A program made the position numbers and the translations under genes. The notes under the pieces are model-generated. The model did not search any database and was not told where the DNA came from. It worked only from the letters and a program-made list of their open reading frames with translations. This document shows, piece after piece, positions 1 to 64,000 of a stretch of 64,000 nucleotides of DNA (its first letter is position 1; every line of letters starts with the position of its first letter). The DNA comes from Acidobacteriota bacterium (GTDB lineage: Bacteria; Acidobacteriota; Thermoanaerobaculia; Gp7-AA8; JAHWKK01): NCBI GenBank assembly GCA_019347945.1, contig JAHWKK010000001.1, positions 193,299 to 257,298 of the forward strand, given 5' to 3'.

Positions 1-78
1 GATTACTGGGTCGGGCAGGGCGCGCAGCTCTCCGACACGGTCCGTACCATCCTCAGGAAAACACCGGCTGCCGAATGA
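1..78 (+). CDS. rpsP: 30S ribosomal protein S16, C-terminal end (partial)
   Basis: Only the last 25 codons lie in the window; the 5' end is cut off. They carry the conserved bS16 C-terminal signature Y-W-V-G-Q-G-A-Q-L-S-D-T-V followed by a short basic tail. bS16 is a small-subunit protein that binds 16S rRNA during 30S assembly. The stop codon overlaps the start of khpA by 4 bp (ATGA at 75-78), which fits translational coupling, and the order rpsP-khpA-rimM-trmD-rplS is a classical bacterial operon order. Confidence 0.93.
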   Translation, partial: DYWVGQGAQLSDTVRTILRKTPAAE

Positions 79-305
79 GAAGTCTCGTCGAGTTCATTGC
101 CCGATCGCTGGTCGACAAACCGGACGAAGTTCGGGTCGACGAGCTCGATGATCGCGGTGTGACGGTCTACGAACTGACCGTCGGCCAGGACGACCTGGGA
201 AAGGTGATCGGGCGCCAGGGTCGTACCGCTCGCGCCATCCGGACGATCCTCTCGGCCGCCGGCGCGAAGACCAGCCGCCGGTACGAGCTCGACATTCTCG
301 ACTGA
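75..305 (+). CDS. khpA: KH-domain RNA-binding protein KhpA
   Basis: This 76-residue protein is a single type-II KH domain. The GxxG RNA-binding loop is visible as G-R-Q-G at residues 46-49, preceded by the usual V-D-x-x-x-x-x-G-V-T-V-Y-E-L-T-V strand. The family (also YlqC/UPF0109) binds RNA, often as a heterodimer with KhpB/Jag, and affects cell elongation and small-RNA function in Gram-positive bacteria; its role here is inferred from family. It sits between rpsP and rimM as in most bacteria. The ATG overlaps the rpsP stop by 4 bp. Confidence 0.93.
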   Translation: MRSLVEFIARSLVDKPDEVRVDELDDRGVTVYELTVGQDDLGKVIGRQGRTARAIRTILSAAGAKTSRRYELDILD

Positions 306-327
306 GCCGGCGCTTCGGGCCGAACCC

Positions 328-1689
328 ATGAGCCTCGACCTCGACGATCTCGTCGCCATCGGCGTGATCCGGAAGCCCCACGGCGTCCGGGGGGAAGCAA
401 GCGTCGAGAGCTGGACCGACGATCCCGAACGCTACACGAATCTCCGCAGGGTCATCCTCCTCTCCCCGGATCGTACCGAGCGACTTGATCTCGAGGTGAT
501 CTCGGCCCGATCGCACGCGGGGCGCGAGCTGGTTCTTTTTTCGGGAATCGAGACCCCCGAGCGAATTGACGAGCTGCGAGGCTGGACTCTCGAGATCCCG
601 CAGGATGAACGGCGCGAGCTCGACGAGGGGGAGTACTGGATCGACGAGCTCGTCGGTCTGGAGATGGTCGACACCGGGAACGAGACCCTGGGCCGGGTCG
701 TCGCGGTCGGGGAGGGAGGCGGGGGCCTGCTCCTCACGGTGCGACGTCCCGAAGGGGAAACGTTCGACGTTCCGTTCGTGGGGGCTCTCCTCCCCGTCAT
801 CGACCCGGCGGAAGGAAGAATTGTGGCGGATCTGCCAGAAGGGCTGATCGACGAGCGCAATGCGGAAGCTGTCCCTGTGGAGCGGACCGGTGCGGCGTCG
901 AGGCCGGCAGTCGAACCGCTGTCCGAACCGCGGCTTCTCGTCGACGTGATCACGATTTTCCCGGGTATGTTCGACGCGATTCGGGCCGAGGGAGTGATCG
1001 GGCGCGCCATCGGTGCGAACATCCTCGAGCTGCGGGTCCATGATCTTCGCGACTACGCCACCGACCGCCATCGCTCGACCGACGACGCCCCTTACGGTGG
1101 CGGCGAGGGGATGGTCATGCTGGCCGAGCCGATTTTCCGCTGCGTCGATGCGATCCGCGAGGGCGGTGAGGGAGGGACGGTTCTCCTCCCCTCGCCTCAG
1201 GGAAGGCACCTCGACCAGCCGCTGGCCGGCGAGCTCGCCGGGAGGAGTCATCTGATCATCATCTGCGGCCGCTACGAGGGGGTCGACGAACGGGTTCTCG
1301 AAGGATTGAGAGCGATGGAGATCTCGATCGGAGACTTCGTCGTCTCGGGTGGAGAGCTGCCGACGATGGTGCTGATCGACGCAATCGGAAGAATGGTCGA
1401 AGGAGTGGTCGGGGAGCGGAATTCGGTGGAGAGGGATTCGTTTTACTACGGTTTGCTCGATCATCCTCACTACACGAGACCAGCGAGTTTTCGAGGTATG
1501 GATGTTCCGGAGGTGCTGCTTTCGGGACACGCCGAGCGAATCAGGATCTGGAAAAAAAGAGAGGCTTTGCGCGCGACGGCGGTGAAGCGCCCCGATCTCC
1601 TCGAGAAAGTGGAGCTCGATGACGAAGCCCGTAAGCTTCTCGAGGAAATCCGGAACGAGACGACAAAATCCGCTGATGCGGCAGATTGA
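328..1689 (+). CDS. Fused RimM (16S processing) - TrmD (tRNA m1G37 methyltransferase)
   Basis: One uninterrupted 453-residue frame joins two normally separate neighbours. Residues about 8-180 are RimM: the N-terminal barrel has P-H-G-V-R-G-E at 17-23, and the PRC-barrel begins near Y103-W104. RimM binds uS19 and helps 30S maturation. After a roughly 20-residue Pro/Glu linker, residues about 202-440 are TrmD, the SPOUT-fold enzyme that methylates G37 of tRNA with SAM. TrmD motifs include D-A-P-Y-G-G-G-E-G-M (253-262), the knot segment C-G-R-Y-E-G-V-D (313-320), I-G-D-F-V-V-S-G-G-E-L (334-344) and L-D-H-P-H-Y-T-R-P, with the expected catalytic Asp at 378. No internal stop or obvious ribosome-binding site splits the halves. 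Upstream khpA ends 22 bp earlier; rplS begins 15 bp later. Confidence 0.92.
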   Translation: MSLDLDDLVAIGVIRKPHGVRGEASVESWTDDPERYTNLRRVILLSPDRTERLDLEVISARSHAGRELVLFSGIETPERIDELRGWTLEIPQDERRELDEGEYWIDELVGLEMVDTGNETLGRVVAVGEGGGGLLLTVRRPEGETFDVPFVGALLPVIDPAEGRIVADLPEGLIDERNAEAVPVERTGAASRPAVEPLSEPRLLVDVITIFPGMFDAIRAEGVIGRAIGANILELRVHDLRDYATDRHRSTDDAPYGGGEGMVMLAEPIFRCVDAIREGGEGGTVLLPSPQGRHLDQPLAGELAGRSHLIIICGRYEGVDERVLEGLRAMEISIGDFVVSGGELPTMVLIDAIGRMVEGVVGERNSVERDSFYYGLLDHPHYTRPASFRGMDVPEVLLSGHAERIRIWKKREALRATAVKRPDLLEKVELDDEARKLLEEIRNETTKSADAAD

Positions 1690-1704
1690 AAGAGAGTCAC
1701 CGAG

Positions 1705-2055
1705 ATGAGCGACATGATCCGCAAACTCGAGCAGAGTCAGATGGAGAGGGAAATTCCGCCTTTTGGGCCGGGTGACACCGTCAAGGTTCACGTGAAGGTC
1801 AAGGAAGGCGACAAACAGCGCATTCAGATCTTCGAGGGACTCGTCATCTCGCGCCGGGGCGGAGGTCTCGGGGAGAGTTTCACGGTCCGCAAGATCTCCG
1901 GTGGAGTCGGAGTGGAGAGGATTTTCCCCCTTTATTCGCCATCGATCGATCGGATCGAGGTGGGACGTCAGGGCCGGGTTCGGCGGGCAAAGTTGTATTA
2001 TCTGCGGGATCTCCGTGGCAAGGCGGCTCGCATCGAAGAAAAACGCTCGCGCTGA
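1705..2055 (+). CDS. rplS: 50S ribosomal protein L19
   Basis: The 116-residue protein has the full bL19 pattern: an N-terminal P[14 protein letters not shown] segment, the [13 protein letters not shown] loop, and [15 protein letters not shown] followed by a basic C terminus (residues ~95-116, R/K rich) that contacts 23S rRNA at the subunit interface. Length is typical of the family. It follows the rimM-trmD fusion by 15 bp and precedes rnhB, as in many bacterial ribosomal operons. Confidence 0.96.
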
Positions 2056-2104
2056 CCAGGGGTTTCTCCCCGGGTTGATCGAAGAGCTCGCCCGTCTTGC
2101 CGAG

Positions 2105-2710
2105 ATGGGGGAGCTGGAGCGCGAGTTGCGCCGCTTCGGATTCCGCTCCATCGCGGGGACGGACGAGGTTGGCCGGGGATGTCTGGCCGGCCCCGTGGTG
2201 GCAGCGGCGGTCATTCTCGAGCCGGATTGTCCGTTATTCGGACTCGACGACTCCAAATTGCTCGACCCGGCCTGGCGGCTCCGGATGCTCCCTCTGCTCG
2301 TCGAGAAGGCGCGTTGCGTGACGATTTCCGTGATCGAGCCTGTGGTGATCGATCGAATCAACATTCTCGAGGCGAGCAAGCTGGCGATGCTTCGCAGCGT
2401 GTTCGATCTGGACATCCGACCGGAGATCGTCGTCACCGACGCGGTATGCATCGATCGACTTCACGTTCCTCAGATTGCGGTCCTCCATGGAGACAGTCGC
2501 GTCTGTGCCGTCGCTGCAGCTTCGATTGTTGCGAAGGTGTATCGGGATGCTCTGATGGACTCCTACGATCGGCTCTACCCGGAGTATGATTTTTCGCGGA
2601 ACAAAGGGTACGCGACCGAAACTCACAGACAGGCGCTCGAGGTTCTCGGTCCAACTCCGATTCATCGCCGGACGTTCGGCTCGGTGAAATCGGTGGGCCT
2701 TTTCGACTAA
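2105..2710 (+). CDS. rnhB: Ribonuclease HII
   Basis: RNase HII cleaves the RNA strand of RNA-DNA hybrids and removes single misincorporated ribonucleotides. The diagnostic G-T-D-E-V-G-R-G motif at residues 18-25 carries the first two acidic catalytic residues, and later V-T-D-A and G-D-S-R-V..A-A-A-S-I-V-A-K-V segments match the family; the C-terminal Y-x-F-x-x-N-K-G-Y-A-T-x-x-H is also typical. From ATG 2105 the protein is 201 residues, the usual size. A TTG at 2075 would add 10 residues; neither start has a strong Shine-Dalgarno. It lies just downstream of rplS. Confidence 0.94.
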   Translation: MGELERELRRFGFRSIAGTDEVGRGCLAGPVVAAAVILEPDCPLFGLDDSKLLDPAWRLRMLPLLVEKARCVTISVIEPVVIDRINILEASKLAMLRSVFDLDIRPEIVVTDAVCIDRLHVPQIAVLHGDSRVCAVAAASIVAKVYRDALMDSYDRLYPEYDFSRNKGYATETHRQALEVLGPTPIHRRTFGSVKSVGLFD

Positions 2711-2722
2711 ACTCCTGAACCG

Positions 2723-5611
2723 ATGGCATCCCGCGACAAAATCATCGCGAAGGCGGAGAAGCTCGTTTCGAAAGGGAAGATCGAGGAGGCGATCGGCCAG
2801 TACGAGATGATCCTCAAAGACAGCCCCAGCGACGTCAATACCCTCAACCGGGTGGGGGATCTGTGGGTTCGCGCCAACAAAACGCAGGAGGCGGTAAACG
2901 TTTTCAGCCGGATTGCCGAGCACTACTCGCGCGACGGGTTTTTCCTCAAGGCCATCGCGATCTTCAAGAAGATCAACAAGCTCGATCCTTCGCGTCTCGA
3001 CGTTTACGAGAAGCTCGCCGAGCTCTACTCGCGTCAGGGGCTGGCGATGGAGGCGAAGAGCCAGTACATAGTGCTTGCGGATGCGGCGACGAAGCAGGGA
3101 AACACCAAGTCCGCTCTCGAAACCTACCGGAAGATCGCCGAGCTCGATCCAAACTCGATCAATGTCCACGTCAAGCTGGCCGATCTTCACCATGCGTCCG
3201 GCGAAAAGGACAAAGCGCTCGAACAATACGAAAAGGTCGGCCGGATGCTGCTCCGGAAAGGGATGGTCGACGAAAGCGTCCAGGTGTTCAAGAAGGCCCT
3301 GAAGATCGATCCCGACAATGTCGACCTGATCGGGTCGCTGGCCGGCGCCATGACCGAAGCCGGTCAGGCAGCGCAGGCCCTGGTCCTGCTCGAGTCCGCG
3401 AGAGCGGAAAATCCGTCAAACGGGAAGCTCACCTCACTGTATGGACGAACCCTGCTCGAATCCGGCCAGCGAGGCAAGGCGAAGACTGTTCTGGAAGAGG
3501 CCGTTGCGGTTCTGCCCCAGGACCATGATTCACGGATCGCGCTCTCGGAGCTGTATCTTGCTGAAGCCTCGGCGGACCTCGCTCAGGAGATTCTCGAGCC
3601 GGTGGTCAACGCGCGCGCCGACGCCGGGGATGTTTCGGGAGCGATCGGCCTGCTCAACGGCGTCCTCGAGACTGACGCCAGCCACATCCCGACTCTTCGG
3701 CAGGTGGTCGAGGTTTATCGTCGGGCGAATCAGGAAACAAAGATCATCACCTCTCTCAATGCGCTCGCCGAGGCACACCGGGCAATGGGGGAGAACGAGG
3801 CGGCGGCTTCGGCGCTCGAACAGATCCTCGAGCGCGAACCGGAGAACGAACAGATTCGAAAGAAGCTGGCGATGCTTCGCGGATCCACCGGAACTGCACC
3901 CGCCGTCGAGCCGGAGCCGGAGCTCGAGCTGGAGCCGGAACCGGAAGCCGAGGTCGCCATCGAGCCGGAGATCGAGATCGGCGCCTCGGCAGAGCTCGAT
4001 CTCGAGGAAGTCACGGATTCATCGACGGGCATCGAGGATGACGACGACGAGGCGATGACCAACTTCATCGTCGAGCACATGACGGAGGCCGAAGTTTTTT
4101 CGAAGTACGGCCTGATCGATCGAGCAATCGAGCACCTGCAGAAGGTGATCAGCCAGGTGCCCGACCATCTCCCCGCGTATCAGCAGCTGTTTCGCGCGTA
4201 CCTCGACGAGGGACAGAACGACAACGCGAGCAACATCGCGAGTCCGCTGATCGGCCTCCTGCGCAGCAGAGGAGATGAGGACGAGCTGCGAAAGGTCGAA
4301 GACGAACTGGCCGCTCGTGGAATGACGGTCTCGCCCGCCGACTCGGGCCGTGTTTCCGCTCCGAGTGTCGAGCTGGACGAGATCGATGATCTGACAATCG
4401 ACGACTCCGGAGATGCCGTACTCGCCGTCGACGTGGACGACTCGGTATCGATCGACATCGAAGAGTCCCCGATCGAAGAGATCAGCTTCGACACCGGAGA
4501 GGAACCGGAAGAGTTGGAGCTGGACGTCGCGGAGGATGCAATCGAGATTGAAGCGGCGGATGAGGCCATGGAGATCGAGATGGAGGCTCCGATCGAGATT
4601 GATCTCGAGGAAGAAGTCGTCGAGCTCGAAACGGAAGAGCCCCACCTCGAGTTTGAAACCGAGGAGCCGGTTTCGGAGATCGAGATTGAAGAGGAGGAAG
4701 CCGTCGAGCTCGACCTCGGGGACGAGGCCACGGTCGAAGAGAAACCTCCCGTGGCCGCCGGACCGATGGACCATGCCGTGCTGTCCGAGGTCGACTTCTA
4801 CATCGACGAGCAGTTGTATGACGAGGCGCGCGAAAGGCTTCAGGAGCTCCAGGCGAAGCACCCGGGCTCGGACGAGATCGCGAGTCGGATGGAACGAGTT
4901 GCCAGGGAGGAGGCGGAACGCACGACGGCGGCGGAGGAGGAAGCGGCTGCACCTCCGTCGCTCGATATCGAGTCCGAGCTGTCCAGCCTGCTCCCCGACG
5001 AGGAACCGGTCGAGGCAGGGATGGCCGTTGAGCCTCCCGCATCCGAGGCTCCATCCGTCACGATCTCCGAAGAGGATGAAGAGTCACTGTTCGCCGACGA
5101 GGACGATTTCTTCGATCTCGCCGCGGAACTGGAAGAAGAGCTCGGCGGAGACCTCGACGGGGACGTCACCGTAGAAGACGAAGAGCAGTCTCTCGAGGAC
5201 GTGTTCCGCGAGTTCAAGAAGGGCGTCGAGGAACAGCTCGACAGTGAAGATTACGACACTCACTACAATCTCGGAATCGCCTACAAGGAGATGGGGCTCA
5301 CCGACGAAGCCATCGGCGAGTTCCAGATCGCTTCGAAGGACCCGCAGCGCGCGGTGGAGTGCTGCTCGATGCTCGGGCTCTGTTTTCTCGAAAAGGGGAT
5401 GCCTCAGCTGGCGATCAAGTGGTACACGAAAGGGATCGAGCTGCCCGAAACGACCGAGGATGAGCATCTCGGCCTGATGTACGAGCTCGGAAATGCCTAC
5501 CAGCAGATCGGCGATACGGCGCAGGCTCACAAGGCGTTCGTCGAGATTTACGGAGTCAATTCGAATTATCGCGACGTCGCGGAGCGAATTCGCGAGCTTC
5601 AGAACGCCTGA
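2723..5611 (+). CDS. Large TPR protein with long acidic low-complexity linkers
   Basis: The 962-residue protein has no signal peptide. Residues about 5-385 form consecutive tetratricopeptide repeats (for example A-I-G-Q-Y-E-M-I-L-K-D-S-P, A-L-E-T-Y-R-K-I-A-E-L-D-P). From about 392 to 430 the sequence becomes Pro/Glu-rich (repeated E-P-E-P-E-L), then a short TPR-like helical segment (about 440-540), a second very acidic stretch rich in Glu-Ile/Glu-Leu pairs (about 550-670), another helical pair, and a final TPR block (about 835-962) starting D-Y-D-T-H-Y-N-L-G-I-A-Y. Such proteins are cytoplasmic scaffolds; partner and function are unknown. It begins 12 bp after rnhB and may be cotranscribed with the housekeeping operon. 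Confidence 0.85.
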   Translation: MASRDKIIAKAEKLVSKGKIEEAIGQYEMILKDSPSDVNTLNRVGDLWVRANKTQEAVNVFSRIAEHYSRDGFFLKAIAIFKKINKLDPSRLDVYEKLAELYSRQGLAMEAKSQYIVLADAATKQGNTKSALETYRKIAELDPNSINVHVKLADLHHASGEKDKALEQYEKVGRMLLRKGMVDESVQVFKKALKIDPDNVDLIGSLAGAMTEAGQAAQALVLLESARAENPSNGKLTSLYGRTLLESGQRGKAKTVLEEAVAVLPQDHDSRIALSELYLAEASADLAQEILEPVVNARADAGDVSGAIGLLNGVLETDASHIPTLRQVVEVYRRANQETKIITSLNALAEAHRAMGENEAAASALEQILEREPENEQIRKKLAMLRGSTGTAPAVEPEPELELEPEPEAEVAIEPEIEIGASAELDLEEVTDSSTGIEDDDDEAMTNFIVEHMTEAEVFSKYGLIDRAIEHLQKVISQVPDHLPAYQQLFRAYLDEGQNDNASNIASPLIGLLRSRGDEDELRKVEDELAARGMTVSPADSGRVSAPSVELDEIDDLTIDDSGDAVLAVDVDDSVSIDIEESPIEEISFDTGEEPEELELDVAEDAIEIEAADEAMEIEMEAPIEIDLEEEVVELETEEPHLEFETEEPVSEIEIEEEEAVELDLGDEATVEEKPPVAAGPMDHAVLSEVDFYIDEQLYDEARERLQELQAKHPGSDEIASRMERVAREEAERTTAAEEEAAAPPSLDIESELSSLLPDEEPVEAGMAVEPPASEAPSVTISEEDEESLFADEDDFFDLAAELEEELGGDLDGDVTVEDEEQSLEDVFREFKKGVEEQLDSEDYDTHYNLGIAYKEMGLTDEAIGEFQIASKDPQRAVECCSMLGLCFLEKGMPQLAIKWYTKGIELPETTEDEHLGLMYELGNAYQQIGDTAQAHKAFVEIYGVNSNYRDVAERIRELQNA

Positions 5612-5623
5612 GCCGGACTTCCA

Positions 5624-6430
5624 TTGACCCTCGCGCTCCTGGCTCTCACCGGACTCTTCGCCGGATTCGTTGGCGGCGTGCTGGGGCTGGGTGGGGGACT
5701 GATCATCGTACCGGCGCTCACGCTTCTCGCGGGTCTGCCGATTCACAGCGCCATCGCAGCTTCGCTCGTTTGCGCCATCGCGACATCGAGTGGTGCGGCT
5801 CCATCCAATCTGAAACGCGGCTACGTGAATCTGTCGCTGTCGATGCGACTCGAATTCTGGACGATCGCCGGCGCCATTCTGGGCGGACTTCTCGGTGGCA
5901 CCCTTTCCGGGGACGCGCTCGGCCGAGTGTTCGGCGCCGTCATGGGCATCATGGCGATCGTCATGTTGCGGCGCTCCGAGCCTGCCAGCGCACAGCAGAT
6001 AGCCTCGGGGGCGTTTACGAGCAGCTACTTCGACGGAGCGTCGGGCGAGACCATCGGCTACTCGGTGAGGAACCTTCGCGGCGCGTATGGTGTCTCGTCG
6101 TTCGCTGGTGTGCTCTCGGGACTTCTCGGCATCGGTGGCGGGATCATCCAGGTCCCGATGCTCTCACTGATGGCCGGACTCCCGATGAAAGCGGCGACGG
6201 CCACATCGGGATACATGCTCGGTACGACCGCGGCCGCGGGCGCGATCGTCTACTACGGGATCGGCCATCTCGATGCCGCGGTGACGGCGCCGGTCGCGAT
6301 CGGTGTGCTCGCCGGCTCGAGACTCGCCGCAATGACCTACTCGAGGCTGCGATCGGAGTCGCTCCAGCGAATCTTTGCGCTCGTGATGATGATCATCGCC
6401 GTTCGAATGCTCGTCGGGGGGGATCGGTGA
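5624..6430 (+). CDS. TSUP (TauE/SafE) family membrane permease
   Basis: The 268-residue protein is hydrophobic throughout, with about eight membrane segments arranged as two repeats. Each repeat opens with a glycine-rich signature: G-F-V-G-G-V-L-G-L-G-G-G-L-I-I-V-P-A-L near the N terminus and L-S-G-L-L-G-I-G-G-G-I-I-Q-V-P in the second half. This is the TSUP (4-toluene sulfonate uptake, TauE/SafE) signature; members move sulfite, sulfoacetate or related organosulfur anions, but the substrate here cannot be read from sequence. Translation appears to start at TTG 5624, 12 bp after the TPR gene. The stop overlaps the GTG of the DUF1634 gene by 4 bp. Confidence 0.9.
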   Translation: MTLALLALTGLFAGFVGGVLGLGGGLIIVPALTLLAGLPIHSAIAASLVCAIATSSGAAPSNLKRGYVNLSLSMRLEFWTIAGAILGGLLGGTLSGDALGRVFGAVMGIMAIVMLRRSEPASAQQIASGAFTSSYFDGASGETIGYSVRNLRGAYGVSSFAGVLSGLLGIGGGIIQVPMLSLMAGLPMKAATATSGYMLGTTAAAGAIVYYGIGHLDAAVTAPVAIGVLAGSRLAAMTYSRLRSESLQRIFALVMMIIAVRMLVGGDR

Positions 6431-6750
6431 AAGTGCACTCGGTCGCCGCCCTGACCATCACGATCGCGCTTCTGATTGCGCTCGCGCTTTTCGTTGCGGG
6501 TCTCGGGCTCGAGGCGGGTGTCGATCTCCCCGTAGGACCCGAGTCGGTCGCAGCCGACCTGATGCTCGAAAGAGGGCTCGGTGCGGCTGCTCTCCACCTC
6601 GGTGTTCTGATGCTGATGGCCATTGCGGCTGTGCGCACGATTGCGGCAAGCGTGGTATTCGGCCGAGAGGGAGATCGGCGCACGGCGCTGGCGGGCGCTC
6701 TCGTGATCCTGATGATCCTGGTTTCACTGACGATCGGAATTCTCGCCTGA
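6427..6750 (+). CDS. DUF1634 small membrane protein, partner of the TSUP permease
   Basis: A GTG at 6427 overlapping the TSUP stop (GTGA, 6427-6430) starts a 107-residue protein with three hydrophobic segments: about residues 6-27, 50-73 and 84-107. DUF1634 proteins are found almost always next to TSUP permeases, so a role as an accessory subunit of the transporter is likely but unproven. The last 27 bp overlap the 3' end of thiL on the opposite strand, so the two transcripts converge. Confidence 0.8.
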   Translation: MKVHSVAALTITIALLIALALFVAGLGLEAGVDLPVGPESVAADLMLERGLGAAALHLGVLMLMAIAAVRTIAASVVFGREGDRRTALAGALVILMILVSLTIGILA

Positions 6751-7767
6751 CTGACGCTCTCCGAAGTGGTCCCAGCCCTCCGGCTCGAGGATCGTTTCGC
6801 TCGGGCCATCTTTGAGGATGACCCCGGTCCCTTCGACGATCGAGCCGATCCAATAAACCGGGCGTCCGCAGAGCTCGCTCAGCCGCGACTCCGTCAGGCT
6901 CGAGGTAAAAAGCAGGGCGTACTCCTCGCCGCCGTGAAGAACAGCCCGCCTGGGATCGAGATCGAGACCGGCTGCGTAACGGAAAAGGTCGGGAAAAGGG
7001 GGGATGCGATCCCAGTCGAGTTGCGCTCCGGATCCGGATGCCTTGCACAGTCGGTCGAGATCCGTCGAGAGCCCATCCGAGAGGTCGATCGCCGACGATG
7101 CTACGCGCTCGGAGCTCAGCCGGATGCCGAGCGCCGTCTCGGGTGACGGATAGAGGTGTGCGCGAAGAAGTGACCCGGCCATCTCGATCAGTTCCCACGG
7201 TGGCTTTGTTCCCGCGGGGGGGATGGCCCGGTGACCAGGCTGCCATCCCCGGGAACGAAGCGCGAGCCCCGACGCCGCGCCTCCCACCGGCCGGCTGAGA
7301 AAGATTCTCTCACCCAGCCGGGCACCTTGCCGGAGAAGTGGGTCGCGGCCCTCGAGAACACCGTTCGCCACGATCGAGATCATCCGAATCGGCGCGGAAC
7401 TGAGGTCTCCTCCCACGAGAAATACCCGATGCATGTTGCACTGCTCGCGTACGACGCGGAGAAGCGGTTCGAGCTCACTCGTGTGCTCGGTCGGCCAGCA
7501 GAGTGTCAGCAGAACATGGTGAGGGGTCGCACCCATCGCGGCGAGATCCGAAAGATTTGCAGTGAACGCGCGGTGGATGATCGAGTCGACTGGATCATCG
7601 GCGTGCCAGTCGATTCCCTCGATGAGCGTGTCGGTCGTCGTCACGAGTGATTCTGAGATCTCGATGACGGCCGCGTCGTCGCCGATTCCGACCGGGGTGT
7701 GGTGGTCCGGGAAAAGCTCGTGAAGCAGGCGAAGAAAATCCGTTTCGTCCGAAAGGGGGGTACTCAC
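6724..7767 (-). CDS. thiL: Thiamine-monophosphate kinase
   Basis: ThiL phosphorylates thiamine monophosphate with ATP to give thiamine diphosphate, the active cofactor. The 347-residue protein has the PurM/ThiL fold signatures: G-I-G-D-D-A-A-V-I near residue 27, T-T-D-T-L-I-E-G-I-D-W-H, A-N-L-S-D-L-A-A-M-G-A, a G-G-D-L segment, D-L-S-D-G-L-S-T-D-L and H-G-G-E-E-Y-A-L-L-F. Length fits the family. The ATG overlaps the arcC stop by 4 bp (7764-7767), so it is the last gene of the arcA-arcC-thiL unit. Its product may serve the ThDP-dependent PoxB-like enzyme elsewhere in the window, but that link is inference. Confidence 0.94.
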   Translation of the reverse strand: MSTPLSDETDFLRLLHELFPDHHTPVGIGDDAAVIEISESLVTTTDTLIEGIDWHADDPVDSIIHRAFTANLSDLAAMGATPHHVLLTLCWPTEHTSELEPLLRVVREQCNMHRVFLVGGDLSSAPIRMISIVANGVLEGRDPLLRQGARLGERIFLSRPVGGAASGLALRSRGWQPGHRAIPPAGTKPPWELIEMAGSLLRAHLYPSPETALGIRLSSERVASSAIDLSDGLSTDLDRLCKASGSGAQLDWDRIPPFPDLFRYAAGLDLDPRRAVLHGGEEYALLFTSSLTESRLSELCGRPVYWIGSIVEGTGVILKDGPSETILEPEGWDHFGERQSGENSDRQ

Positions 7768-8753
7768 GATGCGCTCGCGGCGAAGCGGCTGGGCTCGCCT
7801 CCGATTCTCGTCCCGGATTCACCGTTCAGCGCTTCCTGAAGCTCGTCGATATTCGTGATCAGCACCTCGCCACCCGTCTCCGCAACGAAGTTGATCGAGG
7901 CAGTGATCTTCGGTCCCATCGAGCCACGAGGGAACTGTCCTTCGCGCATGTATTTCCGCGCATCTTCGAGCGAAAGGTAATCGAGATCCTTCTGAGACGG
8001 TCGGCCGAAATCGATCGAGACCTTTGCGACGGGGGTGATGATCACGAACAGCTTCGCCTCGAGTCTCGATGCGAGCAGGGCAGAGGTCAGGTCCTTGTCG
8101 ATCACCGCTTCCACACCTCTCCACTGCCGGTCGCGTCCCCGAACGACCGGCACTCCGCCTCCCCCGCCTGCGATGACGACCGTGCAGACTTTCAGAAGCG
8201 CCTCGATGGCCTCGATGTTGAGAACCTCGACCGGCGCCGGCGAAGCAACGACTTTACGCCATCCCCTCCCGGAGTCTTCGCGCATCGTCCATCCGAAATC
8301 CCGGGTGAGCGCCTCGGCGCGATACTGGGTGAAGAACGGTCCGATCGGCTTGGCCGGGTCGGAGAATGCGGGATCGCGGGGATCGACGGCTACCTCCGTC
8401 AGAAGAGTCGCGACCGACGGAGGGAGTCCCGCGAACTCGAGGCGATTCCGGAGGGCCTGCTGGAGGATGAAACCGATCGATCCCTCGGTCTGGGCTACGG
8501 CGAGGTCGAGTGTCTGAGGAGGAATCTTCGTCGACGCTTCCTCTGCCTGGATCAGGATGTTGCCGACCTGCGGGCCGTTTCCGTGCACGATGACGAGACG
8601 ATACCCCTGCTCGACGATCGGAACGAGCCAGCGCGCAGCCTGGCGTGCGCGTGCTACCTGCTCCTCCTGCGTTCCGTGATCCTCGGCAGGTAGCAGGGCA
8701 TTTCCGCCGAAGGCGACCACCGCCAGCGGCTTTGGGGGTTCACTCCACGTCAT
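7764..8753 (-). CDS. arcC: Carbamate kinase
   Basis: Carbamate kinase reversibly converts carbamoyl phosphate and ADP to ATP and carbamate, the energy-yielding last step of the arginine deiminase pathway. From ATG 8753 the protein is 329 residues and shows A-F-G-G-N-A-L-L-P near the N terminus, V-I-V-H-G-N-G-P-Q-V-G, the I-A-G-G-G-G-G-V-P-V turn, and V-I-D-K-D-L-T-S-A-L-L-A, all amino-acid-kinase-family features of ArcC. The start overlaps the arcA stop (ATGA, 8750-8753) and its own stop overlaps thiL. An in-frame extension upstream of 8753 lies inside arcA and is rejected. Confidence 0.95.
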   Translation of the reverse strand: MTWSEPPKPLAVVAFGGNALLPAEDHGTQEEQVARARQAARWLVPIVEQGYRLVIVHGNGPQVGNILIQAEEASTKIPPQTLDLAVAQTEGSIGFILQQALRNRLEFAGLPPSVATLLTEVAVDPRDPAFSDPAKPIGPFFTQYRAEALTRDFGWTMREDSGRGWRKVVASPAPVEVLNIEAIEALLKVCTVVIAGGGGGVPVVRGRDRQWRGVEAVIDKDLTSALLASRLEAKLFVIITPVAKVSIDFGRPSQKDLDYLSLEDARKYMREGQFPRGSMGPKITASINFVAETGGEVLITNIDELQEALNGESGTRIGGEPSRFAASAS

Positions 8754-9994
8754 ATCGATTTGCGGGAAAGCGGCATCGTCATGCAGCGCGGGCCACCGCG
8801 GGCCCTCGAGAGCTCGTGACCCTGAACCAGAATCGCATACTTGTTGTTGCCGGTCACGTCGAGCTCGACCCGGCCGAGCAGAAGATCGTCTTCCTCGACG
8901 ATCTCGTAGCCCCTGAGGTCGAGCTCGTCGGCAGTTCGCCGATTGCGCTCGTAGAGGAGGATCACGCCCGGGGCCAGGGCGAAAGCATTCGCACCGTCGG
9001 TCCACTGCTCCCGATCCTGATCGATCCGCCGCTTTCCTCCGCACGGGATCGGCTCGAGATCGAGTCCCTCCTTCGCGAGCGATCCGAGAAGGTTGTCACG
9101 AATCGAATATCCGAGCTCCGATGCTCCGAGGTCCATCTCATAGACGCTGAGGCGGGTATCGCCACCCTCCAGAATGACCGGAGGGAAAACGATGCACTCG
9201 TTGCGGTTGGTGATCGTGAAGACGGTATCGAGGTGCATGTAGGAGCGTGTGCTCGGCAACTCGACGACGAAGATCTTCTTGACCGCCGAGCTGGAGTTCC
9301 GGAGCGACTCGGCGAGCCATTCGATCCCGGGACGATTCGTACGCTCGGAGAGGCCGACGACCAGGATGTCTTCGCGGGCGACGAGGACATCTCCACCCTC
9401 GATCGTGGCCCCTCGCTGGGCATAGGACCCGCCTACCAGATCGGGTGTCCAGAGAATGTCCCGCTCGCGGAATCCCGGATGGTGCCGGAAGACGTACCAC
9501 GAAATGAGCGACTCCCTCGCCCTCGCGGCGGTCGCCATTGCCGAGATCGCGACCCCGTCGCCGACGATGACCTGCGGGTCCCGGGTGAAGAAGAGATTCG
9601 GCGTGGGAGTCAGGGTGTAGGTCGAGCTGTCGTCATTGAGCATTCCTCCGACCAGATGTTCGGCGAGCTGCCGTGGAGGAAGCTCGACGAGGATCTGCCG
9701 CGCCTGAGCGGGTATCGTCGCGCGCGTCCTCAGATCTTCGAGAACGGCGGCTCGGCCGTCCTCGTCCTCGAGGGTTTCCTCGAGAAGCTTCTGAAGGTCG
9801 TGAATCTCTTCCGCGACGAACCAGACGATCTGCTGGAACCGGCGGTGCTCTTCGCGCGCGAGCTGGCCGAAGAGGATGTCGTCGAAGAGCAGCTCCTCCA
9901 TCATCGCGGGCATCATGTCGTCGATTTCACGCCCTGGAAGGTGGATCAGGACGGATTCGAGCCGACCGATCTCGCTTGTGACATTCAGTTTCAT
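8750..9994 (-). CDS. arcA: Arginine deiminase
   Basis: Arginine deiminase hydrolyses L-arginine to citrulline and ammonia. The 414-residue protein is full length and keeps the guanidine-modifying enzyme active site: F-F-T-R-D-P, I-E-G-G-D-V, M-H-L-D-T-V-F-T with the catalytic His, and the nucleophilic Cys at about residue 404 in G-G-P-R-C-M-T-M-P. It is directly coupled to arcC by a 4-bp overlap. Ornithine carbamoyltransferase (arcB) and the ArcD antiporter, which are needed to link this step to carbamate kinase, are not in the window. The upstream glycosyltransferase stops 18 bp before the ATG. Confidence 0.95.
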   Translation of the reverse strand: MKLNVTSEIGRLESVLIHLPGREIDDMMPAMMEELLFDDILFGQLAREEHRRFQQIVWFVAEEIHDLQKLLEETLEDEDGRAAVLEDLRTRATIPAQARQILVELPPRQLAEHLVGGMLNDDSSTYTLTPTPNLFFTRDPQVIVGDGVAISAMATAARARESLISWYVFRHHPGFRERDILWTPDLVGGSYAQRGATIEGGDVLVAREDILVVGLSERTNRPGIEWLAESLRNSSSAVKKIFVVELPSTRSYMHLDTVFTITNRNECIVFPPVILEGGDTRLSVYEMDLGASELGYSIRDNLLGSLAKEGLDLEPIPCGGKRRIDQDREQWTDGANAFALAPGVILLYERNRRTADELDLRGYEIVEEDDLLLGRVELDVTGNNKYAILVQGHELSRARGGPRCMTMPLSRKSI

Positions 9995-10012
9995 CGATAC
10001 CGATTCTATCCG

Positions 10013-11104
10013 TTACGGACGGGCACCGATCGCGGTGAAGGCGTCATCATAGAGCTCGAGAAGTCGATCCGCTGCCGGGCCGTATGCGAAATCCGCAACG
10101 CGTTCGAGGGACCGGCGCTTCAATTCGGAAAGGTCTCCCTTCGCGAAAAGGTCATGGACGAGCGCTGCGAGCGCCTCGGGCGTCGCCACGGGGGAACGCA
10201 TGGACGAGGCGAGGGAACCGAGGACGAAATCTGTGCCCGGTATCGGATAGGACGCCGCAGGAGTTCCGCACGCCATCGCCTCGATGATGGCTCGGTGCCC
10301 CTCGTCGGAACCGCGGGCGGTGAAGAGCAGGAGATCGATCGCGCGGAAATGTTCCGGGAGGTCATCCTCGTGATATCCGGCCCAGATGATGGAGTCATCG
10401 ACTCGGAGCTCCCGTGCGAGCTCCTCGAGCTTCGGACGGTGATCTCCGCGGCCGATGATCAGGAGTCGATAGGCTTCGTCGCGGAGCCGGAGGAGCGCCA
10501 GGGTGCGAATGGCGTCCTCGAATCCCCGTCCTGGGCTGATCTTGCCGATGAAGCCGAGCAGGAACGTCTCAGGCGAGACGCCGATCTCCGACCTCACGTC
10601 CGGACCGTCGGGCCGGTAGCGCGGTTCGGCTGGAGGAGGGGTCAGTCTCGCAGAACGCCCGGCAATGAGCGGATGATCCGCCAGAGCGGGGCTCACGATG
10701 GCGACTGCATCCGTTCCCGCGACCAGGCGGCGGGACAGCAGATCGCCGCGAAAGGCTCGACGTGCGTGAAACGTCCGGACGAGCGCGACCCTTTTCAATG
10801 GGCGCCGCGCGATGTAGCCGAGCCAGTGATCGTGGCTGAGATGGCAGTGGATCAGCTCGAAGTTCTTCTCCCGCACCAGGGCGCGCAGCGCGTTGACGCT
10901 TCGGATGACGGCTCTGGGAGTGTGCGCGCGGTGGAAGATCGAGTGGGTGAAGGGGAGGTGCCCCAGCTTGCTTTCGAGGCTTGCTCCGGTTGCGAATGCG
11001 TAATGGGCGTCGACTCCTTTTTCTCTGAGCGCCTCGACCTCCGCGAACGCCGGTGCCGAAGCCCCTGTCCAGCGGTCGAACGAGGTCAGATGGAGGACCC
11101 TCAC
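10013..11104 (-). CDS. Glycosyltransferase, GT4-type (GT-B fold)
   Basis: The 363-residue protein begins V-R-V-L-H-L-T-S-F-D-R-W, a typical GT-B N terminus, and has a Rossmann-like second half with G-F-I-G-K-I-S-P-G-R-G-F-E-D-A-I-R-T and the acceptor/donor-site segment E-G-H-R-A-I-I-E-A-M-A-C-G-T-P matching the GT4 E-x7-E motif. It probably transfers a nucleotide-sugar-derived sugar to an envelope glycolipid or polysaccharide; donor and acceptor are unknown. I prefer GTG 11104 as start: a longer frame to 11170 runs into the divergent gene. It faces an O-antigen-ligase-like gene 350 bp away, suggesting envelope polysaccharide work. Confidence 0.85.
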   Translation of the reverse strand: MRVLHLTSFDRWTGASAPAFAEVEALREKGVDAHYAFATGASLESKLGHLPFTHSIFHRAHTPRAVIRSVNALRALVREKNFELIHCHLSHDHWLGYIARRPLKRVALVRTFHARRAFRGDLLSRRLVAGTDAVAIVSPALADHPLIAGRSARLTPPPAEPRYRPDGPDVRSEIGVSPETFLLGFIGKISPGRGFEDAIRTLALLRLRDEAYRLLIIGRGDHRPKLEELARELRVDDSIIWAGYHEDDLPEHFRAIDLLLFTARGSDEGHRAIIEAMACGTPAASYPIPGTDFVLGSLASSMRSPVATPEALAALVHDLFAKGDLSELKRRSLERVADFAYGPAADRLLELYDDAFTAIGARP

Positions 11105-11169
11105 GGCGGGCGATTTTACAGGAAGGGCGAAGAGGGCAACCCTGACCGTCGTTCTGATAAACTTCGACA

Positions 11170-11433
11170 ATGGCCGTGGATCAGACTCTTCTCGACATTC
11201 TCGCCTGTCCGCTCGACCGGGTTCCGGTGAAGCTCGTCCCCTTTCCGGATCAGGAGCGGGCTGCGGTGATCGACCGTTACCGCGACAAGATGCGGGACGA
11301 GGAACCGGTCGTCGAGGAGGGGCTGCATTGCCCTCAATGCGGTCGTATCTACCCGATCGTGAGCGACATCCCGGTCATGCTTCCGGATGAGAGTCTGGCG
11401 CCTGGTTCCGGAACCGAAACTGCCGGGAGCTGA
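11170..11433 (+). CDS. Trm112-like small zinc-binding protein
   Basis: This 87-residue protein resembles the Trm112/YcaR family: L-L-D-I-L-A-C-P-L at residues 7-15, an inserted acidic/basic middle, then H-C-P-Q-C-G-R-I-Y-P-I-V-S-D-I-P-V-M-L. The single N-terminal Cys and the C-P-Q-C pair resemble the incomplete zinc knuckle of bacterial members. Trm112 activates methyltransferases in eukaryotes; the bacterial role is not settled. It starts 65 bp from the divergent glycosyltransferase start, so the promoters face each other, and precedes the O-antigen ligase-like gene by 21 bp. Confidence 0.75.
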   Translation: MAVDQTLLDILACPLDRVPVKLVPFPDQERAAVIDRYRDKMRDEEPVVEEGLHCPQCGRIYPIVSDIPVMLPDESLAPGSGTETAGS

Positions 11434-11454
11434 TCCGAGTTCCGGAGTGGAGCC

Positions 11455-12660
11455 TTGAACGCCCCGGGGGAGAGATCGGTCAGCGCGGGGTTGGCAGCTG
11501 CGCTTTTTCTCTGTCACATCATCTGCGAGGCGTGGACGAGCAGTTCCGAGGGCTTTCTCGTTCTTGCGCTCATCGCGGCAGCGATCGCCGTTCGAAGGCA
11601 TCACCTTTCAGTCCCCTTTTCTCCGGTATATGGACCGCTCGCGCTCTTTGTCGTCGGATCGATTCTTTCGGCCGCGTTCGCACACAACCCTCTCAGCAGC
11701 CTGACCGAAGTCAGCGAGATCATGACCTTTCTGACGTTTCCTCTGGGTCTTGCTCTGTACCGTCGAGACGAGGCGATGATCGGTCGGGTGTTCGCCGCCT
11801 TCGTTTTTCTGGCGGTGATGATCTCGGTGTGGGGAGTTTTCGAGTATTTCGTTCTCGGCTACGACGATCTCGAACACAGAATCAGCGGGCCCGCGGCGCA
11901 CGTGCAGACGCTCTCGGGCATCCTGGTCGGGGTTTCCCTTCTACTCTTCGCGCATGCGTGGAGAAGGAAGTCGTGGCTGCTCGGACTGGCGCTCGGTCTG
12001 ACGATGGTGACGCTCGTGCTCACGCTGACGCGAGGAGCGTGGATCGGCTGGCTGGCGGGTGCGCTGGTATTCGTTGCCGTACGTCGCTTCCGTTTCGTCC
12101 TGTACGCTCTGCCGCTGCTGATTCTGGGGGTGGTTTTGAGCCCGAGCACGGTTTTCGATCGCGCGGTTTCCTCGGTCAGCGTGACCCAGGCCTCGAATCT
12201 CGATCGGCTTCGAATGATCGAGGGAGGAATCGAGATGATCCGGGATCATCCGGTGGTCGGGGTCGGTCCGGGCAATGTCAAAGGCCTTTATCCGCTCTAC
12301 CGTGCTGAAGACGCCCCCCGCTTCCGTTTGCCCCATCTTCACAACAATGTCATCCAGATCTGGGCGGAGCGGGGCATTACAGCTCTGCTCGGCTACCTCG
12401 GCCTGCTCGCGGTTCTCGTCGCCCTCTTCCTCCCGGCGGCGATCCGGCAGAGCGTCTGGGCTCAGGGAGGGCTCGCAGTGACGGCCGGCCTGACGGTTGC
12501 CGGCCTGTTCGAGTTCAACTTCGGAGACAGCGAAGTGATGATGACATTTCTGGATCTGGTGGGTCTTTCCCTGGCCGGAATGGCAGGGGAGCGAATTCGC
12601 ACCGGCGAGGCTCTGTTGGGGGGCCAAACGGAACGAGCCGAGGGTGTGGCCGACCCGTAA
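11455..12660 (+). CDS. O-antigen ligase-like (Wzy_C) membrane protein
   Basis: The 401-residue protein has roughly ten membrane segments and the Wzy_C/WaaL-type periplasmic loop: G-V-G-P-G-N-V-K-G-L-Y-P then L-P-H-L-H-N-N-V-I-Q-I-W-A-E-R-G, with the H-N-x-x-L/I-Q motif of O-antigen ligases and polymerases. Such proteins ligate or polymerise undecaprenyl-linked glycans at the outer face of the inner membrane. Ligase versus polymerase cannot be decided from sequence. A TTG at 11455 is the likely start. The nearby glycosyltransferase supports a role in surface glycan assembly. Confidence 0.85.
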   Translation: MNAPGERSVSAGLAAALFLCHIICEAWTSSSEGFLVLALIAAAIAVRRHHLSVPFSPVYGPLALFVVGSILSAAFAHNPLSSLTEVSEIMTFLTFPLGLALYRRDEAMIGRVFAAFVFLAVMISVWGVFEYFVLGYDDLEHRISGPAAHVQTLSGILVGVSLLLFAHAWRRKSWLLGLALGLTMVTLVLTLTRGAWIGWLAGALVFVAVRRFRFVLYALPLLILGVVLSPSTVFDRAVSSVSVTQASNLDRLRMIEGGIEMIRDHPVVGVGPGNVKGLYPLYRAEDAPRFRLPHLHNNVIQIWAERGITALLGYLGLLAVLVALFLPAAIRQSVWAQGGLAVTAGLTVAGLFEFNFGDSEVMMTFLDLVGLSLAGMAGERIRTGEALLGGQTERAEGVADP

Positions 12661-12705
12661 CCTTTCCAAAATGCCCGCGTCGAACGAGAGAGCAGCGCCG
12701 GGACG

Positions 12706-13284
12706 ATGACGAGCCTGACTGATCAGGAGCTGATGCGCCGCATTCAGGCAGGCGACTTCGACCCGGCGGCAGAGATCTTTGATCGGTACAGCCGACGTAT
12801 CTACAACTTCGCATTTCGTTACATGAAGAATGCGGAGGCGGCGGAGGATGCCACTCAGGAAGTTTTCGTGAAGATGATGCGGAACGCCCATCAGTTCCAG
12901 GGCGACGCGAAGTTGTCGACCTGGCTTTTCTCGATCACCGCGAACCATTGCCGTGATCAGTTGAGGAAAGCCGACAACAAGCCGAAGGAACCGGAGGCAG
13001 TACTCGACAATATCTCGGGCGACGACATCGCGGCGGACGAGGAAATCGCCAGGGAGCAGGAACGTCTCAAGGTTCGGGAGGCTCTGCAGCATCTCACTCC
13101 GGAACAGAGAGAAGTGATCCTGCTGTCCCGGTACGAGGGTCTCTCGTACGCCGAGATCGCACGGATCGCTGGATGTTCGGAGGGCGCCGTAAAGACGCGG
13201 GTCTTCCGGGCGATGGAAACGCTGAAGAAGGTTCTGACGAATGAGAGCAACGGAGAATACAAATGGATGAATGCCGCACGCTGA
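12706..13284 (+). CDS. ECF (group 4) RNA polymerase sigma factor
   Basis: The 192-residue protein has only sigma regions 2 and 4. Region 2 (about residues 24-92) includes N-F-A-F-R-Y-M-K-N, A-E-D-A-T-Q-E-V-F-V-K and W-L-F-S-I-T-A-N-H-C-R-D. Region 4 (about 123-180) includes L-T-P-E-Q-R-E-V-I-L-L, Y-E-G-L-S-Y-A-E-I-A and S-E-G-A-V-K-T-R-V-F-R-A. It should direct RNA polymerase to an envelope- or stress-responsive promoter set. It overlaps the downstream anti-sigma gene by 22 bp, so the pair is translated together. The C terminus N-G-E-Y-K-W-M-N-A-A-R lies in the overlap. Confidence 0.95.
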   Translation: MTSLTDQELMRRIQAGDFDPAAEIFDRYSRRIYNFAFRYMKNAEAAEDATQEVFVKMMRNAHQFQGDAKLSTWLFSITANHCRDQLRKADNKPKEPEAVLDNISGDDIAADEEIAREQERLKVREALQHLTPEQREVILLSRYEGLSYAEIARIAGCSEGAVKTRVFRAMETLKKVLTNESNGEYKWMNAAR

Positions 13285-14252
13285 GCGAACTGCTGCCCGA
13301 TCTGCTGACCGATACCGTTCCGGCAGAAAAGCGCGAAGGGGCGTTCGCCCACGCGGAGAGTTGTGATGTCTGCCGGGACGACTGGAGAGCCTACCGCCTG
13401 ATCTGGGAAGGACTCGGCACTCTCGAGGATCGTGAGGTTCCTGCCGCGGTCGTCAGCGGATTCAACGCCGAGCTCGACCGGTTGCGACAGGAGGGGAGCA
13501 AGGTCGTGAGGTTCCCGGCGCTTCGCCGGCCTCTGGTATGGGCACAGGCTGCGGCTCTGATCCTCATGGTCTCAGCCGCATATCTGATCGGGCGTGACGC
13601 GTCCGGCTCGCCCCCGATTCCGGCGACCCCTGCAACGATCGATCAGATACAGATGATCGGCGACGACGGCACGACGTTTCTTCCCGTATCCCGGGTGTCC
13701 GAAGTACTCGACCAGGGGTCGAACATTCGAAACGTACGGCTGGAGTCGGGCGAGGCTGGAATGAAGGTTTCATTCGAGCTGAGCTCGGAGGTCGTCGTCG
13801 AGGGGAACATGCAGGATCCCGGATTTTCCAGGGTCCTGTCGCATGTGATTCAGCGAACGGAGAGTCCCACCTACGAGCGGTCACGAATGATCGATCTCGT
13901 GCGCGATGCCTACTCGTCGACCGAGGCGGATCCCGAGATCGCGTTGGCGCTTGCCCGGGTTCTGACCAGCGATGCTCACGAAGGCGTCCGGCTCAAAGCG
14001 GTCGACGCGCTCCGGACAGTGCGAGCCGACGATGTGCCCGAAGTCAGGGCCGCGCTGGTGAGTGTTCTCAGGAATGATCCGAACCCGGCAATCCGGATGA
14101 AGGCGATCGATGCGCTCGGCAACCTGGTCTCCTCCCGAACTGAAATGGATGCTGTAATGCTCGAAACTCTTCGGGAGAAGGCTGCCCAGGACGACGAGAA
14201 CATGTACGTGAGGGTAAAGGCGGCCGACGCGCTGCGCCAGATGAATCTCTGA
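13263..14252 (+). CDS. Membrane anti-sigma factor with HEAT-like repeats
   Basis: The 329-residue protein starts with a zinc-binding anti-sigma domain (zf-HC2 type): H30-x3-C34-x2-C37 in the order H-A-E-S-C-D-V-C. A single membrane helix follows (about residues 91-110). Residues about 205-329 consist of repeated alpha-helical units such as D-A-H-E-G-V-R-L-K-A-V-D-A-L-R and D-P-N-P-A-I-R-M-K-A-I-D-A-L-G-N-L, which are HEAT-like. With an N-in topology the repeats would be outside the cytoplasmic membrane, positioned to sense or bind an envelope partner. It overlaps the ECF sigma gene by 22 bp and the next gene by 1 bp (TGATG). Confidence 0.88.
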   Translation: MDECRTLSELLPDLLTDTVPAEKREGAFAHAESCDVCRDDWRAYRLIWEGLGTLEDREVPAAVVSGFNAELDRLRQEGSKVVRFPALRRPLVWAQAAALILMVSAAYLIGRDASGSPPIPATPATIDQIQMIGDDGTTFLPVSRVSEVLDQGSNIRNVRLESGEAGMKVSFELSSEVVVEGNMQDPGFSRVLSHVIQRTESPTYERSRMIDLVRDAYSSTEADPEIALALARVLTSDAHEGVRLKAVDALRTVRADDVPEVRAALVSVLRNDPNPAIRMKAIDALGNLVSSRTEMDAVMLETLREKAAQDDENMYVRVKAADALRQMNL

Positions 14253-15832
14253 TGCTGAAACGCTCTCTCCTCATTCTGATGGGACTGATGGCCGTCTCGC
14301 TGGCCGCATCCGGTCAGCAGCAGCGCGGTTACACCTGGACCGAGGAAACCCGTCGCGAGTACCCGATGAACCGCGGAGCGATCGTCCTGGTCGACAACCG
14401 GGTCGGATCGGTCACGGTCGAAGGAACTGACGAGAACGTCTGCCACATGCACGCGAAGGTGACGATGTGGGCTCCGACGGAAGCAGTTCTGAAGGAAGCC
14501 AGGAGCTCGGTCAAAGTACTGATCCGGGCCAACGAGCGGAGACGCGAGTTCCATTCGCTCAACCTCGAATCGGGACGTCCGGATGGCTGGAGCGCACAGG
14601 TGGAGCTCCGCCTGACCGTACCCCGTTCCGTGTCGGAGCTGACGGTCATCTCGGCACACGGCCGGGGTGTGGACATCAGAAACATTGACGGCCAGGTTCG
14701 TGTCTCCACCTTCAGCAACCGTGTGGGGGTGGAGTCGACCGGAGCGCCGCTCGCAATCGACACCGTCAACGGAAACGTTCGCGTGAGCTTCAGAGGCGCG
14801 CTCGTCGGAACCACGCGGATCGCCTCGGTTAACGGGTCGATCGAGATCGAAGCCCCTCCCCGGTCCGCTTTTCAATGGGCGGCCGAGAGTCTCAGAGGAC
14901 AGCTCCGGGCACCGAGCTCCGTTCGCGGAGCTTTCGATGAGCGGACCCCGACTCTGTTTCGCGCTGCGATCAATGGAGGCTCTCCCTCCCGTCTGATCAC
15001 GACGACAGCAACCGGCGACGTCACGCTCAAGGGGATTGGGCAGTCGGATGATCTCGGCCCGGTTGCCGCGGGCCGGCCCGAAAATCAGGAAGATCTCGGC
15101 GAGGTTCTCGAAGCGGTCTCGCGCGTTCTCATCGCGAAACCAACCGCACGCGAGTTCGCTTTTCAGAAAAAACGAGGCGCCGGGAACCTCACGTTCGAGG
15201 TGAAGGTCGGCAACGTCTTTCTCGGCGAGCATCGAGGCAACGTCCGACTCACGACGGGTGCAGGAGAGATCGTCGTTGGCTCGGTCATCGGAAACATGAC
15301 GGCTGTTTCGATGGGCGGACCCATCCATGTCGGCGCCGTTGTCGGGACCGTTGATCTCGATAGCGCCGCGGGTGACGTCATGGTCGTTTCGGCCGTTCGG
15401 GGCGGAAGCCTCAGGACGGGTGGCGGGAACATCATCATTCGGAGCGCCGGCGGCCCGATCACCCTCGCTTCGGGGGGTGGAGACGTGCGGGTCGAGCGGG
15501 CGATGTCCGACGTGAGAGCCGAAACGAGGTCCGGAGACGTCGTCGTCACCGTGGCTCCCGGAGCTCGTTTCGACGAAGTCGATCTGAGAAGCCGCGAAGG
15601 CAACGTCATCATTACGATGCCCGCCGGCGCCGGCATCACGATCGATGCAACGGTGCTCACGCGCGAGGGGGAAGATGCGAATGCGATCATGTCGCAGTTT
15701 CCTGGACTCAGCATGATGCGCGACGTTTATCAGGGGCGGGTGCGGGTACGGGCCCGGGGCGAGATCAATGGGGGTGGCCCGAGCGTCCGACTCTTCTCGG
15801 ACGGCGGCCACGTTCACGTCCGAACCGACTGA
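14252..15832 (+). CDS. Secreted DUF4097-type beta-strand repeat protein
   Basis: A signal peptide occupies residues 1-21 (K-R-S-L-L-I-L-M-G-L-M-A-V-S-L-A-A-S-G). The rest of the 526 residues is dominated by short strand-turn repeats rich in Gly, Asn and Val, for example V-D-N-R-V-G-S-V-T-V-E-G, I-D-T-V-N-G-N-V-R-V-S and I-A-S-V-N-G-S-I-E-I-E, the pattern of DUF4097 putative adhesins, which fold as right-handed beta helices. The ATG overlaps the anti-sigma stop, so sigma, anti-sigma and this protein form one translational unit. It may be the ligand or effector sensed by the HEAT domain; that is a guess from coupling. Confidence 0.8.
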   Translation: MLKRSLLILMGLMAVSLAASGQQQRGYTWTEETRREYPMNRGAIVLVDNRVGSVTVEGTDENVCHMHAKVTMWAPTEAVLKEARSSVKVLIRANERRREFHSLNLESGRPDGWSAQVELRLTVPRSVSELTVISAHGRGVDIRNIDGQVRVSTFSNRVGVESTGAPLAIDTVNGNVRVSFRGALVGTTRIASVNGSIEIEAPPRSAFQWAAESLRGQLRAPSSVRGAFDERTPTLFRAAINGGSPSRLITTTATGDVTLKGIGQSDDLGPVAAGRPENQEDLGEVLEAVSRVLIAKPTAREFAFQKKRGAGNLTFEVKVGNVFLGEHRGNVRLTTGAGEIVVGSVIGNMTAVSMGGPIHVGAVVGTVDLDSAAGDVMVVSAVRGGSLRTGGGNIIIRSAGGPITLASGGGDVRVERAMSDVRAETRSGDVVVTVAPGARFDEVDLRSREGNVIITMPAGAGITIDATVLTREGEDANAIMSQFPGLSMMRDVYQGRVRVRARGEINGGGPSVRLFSDGGHVHVRTD

Positions 15833-15841
15833 GCACCCCTC

Positions 15842-16447
15842 TCATCCGCGATTCGGCCCGGAAGCCTCGGACCTTCGCAGCCCGGCAATCAGAATGCGCT
15901 CTTCCGCCTGCTTCTGACCCACTTCCGATTCCTGACTCATCCGGATCGCTTCCAGAAAGCGAGCGTTGGTCAGTGCGGCGAGTCTCCTGACTTCGTGCCG
16001 ACAGCCGGCGATCGTGGCATAGCTCGGATTGATCTCCTCGGCGATCAGTGCTGCAACCGCTCCGAGGGAAGGGTTCACGTGCCATTCGAACACGTGGGTT
16101 CGAGCCGTGGCCGAATCCCTGACCGTCCCATCGACCTTTGAAAAATGGCTGAAATGACCGACGGCGAGATAGACCTGGCCATAGGTCACGATTTTCGGCT
16201 CGAGGATCCATTCGCCGAAAGGCGACGAACGTGTACAGACGCTCCTCATCACCGCCGTCACACGGCCGCATTCGATCGGACCGCCACAGTAGCGCTCTGG
16301 CTGGACAGCGGAGAAGAACCGGATCCGGTGCTCGACCGGTATGCCGTGAACCGTGACCCTGGCAGAGTAGCCGCCGGCGGCTTCGGCGAACGCCGCCATC
16401 ACAATCGCCGACTGGGAGATCAGCAGAAGCAGCGCGAGATGTCTCAT
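15842..16447 (-). CDS. Secreted protein of unknown function
   Basis: I do not recognise this family. From ATG 16447 the protein has 201 residues with a signal peptide (M-R-H-L-A-L-L-L-L-I-S-Q-S-A-I-V-M-A-A-F-A, cleavage near residue 21-24). The mature part has four Cys, a region rich in His and aromatic residues (V-G-H-F-S-H-F-S) and a C-terminal Ala/Glu/Arg-rich helix. A longer open frame to 16750 exists, but its first 100 residues are low-quality Arg/Ser-rich sequence and would place the signal peptide internally. It converges on the DUF4097 gene with a 9-bp gap. Confidence 0.6.
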   Translation of the reverse strand: MRHLALLLLISQSAIVMAAFAEAAGGYSARVTVHGIPVEHRIRFFSAVQPERYCGGPIECGRVTAVMRSVCTRSSPFGEWILEPKIVTYGQVYLAVGHFSHFSKVDGTVRDSATARTHVFEWHVNPSLGAVAALIAEEINPSYATIAGCRHEVRRLAALTNARFLEAIRMSQESEVGQKQAEERILIAGLRRSEASGPNRG

Positions 16448-16730
16448 GTGGATGAATACCCGCGGAACCGCCGGGTGGTTGGTCCGAGGACGGTGACTCT
16501 TGTCGGTTTGGGTTGACGGTCTGTTCACGAGCTCGAACCGCCGTCGGCAGCCTGTGCGGCATTTTTTCATCTCCCTCGGGTCGGAAAGAGCTTCTTCCGG
16601 CGCTGTCACGAAGCGGTGGAGTCGGACAGTCAGCCCGGTTTTCCGCGAAAAAAAATTCGATGTCGATGCTCGAAAACGGTCTCCGCCTCGCGTGGAGTAT
16701 CGGCGGTGCCATGAGTGTTCGACAGTGGAA
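16448..16730. other. Divergent intergenic region
   Basis: This 283-bp stretch separates two divergent small genes for secreted proteins and must hold their promoters if both starts are right. It includes an A-rich patch (GAAAAAAAATTC near 16648-16659) unlike the GC-rich flanks. I see no clear inverted repeat, RNA gene or additional convincing reading frame. Confidence 0.4.
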
Positions 16731-17189
16731 ATGACCGTGCTTCTGCTCATTGCCGGAACCGTTTTTCCCTCCGGAACACTGACCTCCTGGATGGAGCCGG
16801 CGGCGTTTCGACTGTCGCTGAACGACGATCGCGCCGAGGTTGAAGAGCTCTTCGAGGCACGGGGCTGGGAGCTCGTTCCGGGGAAGGGCCGTGGTCAGCT
16901 CGTCCATCAGTACGATGATGCTCGAACGGTCACGCTGGGATTCTCGGATGAACGGCTGACTTCGATCCGGTTCGAGCTGAGCGCGTTTGCGCCTGATGCA
17001 CTGAAAGCCTACGAAGAGCGCCGGAAGCGGCTCGAGAAACTTTACGGTCGGGCGTCGTCGCTCGGCTCGGTGGGAGAAGAGTTCTCGACCTCAGACATGA
17101 GAGTGCACCTCATCATCGTCGATGGAGGAGCGGAATCCGGCGGAGCGAGTACCGTCGTCGTCCGCTACTTTGTTCCCGAGGCAGTCTGA
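16731..17189 (+). CDS. Small putative secreted protein of unknown function
   Basis: Starting at ATG 16731 gives a 152-residue protein with a short hydrophobic N terminus (T-V-L-L-L-I-A-G-T-V-F-P) and then an alpha/beta-looking domain: V-T-L-G-F-S-D-E-R-L-T-S-I-R-F-E-L-S and a helix Y-E-E-R-R-K-R-L-E-K-L-Y-G. The open frame extends back to 16500, but that part is Arg/Ser-rich and not protein-like. I do not recognise the family. The last 25 bp overlap the 3' end of the BNR-repeat gene on the other strand. Confidence 0.5.
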   Translation: MTVLLLIAGTVFPSGTLTSWMEPAAFRLSLNDDRAEVEELFEARGWELVPGKGRGQLVHQYDDARTVTLGFSDERLTSIRFELSAFAPDALKAYEERRKRLEKLYGRASSLGSVGEEFSTSDMRVHLIIVDGGAESGGASTVVVRYFVPEAV

Positions 17190-19069
17190 ATGAGCTCCGG
17201 AGCCTGATCGGCTCGTTCATCGAGAATGATGATGCCGGATCCCGATGTGGCGAGGTACAGCCTCGATCTGTCGGCCGGATCGAAAGAGATGGCAGTGATC
17301 TCGCGCGCTTCGATCGGAGCTCCGGTTTTTTTCAGTGCTTCACCGGCGCGAGCCATCGCGAGATGACGCTGCGGGTCGCTCGTGAAAAAGCGAAGCTCAC
17401 CGGGCGCGGCGGAATGAACGGTCGAGCCCTCCGGAATCTTCAGGGTCATGCTTCGCCAACGGTCGAGCTCGTATGTTCCGACGGCGATCGATCGGGATTC
17501 CGAAATCAACGCCACCCGCTTTCCCGACAGCGACGTGAGCTCGAGATTTCTGCCGCCGGGTGCCCCTTCGATGTCGTGCCATCCATCGTCGGCGAATCGG
17601 CGCAATCCTTCCGATGAAAGCGCCAGAAGAGATATCTCGTTCCCGCGTTTATCGATGGCGATCGATTGAACGTCCTCGAACGAATCGCCGAGGCGCCTCC
17701 ACTGGTTTCCACCGTCACTGGTGGTGAGAACCCCGATCGAGGTAGCGGCGAAGAGCCGCGAGGAGTTCCATCGAAGGATCTGGTTGGCTCGAAATGGGAA
17801 GTCGGTCGGAACTGCGCGCGACCATTCGACACCATCGGTGCTCAAATAAATCCCCTGCTCGGTACCCGCAACGAAGGCAGGCTCTTCTCCTCGACGAATC
17901 GAGAGCGAAAGGACCTCCGGGAGACGGGTGCGGCTCCTCCGCTGCCACGTCTTTCCCTGATCGGACGAAACATAGATCCCCGACGAGTTGCCGCTGAAAT
18001 TGACGACTGAAAAAATGTGGTCGGGATCCCGATCGTCGCTGACGATATCGCCCACCCGTACGTTGTGAAGGCCGTTGGAGCGTCTCGTCCAGGTCCTGCC
18101 CCGATCCTCCGAGACGTAAACCCCATCCCCCTCCGTCCCGAGGACGATTCGATCGGGGCGTTTCGGATGAATGACGATCGAGTTGATCACGAGCGTGTCA
18201 TCAGTGATCCGCTCCCATGATTCCCCCCGGTCGAGCGTTCTGTAGAGCCCGGCCACGGATGCAGCGTAGAGACAGGATTCGTTTTCCGCATCGCGTTCGA
18301 TGACGTGAATACGCCGGTTCTCGAAACCCTCGCGATAGCGTGTCCAGAGATCGCCTCGATTTCGGGAGTTGTAGACCCAGCCGCACGTCGAGATCCACAA
18401 ATCCTCAGGGTTGGCAGGATCGATGTTGATTCCGAAGATATCCGTGTCGAGGACCATTCCGTTCGCGATCAGTTTCCAGTTCTTCCCCCCGTCATCGGTG
18501 CGCCAGCCCTGACGCCAGGTTCCGGCGTAAACGGTTGCGGGACGGCTCGGATCGATCGCGAGGGATTCGACGTTGACGAGGTCGACCGTCCGGGACCACG
18601 TTCTTCCGTCGTCGGTCGACTTCCATACTCCATCGAGACCTCCCGCGTAGAGAATGGAAGCGTTCGTGGGATCGATCGCCAGCGCGCGAATCGACGATTC
18701 GGAGACTCCTGCATCGCGGCGCGTCCAGCTCCGGCCCTGATCGGGGGAGTAGGCGATGATGCTCTGCCCCCACAGTCCCCACGCGGCCATCCAGAGCCTT
18801 CCCTTCGAATCGATCGTGAGGTTGTCGACCACATAGCCGGGGAATGGCGTCGAGCCCCTCGGATTCGTCCAGCTCCGCGCGGCATCGGTCGATATGTAGA
18901 TGTCCCCGTTACTCGTACCGAGAAAAAGAGTGTCGGGATCCGAAGGAAGAGCGATCAGGGAACGAACGTCGGCGCTGTAGAGGCCCGCTCGCGACCACCC
19001 GGCCTCGGCCGAAGCAGCGACAGTTGCGGTCAGAATGAGGAACAGGGAAGTAAGGCGCGTTCGATTCAT
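17165..19069 (-). CDS. Secreted BNR/Asp-box repeat beta-propeller protein
   Basis: The 634-residue protein has a signal peptide (residues 1-23, ending A-S-A-E-A) followed by many Asp-box/BNR repeats of the form S-x-D-x-G-x-x-W: S-T-D-A-A-R-S-W, S-P-D-Q-G-R-S-W, S-T-D-D-G-R-T-W, T-D-D-G-G-K-N-W, S-E-D-R-G-R-T-W, S-S-D-Q-G-K-T-W. This indicates one or two beta propellers like those in sialidases, Ycf48/VPS10-type proteins and xyloglucanases. No catalytic set of a named hydrolase is evident, so a binding or carbohydrate-related periplasmic role is all that can be said. It is about 100 bp downstream of the GAF-domain gene on the same strand. Confidence 0.85.
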   Translation of the reverse strand: MNRTRLTSLFLILTATVAASAEAGWSRAGLYSADVRSLIALPSDPDTLFLGTSNGDIYISTDAARSWTNPRGSTPFPGYVVDNLTIDSKGRLWMAAWGLWGQSIIAYSPDQGRSWTRRDAGVSESSIRALAIDPTNASILYAGGLDGVWKSTDDGRTWSRTVDLVNVESLAIDPSRPATVYAGTWRQGWRTDDGGKNWKLIANGMVLDTDIFGINIDPANPEDLWISTCGWVYNSRNRGDLWTRYREGFENRRIHVIERDAENESCLYAASVAGLYRTLDRGESWERITDDTLVINSIVIHPKRPDRIVLGTEGDGVYVSEDRGRTWTRRSNGLHNVRVGDIVSDDRDPDHIFSVVNFSGNSSGIYVSSDQGKTWQRRSRTRLPEVLSLSIRRGEEPAFVAGTEQGIYLSTDGVEWSRAVPTDFPFRANQILRWNSSRLFAATSIGVLTTSDGGNQWRRLGDSFEDVQSIAIDKRGNEISLLALSSEGLRRFADDGWHDIEGAPGGRNLELTSLSGKRVALISESRSIAVGTYELDRWRSMTLKIPEGSTVHSAAPGELRFFTSDPQRHLAMARAGEALKKTGAPIEAREITAISFDPADRSRLYLATSGSGIIILDERADQAPELIQTASGTK

Positions 19070-19169
19070 CGATCAGGGTAACCCGTATCGGGTGCTGAGC
19101 AATTCTGCTGCCCCCCCCTTCTCCGGGCTCCTCGAGAACAAAACTCTTACGTTTGTCCCGGCGGCGGCG

Positions 19170-20576
19170 CTAGAGGCCGAGTGCGTCGGGGTTTCCGTCC
19201 GCGAGGATTCTCACGAGCTCATCGTAGAAGTAGTTGGAGACGGCACGGACCTCGTCGGGGACCCGCTCCTCGAACATCTGACGGCTCCGGTCAATGTCCT
19301 CCTTGAGGCGCTCATAGAGGTCGTGGTTCTTGCGGCCCTGATCGACTTTTCCTTCGTTGTAGAGCTTGATCTCCGAGACGAGAAGACGGGCAAAGCGTTT
19401 CGCGTCGTCGTGCTTTTTCGTGTCGCCCGAGACCGGAGCGCCAATCCCCGGCTGGCCCTTTTGAAGAGACGGCGGCGGCACGAACTGGGTGCTCGCTCCG
19501 CTCGTTGCGGCGGGCTGGCCCGGTTTCGGTGGAGCGGCCGGTTGTGGCGCCGGCTCGGGTGGAGACGGCTGTCGGGGCGGGGGAGGCGTAGGTGCGGAAG
19601 GTTGCCCGAAGGAAGAGGACGTGTCCAGGGTCGGCGAATCGAACTCGATCGGAGTCGGTCCCTGGCTGGGGGGCGTTTGCCTGGTCTGCGGAGCAGAGGA
19701 TCTCTCAATCTCGGGTGCGACGCGGGTGACGACTTCGCTCGGAGGCGCAGGCTGCTCCCGTGGCGGAGCGGGCTCCGCCTCGGGAATCTCGGTCATGCCG
19801 CTGTAGGTATCGTCGAACGGATCCTGATCGAGACGCCGCTTGCTGAGAGTGGGCGACGGGTTCAGCTTTCGAATCGAAAGCGTGTCGACGAGAAGACCGG
19901 TTGCGAAAGTGATCAGCTCGATGTTGGTCCGGCTCAAAGGCTCCGGACCGAGCTGGTCGACGTACAGCGCAGCGGCCACCTTGTCCTTGATGACCATCGG
20001 AACGAGAACGGCTCGCTGCGGGGCGGGCACTCCCGCCACGCGCGCAAACGAAGCACCGTTCCACTCGGCGCCTTCGTCTTTTTCGCGAAGCTTGTCGAAC
20101 TCGGCGACGCTACCCGGCTCGAGGGTGAGACGCTTGATGATGTCGTCATTGCTGCCGGTCTCGGTGAACCCCCGACCCTTCCAGCCCGCAAAGGCGTCGC
20201 CTTTCAGGATCATCAGTGCCGCCCGGGATCCGAATGTCAGACCCTGCTCCAGCAGGTTGTTGAGAATGTCGACCTGCGTCGCACCGCGCTCGATCGCCTG
20301 GATCGCCGACTTGACCGGTTCGGCGTCGCCACCGCCGCTCCCCTGCGGAACCGCTGCGGCAACTTCGGGCTCGGGCGCCTCTTCGAGCAGGGCCTCGACC
20401 TGATCGCGAACGGTGACGGCCTTCGCGTCGGCGAGCACGCTCTGGAGGGCCGCGTCGAACTGCTGGTTGACGGCTTCCTGGACGTCGTGGATCGAGCCGT
20501 TGATGTCCTCGACGATCGTCTCGATCGCCTTTTTGACGACCTGTTCGATTTTGTTGGCAATCTCCGCGACCTGCAC
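19170..20576 (-). CDS. GAF-domain protein with Pro-rich linker and conserved helical C-terminal domain
   Basis: The 468 residues fall into four parts. Residues about 1-60 are a helical N terminus; about 95-255 form a GAF-like sensor domain (I-L-N-N-L-L-E-Q-G-L-T-F-G-S-R-A-A-L, later L-V-P-M-V-I-K-D-K-V-A-A-A-L-Y-V-D). About 270-375 is a Pro/Ser/Ala-rich linker. The C terminus (about 385-468) is charged and helical, with A-K-R-F-A-R-L-L-V-S-E-I-K-L-Y-N-E and D-I-D-R-S-R-Q-M-F-E-E-R-V-P. No signal peptide or output domain (kinase, cyclase, HTH) is visible. Function unknown; a cytoplasmic ligand-sensing adaptor is plausible. Confidence 0.75.
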   Translation of the reverse strand: MQVAEIANKIEQVVKKAIETIVEDINGSIHDVQEAVNQQFDAALQSVLADAKAVTVRDQVEALLEEAPEPEVAAAVPQGSGGGDAEPVKSAIQAIERGATQVDILNNLLEQGLTFGSRAALMILKGDAFAGWKGRGFTETGSNDDIIKRLTLEPGSVAEFDKLREKDEGAEWNGASFARVAGVPAPQRAVLVPMVIKDKVAAALYVDQLGPEPLSRTNIELITFATGLLVDTLSIRKLNPSPTLSKRRLDQDPFDDTYSGMTEIPEAEPAPPREQPAPPSEVVTRVAPEIERSSAPQTRQTPPSQGPTPIEFDSPTLDTSSSFGQPSAPTPPPPRQPSPPEPAPQPAAPPKPGQPAATSGASTQFVPPPSLQKGQPGIGAPVSGDTKKHDDAKRFARLLVSEIKLYNEGKVDQGRKNHDLYERLKEDIDRSRQMFEERVPDEVRAVSNYFYDELVRILADGNPDALGL

Positions 20577-20686
20577 TGGCGATTTCCCCCTCCCCCGGGC
20601 GCGTTGTCACGACGCTGGGAATGCGTATCGGGCAATGATACCAAAGACGGCTGACAACTGCTTCAGGTATGGTAATTTGAGGGCCT

Positions 20687-21271
20687 GTGACCCGCGATTT
20701 TCTCTTTTTGGCGCTCGCCCTGCTCGCGTGTACTCCCCCGGCCGATCCGGCCAGCGAAGAATGGGCCAGAATCGCCGAAATGGAGCGGGACTGGCGCTCC
20801 CTCCCCGGAGAATCCCGCCTCGACGCGAGGCAGCAGTGGCTCGACGAGCTTCGTTCGTTCGTCGAAAACCATCCCGAGCACGCCGCGGCGGCTTTACGAT
20901 ACGACGACGAAGAAGCCGACTTCGCGATCCAGCTCGCGGCGAACGGCCGATATGCCGAAGCCGTCGAGCATTTCGAGAGCGTCCTGTCCCGGAATCCCGA
21001 GCATGGTACCGCGCGACGCGGCCTCGAAACGGCGCGGAGATTCGCCGGTCGGGACGAGGCCTTCTTCTCTTCACTGGTGCGGGGTGACAGCCCGGAGGCC
21101 GTATCGCAGAAGGTCGGCCTCCCCCGATCCGGCTGGACCCGGAAAATCGCAAACAACGAGCTCTGGTATTACGAGCTTACCGATGGGCGAACTCTCGCGG
21201 TCCGGTTCGTCGATGGGAGCTTCCGGAGTCTCGAATTCCCGGCCCCGGCACAAGGGTCCGCCACCGACTGA
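20687..21271 (+). CDS. Putative lipoprotein with TPR-like helices
   Basis: From GTG 20687 the 194-residue product has a short lipoprotein signal ending in A-L-L-A-C (Cys at residue 15). The mature part is helical with TPR-like segments (Y-A-E-A-V-E-H-F-E-S-V-L-S-R-N-P-E-H-G-T-A-R-R-G-L-E) and ends in a small domain with L-W-Y-Y-E-L-T-D-G-R-T-L-A-V-R-F that resembles SmpA/OmlA-like folds, though I would not insist on that. It starts 110 bp from the divergent GAF gene and converges on the FmdB-type gene with a 7-bp gap. Confidence 0.65.
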   Translation: MTRDFLFLALALLACTPPADPASEEWARIAEMERDWRSLPGESRLDARQQWLDELRSFVENHPEHAAAALRYDDEEADFAIQLAANGRYAEAVEHFESVLSRNPEHGTARRGLETARRFAGRDEAFFSSLVRGDSPEAVSQKVGLPRSGWTRKIANNELWYYELTDGRTLAVRFVDGSFRSLEFPAPAQGSATD

Positions 21272-21278
21272 CCCGCGA

Positions 21279-21608
21279 TCAGTCGGAAGATCCGCTGGGA
21301 GCAGCCTTCGAACCGGTCGACTTCGAATCGGTGGACTTCGAATCGGCCGCCTTCGAGCCAGACGCGCTCTCCGCCTTTCCGGCTTCCTTCCCTGACGACG
21401 CGCCCTCACCTTTCGAATCGCCCGAGGAAGGCTTCGCATAGTCGGTGATGTAAAAACCGGAACCCTTGAACTGGATCGCCGGGGAGGAGATCAGTTTCTT
21501 CAGAGTCCCCCCACAACTGCTGCAGACGCTCAGCGGTTCGTCTGAGAATTTCCGCACCACCTCGGTTTGCTCCCCGCAGGACTCGCAACGATATTCGTAG
21601 AGTGGCAT
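21279..21608 (-). CDS. FmdB-type zinc-ribbon protein with Ser/Lys-rich tail
   Basis: Residues 1-43 are a classic FmdB/CxxC-CxxC putative regulatory zinc ribbon: M-P-L-Y-E-Y-R-C-E-S-C-G then V-C-S-S-C-G-G-T-L-K-K-L-I, followed by F-K-G-S-G-F-Y-I-T-D-Y. The remaining ~50 residues are a low-complexity Ser/Lys/Gly/Ala tail with imperfect repeats of S-K-S-T-D / S-K-S-T-G, reflected in a short tandem DNA repeat around 21310-21345. Such tails vary widely in this family. FmdB was first described next to formamidase genes; its biochemical role is still open. Confidence 0.88.
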   Translation of the reverse strand: MPLYEYRCESCGEQTEVVRKFSDEPLSVCSSCGGTLKKLISSPAIQFKGSGFYITDYAKPSSGDSKGEGASSGKEAGKAESASGSKAADSKSTDSKSTGSKAAPSGSSD

Positions 21609-21725
21609 TTTCGTCTTTTCCTCGAAGCGCCAGAATCAACGCCGGAGGTGCTCGGTGGATTCCGGGATTCCGACGCGGTCGGAAGCGGGTCCGAGCGGCT
21701 TCGCTCATCCTTCCCTCTTCCCGCT

Positions 21726-23330
21726 ATGATCACCCTCGACATGGATCGCGGACGAGCCATTACCGCGGGTCTGGCCGGCCTGACAGTGGCGCTGCTTTCA
21801 TTCCGTCCGACGCGAAACTACGATTATTTCTGGCATCTCGCGACGGGAAGCTGGATTGTCGACAGGGGAGCACTTCCCGCGATCGACCCCTTCACCCTCG
21901 CGTCGTTGAAAGAGGAGTGGATCAATCTGGAGTGGCTCTTCGACGTCATCGCGTACGCGGTGTGGTCGGTCGCCGGACATGAGGGTCTGACGATCGTCAT
22001 GGCAATCGGAACCGGGGCGACCGCCGGGATCGTGGCGTGGTTGGCGAGCCGCCGTCTCGCTCCGGAAGCGGTCCTCGCCACCATCGGCATTTCCTGGGCG
22101 GGCCTTCTCTTCAGACTGGATGTCCGGCCGGAGACGGCTTCGGTGCCTCTGTTTCTGCTCGCACTCTGGCTGGCGCTGCAGGCGCCCCTGGGGAGGCGGA
22201 CCTTTCTTCTGGTCGGGACCGTGATTGTGTGGATCAACGTCCACCCCTCGGCGCTGCTTGCTCCGGTGCTCGTCGCGGCCGTCTGGGGAGGCGAGCTTGC
22301 GGGACGCGGCACCGGATCGAGCCATCGGATGCGCGCGATCCAGCTCGGCGCCAGCTTCCTGGCTCTTCTGGCGAACCCATGGGGATGGCGCGGCATCCTC
22401 GCTCCGATCGAGCTCGCCGGTGGCCTCGAAAAAGCCGCGGGCTTCGTGAACCTCGAGTGGCGCGCGTCCCATCCGGCGACGTTTCCGCTCTTCTGGATCG
22501 TGGTGCTGGTCCTGGTCGCGGGCTGGGTCCTCTCGAGTGACCGCGACCTGAGGAAACTCGCGGTGACCGTGTTGCTGACCGTGCTTGCCGCCCGGTACGC
22601 TCGCAATCAGATCTACTTCTTCGCGGCGCTTCCATTGCTCATCACGATCCCCGACCGAGTGGAGAGGAGAGCGGGAAGGTGGCTTGTCGCGGCAGCGGGC
22701 ATCGCGGCGGTCGTGGCAGTCATCGCGGCTTCTTTTTCACGAGCCTGGGGTACAGGCTTCGAGCATGAAGCCTTCCCGGTTCACACGGCATCGATTGTTT
22801 CCTCGAACCGGCTCGAGGGGGCGATTTACAACCCCGACCAGCTCGGCGGTTACCTGATCTGGACGTTCTATCCCGAGCGGCGCGTACTCACGGACGGGCG
22901 CAACGAGCTTCACATGGACTACATCGTTGCACTTCGCGATGCGCTTCGAGACTCGCGACGATGGAACGCTTTGATGGAGCAGTGGAGCCCCGCGATCGCG
23001 TTCGAGGAATACCGCGAGCCGGTCGAGGTGCTCGATGCCGCGAGTGGAATGAGCCGGAAGTTGCCCGCATCGCTCGCCTTCTTTCCGCGGAGCGAGTGGG
23101 CATTGGTCGGCTTCGACGACGCGGCGATGCTGTTTCTGCGGCGCGGCCAGCACGATCACCAGCTGATCGAGCGGCTCGAGTATGAGGTGCTGGTGCCCGA
23201 CTCTCCGACCGGGCTTCCGCCGGGCGGTGCAGATGTCCGTGTCGTTAGGGATGAGCTCGAGCGTGCCTGGGATCGGGGTGACACGAGCCGGGTGACGAGG
23301 GAAATGGCTCGAAAGCCGGAGAGTCGCTGA
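21726..23330 (+). CDS. Polytopic membrane protein, GT-C glycosyltransferase-like
   Basis: The 534-residue protein has around ten membrane helices in residues 10-390 and a soluble C-terminal domain. Near the N terminus it has Y-D-Y-F-W-H-L-A-T-G-S-W-I-V and an L-E-W-L-F-D-V segment; an aromatic/acidic first periplasmic loop is what GT-C enzymes (PMT/ArnT-like) use for catalysis, but the assignment to that fold is tentative. The C-terminal part contains Y-N-P-D-Q-L-G-G-Y-L-I-W and V-L-T-D-G-R-N-E-L. ATG 21726 is the likely start (a second ATG lies at 21741); the frame extends upstream across the FmdB gene. Confidence 0.65.
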   Translation: MITLDMDRGRAITAGLAGLTVALLSFRPTRNYDYFWHLATGSWIVDRGALPAIDPFTLASLKEEWINLEWLFDVIAYAVWSVAGHEGLTIVMAIGTGATAGIVAWLASRRLAPEAVLATIGISWAGLLFRLDVRPETASVPLFLLALWLALQAPLGRRTFLLVGTVIVWINVHPSALLAPVLVAAVWGGELAGRGTGSSHRMRAIQLGASFLALLANPWGWRGILAPIELAGGLEKAAGFVNLEWRASHPATFPLFWIVVLVLVAGWVLSSDRDLRKLAVTVLLTVLAARYARNQIYFFAALPLLITIPDRVERRAGRWLVAAAGIAAVVAVIAASFSRAWGTGFEHEAFPVHTASIVSSNRLEGAIYNPDQLGGYLIWTFYPERRVLTDGRNELHMDYIVALRDALRDSRRWNALMEQWSPAIAFEEYREPVEVLDAASGMSRKLPASLAFFPRSEWALVGFDDAAMLFLRRGQHDHQLIERLEYEVLVPDSPTGLPPGGADVRVVRDELERAWDRGDTSRVTREMARKPESR

Positions 23331-23344
23331 AGGGGCCTTCCGGG

Positions 23345-23815
23345 TTACGCGTCCCTCTTGAGCGACAGCCCGAGGGTGAACCTCGCAACGGGCTCATCGG
23401 AGATCGACGGAACAGTCGCGACGACCTCGACCGGAATGGTTTCCCGTTCTCCCGAGGCGACCACGCGGTCGACCAGATTCAGAATCGCACGGCCGTCCCT
23501 GCAGGTGAAGTGGACGTCGCCTTCGGCACGCCGCAGAAACTCCGCCTTGAAATCCCTGAATATCAGCGAGACCGGGAGCTTCCGCGTGCGGATGGTCTCG
23601 AAGGCGATGATTCCACCCGCGGTGTCCGCACCGATTGCGAGCGCCCCGAAGTACATCGAGCCGAGATGATTGCGCGTGCGTCGTCGCAACCGGAGCTCGA
23701 CGATGCAATGCTCATCATCGATCTCGAGAATTCGCGGTCGGGCGAAGAAGAGTAGCGGGATTCTGATCGCCGACCATACCCATGCCTTGTACGTCAGTGA
23801 TCTGCCCGCGTTCAT
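23345..23815 (-). CDS. DUF4442 hotdog-fold putative thioesterase
   Basis: From ATG 23815 this is a 156-residue single-domain protein resembling DUF4442 (hotdog, YiiD_C-like): P-R-I-L-E-I-D-D-E-H-C-I-V-E-L near residue 27, then R-R-T-R-N-H-L-G-S-M-Y-F-G-A-L-A-I-G-A-D, and S-L-I-F-R-D-F-K-A-E-F-L-R-R. The N-H-L-G-S-M-Y segment occupies the place of the acyl-CoA thioesterase helix entry. Substrate unknown. The start overlaps the M64 peptidase stop by 4 bp (ATGA, 23812-23815), so the two are cotranslated. It converges with the preceding membrane-protein gene with a 14-bp gap. Confidence 0.75.
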   Translation of the reverse strand: MNAGRSLTYKAWVWSAIRIPLLFFARPRILEIDDEHCIVELRLRRRTRNHLGSMYFGALAIGADTAGGIIAFETIRTRKLPVSLIFRDFKAEFLRRAEGDVHFTCRDGRAILNLVDRVVASGERETIPVEVVATVPSISDEPVARFTLGLSLKRDA

Positions 23816-25236
23816 CGGGAGTAGAGGTCGATGATTCGCGTCAGAGCGCGGTTGCAGACGGCACAGAATCCGACTTCGTCGCGCGTGAACATGATGCAAT
23901 CGATCTCGGGCCGGTAGAGCCCGGTGGGCTCGTAAGACGCCCCCTCGAAAGCCCCGACGACCCCGCTGTACTTCTGTTCACCGAGGAACTTCGTGAAGAT
24001 CTGCTGCTGCTCGAGGAAGAGGGCATTGAGCTTCGCCTCCGGGGCTCCGGCTTCACGAAGCGCGGCACGGCGTTCCTGAAACTCGACTGCCATCCGATCG
24101 AACTCCTCCTTCGGCCAGGGCGTCGGAACCGGTGTCGCCGGGTCGACCAGATCCTTCCACTTGAGGTTGTCGGGATCATGCAGCGCCGTAACGTTCGGCT
24201 CCCACGGCTCGGGATGATCGTCGCCGCCGGTCTCGTAAGAAACGGGGGAGGTGTAGTACTCGTCGGCGAGCGCAGCGAAGTGATGACCGAATTCGTGCAC
24301 GAAGACGTACTCGGCGAAAGCCGTGTCGACCGAGGTCGTCGCCTGAAAGTTGAAGATACCGCCGCCTCCGTACTGCTCTTCGTTGGCGAGAATCTCGATG
24401 AATTCGTAGGGAGCGGCCGAGGCGGCATCGCGCAGGGAGCGGTTGTCGTAAGTGAGCATGTAACGCTCCGAGTCGAAGATGTTGTACTCGGCCGAGACCG
24501 GTGTCCGGCGAAACTGGCCGGCGCGCGGGCGGCTGATGCCGGACTGGGCTGATGGGATGTGAAGCGCGCGGACGTTGAAGTCCTTTTTCCTGCTGCTGAA
24601 AGGTTCTTCGCGGAAGAGTGCATCGAGCAGCCGGCGCGAATCGGCGAGGAACTTCGATTCCTCCGCGGCAGTATATCCCTCGGCGATGAGCAGCAGATCC
24701 ACTTTGGTCGCCGGAGGACCGCTGTCGAGAAGCGTGTGCACGCGCCCGGAGGCGGCGGCACGAGTCGGGTTCACGAATCGCGAATCCGGATCGACGCGCG
24801 TGGACCAGACCTCGCGAAATCCGGTCTCTCCGCGCCGGCGCTTCAGCGTCACCTGAACCGGGTGGCGTGGCCAGGGAAAGCGGAGGGATTCGTGAAATGT
24901 CCGGTGCAACCTGCGCGATTCGGAAGTCGTCGTCCATTCGTCGAAGATCGAGCCGAATCCTCGCGAGTAGATCACCTGGTTGCTTTCCGGGTCGACGACC
25001 TCGAAGAAGTAGTTGCCGAGGTTCGTCGTGTCGATCAGCTGGGTCCGGCTCCCGGGCCACGGGCCGTCGTTGACGATTCGATCGAGGGCGACGATCTCTT
25101 CACCCATGCCGCCGGTGTGGAAGTAGTCGAGCCGCATCGTCTTATCGGTGAAATGCTTGGCGAACGACGGTTCGTGAGCGAGGGCGGTGGGCACCGCGAG
25201 GAGAATGAGAGCAACGAGAATCGGTCGATAGGTCAT
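23812..25236 (-). CDS. Secreted M64-family metallopeptidase
   Basis: The 474-residue protein has a signal peptide (residues 1-20, ending P-T-A-L-A) and the M64 zinc site: H-E-F-G-H-H-F-A-A-L-A-D-E-Y, i.e. HExxH plus the Asp/Glu that follows. An N-terminal beta-sandwich region (residues ~35-170) precedes the catalytic domain, as in the peptidase M64 N-terminal domain. The family is named after the Clostridium ramosum IgA protease, but environmental members are general secreted peptidases. It is coupled to the DUF4442 gene downstream, and its upstream region is a heptad-repeat array that begins 24 bp from the ATG. Confidence 0.9.
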   Translation of the reverse strand: MTYRPILVALILLAVPTALAHEPSFAKHFTDKTMRLDYFHTGGMGEEIVALDRIVNDGPWPGSRTQLIDTTNLGNYFFEVVDPESNQVIYSRGFGSIFDEWTTTSESRRLHRTFHESLRFPWPRHPVQVTLKRRRGETGFREVWSTRVDPDSRFVNPTRAAASGRVHTLLDSGPPATKVDLLLIAEGYTAAEESKFLADSRRLLDALFREEPFSSRKKDFNVRALHIPSAQSGISRPRAGQFRRTPVSAEYNIFDSERYMLTYDNRSLRDAASAAPYEFIEILANEEQYGGGGIFNFQATTSVDTAFAEYVFVHEFGHHFAALADEYYTSPVSYETGGDDHPEPWEPNVTALHDPDNLKWKDLVDPATPVPTPWPKEEFDRMAVEFQERRAALREAGAPEAKLNALFLEQQQIFTKFLGEQKYSGVVGAFEGASYEPTGLYRPEIDCIMFTRDEVGFCAVCNRALTRIIDLYSR

Positions 25237-25260
25237 GACCGGCCGAGTGTATCGTGAGAG

Positions 25261-25355
25261 GCAGGGATCAGGGGTCAGGGATCAGGGATCAGGGATCAGG
25301 GCGAGAAGCAGGGGTCAGGGATCAGGGATCAGGGCGAGAAGCAGGGATTAGGGGT
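25261..25355 (+). repeat. Heptad array, unit ATCAGGG (forward orientation)
   Basis: This stretch is built from imperfect 7-bp units (ATCAGGG, GTCAGGG, ATTAGGG), interrupted by a short GCGAGAAGCAGGG segment that itself appears twice. It lies between the sufT stop and the M64 peptidase start. An inverted counterpart follows at 25490-25516, giving an array-spacer-inverted array layout. Confidence 0.85.
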
Positions 25356-25489
25356 TGGGGAAAGGATCCAGGGCGGGCTTACAGAATGAAGACTTCGTCA
25401 TCCAGCCCGCGGCAAGGGAGTTAGTGGAGTCGAGGAGTCTCCAGCTGGGCTACGTGATTGCTGAAACGATCACGATCCCGTTGCCCCGC

Positions 25490-25516
25490 CTGATCCCTGA
25501 TCCCTGATCCCTGCTT
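25490..25516 (-). repeat. Heptad array, inverted copy next to sufT stop
   Basis: Units read CTGATCC / CTGATCC / CTGC on the plus strand, the reverse complement of the array at 25261-25355. It ends a few bases before the sufT stop codon (25518-25520). The ~135-bp spacer between the arrays has a small inverted repeat (CGTGAT/ATCACG at 25453-25474) and no convincing gene. Confidence 0.8.
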
Positions 25517-25517
25517 T

Positions 25518-26060
25518 TCAATACATCCCGAGCTGCAGCTTGGCGGCGTCCGACATCATGCTTCGGTCCCATGCGGGATCGAAAACGATGTCGACCTCCG
25601 CCTTTTTGATCGGCCCCAGTGACTCGACCTTCTTTCTGACGTCCTCGGCGAGAACTGGTCCCATTCCGCAGCCCGGTGCCGTGAGGGTCATCTTGATGTC
25701 GACGTCGTAGCCCTCGTCGTCTCGTTCTTTCAGCTCGCACAGATAGACGAGGCCCAGCTCGACGATGCTGACCGGAATCTCCGGGTCGTAACAGGTGGCC
25801 AGCTGATCCCAGACCATCGATTCGAGCTCCTCTTTGGTGACGTCGGCCTCGATCTCCACGTGGACCGGAGGTTCCTTGCCGATGCCCTCGACCTCCTGGC
25901 CGGAGACGCGGACCATCCAGCCCATATCGGTCATCAGGGTGTAGGACCCGCCGAGCGACTGGGTGATGGTCGCCTTGGTTCCTGCCGGGAGGATCATCGA
26001 CTCGCCGTTCGGAATTGTGGTGACTTCGATCTCTCTGGTGGTTTCGATTTGTTCGTACAT
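25518..26060 (-). CDS. sufT: SufT-like Fe-S cluster maturation protein (MIP18/DUF59 domain)
   Basis: The 180-residue protein has an N-terminal beta-rich part (residues 1-65) and a C-terminal MIP18/DUF59 domain (about 75-175) with V-W-D-Q-L-A-T-C-Y-D-P-E-I-P-V-S-I-V-E-L-G-L and M-T-L-T-A-P-G-C-G-M-G, including the conserved Asp-Pro-Glu and Cys. This two-part architecture is that of SufT, which assists Fe-S cluster assembly or delivery. No other suf gene is nearby; several Fe-S or heme proteins are encoded in the following block, but a link is not shown. Heptad arrays flank the gene on both sides. Confidence 0.88.
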   Translation of the reverse strand: MYEQIETTREIEVTTIPNGESMILPAGTKATITQSLGGSYTLMTDMGWMVRVSGQEVEGIGKEPPVHVEIEADVTKEELESMVWDQLATCYDPEIPVSIVELGLVYLCELKERDDEGYDVDIKMTLTAPGCGMGPVLAEDVRKKVESLGPIKKAEVDIVFDPAWDRSMMSDAAKLQLGMY

Positions 26061-26103
26061 GTCAGTGTCTTCAACCGATGCGCGTGGCGAGAAATGTCAG
26101 TGA

Positions 26104-26138
26104 GGCAGGGGTCAGGGATCAGGGGTCAGGGATCAGTG
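26104..26138 (+). repeat. Heptad array, unit RTCAGGG, forward orientation upstream of sufT
   Basis: About five imperfect 7-bp units (GTCAGGG and ATCAGGG alternating) lie 44 bp upstream of the sufT start. The inverted partner is at 26205-26362, after a ~66-bp spacer without a visible gene. Layout mirrors the pair at 25261-25516. Confidence 0.85.
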
Positions 26139-26204
26139 CGGACTAGCGGTATGAGGCGCTTTCGTCGTCGATCACGGCGTCCAAAACCAAAGCATGTCTT
26201 TACT

Positions 26205-26362
26205 CTCCTGCCCCCTGATCCCTGCTTTTTACCTGATCCCTGCCCCCTGATCCCTGATCCCTGATCCCTGATCCCTGCTTTTTTACCTAATCCCTAGTCC
26301 CTAATCCCTAATCCCTGCTTTTTCTTACCTGATCCCTGACCCCTGATCCCTGATCCCTGCTT
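26205..26362 (-). repeat. Long inverted heptad array between sufT and yqeY
   Basis: On the plus strand this reads as runs of TGATCCC and TAATCCC units broken by CTTTTT(A)CC spacers, in three blocks (26210-26235 and on, 26283-26318, 26328-26360). Block-separating T tracts follow each CCCTGC end. The last block lies inside the yqeY coding sequence and supplies its last codons and stop. Confidence 0.88.
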
Positions 26363-26804
26363 TTTCCAGTCTGGCTGCCACGATCTCCTTTGCCACCCGT
26401 CCGTCGATCTCGCTCTTGTGCCGGCTCATCAGGGCTCCCATGACCTTTCCGGTGTCTGCCTTCGAGGCCGCGCCGGTTTCGGCAATGATCCGGTCGACGA
26501 TCGCAGCGGTTTCCTCCGCGGAGAGCATTTCAGGGAGGTACTCCTCGATGACGGCGAGCTCGGCCCGCTCCTTTTCGGCGAGGTCGTTCCGTCCGGCCGC
26601 TTCGTACGCTTCGATCGACTCCCGGCGCTGTTTCGCGGCCCGGCGCACGACCTCCATCTCGTCCTCCGGGGTCAGATCGCGAACTTTGGCGATCCGTTCA
26701 TTGACCAGCGCCGTCTTCAGCAGGCGGAGAGTCGAGAGGCGCACCTGGTCCTTCGACCTCATTGCGTCCTTCAACTCTTCCTGGATCCGATCATTGAAGC
26801 TCAT
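26325..26804 (-). CDS. GatB/YqeY-domain protein with repeat-derived C terminus
   Basis: From ATG 26804 the 159-residue protein is a YqeY-type tRNA-amidotransferase-like domain: S-F-N-D-R-I-Q-E-E-L-K-D-A-M-R at the start, R-L-L-K-T-A-L-V-N-E-R-I, Y-L-P-E-M-L-S-A-E-E and G-K-V-M-G-A-L-M. Members resemble the GatB tail domain; their own function is unsettled. The final ~11 residues (K-A-G-I-R-D-Q-G-S-G-I-R) are encoded by the heptad array and the stop lies within it, so the native C terminus has been replaced or extended. Its ribosome-binding region (GGGAGAA) lies in a decayed copy of the slt 3' end. Confidence 0.9.
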   Translation of the reverse strand: MSFNDRIQEELKDAMRSKDQVRLSTLRLLKTALVNERIAKVRDLTPEDEMEVVRRAAKQRRESIEAYEAAGRNDLAEKERAELAVIEEYLPEMLSAEETAAIVDRIIAETGAASKADTGKVMGALMSRHKSEIDGRVAKEIVAARLEKAGIRDQGSGIR

Positions 26805-26868
26805 CCGAGTTCTCCCTCGCAAAAAGTGAGTCGCCGTTAGGTGTCAGCATAACGCTGGTAGCTATTGA
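26790..26868. repeat. Left direct repeat: decayed copy of the slt 3' end
   Basis: This ~79-bp segment matches the last ~87 bp of slt at 42065-42151 in the same orientation. Exact blocks shared are TTCTCCCTCGC, AAAAGTGAGTCGCCGT and GCATAACGCTGGTAGCT; between them are a 6-bp gap, a 1-bp indel and a few substitutions. It covers the last codons of the FAD/Fe-S dehydrogenase, the intergenic space and the yqeY start. Read as slt, it even keeps the terminal L-Q-stop, which overlaps the yqeY start region. Confidence 0.85.
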
Positions 26869-29752
26869 TCACTTCCGCGAGGTGCAACGCCCGCCGTCCG
26901 CTCTTCTGGGCGATCTGCTCTCGGCAACTGAATCCATCAGCGATCACCAGCGTCCGTTCCGGCGCCTGACGCACGGCCGGCAGGAGTGATCGCTCCCCAA
27001 TCCGCATCGATACCTCGTATTTCTCCTTCTCGAGTCCGAACGCCCCGGCCATCCCGCAACATCCCTCCTCCGGCACCGTGACATCGATTCCCATGCGCCG
27101 CAACAGCTCGAGCTCCGCGCCGCCATCGAGAACCGAACGTTGATGACAGTGAATCTGGAGGAGAGCCGCGGCATCGATCCGCGGCAGCGGGATTTCCTCC
27201 CGCAACGCGAATTCGCTCAGCGTCATCACGCGCTCGCTGAGCGGCACGGCACGTTCGTCGTCGGCCAGAAGATTCGGCAGCTCGTCGCGGAACACCGAGA
27301 CGCAGCTCGGCTCCAGGCCGACGACCGGCACCTCGGGCGGCAGCGCATCGAGATTGCGCAGAAGAAGCTTGCGGGCCAGATCGAGGAACCCGTATTCGTA
27401 CAACGGCCGCCCGCAGCACAAACCTGGTTCCGACAGTTGCGCCGAGTAGCCCGCTCGCGCCAGCAGTTCTTTCGCCGCAACGATCGTCTGCGGATGAAAC
27501 GCCTCGTTAAAGGTATCAACCCAAAGCACGACCGGCCGTGGAGCACGGTTCCGAGGAGCGGGATCACCCGCGCTTCTTACGCGCGCTCTCTCCCTCCGCG
27601 ATGCGAACCTCGGCAGTTCCCGCGCCGGATGAACGCCGGCAGCAAACTTCGTGAGCGGTGCGAAGAAGTTCGCGACACCTGGAGCAATCGCAGCTGCCCT
27701 CGCCCACCAGTGAATCAGCCCCATCGTCCACGCCGTTCGCGGCCGGAGATGGCGGCGGTAGTAATGAGCAAGGAACTCTGCTTTATAGGTCGCGATGTCG
27801 ACCTCGACGGGACAGTCGCTCTTGCATCCCTTGCAGGAAAGGCAGAGGTCGAGCGTGTCGTGGACGGCGTCGCTGTTCCACCCGTCGAGGATCGATTCGC
27901 CGCGAATCATCTCGAATAGCGCCCGGGCCCGGCCGCGCGTCGTGTGCTGCTCCTCGCGCGTCGCCATGTAACTCGGGCACATCACGCCGCCCTCCGCGCG
28001 CCGGCACTTCCCGACTCCGACACAGCGGAGAAGCGCTTTTCCGAAACGGCCGTCGTCCTTCGGGTAGTGGAACCATGCGTCGCGCTCCAGGGCATCCTGG
28101 ACACCGTCGATACGCAGGTTTTCGTCGATGAAATACGCATCGACGAGTTTCCCCGGATTCATTTTTCCGTCTGGGTCCCAGATCCGTTTGAATTCGCGGA
28201 ATGCGGCGATGAGATCCTCGCCGAACATGATCTTCAGTAGCTCTCCGCGTGCCTGGCCGTCACCATGTTCACCGGAGAGCGAGCCGCCATGACGGACCAC
28301 GAGATGCGCGGCTTCCGTCACGAACTCCCGGTAGCGCGCCACTCCTTCGTCGTTAGTGAAATCGAAATTGATCCGGCAGTGGACGCATCCGTCGCCGAAA
28401 TGACCGTAGAGATCACAGTCGTAGCCGAAGCGGTCGAGAAGATGGCGGAAATCCCGGAGGTAGGCTCCGATCTTGTCCGGCGGAACCGCTGCGTCCTCCC
28501 ACCCCGGCCATGTCTCCGGCCGCCCGGGAACGTGGGCCGTGGCACCGAGACCCGATTCCCGGACTTCCCAGACCGTTTCCTGGTCGTGTCGGTCGGTGAG
28601 AATCCGGAACTGAGGTGCGTTCTTCTCCGATCGAAGCTCCTTCACCGCACGGCTGGCGCTCTCCTTTGCTTCTTCTTCTGTTTCACCGCCGAACTCGACG
28701 AGCAGCCAGCCTTTTCCTTCGGGAAGAAGATCAAGATTGTCGACGTGCAAGCCCTGGTCGCGCATGTCGTGGGTCAGCGCTTCATCGATTCCCTCCAGTC
28801 CGATCGGCTGCAGCTCTCGAACGCGAGCCACGTGATCGCCGGCCTGAAAGATATCGGGATACCCGAGGACGACCATCGCGCGTTTCGGCGGTGAGTGGAT
28901 GAGCCGGACCTTCGCTTCCAGAATCAGAACACACGTCGACTCGGTGCCGACGAGAGCCCGGGCGATGTTACATTCCCTCCCCGCTAGAAGGTACTCGAGC
29001 GGATACCCGGACCCTCGGCGTGGAATCGAAGGGAAACGCTCCACGATCTCTTCGGCGTACCGGTCGCGCAGATCGCGCAGCCGCGAAAAGATCTCTCCTT
29101 CCCTCCCCCTGACCCGGCATCGCCGTTCGAGCTCTTCCTCAGTCGCAGGACCGACACGGAGCCGTACACCGTCATAGGTGAGGACCTCGAGCTCGTGGAC
29201 GTTTTCCGAAGTTCGTCCGGCGACGATTGCGTGAATGCCGCAGGAGTTGTTGCCGATCATTCCCCCGAGCGTGCAGTGGCTGTGCGTGGCAGGATCAGGC
29301 CCGAAGGTGAGGTGGTGTTCCTCCGCCGCGTTGCGGAGATCGTCGAGGACCACTCCGGGCTCGACGCGCGCCCATCGTTCGTCGGGATTCAGCTCCAGGA
29401 TTCGATTCATGTACTTCGAGAAGTCGATGATGATTCCGGTGTTGCAGCACTGCCCGGCGAGGCTCGTGCCTCCCCCGCGGCCGAGAATCGGCGCGCCGTG
29501 CGACCGGGCAATGCGGACGGCGGCGATGACGTCGTCGACATGTCTGGGAAGGACGACGCCAATGGGAATCTGACGGTAGTTCGACGCATCCGCCGAATAC
29601 ATCGCTCGCGCGGTCTGATCGAGCCGCACTTCTCCGTCGATCGAACCTTTCAAGTCGCGGTAGAGGTGCTCGAGATCGATGTCGAGCTGCTGAAGGCGGT
29701 CGTTGTACTGCAACCTCGGCTGCACGGGCCGCCCGCTCGTTTCCACGGACAT
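26837..29752 (-). CDS. FAD- and Fe-S-binding dehydrogenase (GlcD/D-lactate dehydrogenase-like fusion)
   Basis: The ~971-residue protein fuses three modules. An N-terminal PCMH-type FAD domain has P-I-L-G-R-G-G-G-T-S-L-A-G-Q and G-G-M-I-G-N-N-S-C-G; a FAD-oxidase C-terminal domain has the S-G-E-H-G-D-G segment. A ferredoxin-like part has C-x4-C...C-L-S-C-K-G-C-K-S-D-C-P, and two cysteine-rich CCG motifs follow (G-L-C-C-G-R and G-C-C-G-M-A-G). This is the architecture of membrane-associated D-lactate/glycolate/2-hydroxyacid dehydrogenases that pass electrons to quinone. ATG 29752 is preferred; an in-frame GTG at 29821 overlaps the upstream gene. The last nine residues (N-S-Y-Q-R-Y-A-D-T) match the slt C terminus and lie in the left direct repeat. 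Confidence 0.9.
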   Translation of the reverse strand: MSVETSGRPVQPRLQYNDRLQQLDIDLEHLYRDLKGSIDGEVRLDQTARAMYSADASNYRQIPIGVVLPRHVDDVIAAVRIARSHGAPILGRGGGTSLAGQCCNTGIIIDFSKYMNRILELNPDERWARVEPGVVLDDLRNAAEEHHLTFGPDPATHSHCTLGGMIGNNSCGIHAIVAGRTSENVHELEVLTYDGVRLRVGPATEEELERRCRVRGREGEIFSRLRDLRDRYAEEIVERFPSIPRRGSGYPLEYLLAGRECNIARALVGTESTCVLILEAKVRLIHSPPKRAMVVLGYPDIFQAGDHVARVRELQPIGLEGIDEALTHDMRDQGLHVDNLDLLPEGKGWLLVEFGGETEEEAKESASRAVKELRSEKNAPQFRILTDRHDQETVWEVRESGLGATAHVPGRPETWPGWEDAAVPPDKIGAYLRDFRHLLDRFGYDCDLYGHFGDGCVHCRINFDFTNDEGVARYREFVTEAAHLVVRHGGSLSGEHGDGQARGELLKIMFGEDLIAAFREFKRIWDPDGKMNPGKLVDAYFIDENLRIDGVQDALERDAWFHYPKDDGRFGKALLRCVGVGKCRRAEGGVMCPSYMATREEQHTTRGRARALFEMIRGESILDGWNSDAVHDTLDLCLSCKGCKSDCPVEVDIATYKAEFLAHYYRRHLRPRTAWTMGLIHWWARAAAIAPGVANFFAPLTKFAAGVHPARELPRFASRRERARVRSAGDPAPRNRAPRPVVLWVDTFNEAFHPQTIVAAKELLARAGYSAQLSEPGLCCGRPLYEYGFLDLARKLLLRNLDALPPEVPVVGLEPSCVSVFRDELPNLLADDERAVPLSERVMTLSEFALREEIPLPRIDAAALLQIHCHQRSVLDGGAELELLRRMGIDVTVPEEGCCGMAGAFGLEKEKYEVSMRIGERSLLPAVRQAPERTLVIADGFSCREQIAQKSGRRALHLAEVINSYQRYADT

Positions 29753-29810
29753 CGGCGCGGGCTCGATCCGCGCTTTGAACCGCCGCTGAGAGGTGGCGAT
29801 GCTGCGATGA

Positions 29811-30257
29811 TCACGAGCCACCAGAGGCGCCCTTGATCGCGATCAGAGACAGCTTCGTGCTCTCGTCCTTCTCCCGCCGGAGCTCGCTTCGATAGTCGAG
29901 CAGGTGCATCTCCAGTGTCGGGAAGACGTGGCCTTCGATGAGATGGCCGCCGATCGTGCTCCCATCCCGCCGGCCGAGGACGACATGGGCGTGGATCTTC
30001 GTATCGTCGCCTTCCAACGCGATGTCTCCCATCAGCGACAGAACTTCAACCTGCTCGCCGACCGAGATGTGATCGTAGTCGCGCTTGTCCGGATTCCAGA
30101 ACGCAACGACGGCACGCTGAAAAGCGCCGATGGCCGCAAAACGGCCGCCGCGAATCGAATGCTCCTGCGCGAAGTTCCGCAGCGTATGGACCACCTCGTC
30201 GCCTTTGTCGAAGACTAGAAAATGCGGACGAGTATCGGTAAAGCTTTTCAATTTCAT
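29811..30257 (-). CDS. PPC/DUF296-domain protein
   Basis: The 148-residue protein is a single PPC (plants and prokaryotes conserved, DUF296) domain: V-H-T-L-R-N-F-A-Q-E-H-S-I-R-G-G-R-F-A-A-I-G-A-F near the N terminus and H-A-H-V-V-L-G-R-R-D-G-S-T-I-G-G-H-L in the middle, with the paired His that form the putative metal site. In plants the domain is tied to AT-hook DNA-binding proteins; bacterial stand-alone members are trimeric and of unknown role. ATG 30257 is chosen because a strong GAAGGAGGC Shine-Dalgarno lies 4-12 bp upstream. It sits between the enolase-superfamily and FAD/Fe-S genes on one transcript. Confidence 0.88.
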   Translation of the reverse strand: MKLKSFTDTRPHFLVFDKGDEVVHTLRNFAQEHSIRGGRFAAIGAFQRAVVAFWNPDKRDYDHISVGEQVEVLSLMGDIALEGDDTKIHAHVVLGRRDGSTIGGHLIEGHVFPTLEMHLLDYRSELRREKDESTKLSLIAIKGASGGS

Positions 30258-30279
30258 ACAGCCTCCTTCGGTCTGGAGA

Positions 30280-31374
30280 TCATGCGATCCTCCACTGGTC
30301 TGCATCTGCTGACTTCAACGCCACGCCGTGTCCGGGACGATCGAGCGGCGGGTGCAGCAGACCGTCTTGGGCGGCGACAAAGCCGTCCAGCAGCATCGAT
30401 TCGATGCGGACGTGGTCGTGGAAATATTCGACGTGGACCAGCGGCGACGATGCCGCGGCGGCGTGAAGATGAATTGACGGCGCACAGTGGGCGGACAGCG
30501 GGACGTGTCTCGCTTCACAGAGCGCCGACGCTTTCATGAAACCGCTGATGCCGAGACACCGCGTGGCGTCGGCCTGCAGGATATCGACGCTGGAAGCGTC
30601 CAGCATCGCCGCGAAGTACCACGGATCGTAGCCGTATTCGCCCGCGGCGATCGCCATGCCCATCGGAGCGTGACTCCGGACCCATCGAAGTCCTTCCCGG
30701 TCATCGGAGCTCACGGGCTCCTCGAACCAGACCACGTTCGATTCCGCAAAACGGTTCGCAGCGGCAACGGCCTGGTGTCGGGAGAGCGCCCCGTTCGCAT
30801 CGACCATCAGCGCACAGGAGGTGCCGATCGCCTTTTTCGCTCCCGTCACGCGTTTCGGATCGTCGTGCGGTGCGCGGCCGACCTTCATCTTCACCATCGT
30901 GAACCCGTCGGCCACCCAGTCGCTGAGTTGCCGCTGCAGCGCCTTCTCATCGAGTGAGGTGAATCCCCCGCTGCCGTATGCCGGGACGGCGTCGCGAACC
31001 TGGCCGAGAAGTGTGACGAGCGGCTGGTCGAGTAGTTTCGCTTTCAGGTCCCACAGTGCCGTGTCCACGGCGCTGACGGCGTGGGCACCGATGCCAGGCC
31101 GCCCGATGTTTCGAAGATCGGCGGACATCGACCGCCAGGCCGCTTCGATATCCATCGCCAGATGGCCGCGGAGCAGATCCGCAAAACGCCTGTTGACGAT
31201 GGAGGCCGCCGTCACGTCGGCATAGCTGTATCCGAAACCGTTGCGACCACCGGCATCGACCTCGACGCAAACCATCGTCGTCGAGTCCCATTCGTACGTC
31301 CCGTCACTTTCGGGAGCTTCGGTGGGAATCCGATAAGCTGTCGCGCGCACCGAGTCGATGCGCGCGTCGGTCAC
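30280..31374 (-). CDS. Mandelate racemase/enolase-superfamily enzyme
   Basis: From GTG 31374 the 364-residue protein has the MR-subgroup layout: N-terminal capping domain (residues 1-120), then a TIM barrel with the K-x-K motif (M-V-K-M-K-V-G), metal ligands in L-M-V-D-A-N-G, V-W-F-E-E-P-V and I-A-A-G-E-Y, a Q-A-D-A motif, and the His-containing S-A-H-C-A-P-S-I-H. These enzymes abstract a proton alpha to a carboxylate, often as sugar-acid dehydratases or racemases; substrate not determinable. The GTG overlaps the stop of the upstream ThDP-enzyme gene (GTGA, 31371-31374). Confidence 0.9.
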   Translation of the reverse strand: MTDARIDSVRATAYRIPTEAPESDGTYEWDSTTMVCVEVDAGGRNGFGYSYADVTAASIVNRRFADLLRGHLAMDIEAAWRSMSADLRNIGRPGIGAHAVSAVDTALWDLKAKLLDQPLVTLLGQVRDAVPAYGSGGFTSLDEKALQRQLSDWVADGFTMVKMKVGRAPHDDPKRVTGAKKAIGTSCALMVDANGALSRHQAVAAANRFAESNVVWFEEPVSSDDREGLRWVRSHAPMGMAIAAGEYGYDPWYFAAMLDASSVDILQADATRCLGISGFMKASALCEARHVPLSAHCAPSIHLHAAAASSPLVHVEYFHDHVRIESMLLDGFVAAQDGLLHPPLDRPGHGVALKSADADQWRIA

Positions 31375-33125
31375 ACCATCTCCTTCACTTTGTTCTTGAA
31401 GACGGTGGCCATGATCTTCTTCCGATCGGGCTCTCCCTTTGCCAGCGACTCTGCGAAATGCAGCGCCTGCTCCGGCGTGATGTTTGCCGGCATCGGCGGC
31501 TCGAACGGATCGACGACAGCCTCGATGACGACCGGCCCGGGAGCGTTCAGCGCCTGCTGGAGCTGATCCCCGCAACGCTCGGGGTCGTCGATGCGGATTC
31601 CGGTCGCCCCGCAAGCTTCGGCGATCTTCACGAAATCGATCGGATGCAGCGCGCAGGCGTACTCGGGATTGCCCAGGAACACCATCTGCTCCCATTTGAT
31701 CTGGCCGAGCGTATCGTTCTTGATCACGATGACTTTGATGGGCAGGTTGTATTTGACGGCGGTCGCCATCTCACCCATGAGCATCGTCATGGCCCCGTCG
31801 CCGACGAAGGCAATGGATTGCCGATTCGGATGAGCGATCTGCGCGGCGATGGCGTAGGGCAGCCCGCAGGCCATCGTGGCCAGATTTCCGGACAGCGAAT
31901 ACATCTGGCCGCGACGCACCTTGATGTGCCGCGCGAACCATGTCGCCACCGTCCCGGAATCGCAGGAGACGATCGCGTCGGAGCTGAGCCGCTTCGATAA
32001 CTCGGCCGCGACGACCTGAGGCTTCAGCGGCTTGTCCATCCGCGTGGCCCGCGTATCCATCAGTTCCTCCCACTCCTTCATCCCCTTCTGCGCTTTTTCG
32101 AGGAAGCTCCGGTCGTCCTTCTTCTGCAGGAGCGGCAGAAGTTTGCGGATCGTCTGTTTCGTGTCGCCGACGAGGCCCACTTCCACCGGATATCGAAGTC
32201 CGATCCGCACGGGGTCGCAGTCGATCTGCACGCCGCGCTTTTCACCCGGCTTCGGAAAAAATTCGATGTAGGGAAACGACGTCCCCACCATCAGAAGCGT
32301 GTCGCAGTTTTCGATCGCCTCCTCGGACGGCTTTGTGCCGAGGAGACCGATGCTCCCGGTCGTGTAAGGGCTGTCGTCGGGAAGGACTGCTTTTCCGAGA
32401 AGCGGTTTGATGACCGGACTGGCCAGGGTTTCGGCGAGTTTTTCGATTTCCTCGGTGGCGCCGAGCGCGCCGCGGCCTGCCATCATTGCGATTTTCTTTC
32501 CGGAGTTGAGCACGGCTGCCGCTGCTTGCAGGTGTTCGTCGGCAGGAACGCCGCCGCCGCGCGCGAGGACGTCCGTGTCCGCATGCCGTTTGACGTTCCG
32601 TTTTGAGCGCGGCCCGCCCTCCTGCTCCTGCAGATCTACAGGGAAGTTGATGTGCGTGACGCAGCCGTAGGCCAGCGACGTCCTGCACGCCAGATGGGCG
32701 ACGTTCTCCACGTGCGCGGCGCTCATCACACGAACGCTGTAAGGCGCTACGTCATCGAAGAGCTTGTCGAGATCGACGTCCTGCTGCGCGTAGGTGCCGA
32801 TGAGATCGTGGAAGTGGTGGCCGGTGATCGCCAGCACCGGCTGACCGTCGAGCTTGGCGTCGTAAAGGCCGTTGAGTAGATGAATCCCGCCCGGGCCCGA
32901 CGTTGCGAGGCAGACGCCGAGTTTGCCGGTGTATTTGGCGTAGCCACAGGCCATGAACGCTGCCGATTCTTCGTGCCGGGCCTGGATGAACTGGATCTCG
33001 TCCTGACGCTGGCGAAGCGCTTCCATGATCCCGTTGATGCCGTCTCCGGGGAGGCCGAAGATTACCTTCACGTCCCAGTCGATGAGCACGTCCACCAGAA
33101 TTTCTGCTGCGTTCCTCGAAGCCAT
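31371..33125 (-). CDS. ThDP-dependent PoxB/acetolactate-synthase-like enzyme
   Basis: The 584-residue protein has the three ThDP-enzyme domains. The N-terminal part has F-G-L-P-G-D-G-I-N-G-I-M-E and the catalytic Glu in A-R-H-E-E-S-A-A-F-M-A; the middle (about 200-330) is the nucleotide-binding-like domain. The C-terminal ThDP site is G-D-G-A-M-T-M-L-M-G-E...K-N-D. The closest recognisable type is pyruvate oxidase/pyruvate:quinone dehydrogenase; the extreme C terminus (K-E-M-V) is short and basic. Start ATG 33125 is supported by an AAAGGAGG Shine-Dalgarno just upstream. It heads the operon with the enolase-superfamily, PPC and FAD/Fe-S genes. Confidence 0.9.
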   Translation of the reverse strand: MASRNAAEILVDVLIDWDVKVIFGLPGDGINGIMEALRQRQDEIQFIQARHEESAAFMACGYAKYTGKLGVCLATSGPGGIHLLNGLYDAKLDGQPVLAITGHHFHDLIGTYAQQDVDLDKLFDDVAPYSVRVMSAAHVENVAHLACRTSLAYGCVTHINFPVDLQEQEGGPRSKRNVKRHADTDVLARGGGVPADEHLQAAAAVLNSGKKIAMMAGRGALGATEEIEKLAETLASPVIKPLLGKAVLPDDSPYTTGSIGLLGTKPSEEAIENCDTLLMVGTSFPYIEFFPKPGEKRGVQIDCDPVRIGLRYPVEVGLVGDTKQTIRKLLPLLQKKDDRSFLEKAQKGMKEWEELMDTRATRMDKPLKPQVVAAELSKRLSSDAIVSCDSGTVATWFARHIKVRRGQMYSLSGNLATMACGLPYAIAAQIAHPNRQSIAFVGDGAMTMLMGEMATAVKYNLPIKVIVIKNDTLGQIKWEQMVFLGNPEYACALHPIDFVKIAEACGATGIRIDDPERCGDQLQQALNAPGPVVIEAVVDPFEPPMPANITPEQALHFAESLAKGEPDRKKIMATVFKNKVKEMV

Positions 33126-33333
33126 CGGTCCTCCTTTGCGACGAAATGCAGGGATTCGAAGCAGGACGCGTGCCTCAGTGCTGAAGCAAGGAGGAAGGGA
33201 TTCGGTCGATGTCGGTCTCGCGACCTGCCGTTCCGGCGGGTGCTGACGAAGTAGCAGACACATCGCGACAACCGCAAAAAAAGATCTCAGTCGCGGCATC
33301 GGGAAACGGGTCATCTCATTTCCGGCGCCGACT
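33126..33333. other. Divergent intergenic region between PoxB-like and CaCA genes
   Basis: This 208-bp region must hold promoters for both directions. It contains the AAAGGAGG ribosome-binding site of the PoxB-like gene (minus strand, near 33127-33135) and a C-A-A-C-C-G-C followed by a 7-A tract near 33270-33285. No gene of its own is convincing. Confidence 0.4.
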
Positions 33334-34422
33334 TTGCTGCATCGCGTCATCGTGCAGTGGTTCAAAGATCTGCCGCTCTGGGGAAACATCGCCGCGTTTG
33401 CCGTGGGTTGCATATTCGTATGGTTCGCAGGCACCCGCCTCTCGCGCGGCGCCGATGCGATCTCCGGTCGTACGAAACTCGGTGAAGCGTTCGTGGGCGC
33501 GCTGCTTCTCGGCGGCGCGACATCGCTCCCCGAGATCGCGACGACGGTCAGCGCGTCGGTGCTCGGCCGCGCCGACATCGCCGTAAACAACATCTTCGGC
33601 GGCATCGCCATGCAGGTAAGCATCCTGGCGCTCGCCGATGCCGTCATAGGCCGCGGCCCCATCTCGGCGAGTTACCGCCATCCCGGAGTTCTGTTGCAGG
33701 GCACCCTGCTCGTATTTGTACTGACGACCGCTACGGCCGCGATCGCCGTCGGCGACACTCTTCTCGCGGGTTTCGGAATCTGGACGCTCGCAATCTTCGT
33801 CTTTGTGATCCTGGGTCTGGTCCTCATCAAACGATATGAGCAGAACCCGACGTGGAAACCGATAGAGCTCGAGGAGAAACGGCGTCGGGACGAGGCGGAA
33901 GAAGCGGAAGACGAGAAGACGGTTCCCGGCAAACGATTCCGCAGGATGTCGATGCCACGGCTCGTGACGGACATGACGATCTCCGGTCTGGTAGTGCTCG
34001 GCGCCGGATTCGCCGTGACCCAGTCGGGGGAACAGATTGCCGAACAGACCGGGATCGGAGGCAGCTTCGCCGGCGCCGTCCTGCTCGCAATCGCGACGTC
34101 ACTGCCGGAAGTGAGCACGACAGTCGAAGCGGCGCGGCTCGGTGCTCGGATGATGGCGATTTCGAACATCTTCGGGACTAACCTGTTCGATGCGGCTCTA
34201 CTGTTCGTCGCCGACCTCGGTTACGCCAAAGATGCGGCTGTTCTCAACGAGGTCGGCAGCTTCGCCCAGGTCGGCGCACTCCTCGGGATCGCGTGCACGA
34301 CGATCTACATGGCTGGCATACTCGAGCGCAAGGATCGATCGTGGCTGCGCCTCGGCCCCGACTCGATCCTAGTGCTGATGGTCTACGGTGGGGGCCTGGT
34401 GCTGCTCTACACCCTGCGTTGA
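33334..34422 (+). CDS. CaCA-family cation (Na+/Ca2+-type) antiporter
   Basis: The 362-residue membrane protein has two inverted alpha-repeats. Each carries the cation-site signature: L-G-G-A-T-S-L-P-E-I-A-T-T in the first half and L-A-I-A-T-S-L-P-E-V-S-T-T in the second, followed by N-N-I-F-G-G and S-N-I-F-G-T-N respectively. A charged cytoplasmic loop (about residues 170-205) separates the halves. This is the calcium/cation antiporter family; the ion cannot be fixed. TTG 33334 is the probable start. The last 54 bp overlap the 3' end of the cytochrome c gene on the opposite strand. Confidence 0.87.
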   Translation: MLHRVIVQWFKDLPLWGNIAAFAVGCIFVWFAGTRLSRGADAISGRTKLGEAFVGALLLGGATSLPEIATTVSASVLGRADIAVNNIFGGIAMQVSILALADAVIGRGPISASYRHPGVLLQGTLLVFVLTTATAAIAVGDTLLAGFGIWTLAIFVFVILGLVLIKRYEQNPTWKPIELEEKRRRDEAEEAEDEKTVPGKRFRRMSMPRLVTDMTISGLVVLGAGFAVTQSGEQIAEQTGIGGSFAGAVLLAIATSLPEVSTTVEAARLGARMMAISNIFGTNLFDAALLFVADLGYAKDAAVLNEVGSFAQVGALLGIACTTIYMAGILERKDRSWLRLGPDSILVLMVYGGGLVLLYTLR

Positions 34423-35664
34423 AGGAGTGCGGGCGTCCTCACCCGCGCCCGATAACGATTCGTAGTACGCCGCCACAGCCTGCATCTGCTCTTTTGTGAG
34501 CCGCGGCGCGACTTCCTGCATCAGATGTGCGTAATGCGTTCCGCCGCGGTGCCCCTTTTCGAAGAGCTCCAGCTGCAGCACGATGTATTCGGCGTATTGG
34601 CCGGCCAGCATCGGGTATTCGCGTTTCGGATGCGGATGCGTCGGGCCGTGGCAGTCGGCACATGCCGGAACCTTCTGCGCCGGCACGCCGCGATGAGCGA
34701 TTTCATAGCCGGGGCTCGACCCCTCGTCCGGGAGTGCGAGGTCGGCTCCGTGTGTCCCCACCGCCGGCTCCAGACTCGAGTAGTACTCCGCCATCTCGTT
34801 CATCTCTTCGTCCGACAAACCCGCCGCCACCGGTTCCATCAGTCCGCTGTGACGATCGCCGCGTTCATACGCTTTCAGCGAATTCACCAGATAAGCGGCA
34901 TGCTGCCCGGCGAGCTTCGGGAACGCCCCGGAGCCACGGCCGCGGCCATCGGCGCCGTGACAACGGGCGCACCGTTCGCGCACGACGCGCGGAAGATTTT
35001 CGGGTCCGGTGAGATCCTCGATCGGCGCGGCAGCAGCGCTGGGCGGCGAAGGGCCGAACGCGAGCTGGTGATATTCGGCGGCGTCGAGCTCAGGCATGGC
35101 CAGGAGAAACGCCACCATCGCCCAAACTTCATCGTCGCGGTTCTTCGCCGGCCAGGCCGGCATGCCGGTGAACTTGATGCCGTGTTTGATGATCGAGAAC
35201 AACTCCTCCTTCGAATACTTCGAGATCGCTTCCGGCAGGTAGGGCGGATGCGGCGTCATCGCCGCGGCTACGCGCGGATGGTGCAGCTCCGGACTGCCGT
35301 GGCAGGGACGGCAGGTGGTCTCGTATTGCCCCGCACCCTTGAGAACGTTCGCAGACCGGTTGAGATCTGGAGGAGCCTCGACGCCGAGGCTCTGCGTCGA
35401 AAAGCCGCGAATCTTCGAGAACTGAAAGAACCACCGCACGGGCGGCAGATGTTCGGAGCTCGCCTTCACCGGAATCAGACCCAGCAGAACCAGCAGCACA
35501 CCGGTCACTCCGGCCGCAGCGATGAGCAGCGCTGCGCCGATGAAGCGCTGCCGCCACTTTCGTTGCACCTTCGGCTCGCGATCGCGCCGTTCCGGCAGAA
35601 GCGAGAAGACAACGATCAATGTCCCCCATACGATCGTGTCGATGAACTGGCGGAGCAGCTTCAT
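34369..35664 (-). CDS. Membrane-anchored multiheme cytochrome c
   Basis: The 431-residue protein has an N-terminal membrane segment (about residues 48-70, L-I-A-A-A-G-V-T-G-V-L-L-V-L-L) and three c-type heme sites: C-R-P-C-H, C-A-R-C-H and C-A-D-C-H, each followed by a segment with a plausible axial Met (for example G-M-P-A-W-P). It should face the periplasm and pass electrons to the oxidase encoded upstream. The ATG overlaps the ctaG-like stop (ATGA, 35661-35664), making it the fifth and last gene of the oxidase unit. An upstream extension to 36168 lies inside ctaG. Confidence 0.9.
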   Translation of the reverse strand: MKLLRQFIDTIVWGTLIVVFSLLPERRDREPKVQRKWRQRFIGAALLIAAAGVTGVLLVLLGLIPVKASSEHLPPVRWFFQFSKIRGFSTQSLGVEAPPDLNRSANVLKGAGQYETTCRPCHGSPELHHPRVAAAMTPHPPYLPEAISKYSKEELFSIIKHGIKFTGMPAWPAKNRDDEVWAMVAFLLAMPELDAAEYHQLAFGPSPPSAAAAPIEDLTGPENLPRVVRERCARCHGADGRGRGSGAFPKLAGQHAAYLVNSLKAYERGDRHSGLMEPVAAGLSDEEMNEMAEYYSSLEPAVGTHGADLALPDEGSSPGYEIAHRGVPAQKVPACADCHGPTHPHPKREYPMLAGQYAEYIVLQLELFEKGHRGGTHYAHLMQEVAPRLTKEQMQAVAAYYESLSGAGEDARTPSTQGVEQHQAPTVDHQH

Positions 35665-36215
35665 GCGTTCTGCTCCCGGAGAAGCCGCAGCGTCAGCCAC
35701 AGGCCACCGAAAAGATAAGAGACCCCGCCGATCAGGAGCATGATCGCGCCACCGAGGTGCTGGTCGGGGAGTGATGTGGCGTGAGCGTAGAGGGAGCGCG
35801 GCGTCAGCGCGAGAAGAGCACCGAGCAGCGTCATGTGCATCGACGTGAGGAGAAGCGCAACGATGCCCGTTCCAATCCGATGGAGCGACGAGATCCAGAC
35901 GAGCAGACCAGCTGCGAAGAACATCGACTGTTCGACGACCATCACTCCCGGCCCATGTCTCGCCGACATGTGCAGCGCCGGCGCGTGCCAGGCCCAGACG
36001 ACGATCAACTCGACCAGCGAGAGAGGAATCGGCGCGAACATCGCTGGAAGTCTCCGCGGCCCGATTCCGATGGCGATCAGCGGTGCGGCGACTGCCACTA
36101 CTCCCATGTGCAGTGTCATGTGTGCGGAGAACGAATGCGCGGCGAGCTCCGGCAGAGGACCGAGCCACAGAAACGCCAGCAGCGCAATTCCGCCGATCAG
36201 GGCTGCGGCTTTCAC
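35661..36215 (-). CDS. CtaG-type cytochrome c oxidase assembly factor (caa3_CtaG)
   Basis: From GTG 36215 the 184-residue protein is almost entirely membrane segments (about five) with conserved His/Trp in H-M-T-L-H-M-G-V-V and W-A-W-H-A-P-A-L-H. This matches the caa3-type CtaG family (unrelated to Cox11), which is needed for oxidase assembly. A CAGGAG Shine-Dalgarno lies 6-7 bp before the GTG, and the GTG overlaps the stop of the upstream small gene. Shorter than the ~280-residue Bacillus CtaG, as is usual for Gram-negative members. Confidence 0.8.
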   Translation of the reverse strand: MKAAALIGGIALLAFLWLGPLPELAAHSFSAHMTLHMGVVAVAAPLIAIGIGPRRLPAMFAPIPLSLVELIVVWAWHAPALHMSARHGPGVMVVEQSMFFAAGLLVWISSLHRIGTGIVALLLTSMHMTLLGALLALTPRSLYAHATSLPDQHLGGAIMLLIGGVSYLFGGLWLTLRLLREQNA

Positions 36216-36595
36216 CGGCAACTCCTGAATACGATGGCCACGAAGGCCGCGTAGATCACCGCCACACCACTCAGACCGGCCAGCAGCATCGTTGCGAAGC
36301 CGAGGAATCGACGGCGATCGGCGGGCGTGTCGTCGTCGTGAGGGAGATGAGCATCGCCGAACCGGTGGCGGCGATAACCATCCCATCCGTTCCACGCGAT
36401 CCCGACCAACGCGACGGCGGTGAAAACCAGGATCGCCCATCGAATCGGCTCGAGCGTACCAGTGCGCGCCACATACTTCGCACACCAGATCGCCGCCGTC
36501 ACGTAACAGAGCATGAAATGCGCGGCCCAGATCGTCGGCGAAGCGATCAGCCGCCAGAGACTTTCTTTCCGTTCTGCGAGTGATTGCTGAGTCAT
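36212..36595 (-). CDS. Small membrane protein in the oxidase operon, function unknown
   Basis: The 127-residue protein has three hydrophobic segments (about residues 19-40, 51-68 and 97-121), with W-A-A-H-F-M-L-C-Y-V-T-A-A-I-W-C in the first. The Cys/His-bearing helix is suggestive of metal or heme contact, but I do not recognise the family with confidence. It could be a subunit-IV-like or assembly component. Both ends overlap neighbours by 4 bp (ATGA 36592-36595; GTGA 36212-36215), so it is embedded in the oxidase translational chain. Confidence 0.75.
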   Translation of the reverse strand: MTQQSLAERKESLWRLIASPTIWAAHFMLCYVTAAIWCAKYVARTGTLEPIRWAILVFTAVALVGIAWNGWDGYRRHRFGDAHLPHDDDTPADRRRFLGFATMLLAGLSGVAVIYAAFVAIVFRSCR

Positions 36596-39138
36596 TTCAC
36601 CAGCGGGAAGCCCGCGATCGTCAGCACGGTGACGAGTGCCGTGATTGCAACGAAGTGCCAGAACAGCACGACGTTGTGGATTTCGATGTCGTAGTGCGCG
36701 GTCATCTTTCCAGCCAGACGCCGAGCGAAACAATACAGATGCATGATCACGCCGACCACCGCATGCCCCGCAGTCCAGATGCACAGAAGCCAGACAGTCG
36801 CCGGATAGACGTGTGTTTTCGGATCGAGGCCCGTCAACCACGGCCCCGCCAGCATCGACGCCCCGCCCGCGAGCGCGAGCGTGATCGCGCCGAGCGTCGA
36901 ACCGTAGTAGCCGCCCGCTTTGCCGGCGCTATTGAACCGGCGGGCGAGCAGGCCGAGGCCCCACGATCCGAGGATCAGCGCGAGCGCGATCGATGGCCAC
37001 AACACTCCGGGGCCTGTCGCGTTCTCCGGCGGGAAATCGGGATGGATCGTCCAGTAGAAGAAGTAGGCGAAGATGAGGCAGGCGAATGCGGTGGAGATGG
37101 CCAGCATCGTGATCAGCACCGCCCACCATCCGACCGAGCTCGGTCCCGATTCATAAAGCGGCAGCTTCAGCCCAAGGCCGACGTCTTTCTCCTCCTTCTC
37201 CGGAATCTTCGCCGTACCGATCCAGAGCCAGTAGCAGATCACCAGCGTCCCCGCGACCAGACTCATGATCGCCGGCATCCACAGATAGAAGGTCCCGAGA
37301 ATGAAGAAGCCCCCGATAGTGACCGCAGCGAGCAGCGGAATGAAGCTCGGTCCGGGCAGCCGAAGGCACTGCTGCGGTGTCGCATCAATCGGACTGGTGA
37401 CGATCGTTTCGCGCTCCATCTCTTCGGCATCGGGGAGATAGAAGCGCCCCTGATCGACGTCGCGCAGGAAGTTCGGCTGATCCCAGATCGGATACCGGCT
37501 GTCGATCTCCGGAATCGTACGGATGCCCCATGCCTCCGGCGGCATCTTCGGCACCCATTCCAGCGTGCCCGCGTTCCACGGATTTCGTTCGGACATCGGA
37601 TCGTTTTTCTTCGGCCGCACGACGTCCCAGACGATGATCGCGATCCCGATGCCGAGTATGAATGCGCCGATGGTCGAGACGAGGTTGAGCGTGTCCCACC
37701 CGAGATTCGACGGATACGTGAATACGCGGCGCGGCATCCCTCGCAGACCGGTGAAGTGCATCGGCAGGAAGGCGATGTTGAATCCGATGAACATGAACCA
37801 GAAGGCGATCTTGCCGAGCTTGTCTGAAAGCTTTTTGCCCTTGAGAAGCGGGAACCAGTAATAAAGCCCGGCGATGATCGGAAAGACGGCTCCGCCGATC
37901 AGCACGTAGTGCAGGTGCCCGACGACGAAAAACGTGTCGTGCGCCTGAAAGTCGAATGATGCCAGCGCGATCATTACGCCGGTCAAACCACCGAGAACGA
38001 AGATGGCCAGCGTACCGAACACGTAGAGTATCGGGACCGAACGTGCGACACGTCCCGCGGCCATTGTGGCGATGAAACAGAAGATCTGCACACCTGTCGG
38101 GATGGCAACGGCCTCCGACGCGGCGGAGAAGAGTCCCAGCGACACTCCGGGCAAACCGGTCGTGTACATGTGGTGGACCCACAGACCGAAGCTGATGAAA
38201 CCCGTGCCGACCGCGGCGAGAACGATCCAGCTGTAGCCAACGATGGGACGGCGGGCAAACGTCGGAATGACCATCGCCAGGATGGCAATGGAAGGAAGAA
38301 AGATGATGTACACCTCCGGATGGCCGAACAGCCAGAAGAGGTGCTGCCACAGCACCGGATCGCCGCCTCCGGCGGGGTCGAAAAACGGCCACTTGAACGC
38401 CCGCTCGACTTCGAGCAGCATGCTGCCGGCGATCAGCGGCGGAAAGGCGAACAGCACCATCGCCGCCGCGACGAGCACGTACCAGCAGTAGAGCGGAATG
38501 AGATTGATGCGCATCCCGGGGGGACGGCACTTGAGCGTTCCCACGATCAGCTCGACGGCGGCGGCGATCGCGGCGATCTCGATGAACGAGAAGCCGAGAA
38601 GCCACATGTCGGCGCCGACCCCCGGCTGGTACTTCGATGTCAGCGGCGGATACATGAACCAGCCGCCGCGCGGAGCGGCGTCGAAGAGCAACGATCCGGA
38701 AAGGAATACGCCGCCGATCAGGAAGCACCAGAAGCCGAAAGCCGAAAGGCGGGGAAACGGCAGATCGCGAGCGCCCAGCATCTGCGGCATGAAGATGACG
38801 GCGATCGACTCGAAGACCGGGATCGCGAAGAGGAACATCATCACCGACCCGTGGACGGTGAAGATCTGGTTGTAGGTTTCGGCGGAGACCAGGTCGTTTC
38901 CCGGCCGGGCGAGCTGCAGCCGCATGATCAGCGCGAGCAGGCCGCCGTACAGAAAGAACAGAAACGCGGCTCCCGTGTACCACACCCCCACCTCGGTGTT
39001 GTTGACGGCCGACCAGTACTTCCATCCTTTCGGCGCCGCCCACACTTCGCGCAGCCGCTCTTCCTGTGCCCGCTGCAGCTCCTGCGGGGGCTCGTACGGA
39101 AGCGGTTCGGGATCAGCGGCTGGGGTTTTCGGCTTCAT
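36592..39138 (-). CDS. Cytochrome c oxidase subunit I-III fusion (caa3-type)
   Basis: The 848-residue protein joins subunit I (about residues 30-560) and a subunit III-like domain (about 640-848). Subunit I shows the heme a / CuB ligands: G-H-P-E-V-Y with the cross-linked His-Tyr, W-V-H-H-M-Y for two CuB His, and H-D-T-F-F-V-V-G-H-L-H-Y-V for the heme and a3 His. The subunit III part has seven hydrophobic helices and W-T-I-H-P-D-F. This I+III fusion is known from caa3 oxidases such as Thermus. Its stop and start overlap neighbours by 4 bp. It reduces O2 with cytochrome c electrons and pumps protons. Confidence 0.94.
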   Translation of the reverse strand: MKPKTPAADPEPLPYEPPQELQRAQEERLREVWAAPKGWKYWSAVNNTEVGVWYTGAAFLFFLYGGLLALIMRLQLARPGNDLVSAETYNQIFTVHGSVMMFLFAIPVFESIAVIFMPQMLGARDLPFPRLSAFGFWCFLIGGVFLSGSLLFDAAPRGGWFMYPPLTSKYQPGVGADMWLLGFSFIEIAAIAAAVELIVGTLKCRPPGMRINLIPLYCWYVLVAAAMVLFAFPPLIAGSMLLEVERAFKWPFFDPAGGGDPVLWQHLFWLFGHPEVYIIFLPSIAILAMVIPTFARRPIVGYSWIVLAAVGTGFISFGLWVHHMYTTGLPGVSLGLFSAASEAVAIPTGVQIFCFIATMAAGRVARSVPILYVFGTLAIFVLGGLTGVMIALASFDFQAHDTFFVVGHLHYVLIGGAVFPIIAGLYYWFPLLKGKKLSDKLGKIAFWFMFIGFNIAFLPMHFTGLRGMPRRVFTYPSNLGWDTLNLVSTIGAFILGIGIAIIVWDVVRPKKNDPMSERNPWNAGTLEWVPKMPPEAWGIRTIPEIDSRYPIWDQPNFLRDVDQGRFYLPDAEEMERETIVTSPIDATPQQCLRLPGPSFIPLLAAVTIGGFFILGTFYLWMPAIMSLVAGTLVICYWLWIGTAKIPEKEEKDVGLGLKLPLYESGPSSVGWWAVLITMLAISTAFACLIFAYFFYWTIHPDFPPENATGPGVLWPSIALALILGSWGLGLLARRFNSAGKAGGYYGSTLGAITLALAGGASMLAGPWLTGLDPKTHVYPATVWLLCIWTAGHAVVGVIMHLYCFARRLAGKMTAHYDIEIHNVVLFWHFVAITALVTVLTIAGFPLVK

Positions 39139-40130
39139 TCCAGAGATTCCAGATATGCCGCCACCGCGGCGAGCTCCTCGCGAGGGAGCATCCCGAACGA
39201 GGGCATGTGCACGCCCGGTTTGACGGCGTCGGTACGCTCGATCCAGCGCGCGAACTCTGACGAACGGTTCGGGATGATGCCGGCGCCGAGCGTCAGCCGG
39301 CTGCCGACGTGCGTCAGGTCAGGTCCGACCAGGCCATCAGCGCTCGTTCCCCGGATCGTGTGACACGCCGGGCAGCCGTTGGCAAAGAACAACTCCCGCC
39401 CCTTCGACGGATCGTCGCGGGCCGGCGCGCGCTGCTCTTCGAGCCAGCGCGCGAAGTCCTCCTTCTCCATGACCACGACAGGAAAAGCCATGAGCGCATG
39501 CGAGGTTCCGCAGTATTCAGCGCACTGGCCCCGATACGTTCCGGTGGCCGTCGGATGGAGGACGAGACGGGTGCGGCGGCCGGGAATCATGTCCATCTTT
39601 CCGCCGATGTTCGGAATCCAGAAGGAATGGATGACATCGGAGCTTTCGAGATGGAACTCGACCGGCTCATCCACCGGCAGGCGGATCTCGTTCGCCAGAT
39701 CGACCGGAGCTCCACCGGCAGGAAAATAGCGGACGCGCCACCACCACTGCTCTCCCGTCACGAAAACGCGCAATGTGCCGTCAGGTGCGGATGCCAGAAG
39801 AGGCGGCATCATGCTGAGACCATAGAAGAGGAGAGCGGCGAGAACAACCGTCGGGAAAACCGCGCCGCCGCCGACGATCATCATGGCCGTGCGTCGTCCG
39901 CCCGTGTCGGGGTGGACTTTGTAGGCCCAGAACGCCAGCGCCAGCACTCCGGTCCAGATGACGACGGCGCCGGCAGTCATCCACCAGAACAGCGCCGCCA
40001 GATCGTCGGCGCCGCGCCCCCGCGGCATCAGCGCGGACTGCGGCCCGGAGCATCCGGCGAGCAGAAGGATGCCTGCGAGACCAATCGCCGATCGAACCAT
40101 GACCGGGAGTGCGTTCATGTCGAATGCCAT
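39135..40130 (-). CDS. ctaC: Cytochrome c oxidase subunit II with fused cytochrome c domain
   Basis: The 331-residue protein starts with a lipoprotein-like leader (I-L-L-L-A-G-C), two membrane helices, then the cupredoxin CuA domain with W-W-W-R-V-R-Y-F-P, I-H-S-F-W-I-P and the CuA loop G-Q-C-A-E-Y-C-G-T-S-H-A-L-M. A C-terminal cytochrome c domain follows (C-P-A-C-H heme site, axial Met in S-F-G-M near residue 318). This subunit II-cyt c fusion defines caa3-type oxidases. It is the first gene of the five-gene unit and is divergent from the GH15 gene 27 bp away. Heme a synthesis genes (ctaA/ctaB) are not here. Confidence 0.94.
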   Translation of the reverse strand: MAFDMNALPVMVRSAIGLAGILLLAGCSGPQSALMPRGRGADDLAALFWWMTAGAVVIWTGVLALAFWAYKVHPDTGGRRTAMMIVGGGAVFPTVVLAALLFYGLSMMPPLLASAPDGTLRVFVTGEQWWWRVRYFPAGGAPVDLANEIRLPVDEPVEFHLESSDVIHSFWIPNIGGKMDMIPGRRTRLVLHPTATGTYRGQCAEYCGTSHALMAFPVVVMEKEDFARWLEEQRAPARDDPSKGRELFFANGCPACHTIRGTSADGLVGPDLTHVGSRLTLGAGIIPNRSSEFARWIERTDAVKPGVHMPSFGMLPREELAAVAAYLESLE

Positions 40131-40156
40131 CCGGACTTGCGGCTAGACTGTGCGGC

Positions 40157-41956
40157 GTGCAGGAGACTCACTCGAGGATCGAAGACTACGCGCTCATCGG
40201 AGATCTGCAGACTTGTGCGCTCGTCAGCCGCAGCGGATCGATCGACTGGCTCTGCGTCCCCCGGTTCGATTCCCCCGCCTGCTTCGCCGCGCTGGTCGGG
40301 AGTTCCGAAAACGGCCTATGGGAGATTGCTCCGCGGGACGAAATCCGCAGCGTGAAGCGTCGATATCGCGGCGATACGCTGATTCTCGAGACCGAATTCG
40401 AGACTGCCACCGGTCGCGTGCGGGTGATCGACTTCATGCCGATCCGCACCAGCGAAGTTGATCTCCTGCGCATCGTCGAGGGACTGGAAGGGCGGGTTCC
40501 GATGCGCATGGAGATGAAGATCCGCTTCGACTACGGATCGATCGTGCCGTGGGTACAGGCGATCGACGGCGGCATCCGCGCCGTCGCTGGTCCGGACACC
40601 ATCTACGTGCGGGGCGAAGCGCCGATGCGCGGCGAAGGTCTCACCACCATCGCCGAGTTCGAAGTGGCGAAGGGGGAAAGTGTTTCCTTCGACATGACGT
40701 GGATGAAGACGTACGACGGCGACCCGAAGTTGCCGCAGGCTCATGAACGGCTGCGCCGCACCGAGGAGTTCTGGCGCGAGTGGTCGGGTCGCTGCACGTA
40801 CGACGGGCGATGGCGCGATTCCGTGATGCGCTCCCTCATCACGCTCAAAGCGCTGACGTACAAGCCGACGGGCGGCCTCGTCGCGGCCGCGACGACGTCG
40901 CTTCCCGAACACATCGGCGGTGTCCGTAACTGGGATTACCGCTACTGCTGGTTGCGCGACGCCACGTTTGCGCTGTACGCGCTGACGGTCGGCGGCTATA
41001 CGGACGAAGCGCTGGCATGGCGCGAATGGCTCGTCCACGCCGTCGCCGGCCGGCCGGAGGAGTTGCAGATCATGTACGGGATCTCCGGCGAGCGGCGGCT
41101 GACCGAGCTCGAACTGGATTGGCTCGATGGTTACGAAGATTCACGGCCGGTCCGAATCGGCAACGCTGCCTATCAGCAGCATCAGCTCGACGTCTACGGC
41201 GAAGTCATGGATGTGCTGCACTTGACGCGGAAGCTCGACCTTCCGCAGGACGACAACACCTGGCGTGTGCAGTCTGGTCTGCTCGACTATCTCGAAAAAG
41301 GATGGAAAGATCCCGATGAGGGAATCTGGGAAGTACGCGGCCCGCGCCGCCACTTCACGCACTCCAAAGTGATGGCGTGGGTGGCGTTCGATCGCGCGAT
41401 TGCCGACGTGGAACGATTCGAATTCGAAGGACCACTGGAGAAGTGGCGCGCGACCCGGGAGGAGATCCGCACCGAGGTGATGGAGCGCGGCTTCAATCGC
41501 GAGCTGAATGCTTTCGTGCAGTCGTACGGTTCGAGGGAAGCCGATGCCAGTCTGTTAATGCTCCCCTCACTCGGGTTCATCGACGCGAACGATCCGCGGA
41601 TGATCGGAACCGTGGCGTTGATCCGGAAGCAGCTGCAGAAGGACGGCCTCATCAGCCGCTACCGCCCCAACCCGGAGATCGATGGCCTGCCTCCCGGTGA
41701 AGGGGCATTCCTTCTCTGCACATTCTGGCTGGCCGACGTTCTGGCGCTGCAGGGACATTATGACGAGGCGACGGAGATCTTCGAGCGGCTCGTCGCGCTG
41801 CAGAATGACGTCGGCCTCCTCTCCGAACAGTACTCTCCCTCGACCCGCCGCCACCTCGGCAACTTTCCGCAGTTGTATTCGCACGTGGGCCTGATCAACA
41901 CCGCGCGCAATCTGCAGCGCCGCGGCGGACCGGCCGAAGATCGCCAGAAGCACTGA
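40157..41956 (+). CDS. Glycoside hydrolase family 15 (glucoamylase/trehalase-like)
   Basis: From GTG 40157 the 599-residue cytoplasmic protein has the bacterial GH15 arrangement. An N-terminal beta-sandwich begins I-E-D-Y-A-L-I-G-D-L-Q-T-C-A-L-V with the W-L-C-V-P-R-F-D-S-P signature. An (alpha/alpha)6 catalytic domain has V-R-N-W-D-Y-R-Y-C-W-L-R-D-A-T and a late L-L-S-E-Q-Y-S-P containing the putative catalytic base Glu. Related enzymes act on maltooligosaccharides, or on trehalose in mycobacteria. It starts divergently from ctaC and ends 109 bp before the slt stop, at the right edge of the proposed inserted block. Confidence 0.9.
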   Translation: MQETHSRIEDYALIGDLQTCALVSRSGSIDWLCVPRFDSPACFAALVGSSENGLWEIAPRDEIRSVKRRYRGDTLILETEFETATGRVRVIDFMPIRTSEVDLLRIVEGLEGRVPMRMEMKIRFDYGSIVPWVQAIDGGIRAVAGPDTIYVRGEAPMRGEGLTTIAEFEVAKGESVSFDMTWMKTYDGDPKLPQAHERLRRTEEFWREWSGRCTYDGRWRDSVMRSLITLKALTYKPTGGLVAAATTSLPEHIGGVRNWDYRYCWLRDATFALYALTVGGYTDEALAWREWLVHAVAGRPEELQIMYGISGERRLTELELDWLDGYEDSRPVRIGNAAYQQHQLDVYGEVMDVLHLTRKLDLPQDDNTWRVQSGLLDYLEKGWKDPDEGIWEVRGPRRHFTHSKVMAWVAFDRAIADVERFEFEGPLEKWRATREEIRTEVMERGFNRELNAFVQSYGSREADASLLMLPSLGFIDANDPRMIGTVALIRKQLQKDGLISRYRPNPEIDGLPPGEGAFLLCTFWLADVLALQGHYDEATEIFERLVALQNDVGLLSEQYSPSTRRHLGNFPQLYSHVGLINTARNLQRRGGPAEDRQKH

Positions 41957-41975
41957 GACCTCGAACCGCCTGCGC

Positions 41976-42014
41976 CTCCGCGATGCGGAGTCGGCGGCTC
42001 ACGAGCCGGGTTTT
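41976..42014 (+). terminator. Possible terminator after the GH15 gene
   Basis: Two small hairpins follow the GH15 stop by about 20 bp: CTCCGC-GAT-GCGGAG (41976-41990) and CGGCT-CACG-AGCCG (41995-42008), the latter followed by GGTTTT. The stems are short, so this is weak. Confidence 0.4.
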
Positions 42015-42064
42015 CCTGGTGACCAGGACCGAGACGATGACTGGGTCGTCGAAGTCAACCACGT

Positions 42065-42151
42065 ATCATTGGAGGTCCTGTTCCGGGTTCTCCCTCGCAT
42101 CGGCGAAAAGTGAGTCGCCGTAGATCTCGGCATAACGCTGGTAGCTGTTGA
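42065..42151. repeat. Right direct repeat: native 3' end of slt
   Basis: The last ~87 bp of slt, including its stop, match 26790-26868 in the same orientation. This copy is intact coding sequence, so it is probably the native one. See the left copy for the shared exact blocks. Confidence 0.85.
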
Positions 42152-44483
42152 GGACCTTTCTCACGTAGTGTTTGGTCTCGTCGAAGTAGATCGTCGCGAG
42201 AAAGTAGTCGTCGCCGTCGCCGGGTGCCAGGCGAGACCAGAGCTTCGACTGTGCGGGACCGGCGTTGTACGCCGCTGCGGCCTTGTAGCGGTTGCCATCG
42301 AACTCTTTCATCAGGTCACCGACATAGCGTGCCCCGAGCCTGATGATCGTCTCGGGCTCGTAGAGATCTTCGGAGCGGAGACCTTCGAGTCCCAGCTTCT
42401 CTCCGATCTGGCGGGCGGTGAGGAAAATGAACTGGAGCAGTCCACGCGCGGCCGCGGGGGACTTCGCATTCGGGTCGAACCGCGATTCTTCCCGCATGAT
42501 CGAGATCAGCAGCCTCGGATCGGCACCATGTTCCTGCGACTCCTGCCAGATCAGATCCGAGAAATAGTCGGGGTAGAGAAGCTTCCGGATCTCGATTGGC
42601 AACAGATGAGGAGAGAAATCGTCGGGTACGCGATTCATCAGGATCTCGGCGGCGCGAACCGAAGGGCGCGTCCGGCCGCCGAGCCGGTCGACGATCGCCC
42701 GCGTGAGCGCAGACTCCAGGGAGTTGAGTGGGTAGAGGTCGTCGACGTAGCTGGCGGCTTCGTCGTACAGACCCATGGCGATCAGCCGCTCCCCTTTCGA
42801 TCCTCCCTCCAGTGGCAAGCTCGGCAGCTCCGCGGGTGTGGCGCGGAGAACCGCCGAGTATTGGGGAAAGAGCGCGTAGATCTGGCCCAGACGGAGAAGC
42901 TCGGGTACGGAATGGTCGGACAGAAGGACGATCTCTCGCTGGATGTCCCGCGCATCTCCCAACAGGCCGTCCTCGCGAGCCGTGGTGAGCGCGGTGCGGC
43001 GTCGCTCGATCGCAGCGTCCACCTGCTCGCGGATCTCCGGGACCTCGAAGCGTTCGTAGATGAAATGCTTGTAATGAGTGGCGACCGGCATTCTTAGAAC
43101 GTCGAGATATTCGTCGAGTGCGCCGAGGGGATTTTCCGATTCGAGGGCGCGACCTCTCCAGTAGAGAATCTCGGCTCGCTCGTACGGATCGAGCCGTCTT
43201 CGATCGATTCTTCCGAGCACTTCGAGTGCCTCGGTATTGCGGCCCGCAGCCACGCAGGCGACACCGTATGCGAGCGAGGCGTCGATGATCGTCTCGCCAC
43301 GCGGGAAGATCTTGCGGAGGTATTCGAGATCCGCGCGTGCGTCCGACCAGCGACCTCCCTTCGCGCGTGTCCGCATGCGCTGGGCGAGGGATGCGGCGGT
43401 CGAGTCGTAGCTCCCACGCACACGGATCGAGTCGGCCATCAGACTTTCGGCGACATCGTCGTTGCCCTGGAGCTGCGCGGCGCGGGAGGCGTGGTAGAAG
43501 AATCGCGACTGCCAGGCTCGCGAGCGCGCCACCCGGGCGGCGTACCGATAGGCTTCCTCGGCGCTTGCGAAGTCCTCGTTGAAGAAGTGCGCGCGGCCGA
43601 GCGCGAAGTTGATGTCGTCGAGCCTCCCCGGAATCGCCTGACGGAGGGGTCGCAGCAGCTCGATGGCGTGCCCGAAGTGGCGGTGGCTCGATGCGGTTCG
43701 AGCGATGAGGTACCGCTGCTCGGCGTTGAGCGAAGCGGCGACGTTCTCCCGCTCGAACAGCTCCAGAATGCGCTCCGCGGCATCGTCGGTATGGCGCCGG
43801 GCAAGAAGCGCGAGACCCGCACCGATTGCGGTGCTGCGATCCTCCTCGAAGAGTGCCACGATCGCCATGGCTTCGCTTTCCCGGCGGGTCGATTCCGGAA
43901 TGGCCGAAGGGAGCGATCGCACCCAGGAGAGTGCTGCGGAAGGGTCGGCGTGCTCGACGAGATAGGCGAGCTCTTCCTGGACGGCAGGAATGGCGTAAAT
44001 GGATCCGGCGTGTCCCTCGATGAGACGCCGCCGGTAGCGCGAGGCGTTCTCCTCGTCTCCGGTGCCATCGAGCGCTCGGGCGGCGTGGTAGAGGGCGAGC
44101 TGCGGATAGTCACCCTCCTCGATCTCCGGGTCGAGCAGATCGAGCGCTTCATCCCATTCCTCCGCCGCGGTCAGCGCCCGAGCGTGCAGGTAGCGCAGCT
44201 CGTGCTTCTCGTACGCCGTGGGATCGTTCGCGGCGAGCCATTCGAGCTCGTATGCGAGATCCGCCCAGGCGTCGCCCCGCGTCATCGCCGAGATCAGCTT
44301 CGTCCATTCTTCGGGTGGCGCCTCGAAAAGTCTCGGCTCCCGCTCGACCCCGACCGCATCGGCGATGCCGGTCAGCACATCCCCGCCGATGCGCCCCCGG
44401 CGGTAGGCGACGAACAGAGCAACGATCAGAATGATCGGGATGAGAATGCCTGCGGTTGTGAGAATCCAGGTTCTTCGGTTCAA
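42066..44483 (-). CDS. slt: Soluble lytic murein transglycosylase (Slt70-like)
   Basis: The 805-residue protein begins with an uncleaved-looking or signal-type membrane segment (residues 7-27). A long helical superhelix (about 50-620) built of TPR-like pairs follows. The SLT catalytic domain (about 640-790) has catalytic Glu in M-R-E-E-S-R-F-D-P-N-A-K-S, G-L-L-Q-F, Y-N-A-G-P and a terminal Y-V-R-K-V-L-N-S-Y-Q-R-Y. It cleaves peptidoglycan glycan strands to anhydromuropeptides in the periplasm. A TTG at 44483 overlapping the upstream stop (TTGA, 44480-44483) is the likely start. The 3' end is the source of the direct repeat found 15 kb away. Confidence 0.92.
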   Translation of the reverse strand: MNRRTWILTTAGILIPIILIVALFVAYRRGRIGGDVLTGIADAVGVEREPRLFEAPPEEWTKLISAMTRGDAWADLAYELEWLAANDPTAYEKHELRYLHARALTAAEEWDEALDLLDPEIEEGDYPQLALYHAARALDGTGDEENASRYRRRLIEGHAGSIYAIPAVQEELAYLVEHADPSAALSWVRSLPSAIPESTRRESEAMAIVALFEEDRSTAIGAGLALLARRHTDDAAERILELFERENVAASLNAEQRYLIARTASSHRHFGHAIELLRPLRQAIPGRLDDINFALGRAHFFNEDFASAEEAYRYAARVARSRAWQSRFFYHASRAAQLQGNDDVAESLMADSIRVRGSYDSTAASLAQRMRTRAKGGRWSDARADLEYLRKIFPRGETIIDASLAYGVACVAAGRNTEALEVLGRIDRRRLDPYERAEILYWRGRALESENPLGALDEYLDVLRMPVATHYKHFIYERFEVPEIREQVDAAIERRRTALTTAREDGLLGDARDIQREIVLLSDHSVPELLRLGQIYALFPQYSAVLRATPAELPSLPLEGGSKGERLIAMGLYDEAASYVDDLYPLNSLESALTRAIVDRLGGRTRPSVRAAEILMNRVPDDFSPHLLPIEIRKLLYPDYFSDLIWQESQEHGADPRLLISIMREESRFDPNAKSPAAARGLLQFIFLTARQIGEKLGLEGLRSEDLYEPETIIRLGARYVGDLMKEFDGNRYKAAAAYNAGPAQSKLWSRLAPGDGDDYFLATIYFDETKHYVRKVLNSYQRYAEIYGDSLFADARENPEQDLQ

Positions 44484-44935
44484 GGCCGATCTTTCCGGTC
44501 CAGGGTGCCGGAAATCAACGCATGCGGCGTTCGGCGGAGGATTTCACGCCTCGCGATCGGATAGCCCATCACCGTATCCACCACCATTCTTCGCCCCTCC
44601 TGATCGACGAGGATCAGAATCTTTCGGCGAATCTCGTGGACTTCGACGACGTCGCGCCACGACAGCCACCCGTCCGGCCGGCCGAACAGAGAGAGAAATC
44701 TGTTTCGGTACAGGAGTCCGTGGGGGCTGACATAGATGCGATCGCCGTAGTGCACGAGGGCTGATGCAATCGTTCCGAGCACCAGCAGGGTGAACCCGAG
44801 AAAAGGCAGGAATCCGATGTTCCCCGGACCTCTCGAGAGATAGTCGAACAGCAGAGCCGCGGACGCGAATACTGCAGCGCAGGAGATGATCCTGGCCACG
44901 GGTGTCCTGTCGAACACCAGGGTCGTTTTCGCCAT
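44480..44935 (-). CDS. Small PH-domain-like membrane protein
   Basis: From ATG 44935 the 151-residue protein has two hydrophobic helices (about residues 16-32 and 43-63), followed by a bacterial PH-like segment: Y-V-S-P-H-G-L-L-Y-R-N-R-F-L-S and W-L-S-W-R-D-V-V-E-V-H-E-I. Such proteins are inner-membrane proteins of unknown function. A longer GTG start at 45022 would add 29 residues of mixed composition; I prefer the ATG. It is translationally coupled to slt through a 4-bp overlap. Confidence 0.65.
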   Translation of the reverse strand: MAKTTLVFDRTPVARIISCAAVFASAALLFDYLSRGPGNIGFLPFLGFTLLVLGTIASALVHYGDRIYVSPHGLLYRNRFLSLFGRPDGWLSWRDVVEVHEIRRKILILVDQEGRRMVVDTVMGYPIARREILRRTPHALISGTLDRKDRP

Positions 44936-45119
44936 ATCGAGCTCGGCCACGGGGTCGTTCAGTTCAAAATCAGTTCCCGCTTTCTTTTCCACGATTACTG
45001 CAACGACTGAGTGGCCGGACACATTCGCCAGAATGACTGGCAGTGCGGAAGGGTTAGAGAGCCAAACCTTCGTGGCGGGGGCCGCGTGACCCCCAACCGA
45101 GACCGGGAGATTCGATCAG

Positions 45120-46823
<1,704 letters not shown>

Positions 46824-46825
46824 GG

Positions 46826-46893
46826 AGAGACGAGCGGCGAGCGACGAGTGGCGAGTGACGAGTGGTGAGTGGCGAGTGCGAGAGAGACCAGAG
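46826..46893 (+). repeat. Heptad array, unit GAGTGRC, directly after proS
   Basis: Starting 3 bp after the proS stop the sequence runs in 7-bp steps: GACGAGC, GGCGAGC, GACGAGT, GGCGAGT, GACGAGT, GGTGAGT, GGCGAGT. It is a different unit from the ATCAGGG arrays but has the same period. A short inverted run follows at 46965-46987. Confidence 0.8.
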
Positions 46894-46964
46894 GCGAGGG
46901 AAGGATGGCTCACTCCTTCCGCCGTGGTTGAAGAGATCGCGAGCGAAGCGAGCGCACCATCCGT

Positions 46965-46987
46965 TCGTCCCTCGTCCCTCGTCGTAC
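46965..46987 (-). repeat. Short inverted heptad run (GACGAGG)
   Basis: On the plus strand TTCGTCCCTCGTCCCTCGTC is three 7-bp units in the opposite orientation to the array at 46826-46893, after a ~70-bp spacer. It lies upstream of the porin gene and 93 bp before its ATG. Confidence 0.65.
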
Positions 46988-47079
46988 ATTCCATTTACCA
47001 CCCATCCGGTCGCTTTCTCCGTTCTTCTCTCTTCTCTCTCGCAATGGGACCGGTTAGCATTACCGGCCAGGAGGATCGG

Positions 47080-48498
47080 ATGAAAAAGTACGGGGTGATT
47101 GTCTGCGCGGTTGCGCTGGTTTGTGGAGGGGCTTTTGCTCAGAACTCGGACATCGAGGCACTGTCGGGTGTGCAGTTCGACTTCGGGAATCCGGGTGCTC
47201 GAGCGATGGGAATGGGGGGAGCTTTTCTGGGGCTGGCTGACGACGCGTCTGCCGCGGAGGCCAATCCGGCCGGATTGACCATTCTGAGAACTCCGGAGAT
47301 CTCGCTCGAAGTCAGGCATTTTCTGATGCAGCAGGATCTTCCCGTGACCGGCACAGTTCCGGACATCATGGACGCTCCCTTCAAGGAGTGGAGCCGAACC
47401 GCCGAGATTCAGTTTGCGAGCATCGTCCTTCCCCTCGGTAACTGGGCGATCGCGGGCTACTACCATCACCCCGTCAACTACACCAATCAGGGAGCGGTTC
47501 TGCCCGAGTTCGACGCGCTGGGTCAGGTGACCAGACCGCTTCCGAACTTCTTTTTCAGCAGCGGTGATCCGATCGGCAGCGTCGGCCCCATCTCGGAGGA
47601 CGAATGCTTCCGGCGCCAGGACGAAATGGGTGAGATCTGCTTCGAAGGAACGGTCTTTCCGTTCGTCACGGCGGTCGAGATCGATCTGAAGACAATGGGT
47701 CTTTCGCTCGCGTGGGAGTCCGGACCACTTTCGCTCGGCGCTACGGCGCGATACCAGAGATTGCGCGAAGCAGCATTCACGACTCGGGCGGATCCGGTCT
47801 TTTTCGAGCCGACGTCAGTGCTCGTCCAGGCGACCTTCAACGAAGAGTTCGAACCGGACTGGGAGGACGACCTCACCTTTGCGGCCGGATTCAAATGGGT
47901 TCTGCGCGACGGGCTCAGTTTCGGCGGGGTCTACAAGCAGGGGCCGGAGTTCCCGGCGCCGGTATTTCTCGGAGTGGCTGGACAGGTGGATTTCGACGAG
48001 TTCGCGGATGTGATGTTCAACGTGCCCGATTCCTACGGTGTCGGTCTCTCCTGGCGCCCGACGCCGGTCCTGACCATCAACCTCGATGCGATCGAAGTTA
48101 AGTACTCCGATCTCTCCTCTGACCTGATCGCGACGACCGCGTACACGACGGCGAATGACTTCCGGGCGGAGGACGCGACCGAACTGCGAATCGGTGGCGA
48201 GTACTTTTTCACCACAAGAATCCCGGTTGCGATCCGGGCAGGATACTGGAAGGAGCCGGGACACACGCTCGAGTACGTTGGCCCCAACACCTGTACTGAT
48301 GCGGCCGTCCCCGACAACGAGCGGATCAATTGCGTTGCGCAGCGGATCACCGCGGGGATCCTCTTCCCCGAGCCGGTAGACCAGGATCACAGATCCATCG
48401 GAATCGGGCTCGCATGGCCGAGCTTTCAGATCGACGCGGCGTACGACACGTCGGACAAATTCAAGGTCGGGTCGATCACCGCGGTTTATCGGTTCTGA
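47080..48498 (+). CDS. Outer-membrane protein, OmpP1/FadL family
   Basis: The 472-residue protein has a signal peptide (residues 1-20, ending G-G-A-F-A, then Q-N-S-D) and the FadL-family N-terminal plug/strand signature: G-N-P-G-A-R-A-M-G-M-G-G-A-F-L-G-L-A-D-D-A-S-A-A-E-A-N-P-A-G-L in part. Alternating hydrophobic/polar strands continue to a C-terminal Phe (A-V-Y-R-F), typical of beta barrels. FadL-type channels take up hydrophobic molecules such as fatty acids. ATG 47080 is supported by an AGGAGG Shine-Dalgarno; the frame extends upstream into proS but that part is not protein-like. A strong terminator follows. Confidence 0.88.
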   Translation: MKKYGVIVCAVALVCGGAFAQNSDIEALSGVQFDFGNPGARAMGMGGAFLGLADDASAAEANPAGLTILRTPEISLEVRHFLMQQDLPVTGTVPDIMDAPFKEWSRTAEIQFASIVLPLGNWAIAGYYHHPVNYTNQGAVLPEFDALGQVTRPLPNFFFSSGDPIGSVGPISEDECFRRQDEMGEICFEGTVFPFVTAVEIDLKTMGLSLAWESGPLSLGATARYQRLREAAFTTRADPVFFEPTSVLVQATFNEEFEPDWEDDLTFAAGFKWVLRDGLSFGGVYKQGPEFPAPVFLGVAGQVDFDEFADVMFNVPDSYGVGLSWRPTPVLTINLDAIEVKYSDLSSDLIATTAYTTANDFRAEDATELRIGGEYFFTTRIPVAIRAGYWKEPGHTLEYVGPNTCTDAAVPDNERINCVAQRITAGILFPEPVDQDHRSIGIGLAWPSFQIDAAYDTSDKFKVGSITAVYRF

Positions 48499-48520
48499 CG
48501 CCTGCAGAAACGACGATCGA

Positions 48521-48548
48521 AAGGCGGCCTGTTCGGGCCGCCTTTTTT
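48521..48548 (+). terminator. Rho-independent terminator after the FadL-like gene
   Basis: A perfect 9-bp stem AAGGCGGCC / GGCCGCCTT with a 6-nt loop (TGTTCG) is followed by a run of six T, ending just before the next gene. It ends the porin transcript and separates it from the luciferase-like gene. Confidence 0.92.
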
Positions 48549-48569
48549 CTTCCCCGTTAGAATGCGGCA

Positions 48570-49778
48570 ATGCAGTTCGATATCTTCTTCTCCATCTCTC
48601 AAACCGAGGTCGACGGAATCATTCCGGGCGAGCGCGAGATGCTCACGAATTTCTTCGACCAGGTCCGGCTTGCGGACGAGCTCGGATTCGGCACGGCCTG
48701 GATTGCAGAGAGTCATCTCTCGACCGAAGTACAGAAGCGGAACCCGGGAGCCGTGATCCCCCACTTCCAGGGAGAGATCGGGCTCAACACCGACATTCTG
48801 CAGTTTGCACATCGAATCTTCGCCACGACGAAACGGATTCACGTGGGCTCCGCGATCCTCAACATCCTGGCCAACGGCGGACCGATCGCGGCGGCCGAGC
48901 GGATCAGGACTTTTCTCGCACTGCACGGGCTCGAAGCGGACGAGTCGAGACTTCTGAACATCGGGTTCGCATCGGGCCGCTTTCCATTCATCAACGTCCC
49001 CTATGGAGTGGTTCCCCGCTCGCCGGTCGAGCTCGCGGCCTGGCCCGTGATGAAAAACAAGATCTTCCGGCAGGCTGCGGAGATCTTTCTCCGGTTGCTG
49101 CGCGGCGATGTGCTGAGCTCGGACGAGATCGAACCGAGCGTCCTGGAACGGGTCGACTTCCGCTCCGATGAGGAGTGGCAGAGAACTCTGGACGCATGGG
49201 GTCACGCGACCGGCCGGATCGAGCTGCCGCCGTGGTGGCGCTTTCCGTGGCTCGAGATCGTTCCACGGGACGTCCGCCTCGATCTTCTGCGCCTTCTGAT
49301 CGGTTCGCACGACCCTTCCGTTCAGGTTTTCGCCAACCGTTTTCTGCCCGTGGGCGTGTTCAATCTCTCGATCACTCCCGGAAAGGAGATCGAGGAGACA
49401 AACGAGCGGATGGCGACCGCCTATCACCCGAAGGGAGGTGGCTGGAAGCGGGGTTACATGCCGCGGACGGTTCTCGTCTTCATCAACGAGGAGAAGGGAC
49501 TGTCGAAAGAGGAGAAGCTCGTTGCGGCGGCTGATGAAGCGAAATCGGCGCTGTCGAACTACTGGAAGGCTCTGCAGGGCACTCTCGATCCCGAACGTGT
49601 GGCAAAGGCGACGGACAATGCGCTCGTCGGAGATGCCGCGACGATCGTCGAGCAGGCGAGCGAGCGCTTCGATCCGGAGGACCGCCTCATGCTCTGGTTC
49701 GACTTCAACAACCACGACAACGAGCGGGTGAAACGCAACATGAAAGCTTTCATGGAGAAGGTGGCTCCGGAGATCTGA
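48570..49778 (+). CDS. Luciferase-like (LLM class) flavin-dependent monooxygenase
   Basis: The 402-residue protein has the bacterial-luciferase/LLM TIM-barrel pattern: M-Q-F-D-I-F-F-S at the start, A-D-E-L-G-F-G-T-A-W-I-A-E-S-H, the second-strand T-K-R-I-H-V-G-S-A-I-L, P-I-A-A-A-E-R-I-R-T, and N-I-G-F-A-S-G-R-F-P-F. Members use FMN (or F420) to oxygenate alkanes, thiolesters or aromatic substrates; the substrate is unknown. It is somewhat longer than typical (~340), with the extra length in the middle (residues ~200-240). It converges on the hydrolase gene with a 14-bp gap. Confidence 0.87.
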   Translation: MQFDIFFSISQTEVDGIIPGEREMLTNFFDQVRLADELGFGTAWIAESHLSTEVQKRNPGAVIPHFQGEIGLNTDILQFAHRIFATTKRIHVGSAILNILANGGPIAAAERIRTFLALHGLEADESRLLNIGFASGRFPFINVPYGVVPRSPVELAAWPVMKNKIFRQAAEIFLRLLRGDVLSSDEIEPSVLERVDFRSDEEWQRTLDAWGHATGRIELPPWWRFPWLEIVPRDVRLDLLRLLIGSHDPSVQVFANRFLPVGVFNLSITPGKEIEETNERMATAYHPKGGGWKRGYMPRTVLVFINEEKGLSKEEKLVAAADEAKSALSNYWKALQGTLDPERVAKATDNALVGDAATIVEQASERFDPEDRLMLWFDFNNHDNERVKRNMKAFMEKVAPEI

Positions 49779-49793
49779 CCCGCTGTGCCGTGA

Positions 49794-51092
49794 TCATTCA
49801 GGATCGACGACGTTGGCGCGAAGCCACGTGACGAGCTCGCGGAGAAAGTCGGAGTTGATGCCTGTCCACACGGTCTCCGGATCATCATCGACGTTCAGCG
49901 GGCCCTCCAGCGTGTGACTCGCGTCGGGATACACCCTGAGCACGCTCGCGTCCGCGGCCGCTTCGCTCATCAGCCACTCGAACAGCGGACGGTTCATCGA
50001 TGCGGGCGTGGTCCGGTCCTCTGATCCCCAGGCGAGAAACATCGGCGCGTCGATCCGCGAGATCAGCTCGAGCGGATCGAAGCCGAGCTGCGCGCGGAAC
50101 CAGTCGAGATCCTCGGGAACTTCCGGGATTCGAACGCGCTCACCCCACGGGGAATCGGCAGCCTCTCTGCTCGCGGCTTCCAGCCGGGGCCAGTCGGCCG
50201 GATGTCTGGCGGCGTGAAAGTAGATGCGCATGTAGGCGAGGGCGGCCTGGATGTCCTCCTCGGGTTCCCCGGAGGCCCGCATTCTCGCCTCGAGCGCCTG
50301 CAGGTCCTGCTGCGCGACATCGACGGTGGCAGTGCCGATACCGACGATGAACGCGATTCTCGGATCTCGAGCTGCCGCCTCCAGCGCGATCCACCCTCCC
50401 CGCGATTTGGAGAGCACCCCGATGCGGTGGGCGTCGATCCGGTCATCGAGAACGAGTTGATCGACCGCCGCAAGTACGTCGGCCGCGTGGTCGGGAATCG
50501 TGAAGAGGGTCCCATGCGCGGTGAGCTCGTCGTCGGCTCTGCGATCGTAGGCGAGCGAAGCGATGCCGATGCGGGCGAGATGATCCGACCAGGAGGTGTA
50601 GGAGAGATTGTCGCGCGTCGGGTTGGTCGAGCCCGCCAGCAGAATGGCAACCGGGAACGGACCTTCGCCGGGTGGCAGCGTTAGGGTTCCACCGATCGGA
50701 GGACTGAACGCGCCGAGCTCGATCTCCCGGGTCACGACGCGAAACGGAAGAGCCGGGTGGAGAGCGATGGTGATCTCGGCACCGGAGCTCGTGGTGCGGG
50801 TTGCCCCCATCTTCCCATCGTTCAACCGGAGCTTGTAGGTTCCGAGTCCGAGCGGCATCTCGACCTTCAGCGCGTCTCCTTCGACTTCGGCCGCCGCGGG
50901 CTGGTTGGCGAAGACGAACTGCGGATAATCGACCGTCACGACCGGGTCGGCGCCGGGATCGATCGTCATCCGTACGTCGAGCGGCTCGTCCGCATAGTGA
51001 AGCTGCCCCTCCCAGCTTCCGGCGAAGTCGGCGAGCTCCTCCCCCTGTGCACCGAAGGAAAGCAGGACGAGTAGAAGCAGCAGAGGTCGCAT
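49794..51092 (-). CDS. Secreted alpha/beta hydrolase
   Basis: From ATG 51092 (AAGGAG Shine-Dalgarno 5 bp upstream) the 432-residue protein has a signal peptide (R-P-L-L-L-L-L-V-L-L-S-F-G-A-Q-G), a beta-rich N-terminal domain (about 20-125), and an alpha/beta-hydrolase domain. The oxyanion/nucleophile region is I-G-V-L-S-K-S-R-G-G-W, so the nucleophile Ser sits in S-x-S-R-G-G. A late Asp (W-G-S-E-D-R-T-T) and His (Y-P-D-A-S-H-T-L) complete a plausible triad. It resembles secreted BAAT/dienelactone-hydrolase-type esterases or peptidases; substrate unknown. Confidence 0.85.
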   Translation of the reverse strand: MRPLLLLLVLLSFGAQGEELADFAGSWEGQLHYADEPLDVRMTIDPGADPVVTVDYPQFVFANQPAAAEVEGDALKVEMPLGLGTYKLRLNDGKMGATRTTSSGAEITIALHPALPFRVVTREIELGAFSPPIGGTLTLPPGEGPFPVAILLAGSTNPTRDNLSYTSWSDHLARIGIASLAYDRRADDELTAHGTLFTIPDHAADVLAAVDQLVLDDRIDAHRIGVLSKSRGGWIALEAAARDPRIAFIVGIGTATVDVAQQDLQALEARMRASGEPEEDIQAALAYMRIYFHAARHPADWPRLEAASREAADSPWGERVRIPEVPEDLDWFRAQLGFDPLELISRIDAPMFLAWGSEDRTTPASMNRPLFEWLMSEAAADASVLRVYPDASHTLEGPLNVDDDPETVWTGINSDFLRELVTWLRANVVDPE

Positions 51093-51179
51093 TGGAATCT
51101 CCTTCATTCCAGTTACGCATCAGAGCTCGAAACGTTGCGATCGATCCGAATTCTCTCCGACATTCATCGTTGTAAGCTT

Positions 51180-51467
51180 ATGGCCGGAATGACCGGGCGG
51201 CCCTTTCTCGAGATGACGTCGAAGATGATCAGCGGCGAGATTCCTCCGCCTCCGGTCGCTTCGCTGATCGGATTCGGGATGGAATCGGTCGGCGACGGTA
51301 AGGCGGTCGCCGTCCTCGATGCCAGCGAACGTCACGCGAACCCGATGGGGACTCTTCACGGGGGGATTCTGTGCGACCTCGCCGATGCGGCGATGGGGAT
51401 GGCATGGGCGAGCGAGCTCGAAGAGGGGGAGTCGTTCACCACCCTGGAGGTGAGAGAAGAAGAGTGA
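51180..51467 (+). pseudogene. PaaI-type hotdog thioesterase, truncated by a heptad-repeat array
   Basis: From ATG 51180 the product is 95 residues and reads as the first part of a PaaI/YdiI-type thioesterase: H-A-N-P-M-G-T-L-H-G-G-I-L-C-D-L-A-D-A-A-M-G, with the Asn/His-Gly-Gly and Asp of the active site. After S-F-T-T-L-E-V the frame runs into the GAGTGAA array and stops within a few codons. Full members have ~130-150 residues, so the second half of the hotdog fold is missing. It is therefore probably inactive, unless it works as a fragment. Confidence 0.75.
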
Positions 51468-51560
51468 AGGGTGAAGAGTGAAGAGTGAAGAGAGAAGAGA
51501 GAGAAGAGTGAAGAGCGAAGGGTGAGACTGTCGAGGTCTTTTCCTTCACTCTTCACTCGT
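51455..51560. repeat. Heptad array, unit GAGTGAA, within the thioesterase 3' end
   Basis: Repeating 7-bp steps GAGTGAA/GGGTGAA/GAGAGAA/GAGCGAA occupy 51455-51522. An inverted piece (CTTCACTCTTCACTC) sits at 51545-51559. The array begins where homology to PaaI thioesterases is lost and supplies the frame's stop. Confidence 0.88.
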
Positions 51561-51574
51561 CAACAACGCGCCGG

Positions 51575-51665
51575 GCTCAGAATGACGAGTTTTGCCTTTG
51601 TGTGGAAGCGACGATCATGGACGAATGTTTAACTCTCGCGAAACGAACCCCTCGTCATCCTGAGC
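51575..51665. repeat. Inverted repeat GCTCAGRATGACGAG inside the array region
   Basis: GCTCAGAATGACGAG (51575-51589) and CTCGTCATCCTGAGC (51651-51665) are inverted copies with one mismatch, separated by ~61 bp. The second arm runs on into GAAGGATCT-like sequence resembling a dispersed motif I recall from several bacterial genomes. No coding frame is convincing between the arms. It could form a hairpin or be a MITE-like element. Confidence 0.65.
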
Positions 51666-51750
51666 CGCCGAAGGACGGCGAAGGATCTGGGGGCAGGCTC
51701 GTGACTGAAGGTGAGAGTATCGAGAGGTTACCTTCACGGTGTCTCTTTTT

Positions 51751-51797
51751 CACTCTTCACTCTTCACTCTTCACTCTTCACTCTTCACTCTTCACTA
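51751..51797 (-). repeat. Heptad array (GAGTGAA units), inverted, abutting the TIGR02588-like stop
   Basis: On the plus strand this is CACTCTT repeated six times in perfect register, the reverse complement of the array at 51455-51522. It runs directly into the stop codon (TAG, 51795-51797 on the minus strand) of the next gene, so the array again begins at a gene's 3' end. Confidence 0.9.
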
Positions 51798-52172
51798 CGG
51801 ATGCTGGTAGCCGCGGACCGTGGCGGTCAGCCGACCTTTTCGCGGATCGTTCCGAAAGCCGACCGTTCCGTGACGCACCGAATGATAGGGGATGTAGGCC
51901 ACGGTCATCTCCGCGATCTCCGGCTCTTCCCCCGCCATCTCGAGCTTGATCTCGACGTGAACCCGTTCGGCCGTCCTGTCGCCGCGATTGAAAACCGCGA
52001 GCACGACGTCGTAGCCGGCCCCATTTTCTCTGATCTCACGGACTTCCGCGGAGAGTGATGCATCACGGTCCGGGTTGGTCAGCGCAAGCCACGAGAGGTA
52101 CCCGAACGTCGATACGACGATGATCGTGCTGATCGCGAGGGTGACCCACTCCAGCCAGTTCTTGTCTTTCAT
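51795..52172 (-). CDS. TIGR02588-like single-pass membrane protein
   Basis: The 125-residue protein has one N-terminal membrane helix (about residues 9-31, W-V-T-L-A-I-S-T-I-I-V-V-S-T-F-G-Y) and an extracytoplasmic immunoglobulin-like beta domain: Y-D-V-V-L-A-V-F-N-R-G-D-R-T-A-E-R-V-H-V. It resembles the TIGR02588 family, which is found next to TIGR02587 membrane proteins; function unknown. Its ATG overlaps the stop of that partner by 4 bp (52169-52172). The stop codon is immediately followed by a heptad array. Confidence 0.65.
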   Translation of the reverse strand: MKDKNWLEWVTLAISTIIVVSTFGYLSWLALTNPDRDASLSAEVREIRENGAGYDVVLAVFNRGDRTAERVHVEIKLEMAGEEPEIAEMTVAYIPYHSVRHGTVGFRNDPRKGRLTATVRGYQHP

Positions 52173-53056
52173 CGTGCCTGCAGAAGCAGTCTCGCCGCCG
52201 AGGCGCCGAGAACCGTCGGGAATCCCAGAACGACCGTCTGGGCCATGATCAGCGAGGTCGGAGCGCCATCGAAACGGCCGACGAACCAGAGAATGGTAGC
52301 TGATGTGACGAGCGATACGGCGTAGGTTGCCGCAGCTCCTCCTGCGACGTGCCAGGGCGTCTCCGCGTTCGCGAGCTTATGCGAGCCCTTGAATTCGCTG
52401 TAGTGAAGAATGACTGCGGCGACCGCGAATGAGAACACCGCGAGCAACAGGACCTTCGGAAAGGAAATCTCGGATGCGATCAGAACGATCTCTTCGGTCG
52501 GGGCGACGTTGGCGGCAAAGGCCACACCGCCGAACAGGCCGATCACGACCTCGTCGAAGGCGGCGCTGGAGTGTCGCCGTTTGTCGGAATCGCCCGATTT
52601 GCCGGAATCACGGCCTTCCTTCGCGGAGCCGTCGTCGGAGCTCTCCGAGCCGAGTTGCGCCGTGCCGATCGAGATGCCGACCGCAACCACTCCCGCCTCG
52701 ATCGCGATCTTTCCAATTACAATCTCGAGAGGCATGCCGGTCGTGATGCGGCCGAGGATCGCCAGGACTGCCGCGGCAGTGAGGAGGCCGATCCCGAGCG
52801 AGTCGATCGAGTCCGTGAGGACCTCGAGCCAGCTGGCATCCTCGCGAAATCCCGAAAACCGGTTGTATCCGAGCAGCAGCAGAAGCGTAACGGCCAGAAA
52901 ACCGAGCAGCCTGGCAGGGGAAGAGAGGAACCCGAGCCACCAGACCTCCATTGTGTAGAGGAGCGGAACGCTGAAAAGAAGACCGCCCGATATACCGCGG
53001 CCGTACTCTTTGAGCGAGTCGGAAACGGACTTACTCGACGCCTCCGCGGTTCCCAT
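52169..53056 (-). CDS. TIGR02587-like polytopic membrane protein
   Basis: The 295-residue protein has about eight membrane helices; a hydrophilic loop (about residues 150-175, rich in Ser/Asp/Lys/Gly) interrupts them. Recognisable segments are Y-G-R-G-I-S-G-G-L-L-F-S-V-P-L-L-Y-T-M-E-V-W-W and F-A-A-N-V-A-P-T-E-E-I-V-L-I-A. It matches my recollection of the TIGR02587 family and is coupled to the TIGR02588-like gene by a 4-bp overlap, the known pairing. Function unknown. ATG 53056 is preferred; a longer start at 53086 runs through the PKD remnant. Confidence 0.65.
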   Translation of the reverse strand: MGTAEASSKSVSDSLKEYGRGISGGLLFSVPLLYTMEVWWLGFLSSPARLLGFLAVTLLLLLGYNRFSGFREDASWLEVLTDSIDSLGIGLLTAAAVLAILGRITTGMPLEIVIGKIAIEAGVVAVGISIGTAQLGSESSDDGSAKEGRDSGKSGDSDKRRHSSAAFDEVVIGLFGGVAFAANVAPTEEIVLIASEISFPKVLLLAVFSFAVAAVILHYSEFKGSHKLANAETPWHVAGGAAATYAVSLVTSATILWFVGRFDGAPTSLIMAQTVVLGFPTVLGASAARLLLQAR

Positions 53057-53345
53057 TATTCGCAGGTGGAGCAAATTTCTCACCACTACGTCCAGCGGGG
53101 ACCCTCACAGTCACCTGATCGCTGCTTCCGAGCGCGTCGGTGACCGTGAGCGTGACGAAGTATCTGCCGGGACTCGCGTAGGTGTGTGTCGGGTTCCTCT
53201 CGTTCGACTGAGCGCCGTCTCGAAGTCCCACAGAAAGCGCAGTTCGTCGCCTTCCGGATCGCGCGAGCTCTCACCGAGGCATTGCGAGGGATTGGCGGTT
53301 CTCGCCGGTGACAGTGACCCGCACCACTGGGTTTTCTCGGACAGG
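53031..53345 (-). pseudogene. PKD-domain remnant with frameshift
   Basis: Two frames on the minus strand join into one PKD domain. The first gives R-D-P-E-G-D-E-L-R-F-L-W-D-F and the second continues D-G-A-Q-S-N-E-R-N-P-T-H-T-Y-A-S-P-G-R-Y, then V-T-L-T-V-T-D-A-L-G. A single missing base near 53219-53222 (TTCGAGACGG where TTCGGCGACGG is expected) breaks the frame. No upstream part of the gene exists: the remnant begins directly after the stop of the sulfatase-fold gene. It looks like the decayed tail of a secreted multi-PKD protein. Confidence 0.7.
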
Positions 53346-53348
53346 CAG

Positions 53349-55496
53349 CTAGCCCCCCGCCCTCCGCCGCTCGACCTCGCGCAACATCGCCCGCGCGGCG
53401 TCCAGATCCCTCGCATAACGTTCGGGCGGTGCGGTACGTATGAACCGCGTCAGCGACTCCCGCGCAATCTCCCACTCCCCGATTCTTCCCGCCGTCACCG
53501 ACAAATTGAACAGCGCGTCGTACTGCTGCGGATTCACCGCGACCGCCTTCGACCATGCCTCGATCGCCCGGCGCGCGTCACCCTGCTGCGCATAGAGGAC
53601 TCCAAGGGCATTGAGCGTCAGCGGGAGGCGATCGTTCAGGTGGAGCGCCTCGAGCAGGTATTTCCGTGCACGCTCGTGCTCCTGAGCTCGCAGCGCCACG
53701 ATTCCCAGATTCTGGTAGGCCGTGGCGTTGGTAGCATCCCTCTCCAGCGCCCGCTCGAACTGCCGCACCGCTTCCGCGACGTTTCCGAGATCCGCGAGCG
53801 CGATACCGTAGGCGTTGAGCAGTTCCGGATCATCGTCACGGCTGACGTTGCGCAGCACTTCGACGGCCTCGGCGGCGTGCCCGTTCTCGCTCAGAAGCAG
53901 TCCGAGTCGTCGGCGGACTCCATCGGAGCCGGGATTGATCCGGAGTGCTTCACGCAGCGAGTCGATCGCCAGAGCCGGCTTTTCGACCTGCTGCAGTACG
54001 AAGGCGTGCAGCTCCCGCGCATACTCCATGTCCGGCCTTTCGGCGAGAACCCTCTCCGCCAGTACAATCGCCTCGTCGAGGGCCCCCTCGTGGTACAGCG
54101 CGATCGCCTCCTGCATCTGGCGATCGAGGTGAATCAGGTTCTTCGGATCGTCCTCGGCCGTGTAACTCTTCTTCGCGGCAGTTCCCGTGATGTAGCCCAG
54201 ACTGAGCAGTTGCGCAGTCTCGTCCGCCGAGACATTCCTCTCGGCAGCTCGCTCGGGTGCCGCCTCGCGAAGAGATTCACGAAGCGCCGCCGTCACGCGG
54301 CGTTCCCCGGCAACCAGATTGTTCTCCTCGCGGGGATCGTTTTCCAGGTCGTACAGCTCAGGCAGGGGAAGATCGATGTACTTGTGGCTGCCGGAGATCA
54401 TCCCGATCAGTGGTGCCCAGCCGCGATTGAATGATGCCGTGAGCGCTTCAAAGTAGCTCTTTTCGCTCCCCTCCGGCTGCAGCAGAGACCGTCCGGGAAG
54501 TCCGTCCGGCAGAGGGAGCCCGACACGATCCAGGATGGTCGGCACGAGATCGATGTGCCTCGCCAGTCGTGCGTCCCGCCGCCCCCGCAATCTGTCGCCG
54601 TCACGGATCAGGAGCGGCACCTTCAGCGTCGGCTCGTACGCGAACAGGCCGTGGGTGAGCTCTCCGTGCTCACCCAGCGCCTCCCCGTGATCGGAGGTGA
54701 AGATCAGCAGCAGATTCTTCTGCTGTTCCAGAATCGGGCCGAGGTAGCCCTGCAGGTAATGGTCCACGGCCGCAACTTCACCGAGATACGGGTTGGATGC
54801 GTACTGCTCGGCGAACGGACTGGGTGGCTGGTAGGGCGCGTGCGGTTCGTAGAGATGGATCCAGAGAAAACGCGGCTGCCCCTTCTTCGCCTCGAACCAC
54901 GATATCGCCGGTCGGAGCACTTCTTCCGCACTCCGCTGCGCCATCACGAACTGGTGCGCGAAAGAGCCTTCTCGGTACTGGTCGTCGTAGGTCTCGAACC
55001 CCTGATTCAATCCGTAACGGGCGTCGAGTGGGAATGCGGCGACGAAGGCCCCGGAGACATAGCCCTTCTCGAGGAGCATGGCCGCGATCGTCTCGTGCCC
55101 CGGATCGAGCCTGAATCCAGCGTTGTCGCGGACGCCGTGCTGATACGGATACAGCCCCGTGAGCATATTCGCATGCGAAGGAAGGGTCACCACGTTGTGG
55201 GCGTAAGCGTTTTCGAAAACCGTTCCCTCCCCGGCGAGACGGTCGATGAATGGGGTCTGCACCTCGGAATTCCCTGCATACCCGAGTGCGTCCGCGCGCA
55301 GCGTGTCGACCGTGATCAGAATCACGTCCGGCGGCTGGTCCCCCGTCCTGGACCGCATCACCAGCCCGGCGCCGACGACCAGGACCATCAGGAGCGCGAC
55401 CAGCGACAATCGGATCGCGGTACGGACCCGGCGCGGCGAGTCCGGCTGCGCTCGGGACTCCTTCCCCCTTCTCCTGGTCGGCTTTCGTCCGGCCAT
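53349..55496 (-). CDS. Membrane-anchored sulfatase-fold protein with TPR tail (second copy)
   Basis: The 715-residue protein has a basic N terminus and one membrane anchor (about residues 26-46). An alkaline-phosphatase/sulfatase-superfamily domain (about 55-420) has I-T-V-D-T-L-R-A-D, the nucleophile region V-T-L-P-S-H-A-N-M-L-T-G and F-T-S-D-H-G-E-A-L-G-E-H-G, and TPRs follow (about 490-710). In true sulfatases the motif is C/S-x-P-S-R; here Thr replaces Cys and His replaces Arg, so no formylglycine can form. A hydrolase or transferase of phospho- or sulfo-groups at the periplasmic face is likely. The VWA gene upstream stops 1 bp before the ATG. Confidence 0.87.
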   Translation of the reverse strand: MAGRKPTRRRGKESRAQPDSPRRVRTAIRLSLVALLMVLVVGAGLVMRSRTGDQPPDVILITVDTLRADALGYAGNSEVQTPFIDRLAGEGTVFENAYAHNVVTLPSHANMLTGLYPYQHGVRDNAGFRLDPGHETIAAMLLEKGYVSGAFVAAFPLDARYGLNQGFETYDDQYREGSFAHQFVMAQRSAEEVLRPAISWFEAKKGQPRFLWIHLYEPHAPYQPPSPFAEQYASNPYLGEVAAVDHYLQGYLGPILEQQKNLLLIFTSDHGEALGEHGELTHGLFAYEPTLKVPLLIRDGDRLRGRRDARLARHIDLVPTILDRVGLPLPDGLPGRSLLQPEGSEKSYFEALTASFNRGWAPLIGMISGSHKYIDLPLPELYDLENDPREENNLVAGERRVTAALRESLREAAPERAAERNVSADETAQLLSLGYITGTAAKKSYTAEDDPKNLIHLDRQMQEAIALYHEGALDEAIVLAERVLAERPDMEYARELHAFVLQQVEKPALAIDSLREALRINPGSDGVRRRLGLLLSENGHAAEAVEVLRNVSRDDDPELLNAYGIALADLGNVAEAVRQFERALERDATNATAYQNLGIVALRAQEHERARKYLLEALHLNDRLPLTLNALGVLYAQQGDARRAIEAWSKAVAVNPQQYDALFNLSVTAGRIGEWEIARESLTRFIRTAPPERYARDLDAARAMLREVERRRAGG

Positions 55497-55497
55497 G

Positions 55498-57594
55498 TCA
55501 GGGTCTGATGTGCAGATCGATCGACACTTCCTGCGGCCGCATACCCTCCCCCGGCGGCACCCGCACATCCATCCGGTAATCCCCCGGTGCGAGATCCGAG
55601 GGGTCGAGTCGGAGCAGTAGTTTGATGAGGCCATCGCCCGTAGCTTCGGTACGTCCGACCAGCGTCAGCCCCGCATTCGTCGGCTGTCCATCGGGTCCGT
55701 TGAGGCTGGCCACCAGTCGCAGGCGCTCCGGGTCGAAGTTGTAGGTGAAGAGTGCAAACTCCTGTGCCTCCTCCCCGGAGATCACGGGACGGGCGGCCGG
55801 AATGAAACTTTCCTGACCGAGAGTGAACGGATAGTCGATGTCGCCACCCGCCTTGGAAACGCCCCGCAGCAGGATCCACCTCCCCGGGTCCTCGAACATC
55901 AGGGGAGGCAGAATCGCCTGTTCGCCGTACTCGGGAACGTGGATGCGCGCCCGGGTGAATCCCTTCAGCCCCGATTCCGCGACACGGACCAGAGTCTTCA
56001 CCGTGTAATCGCCGGGGGGAAGGCTCAGAATCCCGTAATATTTGAGACCACTGTCCTTCAGGACGTGGCCGACCCTCGACAGATCGAGAGAGAATATCTG
56101 GAACAGGTGGTCCCGGACCGTACCGGAGTCGTCGAATGCATAGATGAACAGCTCTCCATTCGCCACGTCGCCGGGAACCATACTGGTCAGACCATCCCCC
56201 GAGATCTCCACCACGACCGGGACTTCCGCGTCTCGATCCTTTTGCGGAAGCGGCGTCACCAGAATGCTCGTCGGGATCTCTTCGAACGGGATGTCGTTCA
56301 TCAGGATGTCGGTCGCGCTGAGGATCTGCTCGACCGCCATCATCTGCTGTCGCGGCTCGTAATAGCCCGCGCGGTGGGAGACATGAAGACCCGAGTACCC
56401 CACGACCCGAACCTTGACCTTCAGATCGCGAAACTTTCCGGGATTCCCTGATGGCTGCGTCTGAAATCCCAGAACGTAGACGACCTCCTGCTGCTTGAGC
56501 ATCCGTGCAAACGCATCGGCGAAGTCATTGCTGTTCTTGAAGACCTCCCCGCCCGTTGGACTGCTCAGCAGAAAGAGGGACTCGTTCGAGGAGAGATGAG
56601 ATCCGGCACGCGCGTCGGTAGGACTGCGGATGCCGGCGATGTCGATGGTGTGTAGCACCACGTCCGATCTCCGGAAAAGGTGTGCCATCGCATTGAGCTC
56701 CGACTGAGTCGCGACGCTGCCGAACTCCTCATCCATGTCGAAGCGCCAGATCTCGCCCCGGAGCCGCGCAAGATTCCGATCCTCCCGTTCGTAAATATTC
56801 TCCGTTTCCCGCCCGTGAATCGCCCGGCCGTCAAAGCCTTCGGTCAGAAGAATGACCTGTTTGCGTCCCCGGACTGCATCGAGAGAGCGCGCGACGATCC
56901 CGAAGGTTCGAAGCTGCTTCTCGATCCGTACCTTCTCGTAGCGGTGACGGTCGCCCTCCATACGGCTGGCGATCAGACCGGTGATCTCCTGGAGCTCCCG
57001 GTCGAGCTCACTGTCACCCGGGGCGATGCTGCTCCTGACCATGCCGGGGTCGACGCTGCCCGCGAGAAGCAGCGGATCCCGCGTCTGAAGAAACTTCTGA
57101 TCCTCGAGCATTCTAATGGCGCTTTGCACCAGTTCCCGGTCGGTCGTGAACGCCGTGAGAATGCGGAATCCTTCCTCCACCGAGTACACCGCGACCGACA
57201 CCAGATCCCTCTCTCCCAGTGCATTCCGAACGAAATCCTCTGCAGCGGCTCGCGCGCGAATCAACCCTTTCGGCGACGAGTTCGACAGATCGAACGCGAT
57301 CAGGAAGTTTCGGCGCGCCGCGGGGGCCAAACGCTCCGGTGCATCGGTCGAGAGGTTCGCGAGATCAATCTCCTGGAAGTGCGTGATTTTCCTCCGCTTC
57401 CCCTCATCGTAAACTTCGAAGTTCTCCGGCTTCAGCCCTCGGATCGGGTTTCCGGCGCTGTCGAACACGTTGACCGGAATCTCGACCAGGTTCACCTGGA
57501 GTGTCTCGTCGACCCGGGCGTCGTCCTGCGCCGAGACGAAAGTTGAAAAAAACGTGAGAGAAAAGATCAGTGCCGCTGCGATTCTGGTTTTCAT
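55498..57594 (-). CDS. Secreted VWFA-related protein (TIGR03436 type), copy 2
   Basis: From ATG 57594 (GGAGA Shine-Dalgarno) the 698-residue protein has a signal peptide (ending V-S-A-Q). An N-terminal segment (L-V-E-I-P-V-N-V-F-D-S-A-G-N-P-I-R-G-L) typical of VWFA-related Acidobacteria proteins precedes the von Willebrand A domain (about 75-340), which opens with F-L-I-A-F-D-L-S-N-S-S, close to a D-x-S-x-S MIDAS. The last ~280 residues are beta-rich. It is a periplasmic or secreted binding protein. A paralog of the gene just upstream. Confidence 0.88.
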   Translation of the reverse strand: MKTRIAAALIFSLTFFSTFVSAQDDARVDETLQVNLVEIPVNVFDSAGNPIRGLKPENFEVYDEGKRRKITHFQEIDLANLSTDAPERLAPAARRNFLIAFDLSNSSPKGLIRARAAAEDFVRNALGERDLVSVAVYSVEEGFRILTAFTTDRELVQSAIRMLEDQKFLQTRDPLLLAGSVDPGMVRSSIAPGDSELDRELQEITGLIASRMEGDRHRYEKVRIEKQLRTFGIVARSLDAVRGRKQVILLTEGFDGRAIHGRETENIYEREDRNLARLRGEIWRFDMDEEFGSVATQSELNAMAHLFRRSDVVLHTIDIAGIRSPTDARAGSHLSSNESLFLLSSPTGGEVFKNSNDFADAFARMLKQQEVVYVLGFQTQPSGNPGKFRDLKVKVRVVGYSGLHVSHRAGYYEPRQQMMAVEQILSATDILMNDIPFEEIPTSILVTPLPQKDRDAEVPVVVEISGDGLTSMVPGDVANGELFIYAFDDSGTVRDHLFQIFSLDLSRVGHVLKDSGLKYYGILSLPPGDYTVKTLVRVAESGLKGFTRARIHVPEYGEQAILPPLMFEDPGRWILLRGVSKAGGDIDYPFTLGQESFIPAARPVISGEEAQEFALFTYNFDPERLRLVASLNGPDGQPTNAGLTLVGRTEATGDGLIKLLLRLDPSDLAPGDYRMDVRVPPGEGMRPQEVSIDLHIRP

Positions 57595-57708
57595 CGTCTC
57601 TCCGGACGGACACGAGCGCTCGCGGGAGGGGCAGCCTCTCGTCGGCCCGGTCCGTCTCTTCTTCAGCGAACAACCTGCCGCTCCGGAAAATGTTTCCACC
57701 TGGAGGGC

Positions 57709-59793
57709 CTACTGCAGGACAAACGGCGCGCGCACTTTCTGCTCTGCCACTCCCCGGGGACGGACGCTGAACTCCAGCGTGTGCGAACCACTCGGAAGCT
57801 TCGACGGGTCGAAGTCGAAGACGAGCTTCATTCCCCCCTGCTCGTCAAGGGGTGTGCGGCCTCTGAGTGCGACGGCGGCAGGAAGCGTCGCGCCTTCGGA
57901 CGTCTTCACCGCAGCGGACAGAGCGAGATCCTCTGGTTCGACGTTGTAGAAAAACAGAGCCACCTGTTGTGACTCGTCCCTCTCCAGGCGGGGATTCACA
58001 CCTGGAACGAAACCCTCCGACCCGATCGCGAAGGGATACATGCTACCCGCCTCGCCGCGGACCATGATCCAGTCATCAGCGTCGCCGACGAACAAAGGCG
58101 GCAACACCATCGGTTCACCGAGCTCCGGAATGCTCATGCGCGCCGTGGCCACGCCCGCCCGGTCGGAACCTTCCACCCTCAGTAGCACGCGGATGTCATA
58201 GGTCCCCGGCTCCAGCTCGAGCGTTCCGTAGTACCGGATACCCGTCGCTTCGAGCGTTTGACGCGTTCTCTCGAGATCGAGCGACAGCCTCTGATGAGAA
58301 AAATCCACCACACGCAGGTTCTCGTCGAAAGCGTAGACGAACAGATCGGTCTCCACCGCGGATCCTCCCGCGGCAGCGAGAATCTCCGGGCCGCTGATTC
58401 TCATCACGACCGGAACCTCGACCTTATTGCCTACGGGAAATGGGACGGCGAGAAGATCGATGCCGATGCTCAACCGGGGCCGCCCACTCAAAAGAAGATC
58501 CATCGACTCGAGCGTCCTCTCGAGATCATTGCTCGCCGGTTGAGGCTCCTGGTATCCCGCCCGGTGAGAGACCCTTCCGCCGGGGACGTCTTTCAGCTTT
58601 ACCTGCAGCCGGTGGACCTTACCCGGTTCTCCCGCTCTGGTCGGAGTGAACCCGAGGACGTAGACGATTTCCTGCTGCTCGAGAAGCTTGCGGAAGTTTC
58701 CCTGCAGTTCATTCCTGTTTCTGAAGACACTGCCCCCCGTCGGGTTCGCCATCAGGAACAGCCCGTCGCTCGAGCTGCCACGCCGTCCTTCCCGCGCCCC
58801 GGTTTCTCCGCGCAGGCCGCGGATGTCGATCGCGTGCAGCACCGTGTCGTTCCGCTTGAAGATCTCGCCCATCTGCTCGAGAGCGTTCAAATGCGTGGCG
58901 CTGCCGAAATCCTGCTCACTGTCGACCTTCCACACCTCACCGCGCAGCCGGGCAAGCCTCTGCTCTTCACTCTCCGCGTCGTCTCCGAAGCGTCCCTGCA
59001 CGAGACGGGGATCGAAACCTTCGGAAAGGAGAATCACCTGCTTCCGGCCGCGGATGCTGTCGAGTACCTCTGCGATCGAGCCGAAATTCGCCACGGTTCG
59101 CTGGATGCGGGCTCGCTGAAAATCGTCGCGACCTCGATCGGCCCCGCGCGCGAGGTCCTGCTGGTGCTCGAGTGCCGCATGCGCGATCCCGGCAAGGTCC
59201 GACTGGCCGGTATCGCCTTCGAAAGGCGCCTGGGCAACTGCCAGACCCGAAGCCGTCTGCAGCGAAAACATCAGCGGGTCCTCCACGCGAAAGAACCGTG
59301 GCACACCCAGAGTGCGTATCGCACTCTCGAGGGTCTCCGGGTTCGACGTGAATGCGCTCAGGAGCCGGAATCCGCGCTCGACCGAAAACGTGCCGACGGC
59401 GGCGAGATCGAGCGGGCCGATGGAATCGCGGACGAAATCGAGTGCCGCCTCCTGCGCGCGGACGATCGTCAGCGGCGAGGAGTAACTCAAGTCGAACAGC
59501 AGGAGGAAATTCCGGCGCACCACGGGAGAGACCTCGGCCGCGGTTTCGCCCGTGATCGTGCTCATGTCGACCGCTTCGAAATGACGGACGACCTGCCGCG
59601 CACCATCGTCGAGGATCTCGAAGTTCTCCGCGGTGAGACCACGAATCGGGTTTCCTGCCCGGTCGGTCACCGTGACGGGAACCTCCACGAGCGTGACTTC
59701 GATGCGATCGCTCACGCCGACCCGCTCCTGCGCGACGGAGATCCCCGCCAGCATCGACATCATGGTGAATGCAATGATTCTCCAGAACTTCAT
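57709..59793 (-). CDS. Secreted VWFA-related protein (TIGR03436 type), copy 1
   Basis: This 694-residue protein is colinear with the downstream paralog: signal peptide (residues 1-21, ending G-I-S-V-A), V-E-V-P-V-T-V-T-D-R-A-G-N-P-I-R-G-L, and a von Willebrand A domain with F-L-L-L-F-D-L-S-Y-S-S and G-R-K-Q-V-I-L-L-S-E-G-F-D. A matching A-I-D-I-R-G-L region and a beta-rich C-terminal half follow. The ATG overlaps the stop of the sulfatase-fold gene upstream by 4 bp (ATGA, 59790-59793), a direct translational link between the two families. 114 bp separate it from copy 2. Confidence 0.88.
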   Translation of the reverse strand: MKFWRIIAFTMMSMLAGISVAQERVGVSDRIEVTLVEVPVTVTDRAGNPIRGLTAENFEILDDGARQVVRHFEAVDMSTITGETAAEVSPVVRRNFLLLFDLSYSSPLTIVRAQEAALDFVRDSIGPLDLAAVGTFSVERGFRLLSAFTSNPETLESAIRTLGVPRFFRVEDPLMFSLQTASGLAVAQAPFEGDTGQSDLAGIAHAALEHQQDLARGADRGRDDFQRARIQRTVANFGSIAEVLDSIRGRKQVILLSEGFDPRLVQGRFGDDAESEEQRLARLRGEVWKVDSEQDFGSATHLNALEQMGEIFKRNDTVLHAIDIRGLRGETGAREGRRGSSSDGLFLMANPTGGSVFRNRNELQGNFRKLLEQQEIVYVLGFTPTRAGEPGKVHRLQVKLKDVPGGRVSHRAGYQEPQPASNDLERTLESMDLLLSGRPRLSIGIDLLAVPFPVGNKVEVPVVMRISGPEILAAAGGSAVETDLFVYAFDENLRVVDFSHQRLSLDLERTRQTLEATGIRYYGTLELEPGTYDIRVLLRVEGSDRAGVATARMSIPELGEPMVLPPLFVGDADDWIMVRGEAGSMYPFAIGSEGFVPGVNPRLERDESQQVALFFYNVEPEDLALSAAVKTSEGATLPAAVALRGRTPLDEQGGMKLVFDFDPSKLPSGSHTLEFSVRPRGVAEQKVRAPFVLQ

Positions 59794-62087
59794 GAACGCC
59801 CCCGGTCTCGATTCAAGGCTGCGATGTTTCGGATCTCTTCGTCTTCGGGAAACCTCCGGCGGGCTTCAGCGGTCCAGAATCGTACTCCCTCTTCGTCACC
59901 CACCGCCCGGAGAACGTCGATCGCTGCGAGATAGCCGGCGGCGGTCGGGACCTCATCGATCAACCTCCGAAGTACCCGCGTCGCTTCCTCGTTCCGCCCC
60001 TCGGACAGATGGAGGAGAATCAGATTCCGATACGGTTCCGGCCGCCGGAAAAGCCGGATCTCCTCCTCGAACGCGGCGACGGCCTCCGCCGTGCGCCCGA
60101 GGCGCGCGAGGGCATCACCGCGGTAGAAATGAAGGCTCTGAACCGGGGGCTTCCCCGCTTCGTCGAGCAGATCGCGCGCACGGTCGAAATATACCAGCGC
60201 CTGCTCCGGTCTCTGCTGGTGCAGCTCCAGCGCCCCGAGCGCAATCGCCGCCATCGGATGACTCTCTGCCGCCTGCAACGCTTCGCGGAAGCGAGCAGTC
60301 GCTTCTTCGAAATTCCCGCGTCTGAGTGCGACGTTGCCCAGAATCTCGTTCGCTTTCAGCGGATCGTACTGCAAGAGGATCTCCGCGTGACTCGCCGCTT
60401 CGTCGAGTCTCCCGAGCCGGAGCGCGATCTCCGCCACGAGCTGCACGATCTGCATTGCCCCCGGTGCCAGCCGGAGTGCCCGCTTCGCCGATTCGATCGC
60501 GTCGTCCGGTCTTTCGAGCGCGTCGAGGGACCGAGCCCGCAGGCCCCAGGCGTCCGCCATCCTCGGGTTCCCCGCCACGAGCTCGTCGGTCAGGCGGAGC
60601 GCTGCGGCGTGTCGTCCCGCCATGAAGTGCTCGAAGGCCTTTCTCAGGTCGCGAAAGCTTCCGATCTCGTCCTTCGGATCCGGGAGCTCACCGCCGGGAT
60701 CGACGCTCACTGCCGTTCCGAGATAGCCGAGTGCAGCGAGCTTTCGCGCCTGCTCGGGATCCACCGTCGCCGGGGCAGGGGCTTGCCGGATGTGAGGTTC
60801 GAGCCTCTCGCGCATCGCCGCCGCGACACGCCTCTGTTCCTCCCGGAGATCATGCCTCTGGGCCGGGTCGGACCCGAGATCGTACAGCTCCGGGCGGGGA
60901 GCGTGAATATATTGGTACCGGCCGTCCGTCAGAGAGTGGATCTCGCTCCACCCGAAATGGAGCCTCCCGTAGTAGCTCTCGCTCAGGACATCGCGGGTGT
61001 CGCCGTCGCGGAGGTCGAGGAGTGACCGGCCCGCAGGCTCCGATTCGAGATGCAGACCTGCCAGTCGCGCAACTGTCGGAAGTACGTCGACGAGCTGTGC
61101 AGGAGCGGACACGGTCGTTCCCCGGCGCTCCGAGTGTGGCAGCTTCACGATGAGCGGAACCTGGATCGCCCAGCGGTATACGAAGATGCCATGCTCGTCC
61201 TCCCCATGCTCGCCGAGACCCTCTCCATGGTCCGACAACAGAATGATCGTCGCTCGATCGTATAACCCCTCCTGCCTCAGGAACGAAAAGAAATCCCCCA
61301 GCACGTGATCGACCCAGGCAATCTCGCCATCATACGGCTCGTGGCGGTAGCGAGTCGCGAAGGGTTCCGGAGGAGCGTAGGGAGTGTGAGGATCGTAAAG
61401 ATGGAGCATGTAGAACGAACGTCCCTCGCGATGCGTGCGCAACCAGTCGCTGGCAATGCGCACCGCCTCCGCTCCATCCCTCTGGAGACTCGACATCGCG
61501 ATCATCTCGGAGCTGTCGCCGGTTTCGAAATGGTCTTCGTAATCGTCGAAACCCCGTGCGATACCGGAGTCCTTTCTCATCACGTAGGAGGAGACGACCG
61601 CACCGGTGGCATAGCCCTCCTTTTTTAATAGCTCCGGCAGTGTCGGAATGCCGCTGCCGAGCGTATAGCCGATGTTGTCACGGACGCCGGTGTCGGCGGG
61701 AAGTCGCCCCGTCAGAATGTTCGCGTGTGAGGGGAGCGTCAGGGGAGCGTGCGCGAACGCGCGCTCGAAGAGGATTGCATCCTTCCGAAAGAGATCGATG
61801 CTTGGCGTCTCCACGCCGCGATATCCATACGCGGGAAGGCGGTCCGACCGGAGGGTATCGATGGAGATCAGGATGATCGGCCCGTCAGCGACTCCGGAAG
61901 TGCGGCTACAGGTGGAGAACAATCCGGTCAGCGCCGTTGCTGCGACGAGCAGTGCGAGCGTGCCGGCCGGCCCGCGCCAGCCGCCTCGAGAAGTCGGGGT
62001 GGAATGAGAAGCCGCGGCAGCGCCGCCCTCGGAGCCGGCACCCCGTAATCCGCGTTGGGCGGCTGCCCTGTTCGTTTCTGAAGTCAT
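59790..62087 (-). CDS. Membrane-anchored sulfatase-fold protein with TPR tail (first copy)
   Basis: From ATG 62087 the 765-residue protein has a cytoplasmic N-terminal stretch, a membrane anchor (about residues 40-58), then the sulfatase-superfamily domain: I-S-I-D-T-L-R-S-D, nucleophile region L-T-L-P-S-H-A-N-I-L-T-G, and L-S-D-H-G-E-G-L-G-E-H-G-E. A TPR block covers about 500-760. As in the second copy the Cys of the sulfatase motif is Thr. Upstream the TonB receptor ends with a terminator, so this gene likely has its own promoter in the ~90 bp before 62087. It starts the sulfatase-VWA-VWA-sulfatase unit. Confidence 0.88.
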   Translation of the reverse strand: MTSETNRAAAQRGLRGAGSEGGAAAASHSTPTSRGGWRGPAGTLALLVAATALTGLFSTCSRTSGVADGPIILISIDTLRSDRLPAYGYRGVETPSIDLFRKDAILFERAFAHAPLTLPSHANILTGRLPADTGVRDNIGYTLGSGIPTLPELLKKEGYATGAVVSSYVMRKDSGIARGFDDYEDHFETGDSSEMIAMSSLQRDGAEAVRIASDWLRTHREGRSFYMLHLYDPHTPYAPPEPFATRYRHEPYDGEIAWVDHVLGDFFSFLRQEGLYDRATIILLSDHGEGLGEHGEDEHGIFVYRWAIQVPLIVKLPHSERRGTTVSAPAQLVDVLPTVARLAGLHLESEPAGRSLLDLRDGDTRDVLSESYYGRLHFGWSEIHSLTDGRYQYIHAPRPELYDLGSDPAQRHDLREEQRRVAAAMRERLEPHIRQAPAPATVDPEQARKLAALGYLGTAVSVDPGGELPDPKDEIGSFRDLRKAFEHFMAGRHAAALRLTDELVAGNPRMADAWGLRARSLDALERPDDAIESAKRALRLAPGAMQIVQLVAEIALRLGRLDEAASHAEILLQYDPLKANEILGNVALRRGNFEEATARFREALQAAESHPMAAIALGALELHQQRPEQALVYFDRARDLLDEAGKPPVQSLHFYRGDALARLGRTAEAVAAFEEEIRLFRRPEPYRNLILLHLSEGRNEEATRVLRRLIDEVPTAAGYLAAIDVLRAVGDEEGVRFWTAEARRRFPEDEEIRNIAALNRDRGRS

Positions 62088-62179
62088 CGGCGGTGATTGC
62101 GGCTCGTCGGGGAAGACCTCACGAGCTGCCGCGCCTCTCGGCGGCGAGTTTTGGGTTGTTTCCAAGGTTTGCCGAATCC

Positions 62180-62217
62180 AAAAAAAGACCCGCTGAGGGC
62201 TTATTCCCCAGCGGGTC
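62180..62217 (-). terminator. Rho-independent terminator of the TonB receptor gene
   Basis: On the minus strand the 9-bp arms GACCCGCTG and CAGCGGGTC form a stem with a ~13-nt loop, followed by a run of seven T (plus-strand A-tract 62180-62186). It lies 27 bp after the receptor stop and ends that transcript before the sulfatase-fold gene. Confidence 0.92.
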
Positions 62218-62243
62218 TCTTGCTGCACGCTTCCGCGTTAAGC

Positions 62244-64000
62244 TCAGAAGTTGATACGGGCTCCGAAGCGGATCACCCGCGGGCTCTGCAGCTCATTGAC
62301 GCGATTGCCGGCTGCTCGAGGACCGGTATCGGTCGCGATCAGTCCCTGCCGCTGCATCACCGGACGCTCGTTGGTGACGTTGAAAGCATCCGCCGAGATT
62401 GTCAGACCCACCGTGTCCGCGATCCGGAACTCCTTCGCGAGCCGGAGATCCAGATTGACGATGTCATCCAGGCGCCGCGCATCCGGCTCCGGCGACACCA
62501 TGATCGTCTTGGTTCCCTCGGTACGCGTAGCGACTACATCGTGCCGGTACGGGACCGCATATCCTTCACGCATGGTGAGTGAGGCTCCGAAGTTGATCCC
62601 GAAGGGGAACTGATAGAGCCCCGAGATGCTCGAGGACCAGCCGGCATTCATCCAGACTTCGCCCTTGTCGCCGCTGCCCGCCGAGCGCTGCACGACCTGC
62701 GCATCGTCACAGGTGGTGCATCCGGTGGAATTCGAGAGTTGACGGGTCGGATCCCCGGCGGGGAAGCCCCCGGGACCGACATTCTGCCTGTGGTCGTTCC
62801 AGGCGACGTTGCCGCGCAGCATCCAGCGGTTCGACAGACGCTTCGTGGCGACGAGCTCGACTCCGTCGAAGGTCTGGTCGTAGTCGGGGCGATTCGTCAG
62901 CACTCCCCACAGCGGCCGGTCATTGCCTTCCCTGAGACCGAAGACCGGGACACTGTAGCTGGTGCCGTCCGGGAGCTGTCCAGTGGCCGTATCGACCTGC
63001 TCGTAATCCGCGGTCGAGTAGAAATCCCCCGCACCACGAGTCTTCTCGAACTGGGTCCAGACGAAGTCGTCCATGCGGCGATGGGTGTAGTTGAGGCCGA
63101 GAGTGAATTCCGGCATCAGCTCGTGCTCCACGCCGATGATGTACTCGGTGGTCTGCGGAGGATCCATATCGAAGTCGATGCGGGTAGTGGTTCCCGTTGC
63201 CCCGGTGGGATCCTCGGGATTGATGTAGTACGGCGCCAGCCACTGATTGGGGAACCCGAGGGTCGTCAGGTCCAGGGTTTCACCCGGGTCGAGACGCTTG
63301 TTCTGATCCCTGTCCTCGAACATCATCAGATACCCGGAGATCCAGGGGAATGGGTTCGCCGCCGTGATGGTGGCGGCGCTGAGCTGATCGACGTACTGAT
63401 TGTACGCCGCCCGGATCAGCGTCCGCCGCGTCGTCCCCAGCGCGTAGGTAGCACCGATTCTCGGCGAGATACTCGTCCACTCGAGACTCCGCTGGTCGCC
63501 CGGATAGGTCGCCTGCGGCAGAAGCTCGGGGAGAACCGGGTTCCCCGCCACGGTCGTGGCCAGGTTCTTTGATTCCTGAATATCGTAGCGTGCGCCCACC
63601 TGCAGGGTCAGGTTACCCACAAGAATGGTGTCGCCGACGTAGAAATCGGTGTAGTTGCTCTCGTAGTTCTGGTCGACGTTACGGCCCACAATCGCAAGGC
63701 CGCAATTTGCCGGATCGGCTCCAAGCGGAGCACAGAGGCTTCCGACAGTTCCGAAGAGAAGGACGTTGCCCCCACCCGGCCACAGTCCGATCGTATTCAC
63801 CGGCGTATCACGATAACCGAAGCCGAACTTCAGCTCGTGGTTCAATGCGGCAGTGTCGAAAAACGTCGAGCCGTCGAGGCGGTACTGATCCTGCGGGCGG
63901 GTCGTCTCGTAATGCAGGAAGCTGCCGCGCCAGATGCGATCGTGATCCCGCCATACCGGGGTATCGAGCCCTCCCTCCGGCGTGAGCTGGAATCCGCCAC
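62244..64000 (-). CDS. TonB-dependent outer-membrane receptor, C-terminal part (5' end outside window)
   Basis: About 585 residues are visible, reading in-frame to the window edge; the start, signal peptide and plug domain lie beyond it. The segment is a beta barrel with many aromatic-belted strands (for example T-Y-A-L-G-T-T-R-R-T-L-I-R-A-A-Y-N-Q-Y, L-G-L-N-Y-T-H-R-R-M-D-D-F-V-W) and ends with a C-terminal Phe (F-G-A-R-I-N-F), as required for barrel insertion. It resembles carboxypeptidase-regulatory-domain TonB receptors common in Acidobacteria and Bacteroidetes. Ligand unknown. A TTG at 63845 is not a real start because the frame continues upstream. Confidence 0.9.
   Translation of the reverse strand, partial: GGFQLTPEGGLDTPVWRDHDRIWRGSFLHYETTRPQDQYRLDGSTFFDTAALNHELKFGFGYRDTPVNTIGLWPGGGNVLLFGTVGSLCAPLGADPANCGLAIVGRNVDQNYESNYTDFYVGDTILVGNLTLQVGARYDIQESKNLATTVAGNPVLPELLPQATYPGDQRSLEWTSISPRIGATYALGTTRRTLIRAAYNQYVDQLSAATITAANPFPWISGYLMMFEDRDQNKRLDPGETLDLTTLGFPNQWLAPYYINPEDPTGATGTTTRIDFDMDPPQTTEYIIGVEHELMPEFTLGLNYTHRRMDDFVWTQFEKTRGAGDFYSTADYEQVDTATGQLPDGTSYSVPVFGLREGNDRPLWGVLTNRPDYDQTFDGVELVATKRLSNRWMLRGNVAWNDHRQNVGPGGFPAGDPTRQLSNSTGCTTCDDAQVVQRSAGSGDKGEVWMNAGWSSSISGLYQFPFGINFGASLTMREGYAVPYRHDVVATRTEGTKTIMVSPEPDARRLDDIVNLDLRLAKEFRIADTVGLTISADAFNVTNERPVMQRQGLIATDTGPRAAGNRVNELQSPRVIRFGARINF

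Follow-up and report, generated by a model that had tools for sequence, protein, structure and literature searches.

In the stretch of 64,000 nucleotides of an Acidobacteriota genome analysed here (the window), the gene sufT is flanked on both sides by convergent pairs of 7-bp tandem arrays. These cassettes are not specific to sufT but are two among many in the genome, and they probably belong, with an estimated probability of about 0.58, to a population of discrete, inserted hairpin elements that resemble REPINs and occur throughout the genome. The basic element would consist of a G-rich arm of ~31 bp, a short loop unrelated in sequence and an inverted C-rich arm, the G-rich arm being built from five trinucleotides spaced by four tetranucleotides, which gives the period of seven. 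The observation itself is real and represents one instance of a widespread and partly described phenomenon. Of the host genome, which comprises 3.72 Mb in 49 contigs, stretches totalling 0.86–0.88 Mb were sampled; relatives, which belong to the same order and to a different family, were likewise sampled in stretches.

The coordinates agree with the claim of the first-pass annotation that two cassettes of the same plan flank sufT (Table 1), the spacers being ~130 and 76 bp long. Cassette 1 occupies the gap between the start of an M64 peptidase gene (25236) and the sufT stop (25518). Its G-rich strand lies on the plus strand at 25262–25301 and 25309–25334, with degenerate copies up to ~25359, and points away from the start of the peptidase gene. 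Cassette 2 occupies the gap between the sufT start (26060) and the yqeY stop (26325), and its inverted sub-blocks include 26238–26277, 26286–26316 (a CCTAATC variant) and 26328–26359. The final block lies inside the end of the yqeY ORF and codes for the C-terminal tail of YqeY, GIRDQGSGIR; of the 165 residues, the YqeY domain (PF09424) extends to residue 152, and the tail beyond it is array-encoded. The array neighbours sufT, yqeY and proS are housekeeping genes. No match to a yqeY adjoining sufT was found in the relatives, and no Rfam family of structured RNAs matched in the window.

Table 1. Heptad arrays, spacers and adjoining genes in the window (positions of the window).
Feature	Position	Strand	Remarks
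Cassette 1, G-rich array	25262..25359	+	CAGGGAT and CAGGGGT variants, last copies degenerate; GATTAGGGGTTGGGG
Cassette 1, spacer (loop)	25360..25488		~130 bp
Cassette 1, inverted array	25489..25513	-	CCTGATC; 4 bp from sufT stop codon
sufT	25518..26060	-	FeS_assembly_P domain, PF01883
Cassette 2, G-rich array	26106..26136	+	31 bp; 45 bp upstream of sufT
Cassette 2, spacer (loop)	26137..26212		76 bp
Cassette 2, inverted arrays	~26213..26359	-	four sub-blocks, joined by GCTTTTTACC
yqeY	26325..26822	-	GatB/YqeY-like; array invades ORF end
Period-7 array	46831..46878	+	CGAGTGG/CGAGCGG; 7 bp past prolyl-tRNA synthetase gene
Convergent partner array	46965..46983	-	TCGTCCC
Period-7 array	51459..51520	+	GAAGAGT; overlaps 3′ end of small ORF
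Convergent partner array	51749..51796	-	TTCACTC, perfect, 6.9 copies; 3′ end of facing ORF

The period of seven had also been noticed to recur in the window with other sequences, and two further pairs (46831–46983 and 51459–51796) bear this out; the small ORF overlapped by the first array of the latter pair has a weak thioesterase-fold match. At a score of at least 13, ten period-7 runs were found in the window, compared to none in 20 Markov-1 simulations of 64 kb, and among periods 2–13 the only other run was a single one of period 6. The expected genome-wide preference for seven was found as well, with 73 intergenic period-7 arrays in 877 kb of the host genome, where no other period from 4 to 12 exceeded 7 arrays. 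In 702 kb of the relative G001 there were 224 such arrays versus at most 40 (period 8) for the other periods, a density that is biased, as some G001 stretches were picked for holding copies, while polarity, size and pairing are unbiased. Within the order the density of arrays is very uneven, being high in G005 while no array occurs in the initial 60 kb sampled from G008, a congener of it. Two other repeats were seen alongside: a 15-bp tandem repeat (CTTCGAATCGGTCGA, 3.4 copies) at 21306–21356 of the window, in or beside a weakly supported ORF, and, in G001 (e.g., L210), another class of inverted pairs, which has period 8, is of the GGTCACGA type and comprises 40 arrays and 11 pairs in 702 kb. 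An assembly artefact, which had been named as a possible undoing of the pattern, is unlikely, as the same plan recurs in many independently assembled relatives. Some arrays do lie within ~300 bp of contig ends (G000 C13:183-203, C24:302-322, C30:298-325), so that the draft assembly may lack or have collapsed some copies.

Units in the host genome are CAGGGAT, CAGGATT, GAAGAGT, GGTTGCC, GGTTTGA, CGAGTGG and others; other genera carry AGTNCTG, CGGGTAG, AATTGAG, GAAGGCA, TTAGTTG, AAGGATG, GGGTGTC and more. Across these differing units the architecture is constant. The mode of array length is 31 bp (4 × 7 + 3) in every genome, the host included, arrays of non-AGT units peak at 30–31 bp, and the arms of the best-sampled family, AGTNCTG, open and close at AGT, at one fixed position in the unit. 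Owing to this length mode and fixed unit phase, the heptad arm is a defined object rather than a random product of slippage, although long arrays that have slipped are found as well. Microsatellites expanding locally by slippage, with inverted partners arising by hairpin template switching, would account for these long and higher-order arrays, which are present especially in the host genome (up to 131 bp), and period seven is indeed the commonest period of intergenic tandem repeats in prokaryotes, for which "no clear clue" to function was reported (PMC6344855). Such an origin is nevertheless quite improbable, since the 31-bp mode, the fixed phase, the single polarity and the presence of one unit at hundreds of loci do not fit independent slippage. 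One 24-mer alone has 524 + 513 exact matches in G001. Three-copy ATCAGGG has 43 matches in the host genome, and none of 148 further genomes from the class has more than 3.

For Xanthomonas and Nostoc it has been proposed that such repeats act as G-quadruplex (G4) elements regulating transcription or genome stability, and the published G-rich units form G4 in vitro (PMC4692102). The sufT unit CAGGGAT likewise gives at least four GGG tracts per array. However, the G3+N1–7 motif was found in few arrays (host 16/70, G001 14/225, G005 1/23, G010 2/42), and arrays without it have the same size, pairing and polarity as the G4-capable ones, which makes a G4 role very unlikely as the general explanation. 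The constancy of the architecture over many units, few of which are G4-capable, is new beyond the description from Xanthomonas.

Inverted pairing, on which the first-pass annotation had let its proposal depend, was confirmed, and a fixed orientation relative to gene ends was found. The G-rich strand points away from the nearest gene end in 61 of the 66 host arrays located between two called genes, namely at 24/25 starts and 37/41 stops, with some error in gene ends as genes were called by a simple codon-model script. Gaps with two arrays were convergent ("+-") in 20/21 cases in the host, 58/69 in G001, 14/17 in G010 and 10/10 in G005, and in one array family adjacent arms at most 100 bp apart were convergent in all 59 cases. 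The complementarity of arms within a locus was 0.84–0.93 versus 0.64–0.75 for permuted partners, and the observed matching exceeded all 200 permutations in each of the four genomes with at least 10 pairs. At L015:8720-8842 a heptad array begins within 1–2 bases of the 3′ end of an apparent tRNA-Leu gene; it had looked far from any called ORF, the tRNA gene beside it having been missed by the calling script. The gene-end rule thus seems to include RNA genes.

Gain and loss of elements and their turnover were followed in genomes of the sister family, including a congeneric pair, at loci other than sufT. The str-S10-spc operon was compared in 12 genomes, the stretches being picked by gene after the operon had first been noticed in G010, where it is rich in elements; gaps with a heptad hairpin had a median length of 103.5 bp (n = 44) versus 15 bp for those without (n = 270). 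The median element there has an arm of 30 and a loop of 12.5 bp, begins 6 bp past the stop codon and ends 21.5 bp before the next start, with the G-rich arm as the 5′ arm in 42/44 cases. The gap between L2 and S19, for example, is 106 bp long in G012, whereas it measures -1 bp in six genomes. ORFs which overlap in one species are also seen to be parted by a hairpin pair in a congener. The S17–L14 gap holds AGTCCTG, AAGGATG or GGTTGTC elements depending on the species; one gap may be empty or carry differing units across genera and even within a genus (S17–L14, G004 vs. G006). No heptad hairpins were found in the str-S10-spc operon of the host genome, and the elements are consequently not required there. 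Many ribosomal-protein gaps of G014 (L224) are 85–115 bp long without recognisable arms and possibly hold decayed elements.

The congeners G001 and G010 share 85% nucleotide identity over the compared region. Among ~40 of their orthologous gaps, a hairpin of period 7 or 8 was present in both genomes in 14, in one in 8 and in neither in ~18. None of the 14 gaps filled in both had identical arms, and loop homology was not significant, with 40 of 300 shuffles reaching the observed value. The flanks are conserved, as the stop codon and the ribosome-binding region beside the hairpins are still recognisable. The congeners keep the positions of the elements, and their arms turn over jointly with the loops.

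The main rival to insertion is that the host selects inter-cistron RNA stems which shape mRNA processing, decay or translation, the stem being kept while its sequence drifts. The folding examined in line with the first-pass annotation agrees with this, the pair regions being far stabler than shuffles (median z of about -8 to -10), and so do the complementarity that is retained though both arms change and the filling of identical gaps in several genera. The higher conservation of gap occupancy than of sequence in the congeners could likewise mean selection for a hairpin, or else conversion in place. On the other hand, mismatches in transcribed arms showed no clear preference for G-U (41) over A-C (29; one-sided p = 0.09), many genomes, including the host, lack the elements in the str-S10-spc operon, and host loops of several hundred bp make a compact stem less likely. 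Moreover, one gap contains, next to a heptad pair that was replaced, a conserved GC-rich hairpin that carries a T tract and is presumably a real terminator; this hairpin evolves by ordinary point changes, whereas heptad pairs do not. We therefore regard RNA-stem selection as unlikely, though it deserves more weight than the other alternatives.

That the pairs are bidirectional intrinsic terminators is extremely unlikely. Some of the inverted sufT blocks end in GCTTTTT, T is slightly more frequent directly past the arms, and in the host convergent gaps are richest in arrays (17/61). In G001, by contrast, tandem gaps are richest (94/235) and convergent gaps poorest (10/59), the elements sit within ribosomal-protein operons, and the T fraction past the arms is 0.2–0.5 with no consistent T run. 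A hairpin followed by a T run, as in an intrinsic terminator, is accordingly not the general structure, although a few sufT blocks do end in TTTTT.

The comparison with REPINs (PMC3116915, PMC8049555) is instructive for the preferred reading, the inserted hairpin. Both share hairpin-forming inverted arms, a short and diverse spacer, many extragenic copies and the occurrence of singlets beside doublets; spacers of REPINs are highly diverse (PMC8049555), and short spacers in many copies were found in the relatives, whereas host loops are longer. The arms differ, since those of REPINs consist of palindromic REPs tagged with GTAG or CGTC and those described here are tandem heptads (AGTNCTG, CAGGGAT, GAAGAGT). 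Unlike in REPINs, copies with the same arms do not share loops: no sharing was found between the loops of same-arm copies in G001. REPINs also have a cognate RAYT gene whose flanks carry the REPIN's own repeat, while the RAYT-like genes (PF01797) found here (L191, L193, L194, L196, L197, L198) are flanked by classical palindromic REPs like GCCCCCGGCTTCAGCCGGGGGC, and no heptad arms were present beside any of the six RAYT genes with readable flanks. RAYT enzymes are hence not obviously responsible, and RAYT was rejected as the mobiliser, the strong RAYT genes carrying classical REP flanks and G005 combining many arrays with one weak RAYT match. REPs of the GCCCCCGGCTTCAGCCGGGGGC kind are also present in host spacers.

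Loops in the host are long, up to several hundred bp, and some contain other repeats. One dispersed repeat of ~190–228 bp (90–91% identity, both orientations, motifs CGTCATCCTGAG...CTCAGGATGACG) is shared by the spacers at L019:9844-10194, L061:7453-7813, L064:15305-15806, L019:13156-13837 and L062:5606-5956, where arms of differing units enclose it, i.e., as a repeat nested inside heptad pairs. Copying of whole elements was considered as the source of these shared spacers and rejected, as the sharing comes from the nested repeats. With slippage-lengthened arms, long loops and, in some, nested repeats, the host elements look old.

Under the inserted-element account, an element would be gained whole between neighbouring genes, usually past a stop codon and ahead of the conserved ribosome-binding region that precedes the following gene, and copies would persist only where no ORF or tRNA gene is broken. 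Removal of gene-breaking insertions would explain why the arms hug gene ends, and as an inverted repeat reads the same from either strand, the G-rich strand would point away from the genes on both sides. A unit common to many loci would reflect dispersal inside a lineage, units being replaced within a genus, and the turnover in blocks may be replacement or conversion. We infer that the elements were gained by insertion, not by local growth, and that the population owes its persistence mainly to self-propagation and not to a host function. Several findings count against this account. Simple copy-paste of arm, loop and arm predicts shared loops, which G001 does not have. With respect to MITEs, inverted ends are present, but a by-eye look at empty and filled gaps of the relatives recognised no target-site duplication, and no cognate enzyme was found, the RAYT genes being flanked by other repeats. 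Single arrays are also frequent (26 vs. 21 pairs in the host). The account does not explain the non-sharing of loops in G001, the 31-bp arm or the period of seven.

A dedicated, undescribed enzyme that writes the elements from a 7-base template with a fixed product of 31 bp is a long shot, though templated end addition followed by joining would, speculatively, fit random loops and fixed arms. Such an enzyme could, for example, extend both 3′ ends of a chromosome break with G-rich heptads, after which the ends are joined. If this were true, end addition would give convergent G-rich strands, a matching unit, equal arms, a loop made of a random junction and survival exclusively between genes, and the heptad hairpin would be a telomere-like repair scar in bacteria, its template being specific to the lineage.

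The intergenic tandem repeats with a seven-base unit known as STRRs in heterocystous cyanobacteria were suggested as a parallel by the first-pass annotation. This link holds for the period of seven but fails for unit and lineage, as STRRs have other units and occur in another phylum, and the nearest named relatives of the host were no cyanobacteria but Acidobacteria gp7 and Thermoanaerobaculia MAGs. Its impression that inverted array pairs at gene ends had not been described could not be upheld either, since a study of heptamer repeats in Xanthomonas had reported their pairing, orientation and position at gene ends, with 70 and 75 convergent pairs in two genomes (Rehm et al., 2015; PMC4692102). 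In that work the G strand points away from the gene, the repeats lie no more than 50 bp from ORF ends and four units are preferred; turnover of length and sequence between species was described as well, with an emphasis on G4 and no mechanism. Period seven, intergenic position, polarity, convergent pairs and a size of about four units are all shared by the Xanthomonas/Nostoc repeats and those studied here. In contrast to the single G4-forming unit per genome studied there (GGGAATC or GGGGA(C/T)T), many units and a fixed size of 31 bp are found here, in Acidobacteriota, and gain and loss as hairpins of ~80 bp inside ribosomal-protein operons go beyond that description. TAACTGA repeats of Beggiatoaceae (PMC4679880) are likewise intergenic with a period of seven and lie beside start codons, but they are direct, almost never inverted, of one unit and not G-rich. 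Elements of four tandem heptanucleotides, partly intergenic and in dozens of copies, are known from Geobacter metallireducens and were proposed, in a study that did not deal with pairing or insertion, to be RNA or regulator-binding elements (PMC2700814). Heptamer arrays are reportedly the most abundant intergenic tandem repeats of prokaryotes (PMC6344855), and a limited literature search yielded no paper that treats heptad repeats as inserted hairpins or reports them in Acidobacteriota.

What is added here is the 31-bp architecture, which is independent of the unit, and the comparison of empty with filled gaps. The hairpin repeats are a large, fast-changing intergenic population across one order of Acidobacteria, and the question moves from a role of G4 or microsatellites to what makes and places hairpins with 31-bp heptad arms. 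Given the congeneric pair with its hundreds of copies, and given ribosomal-protein gaps both empty and filled, gain, loss and effects on expression are directly testable.
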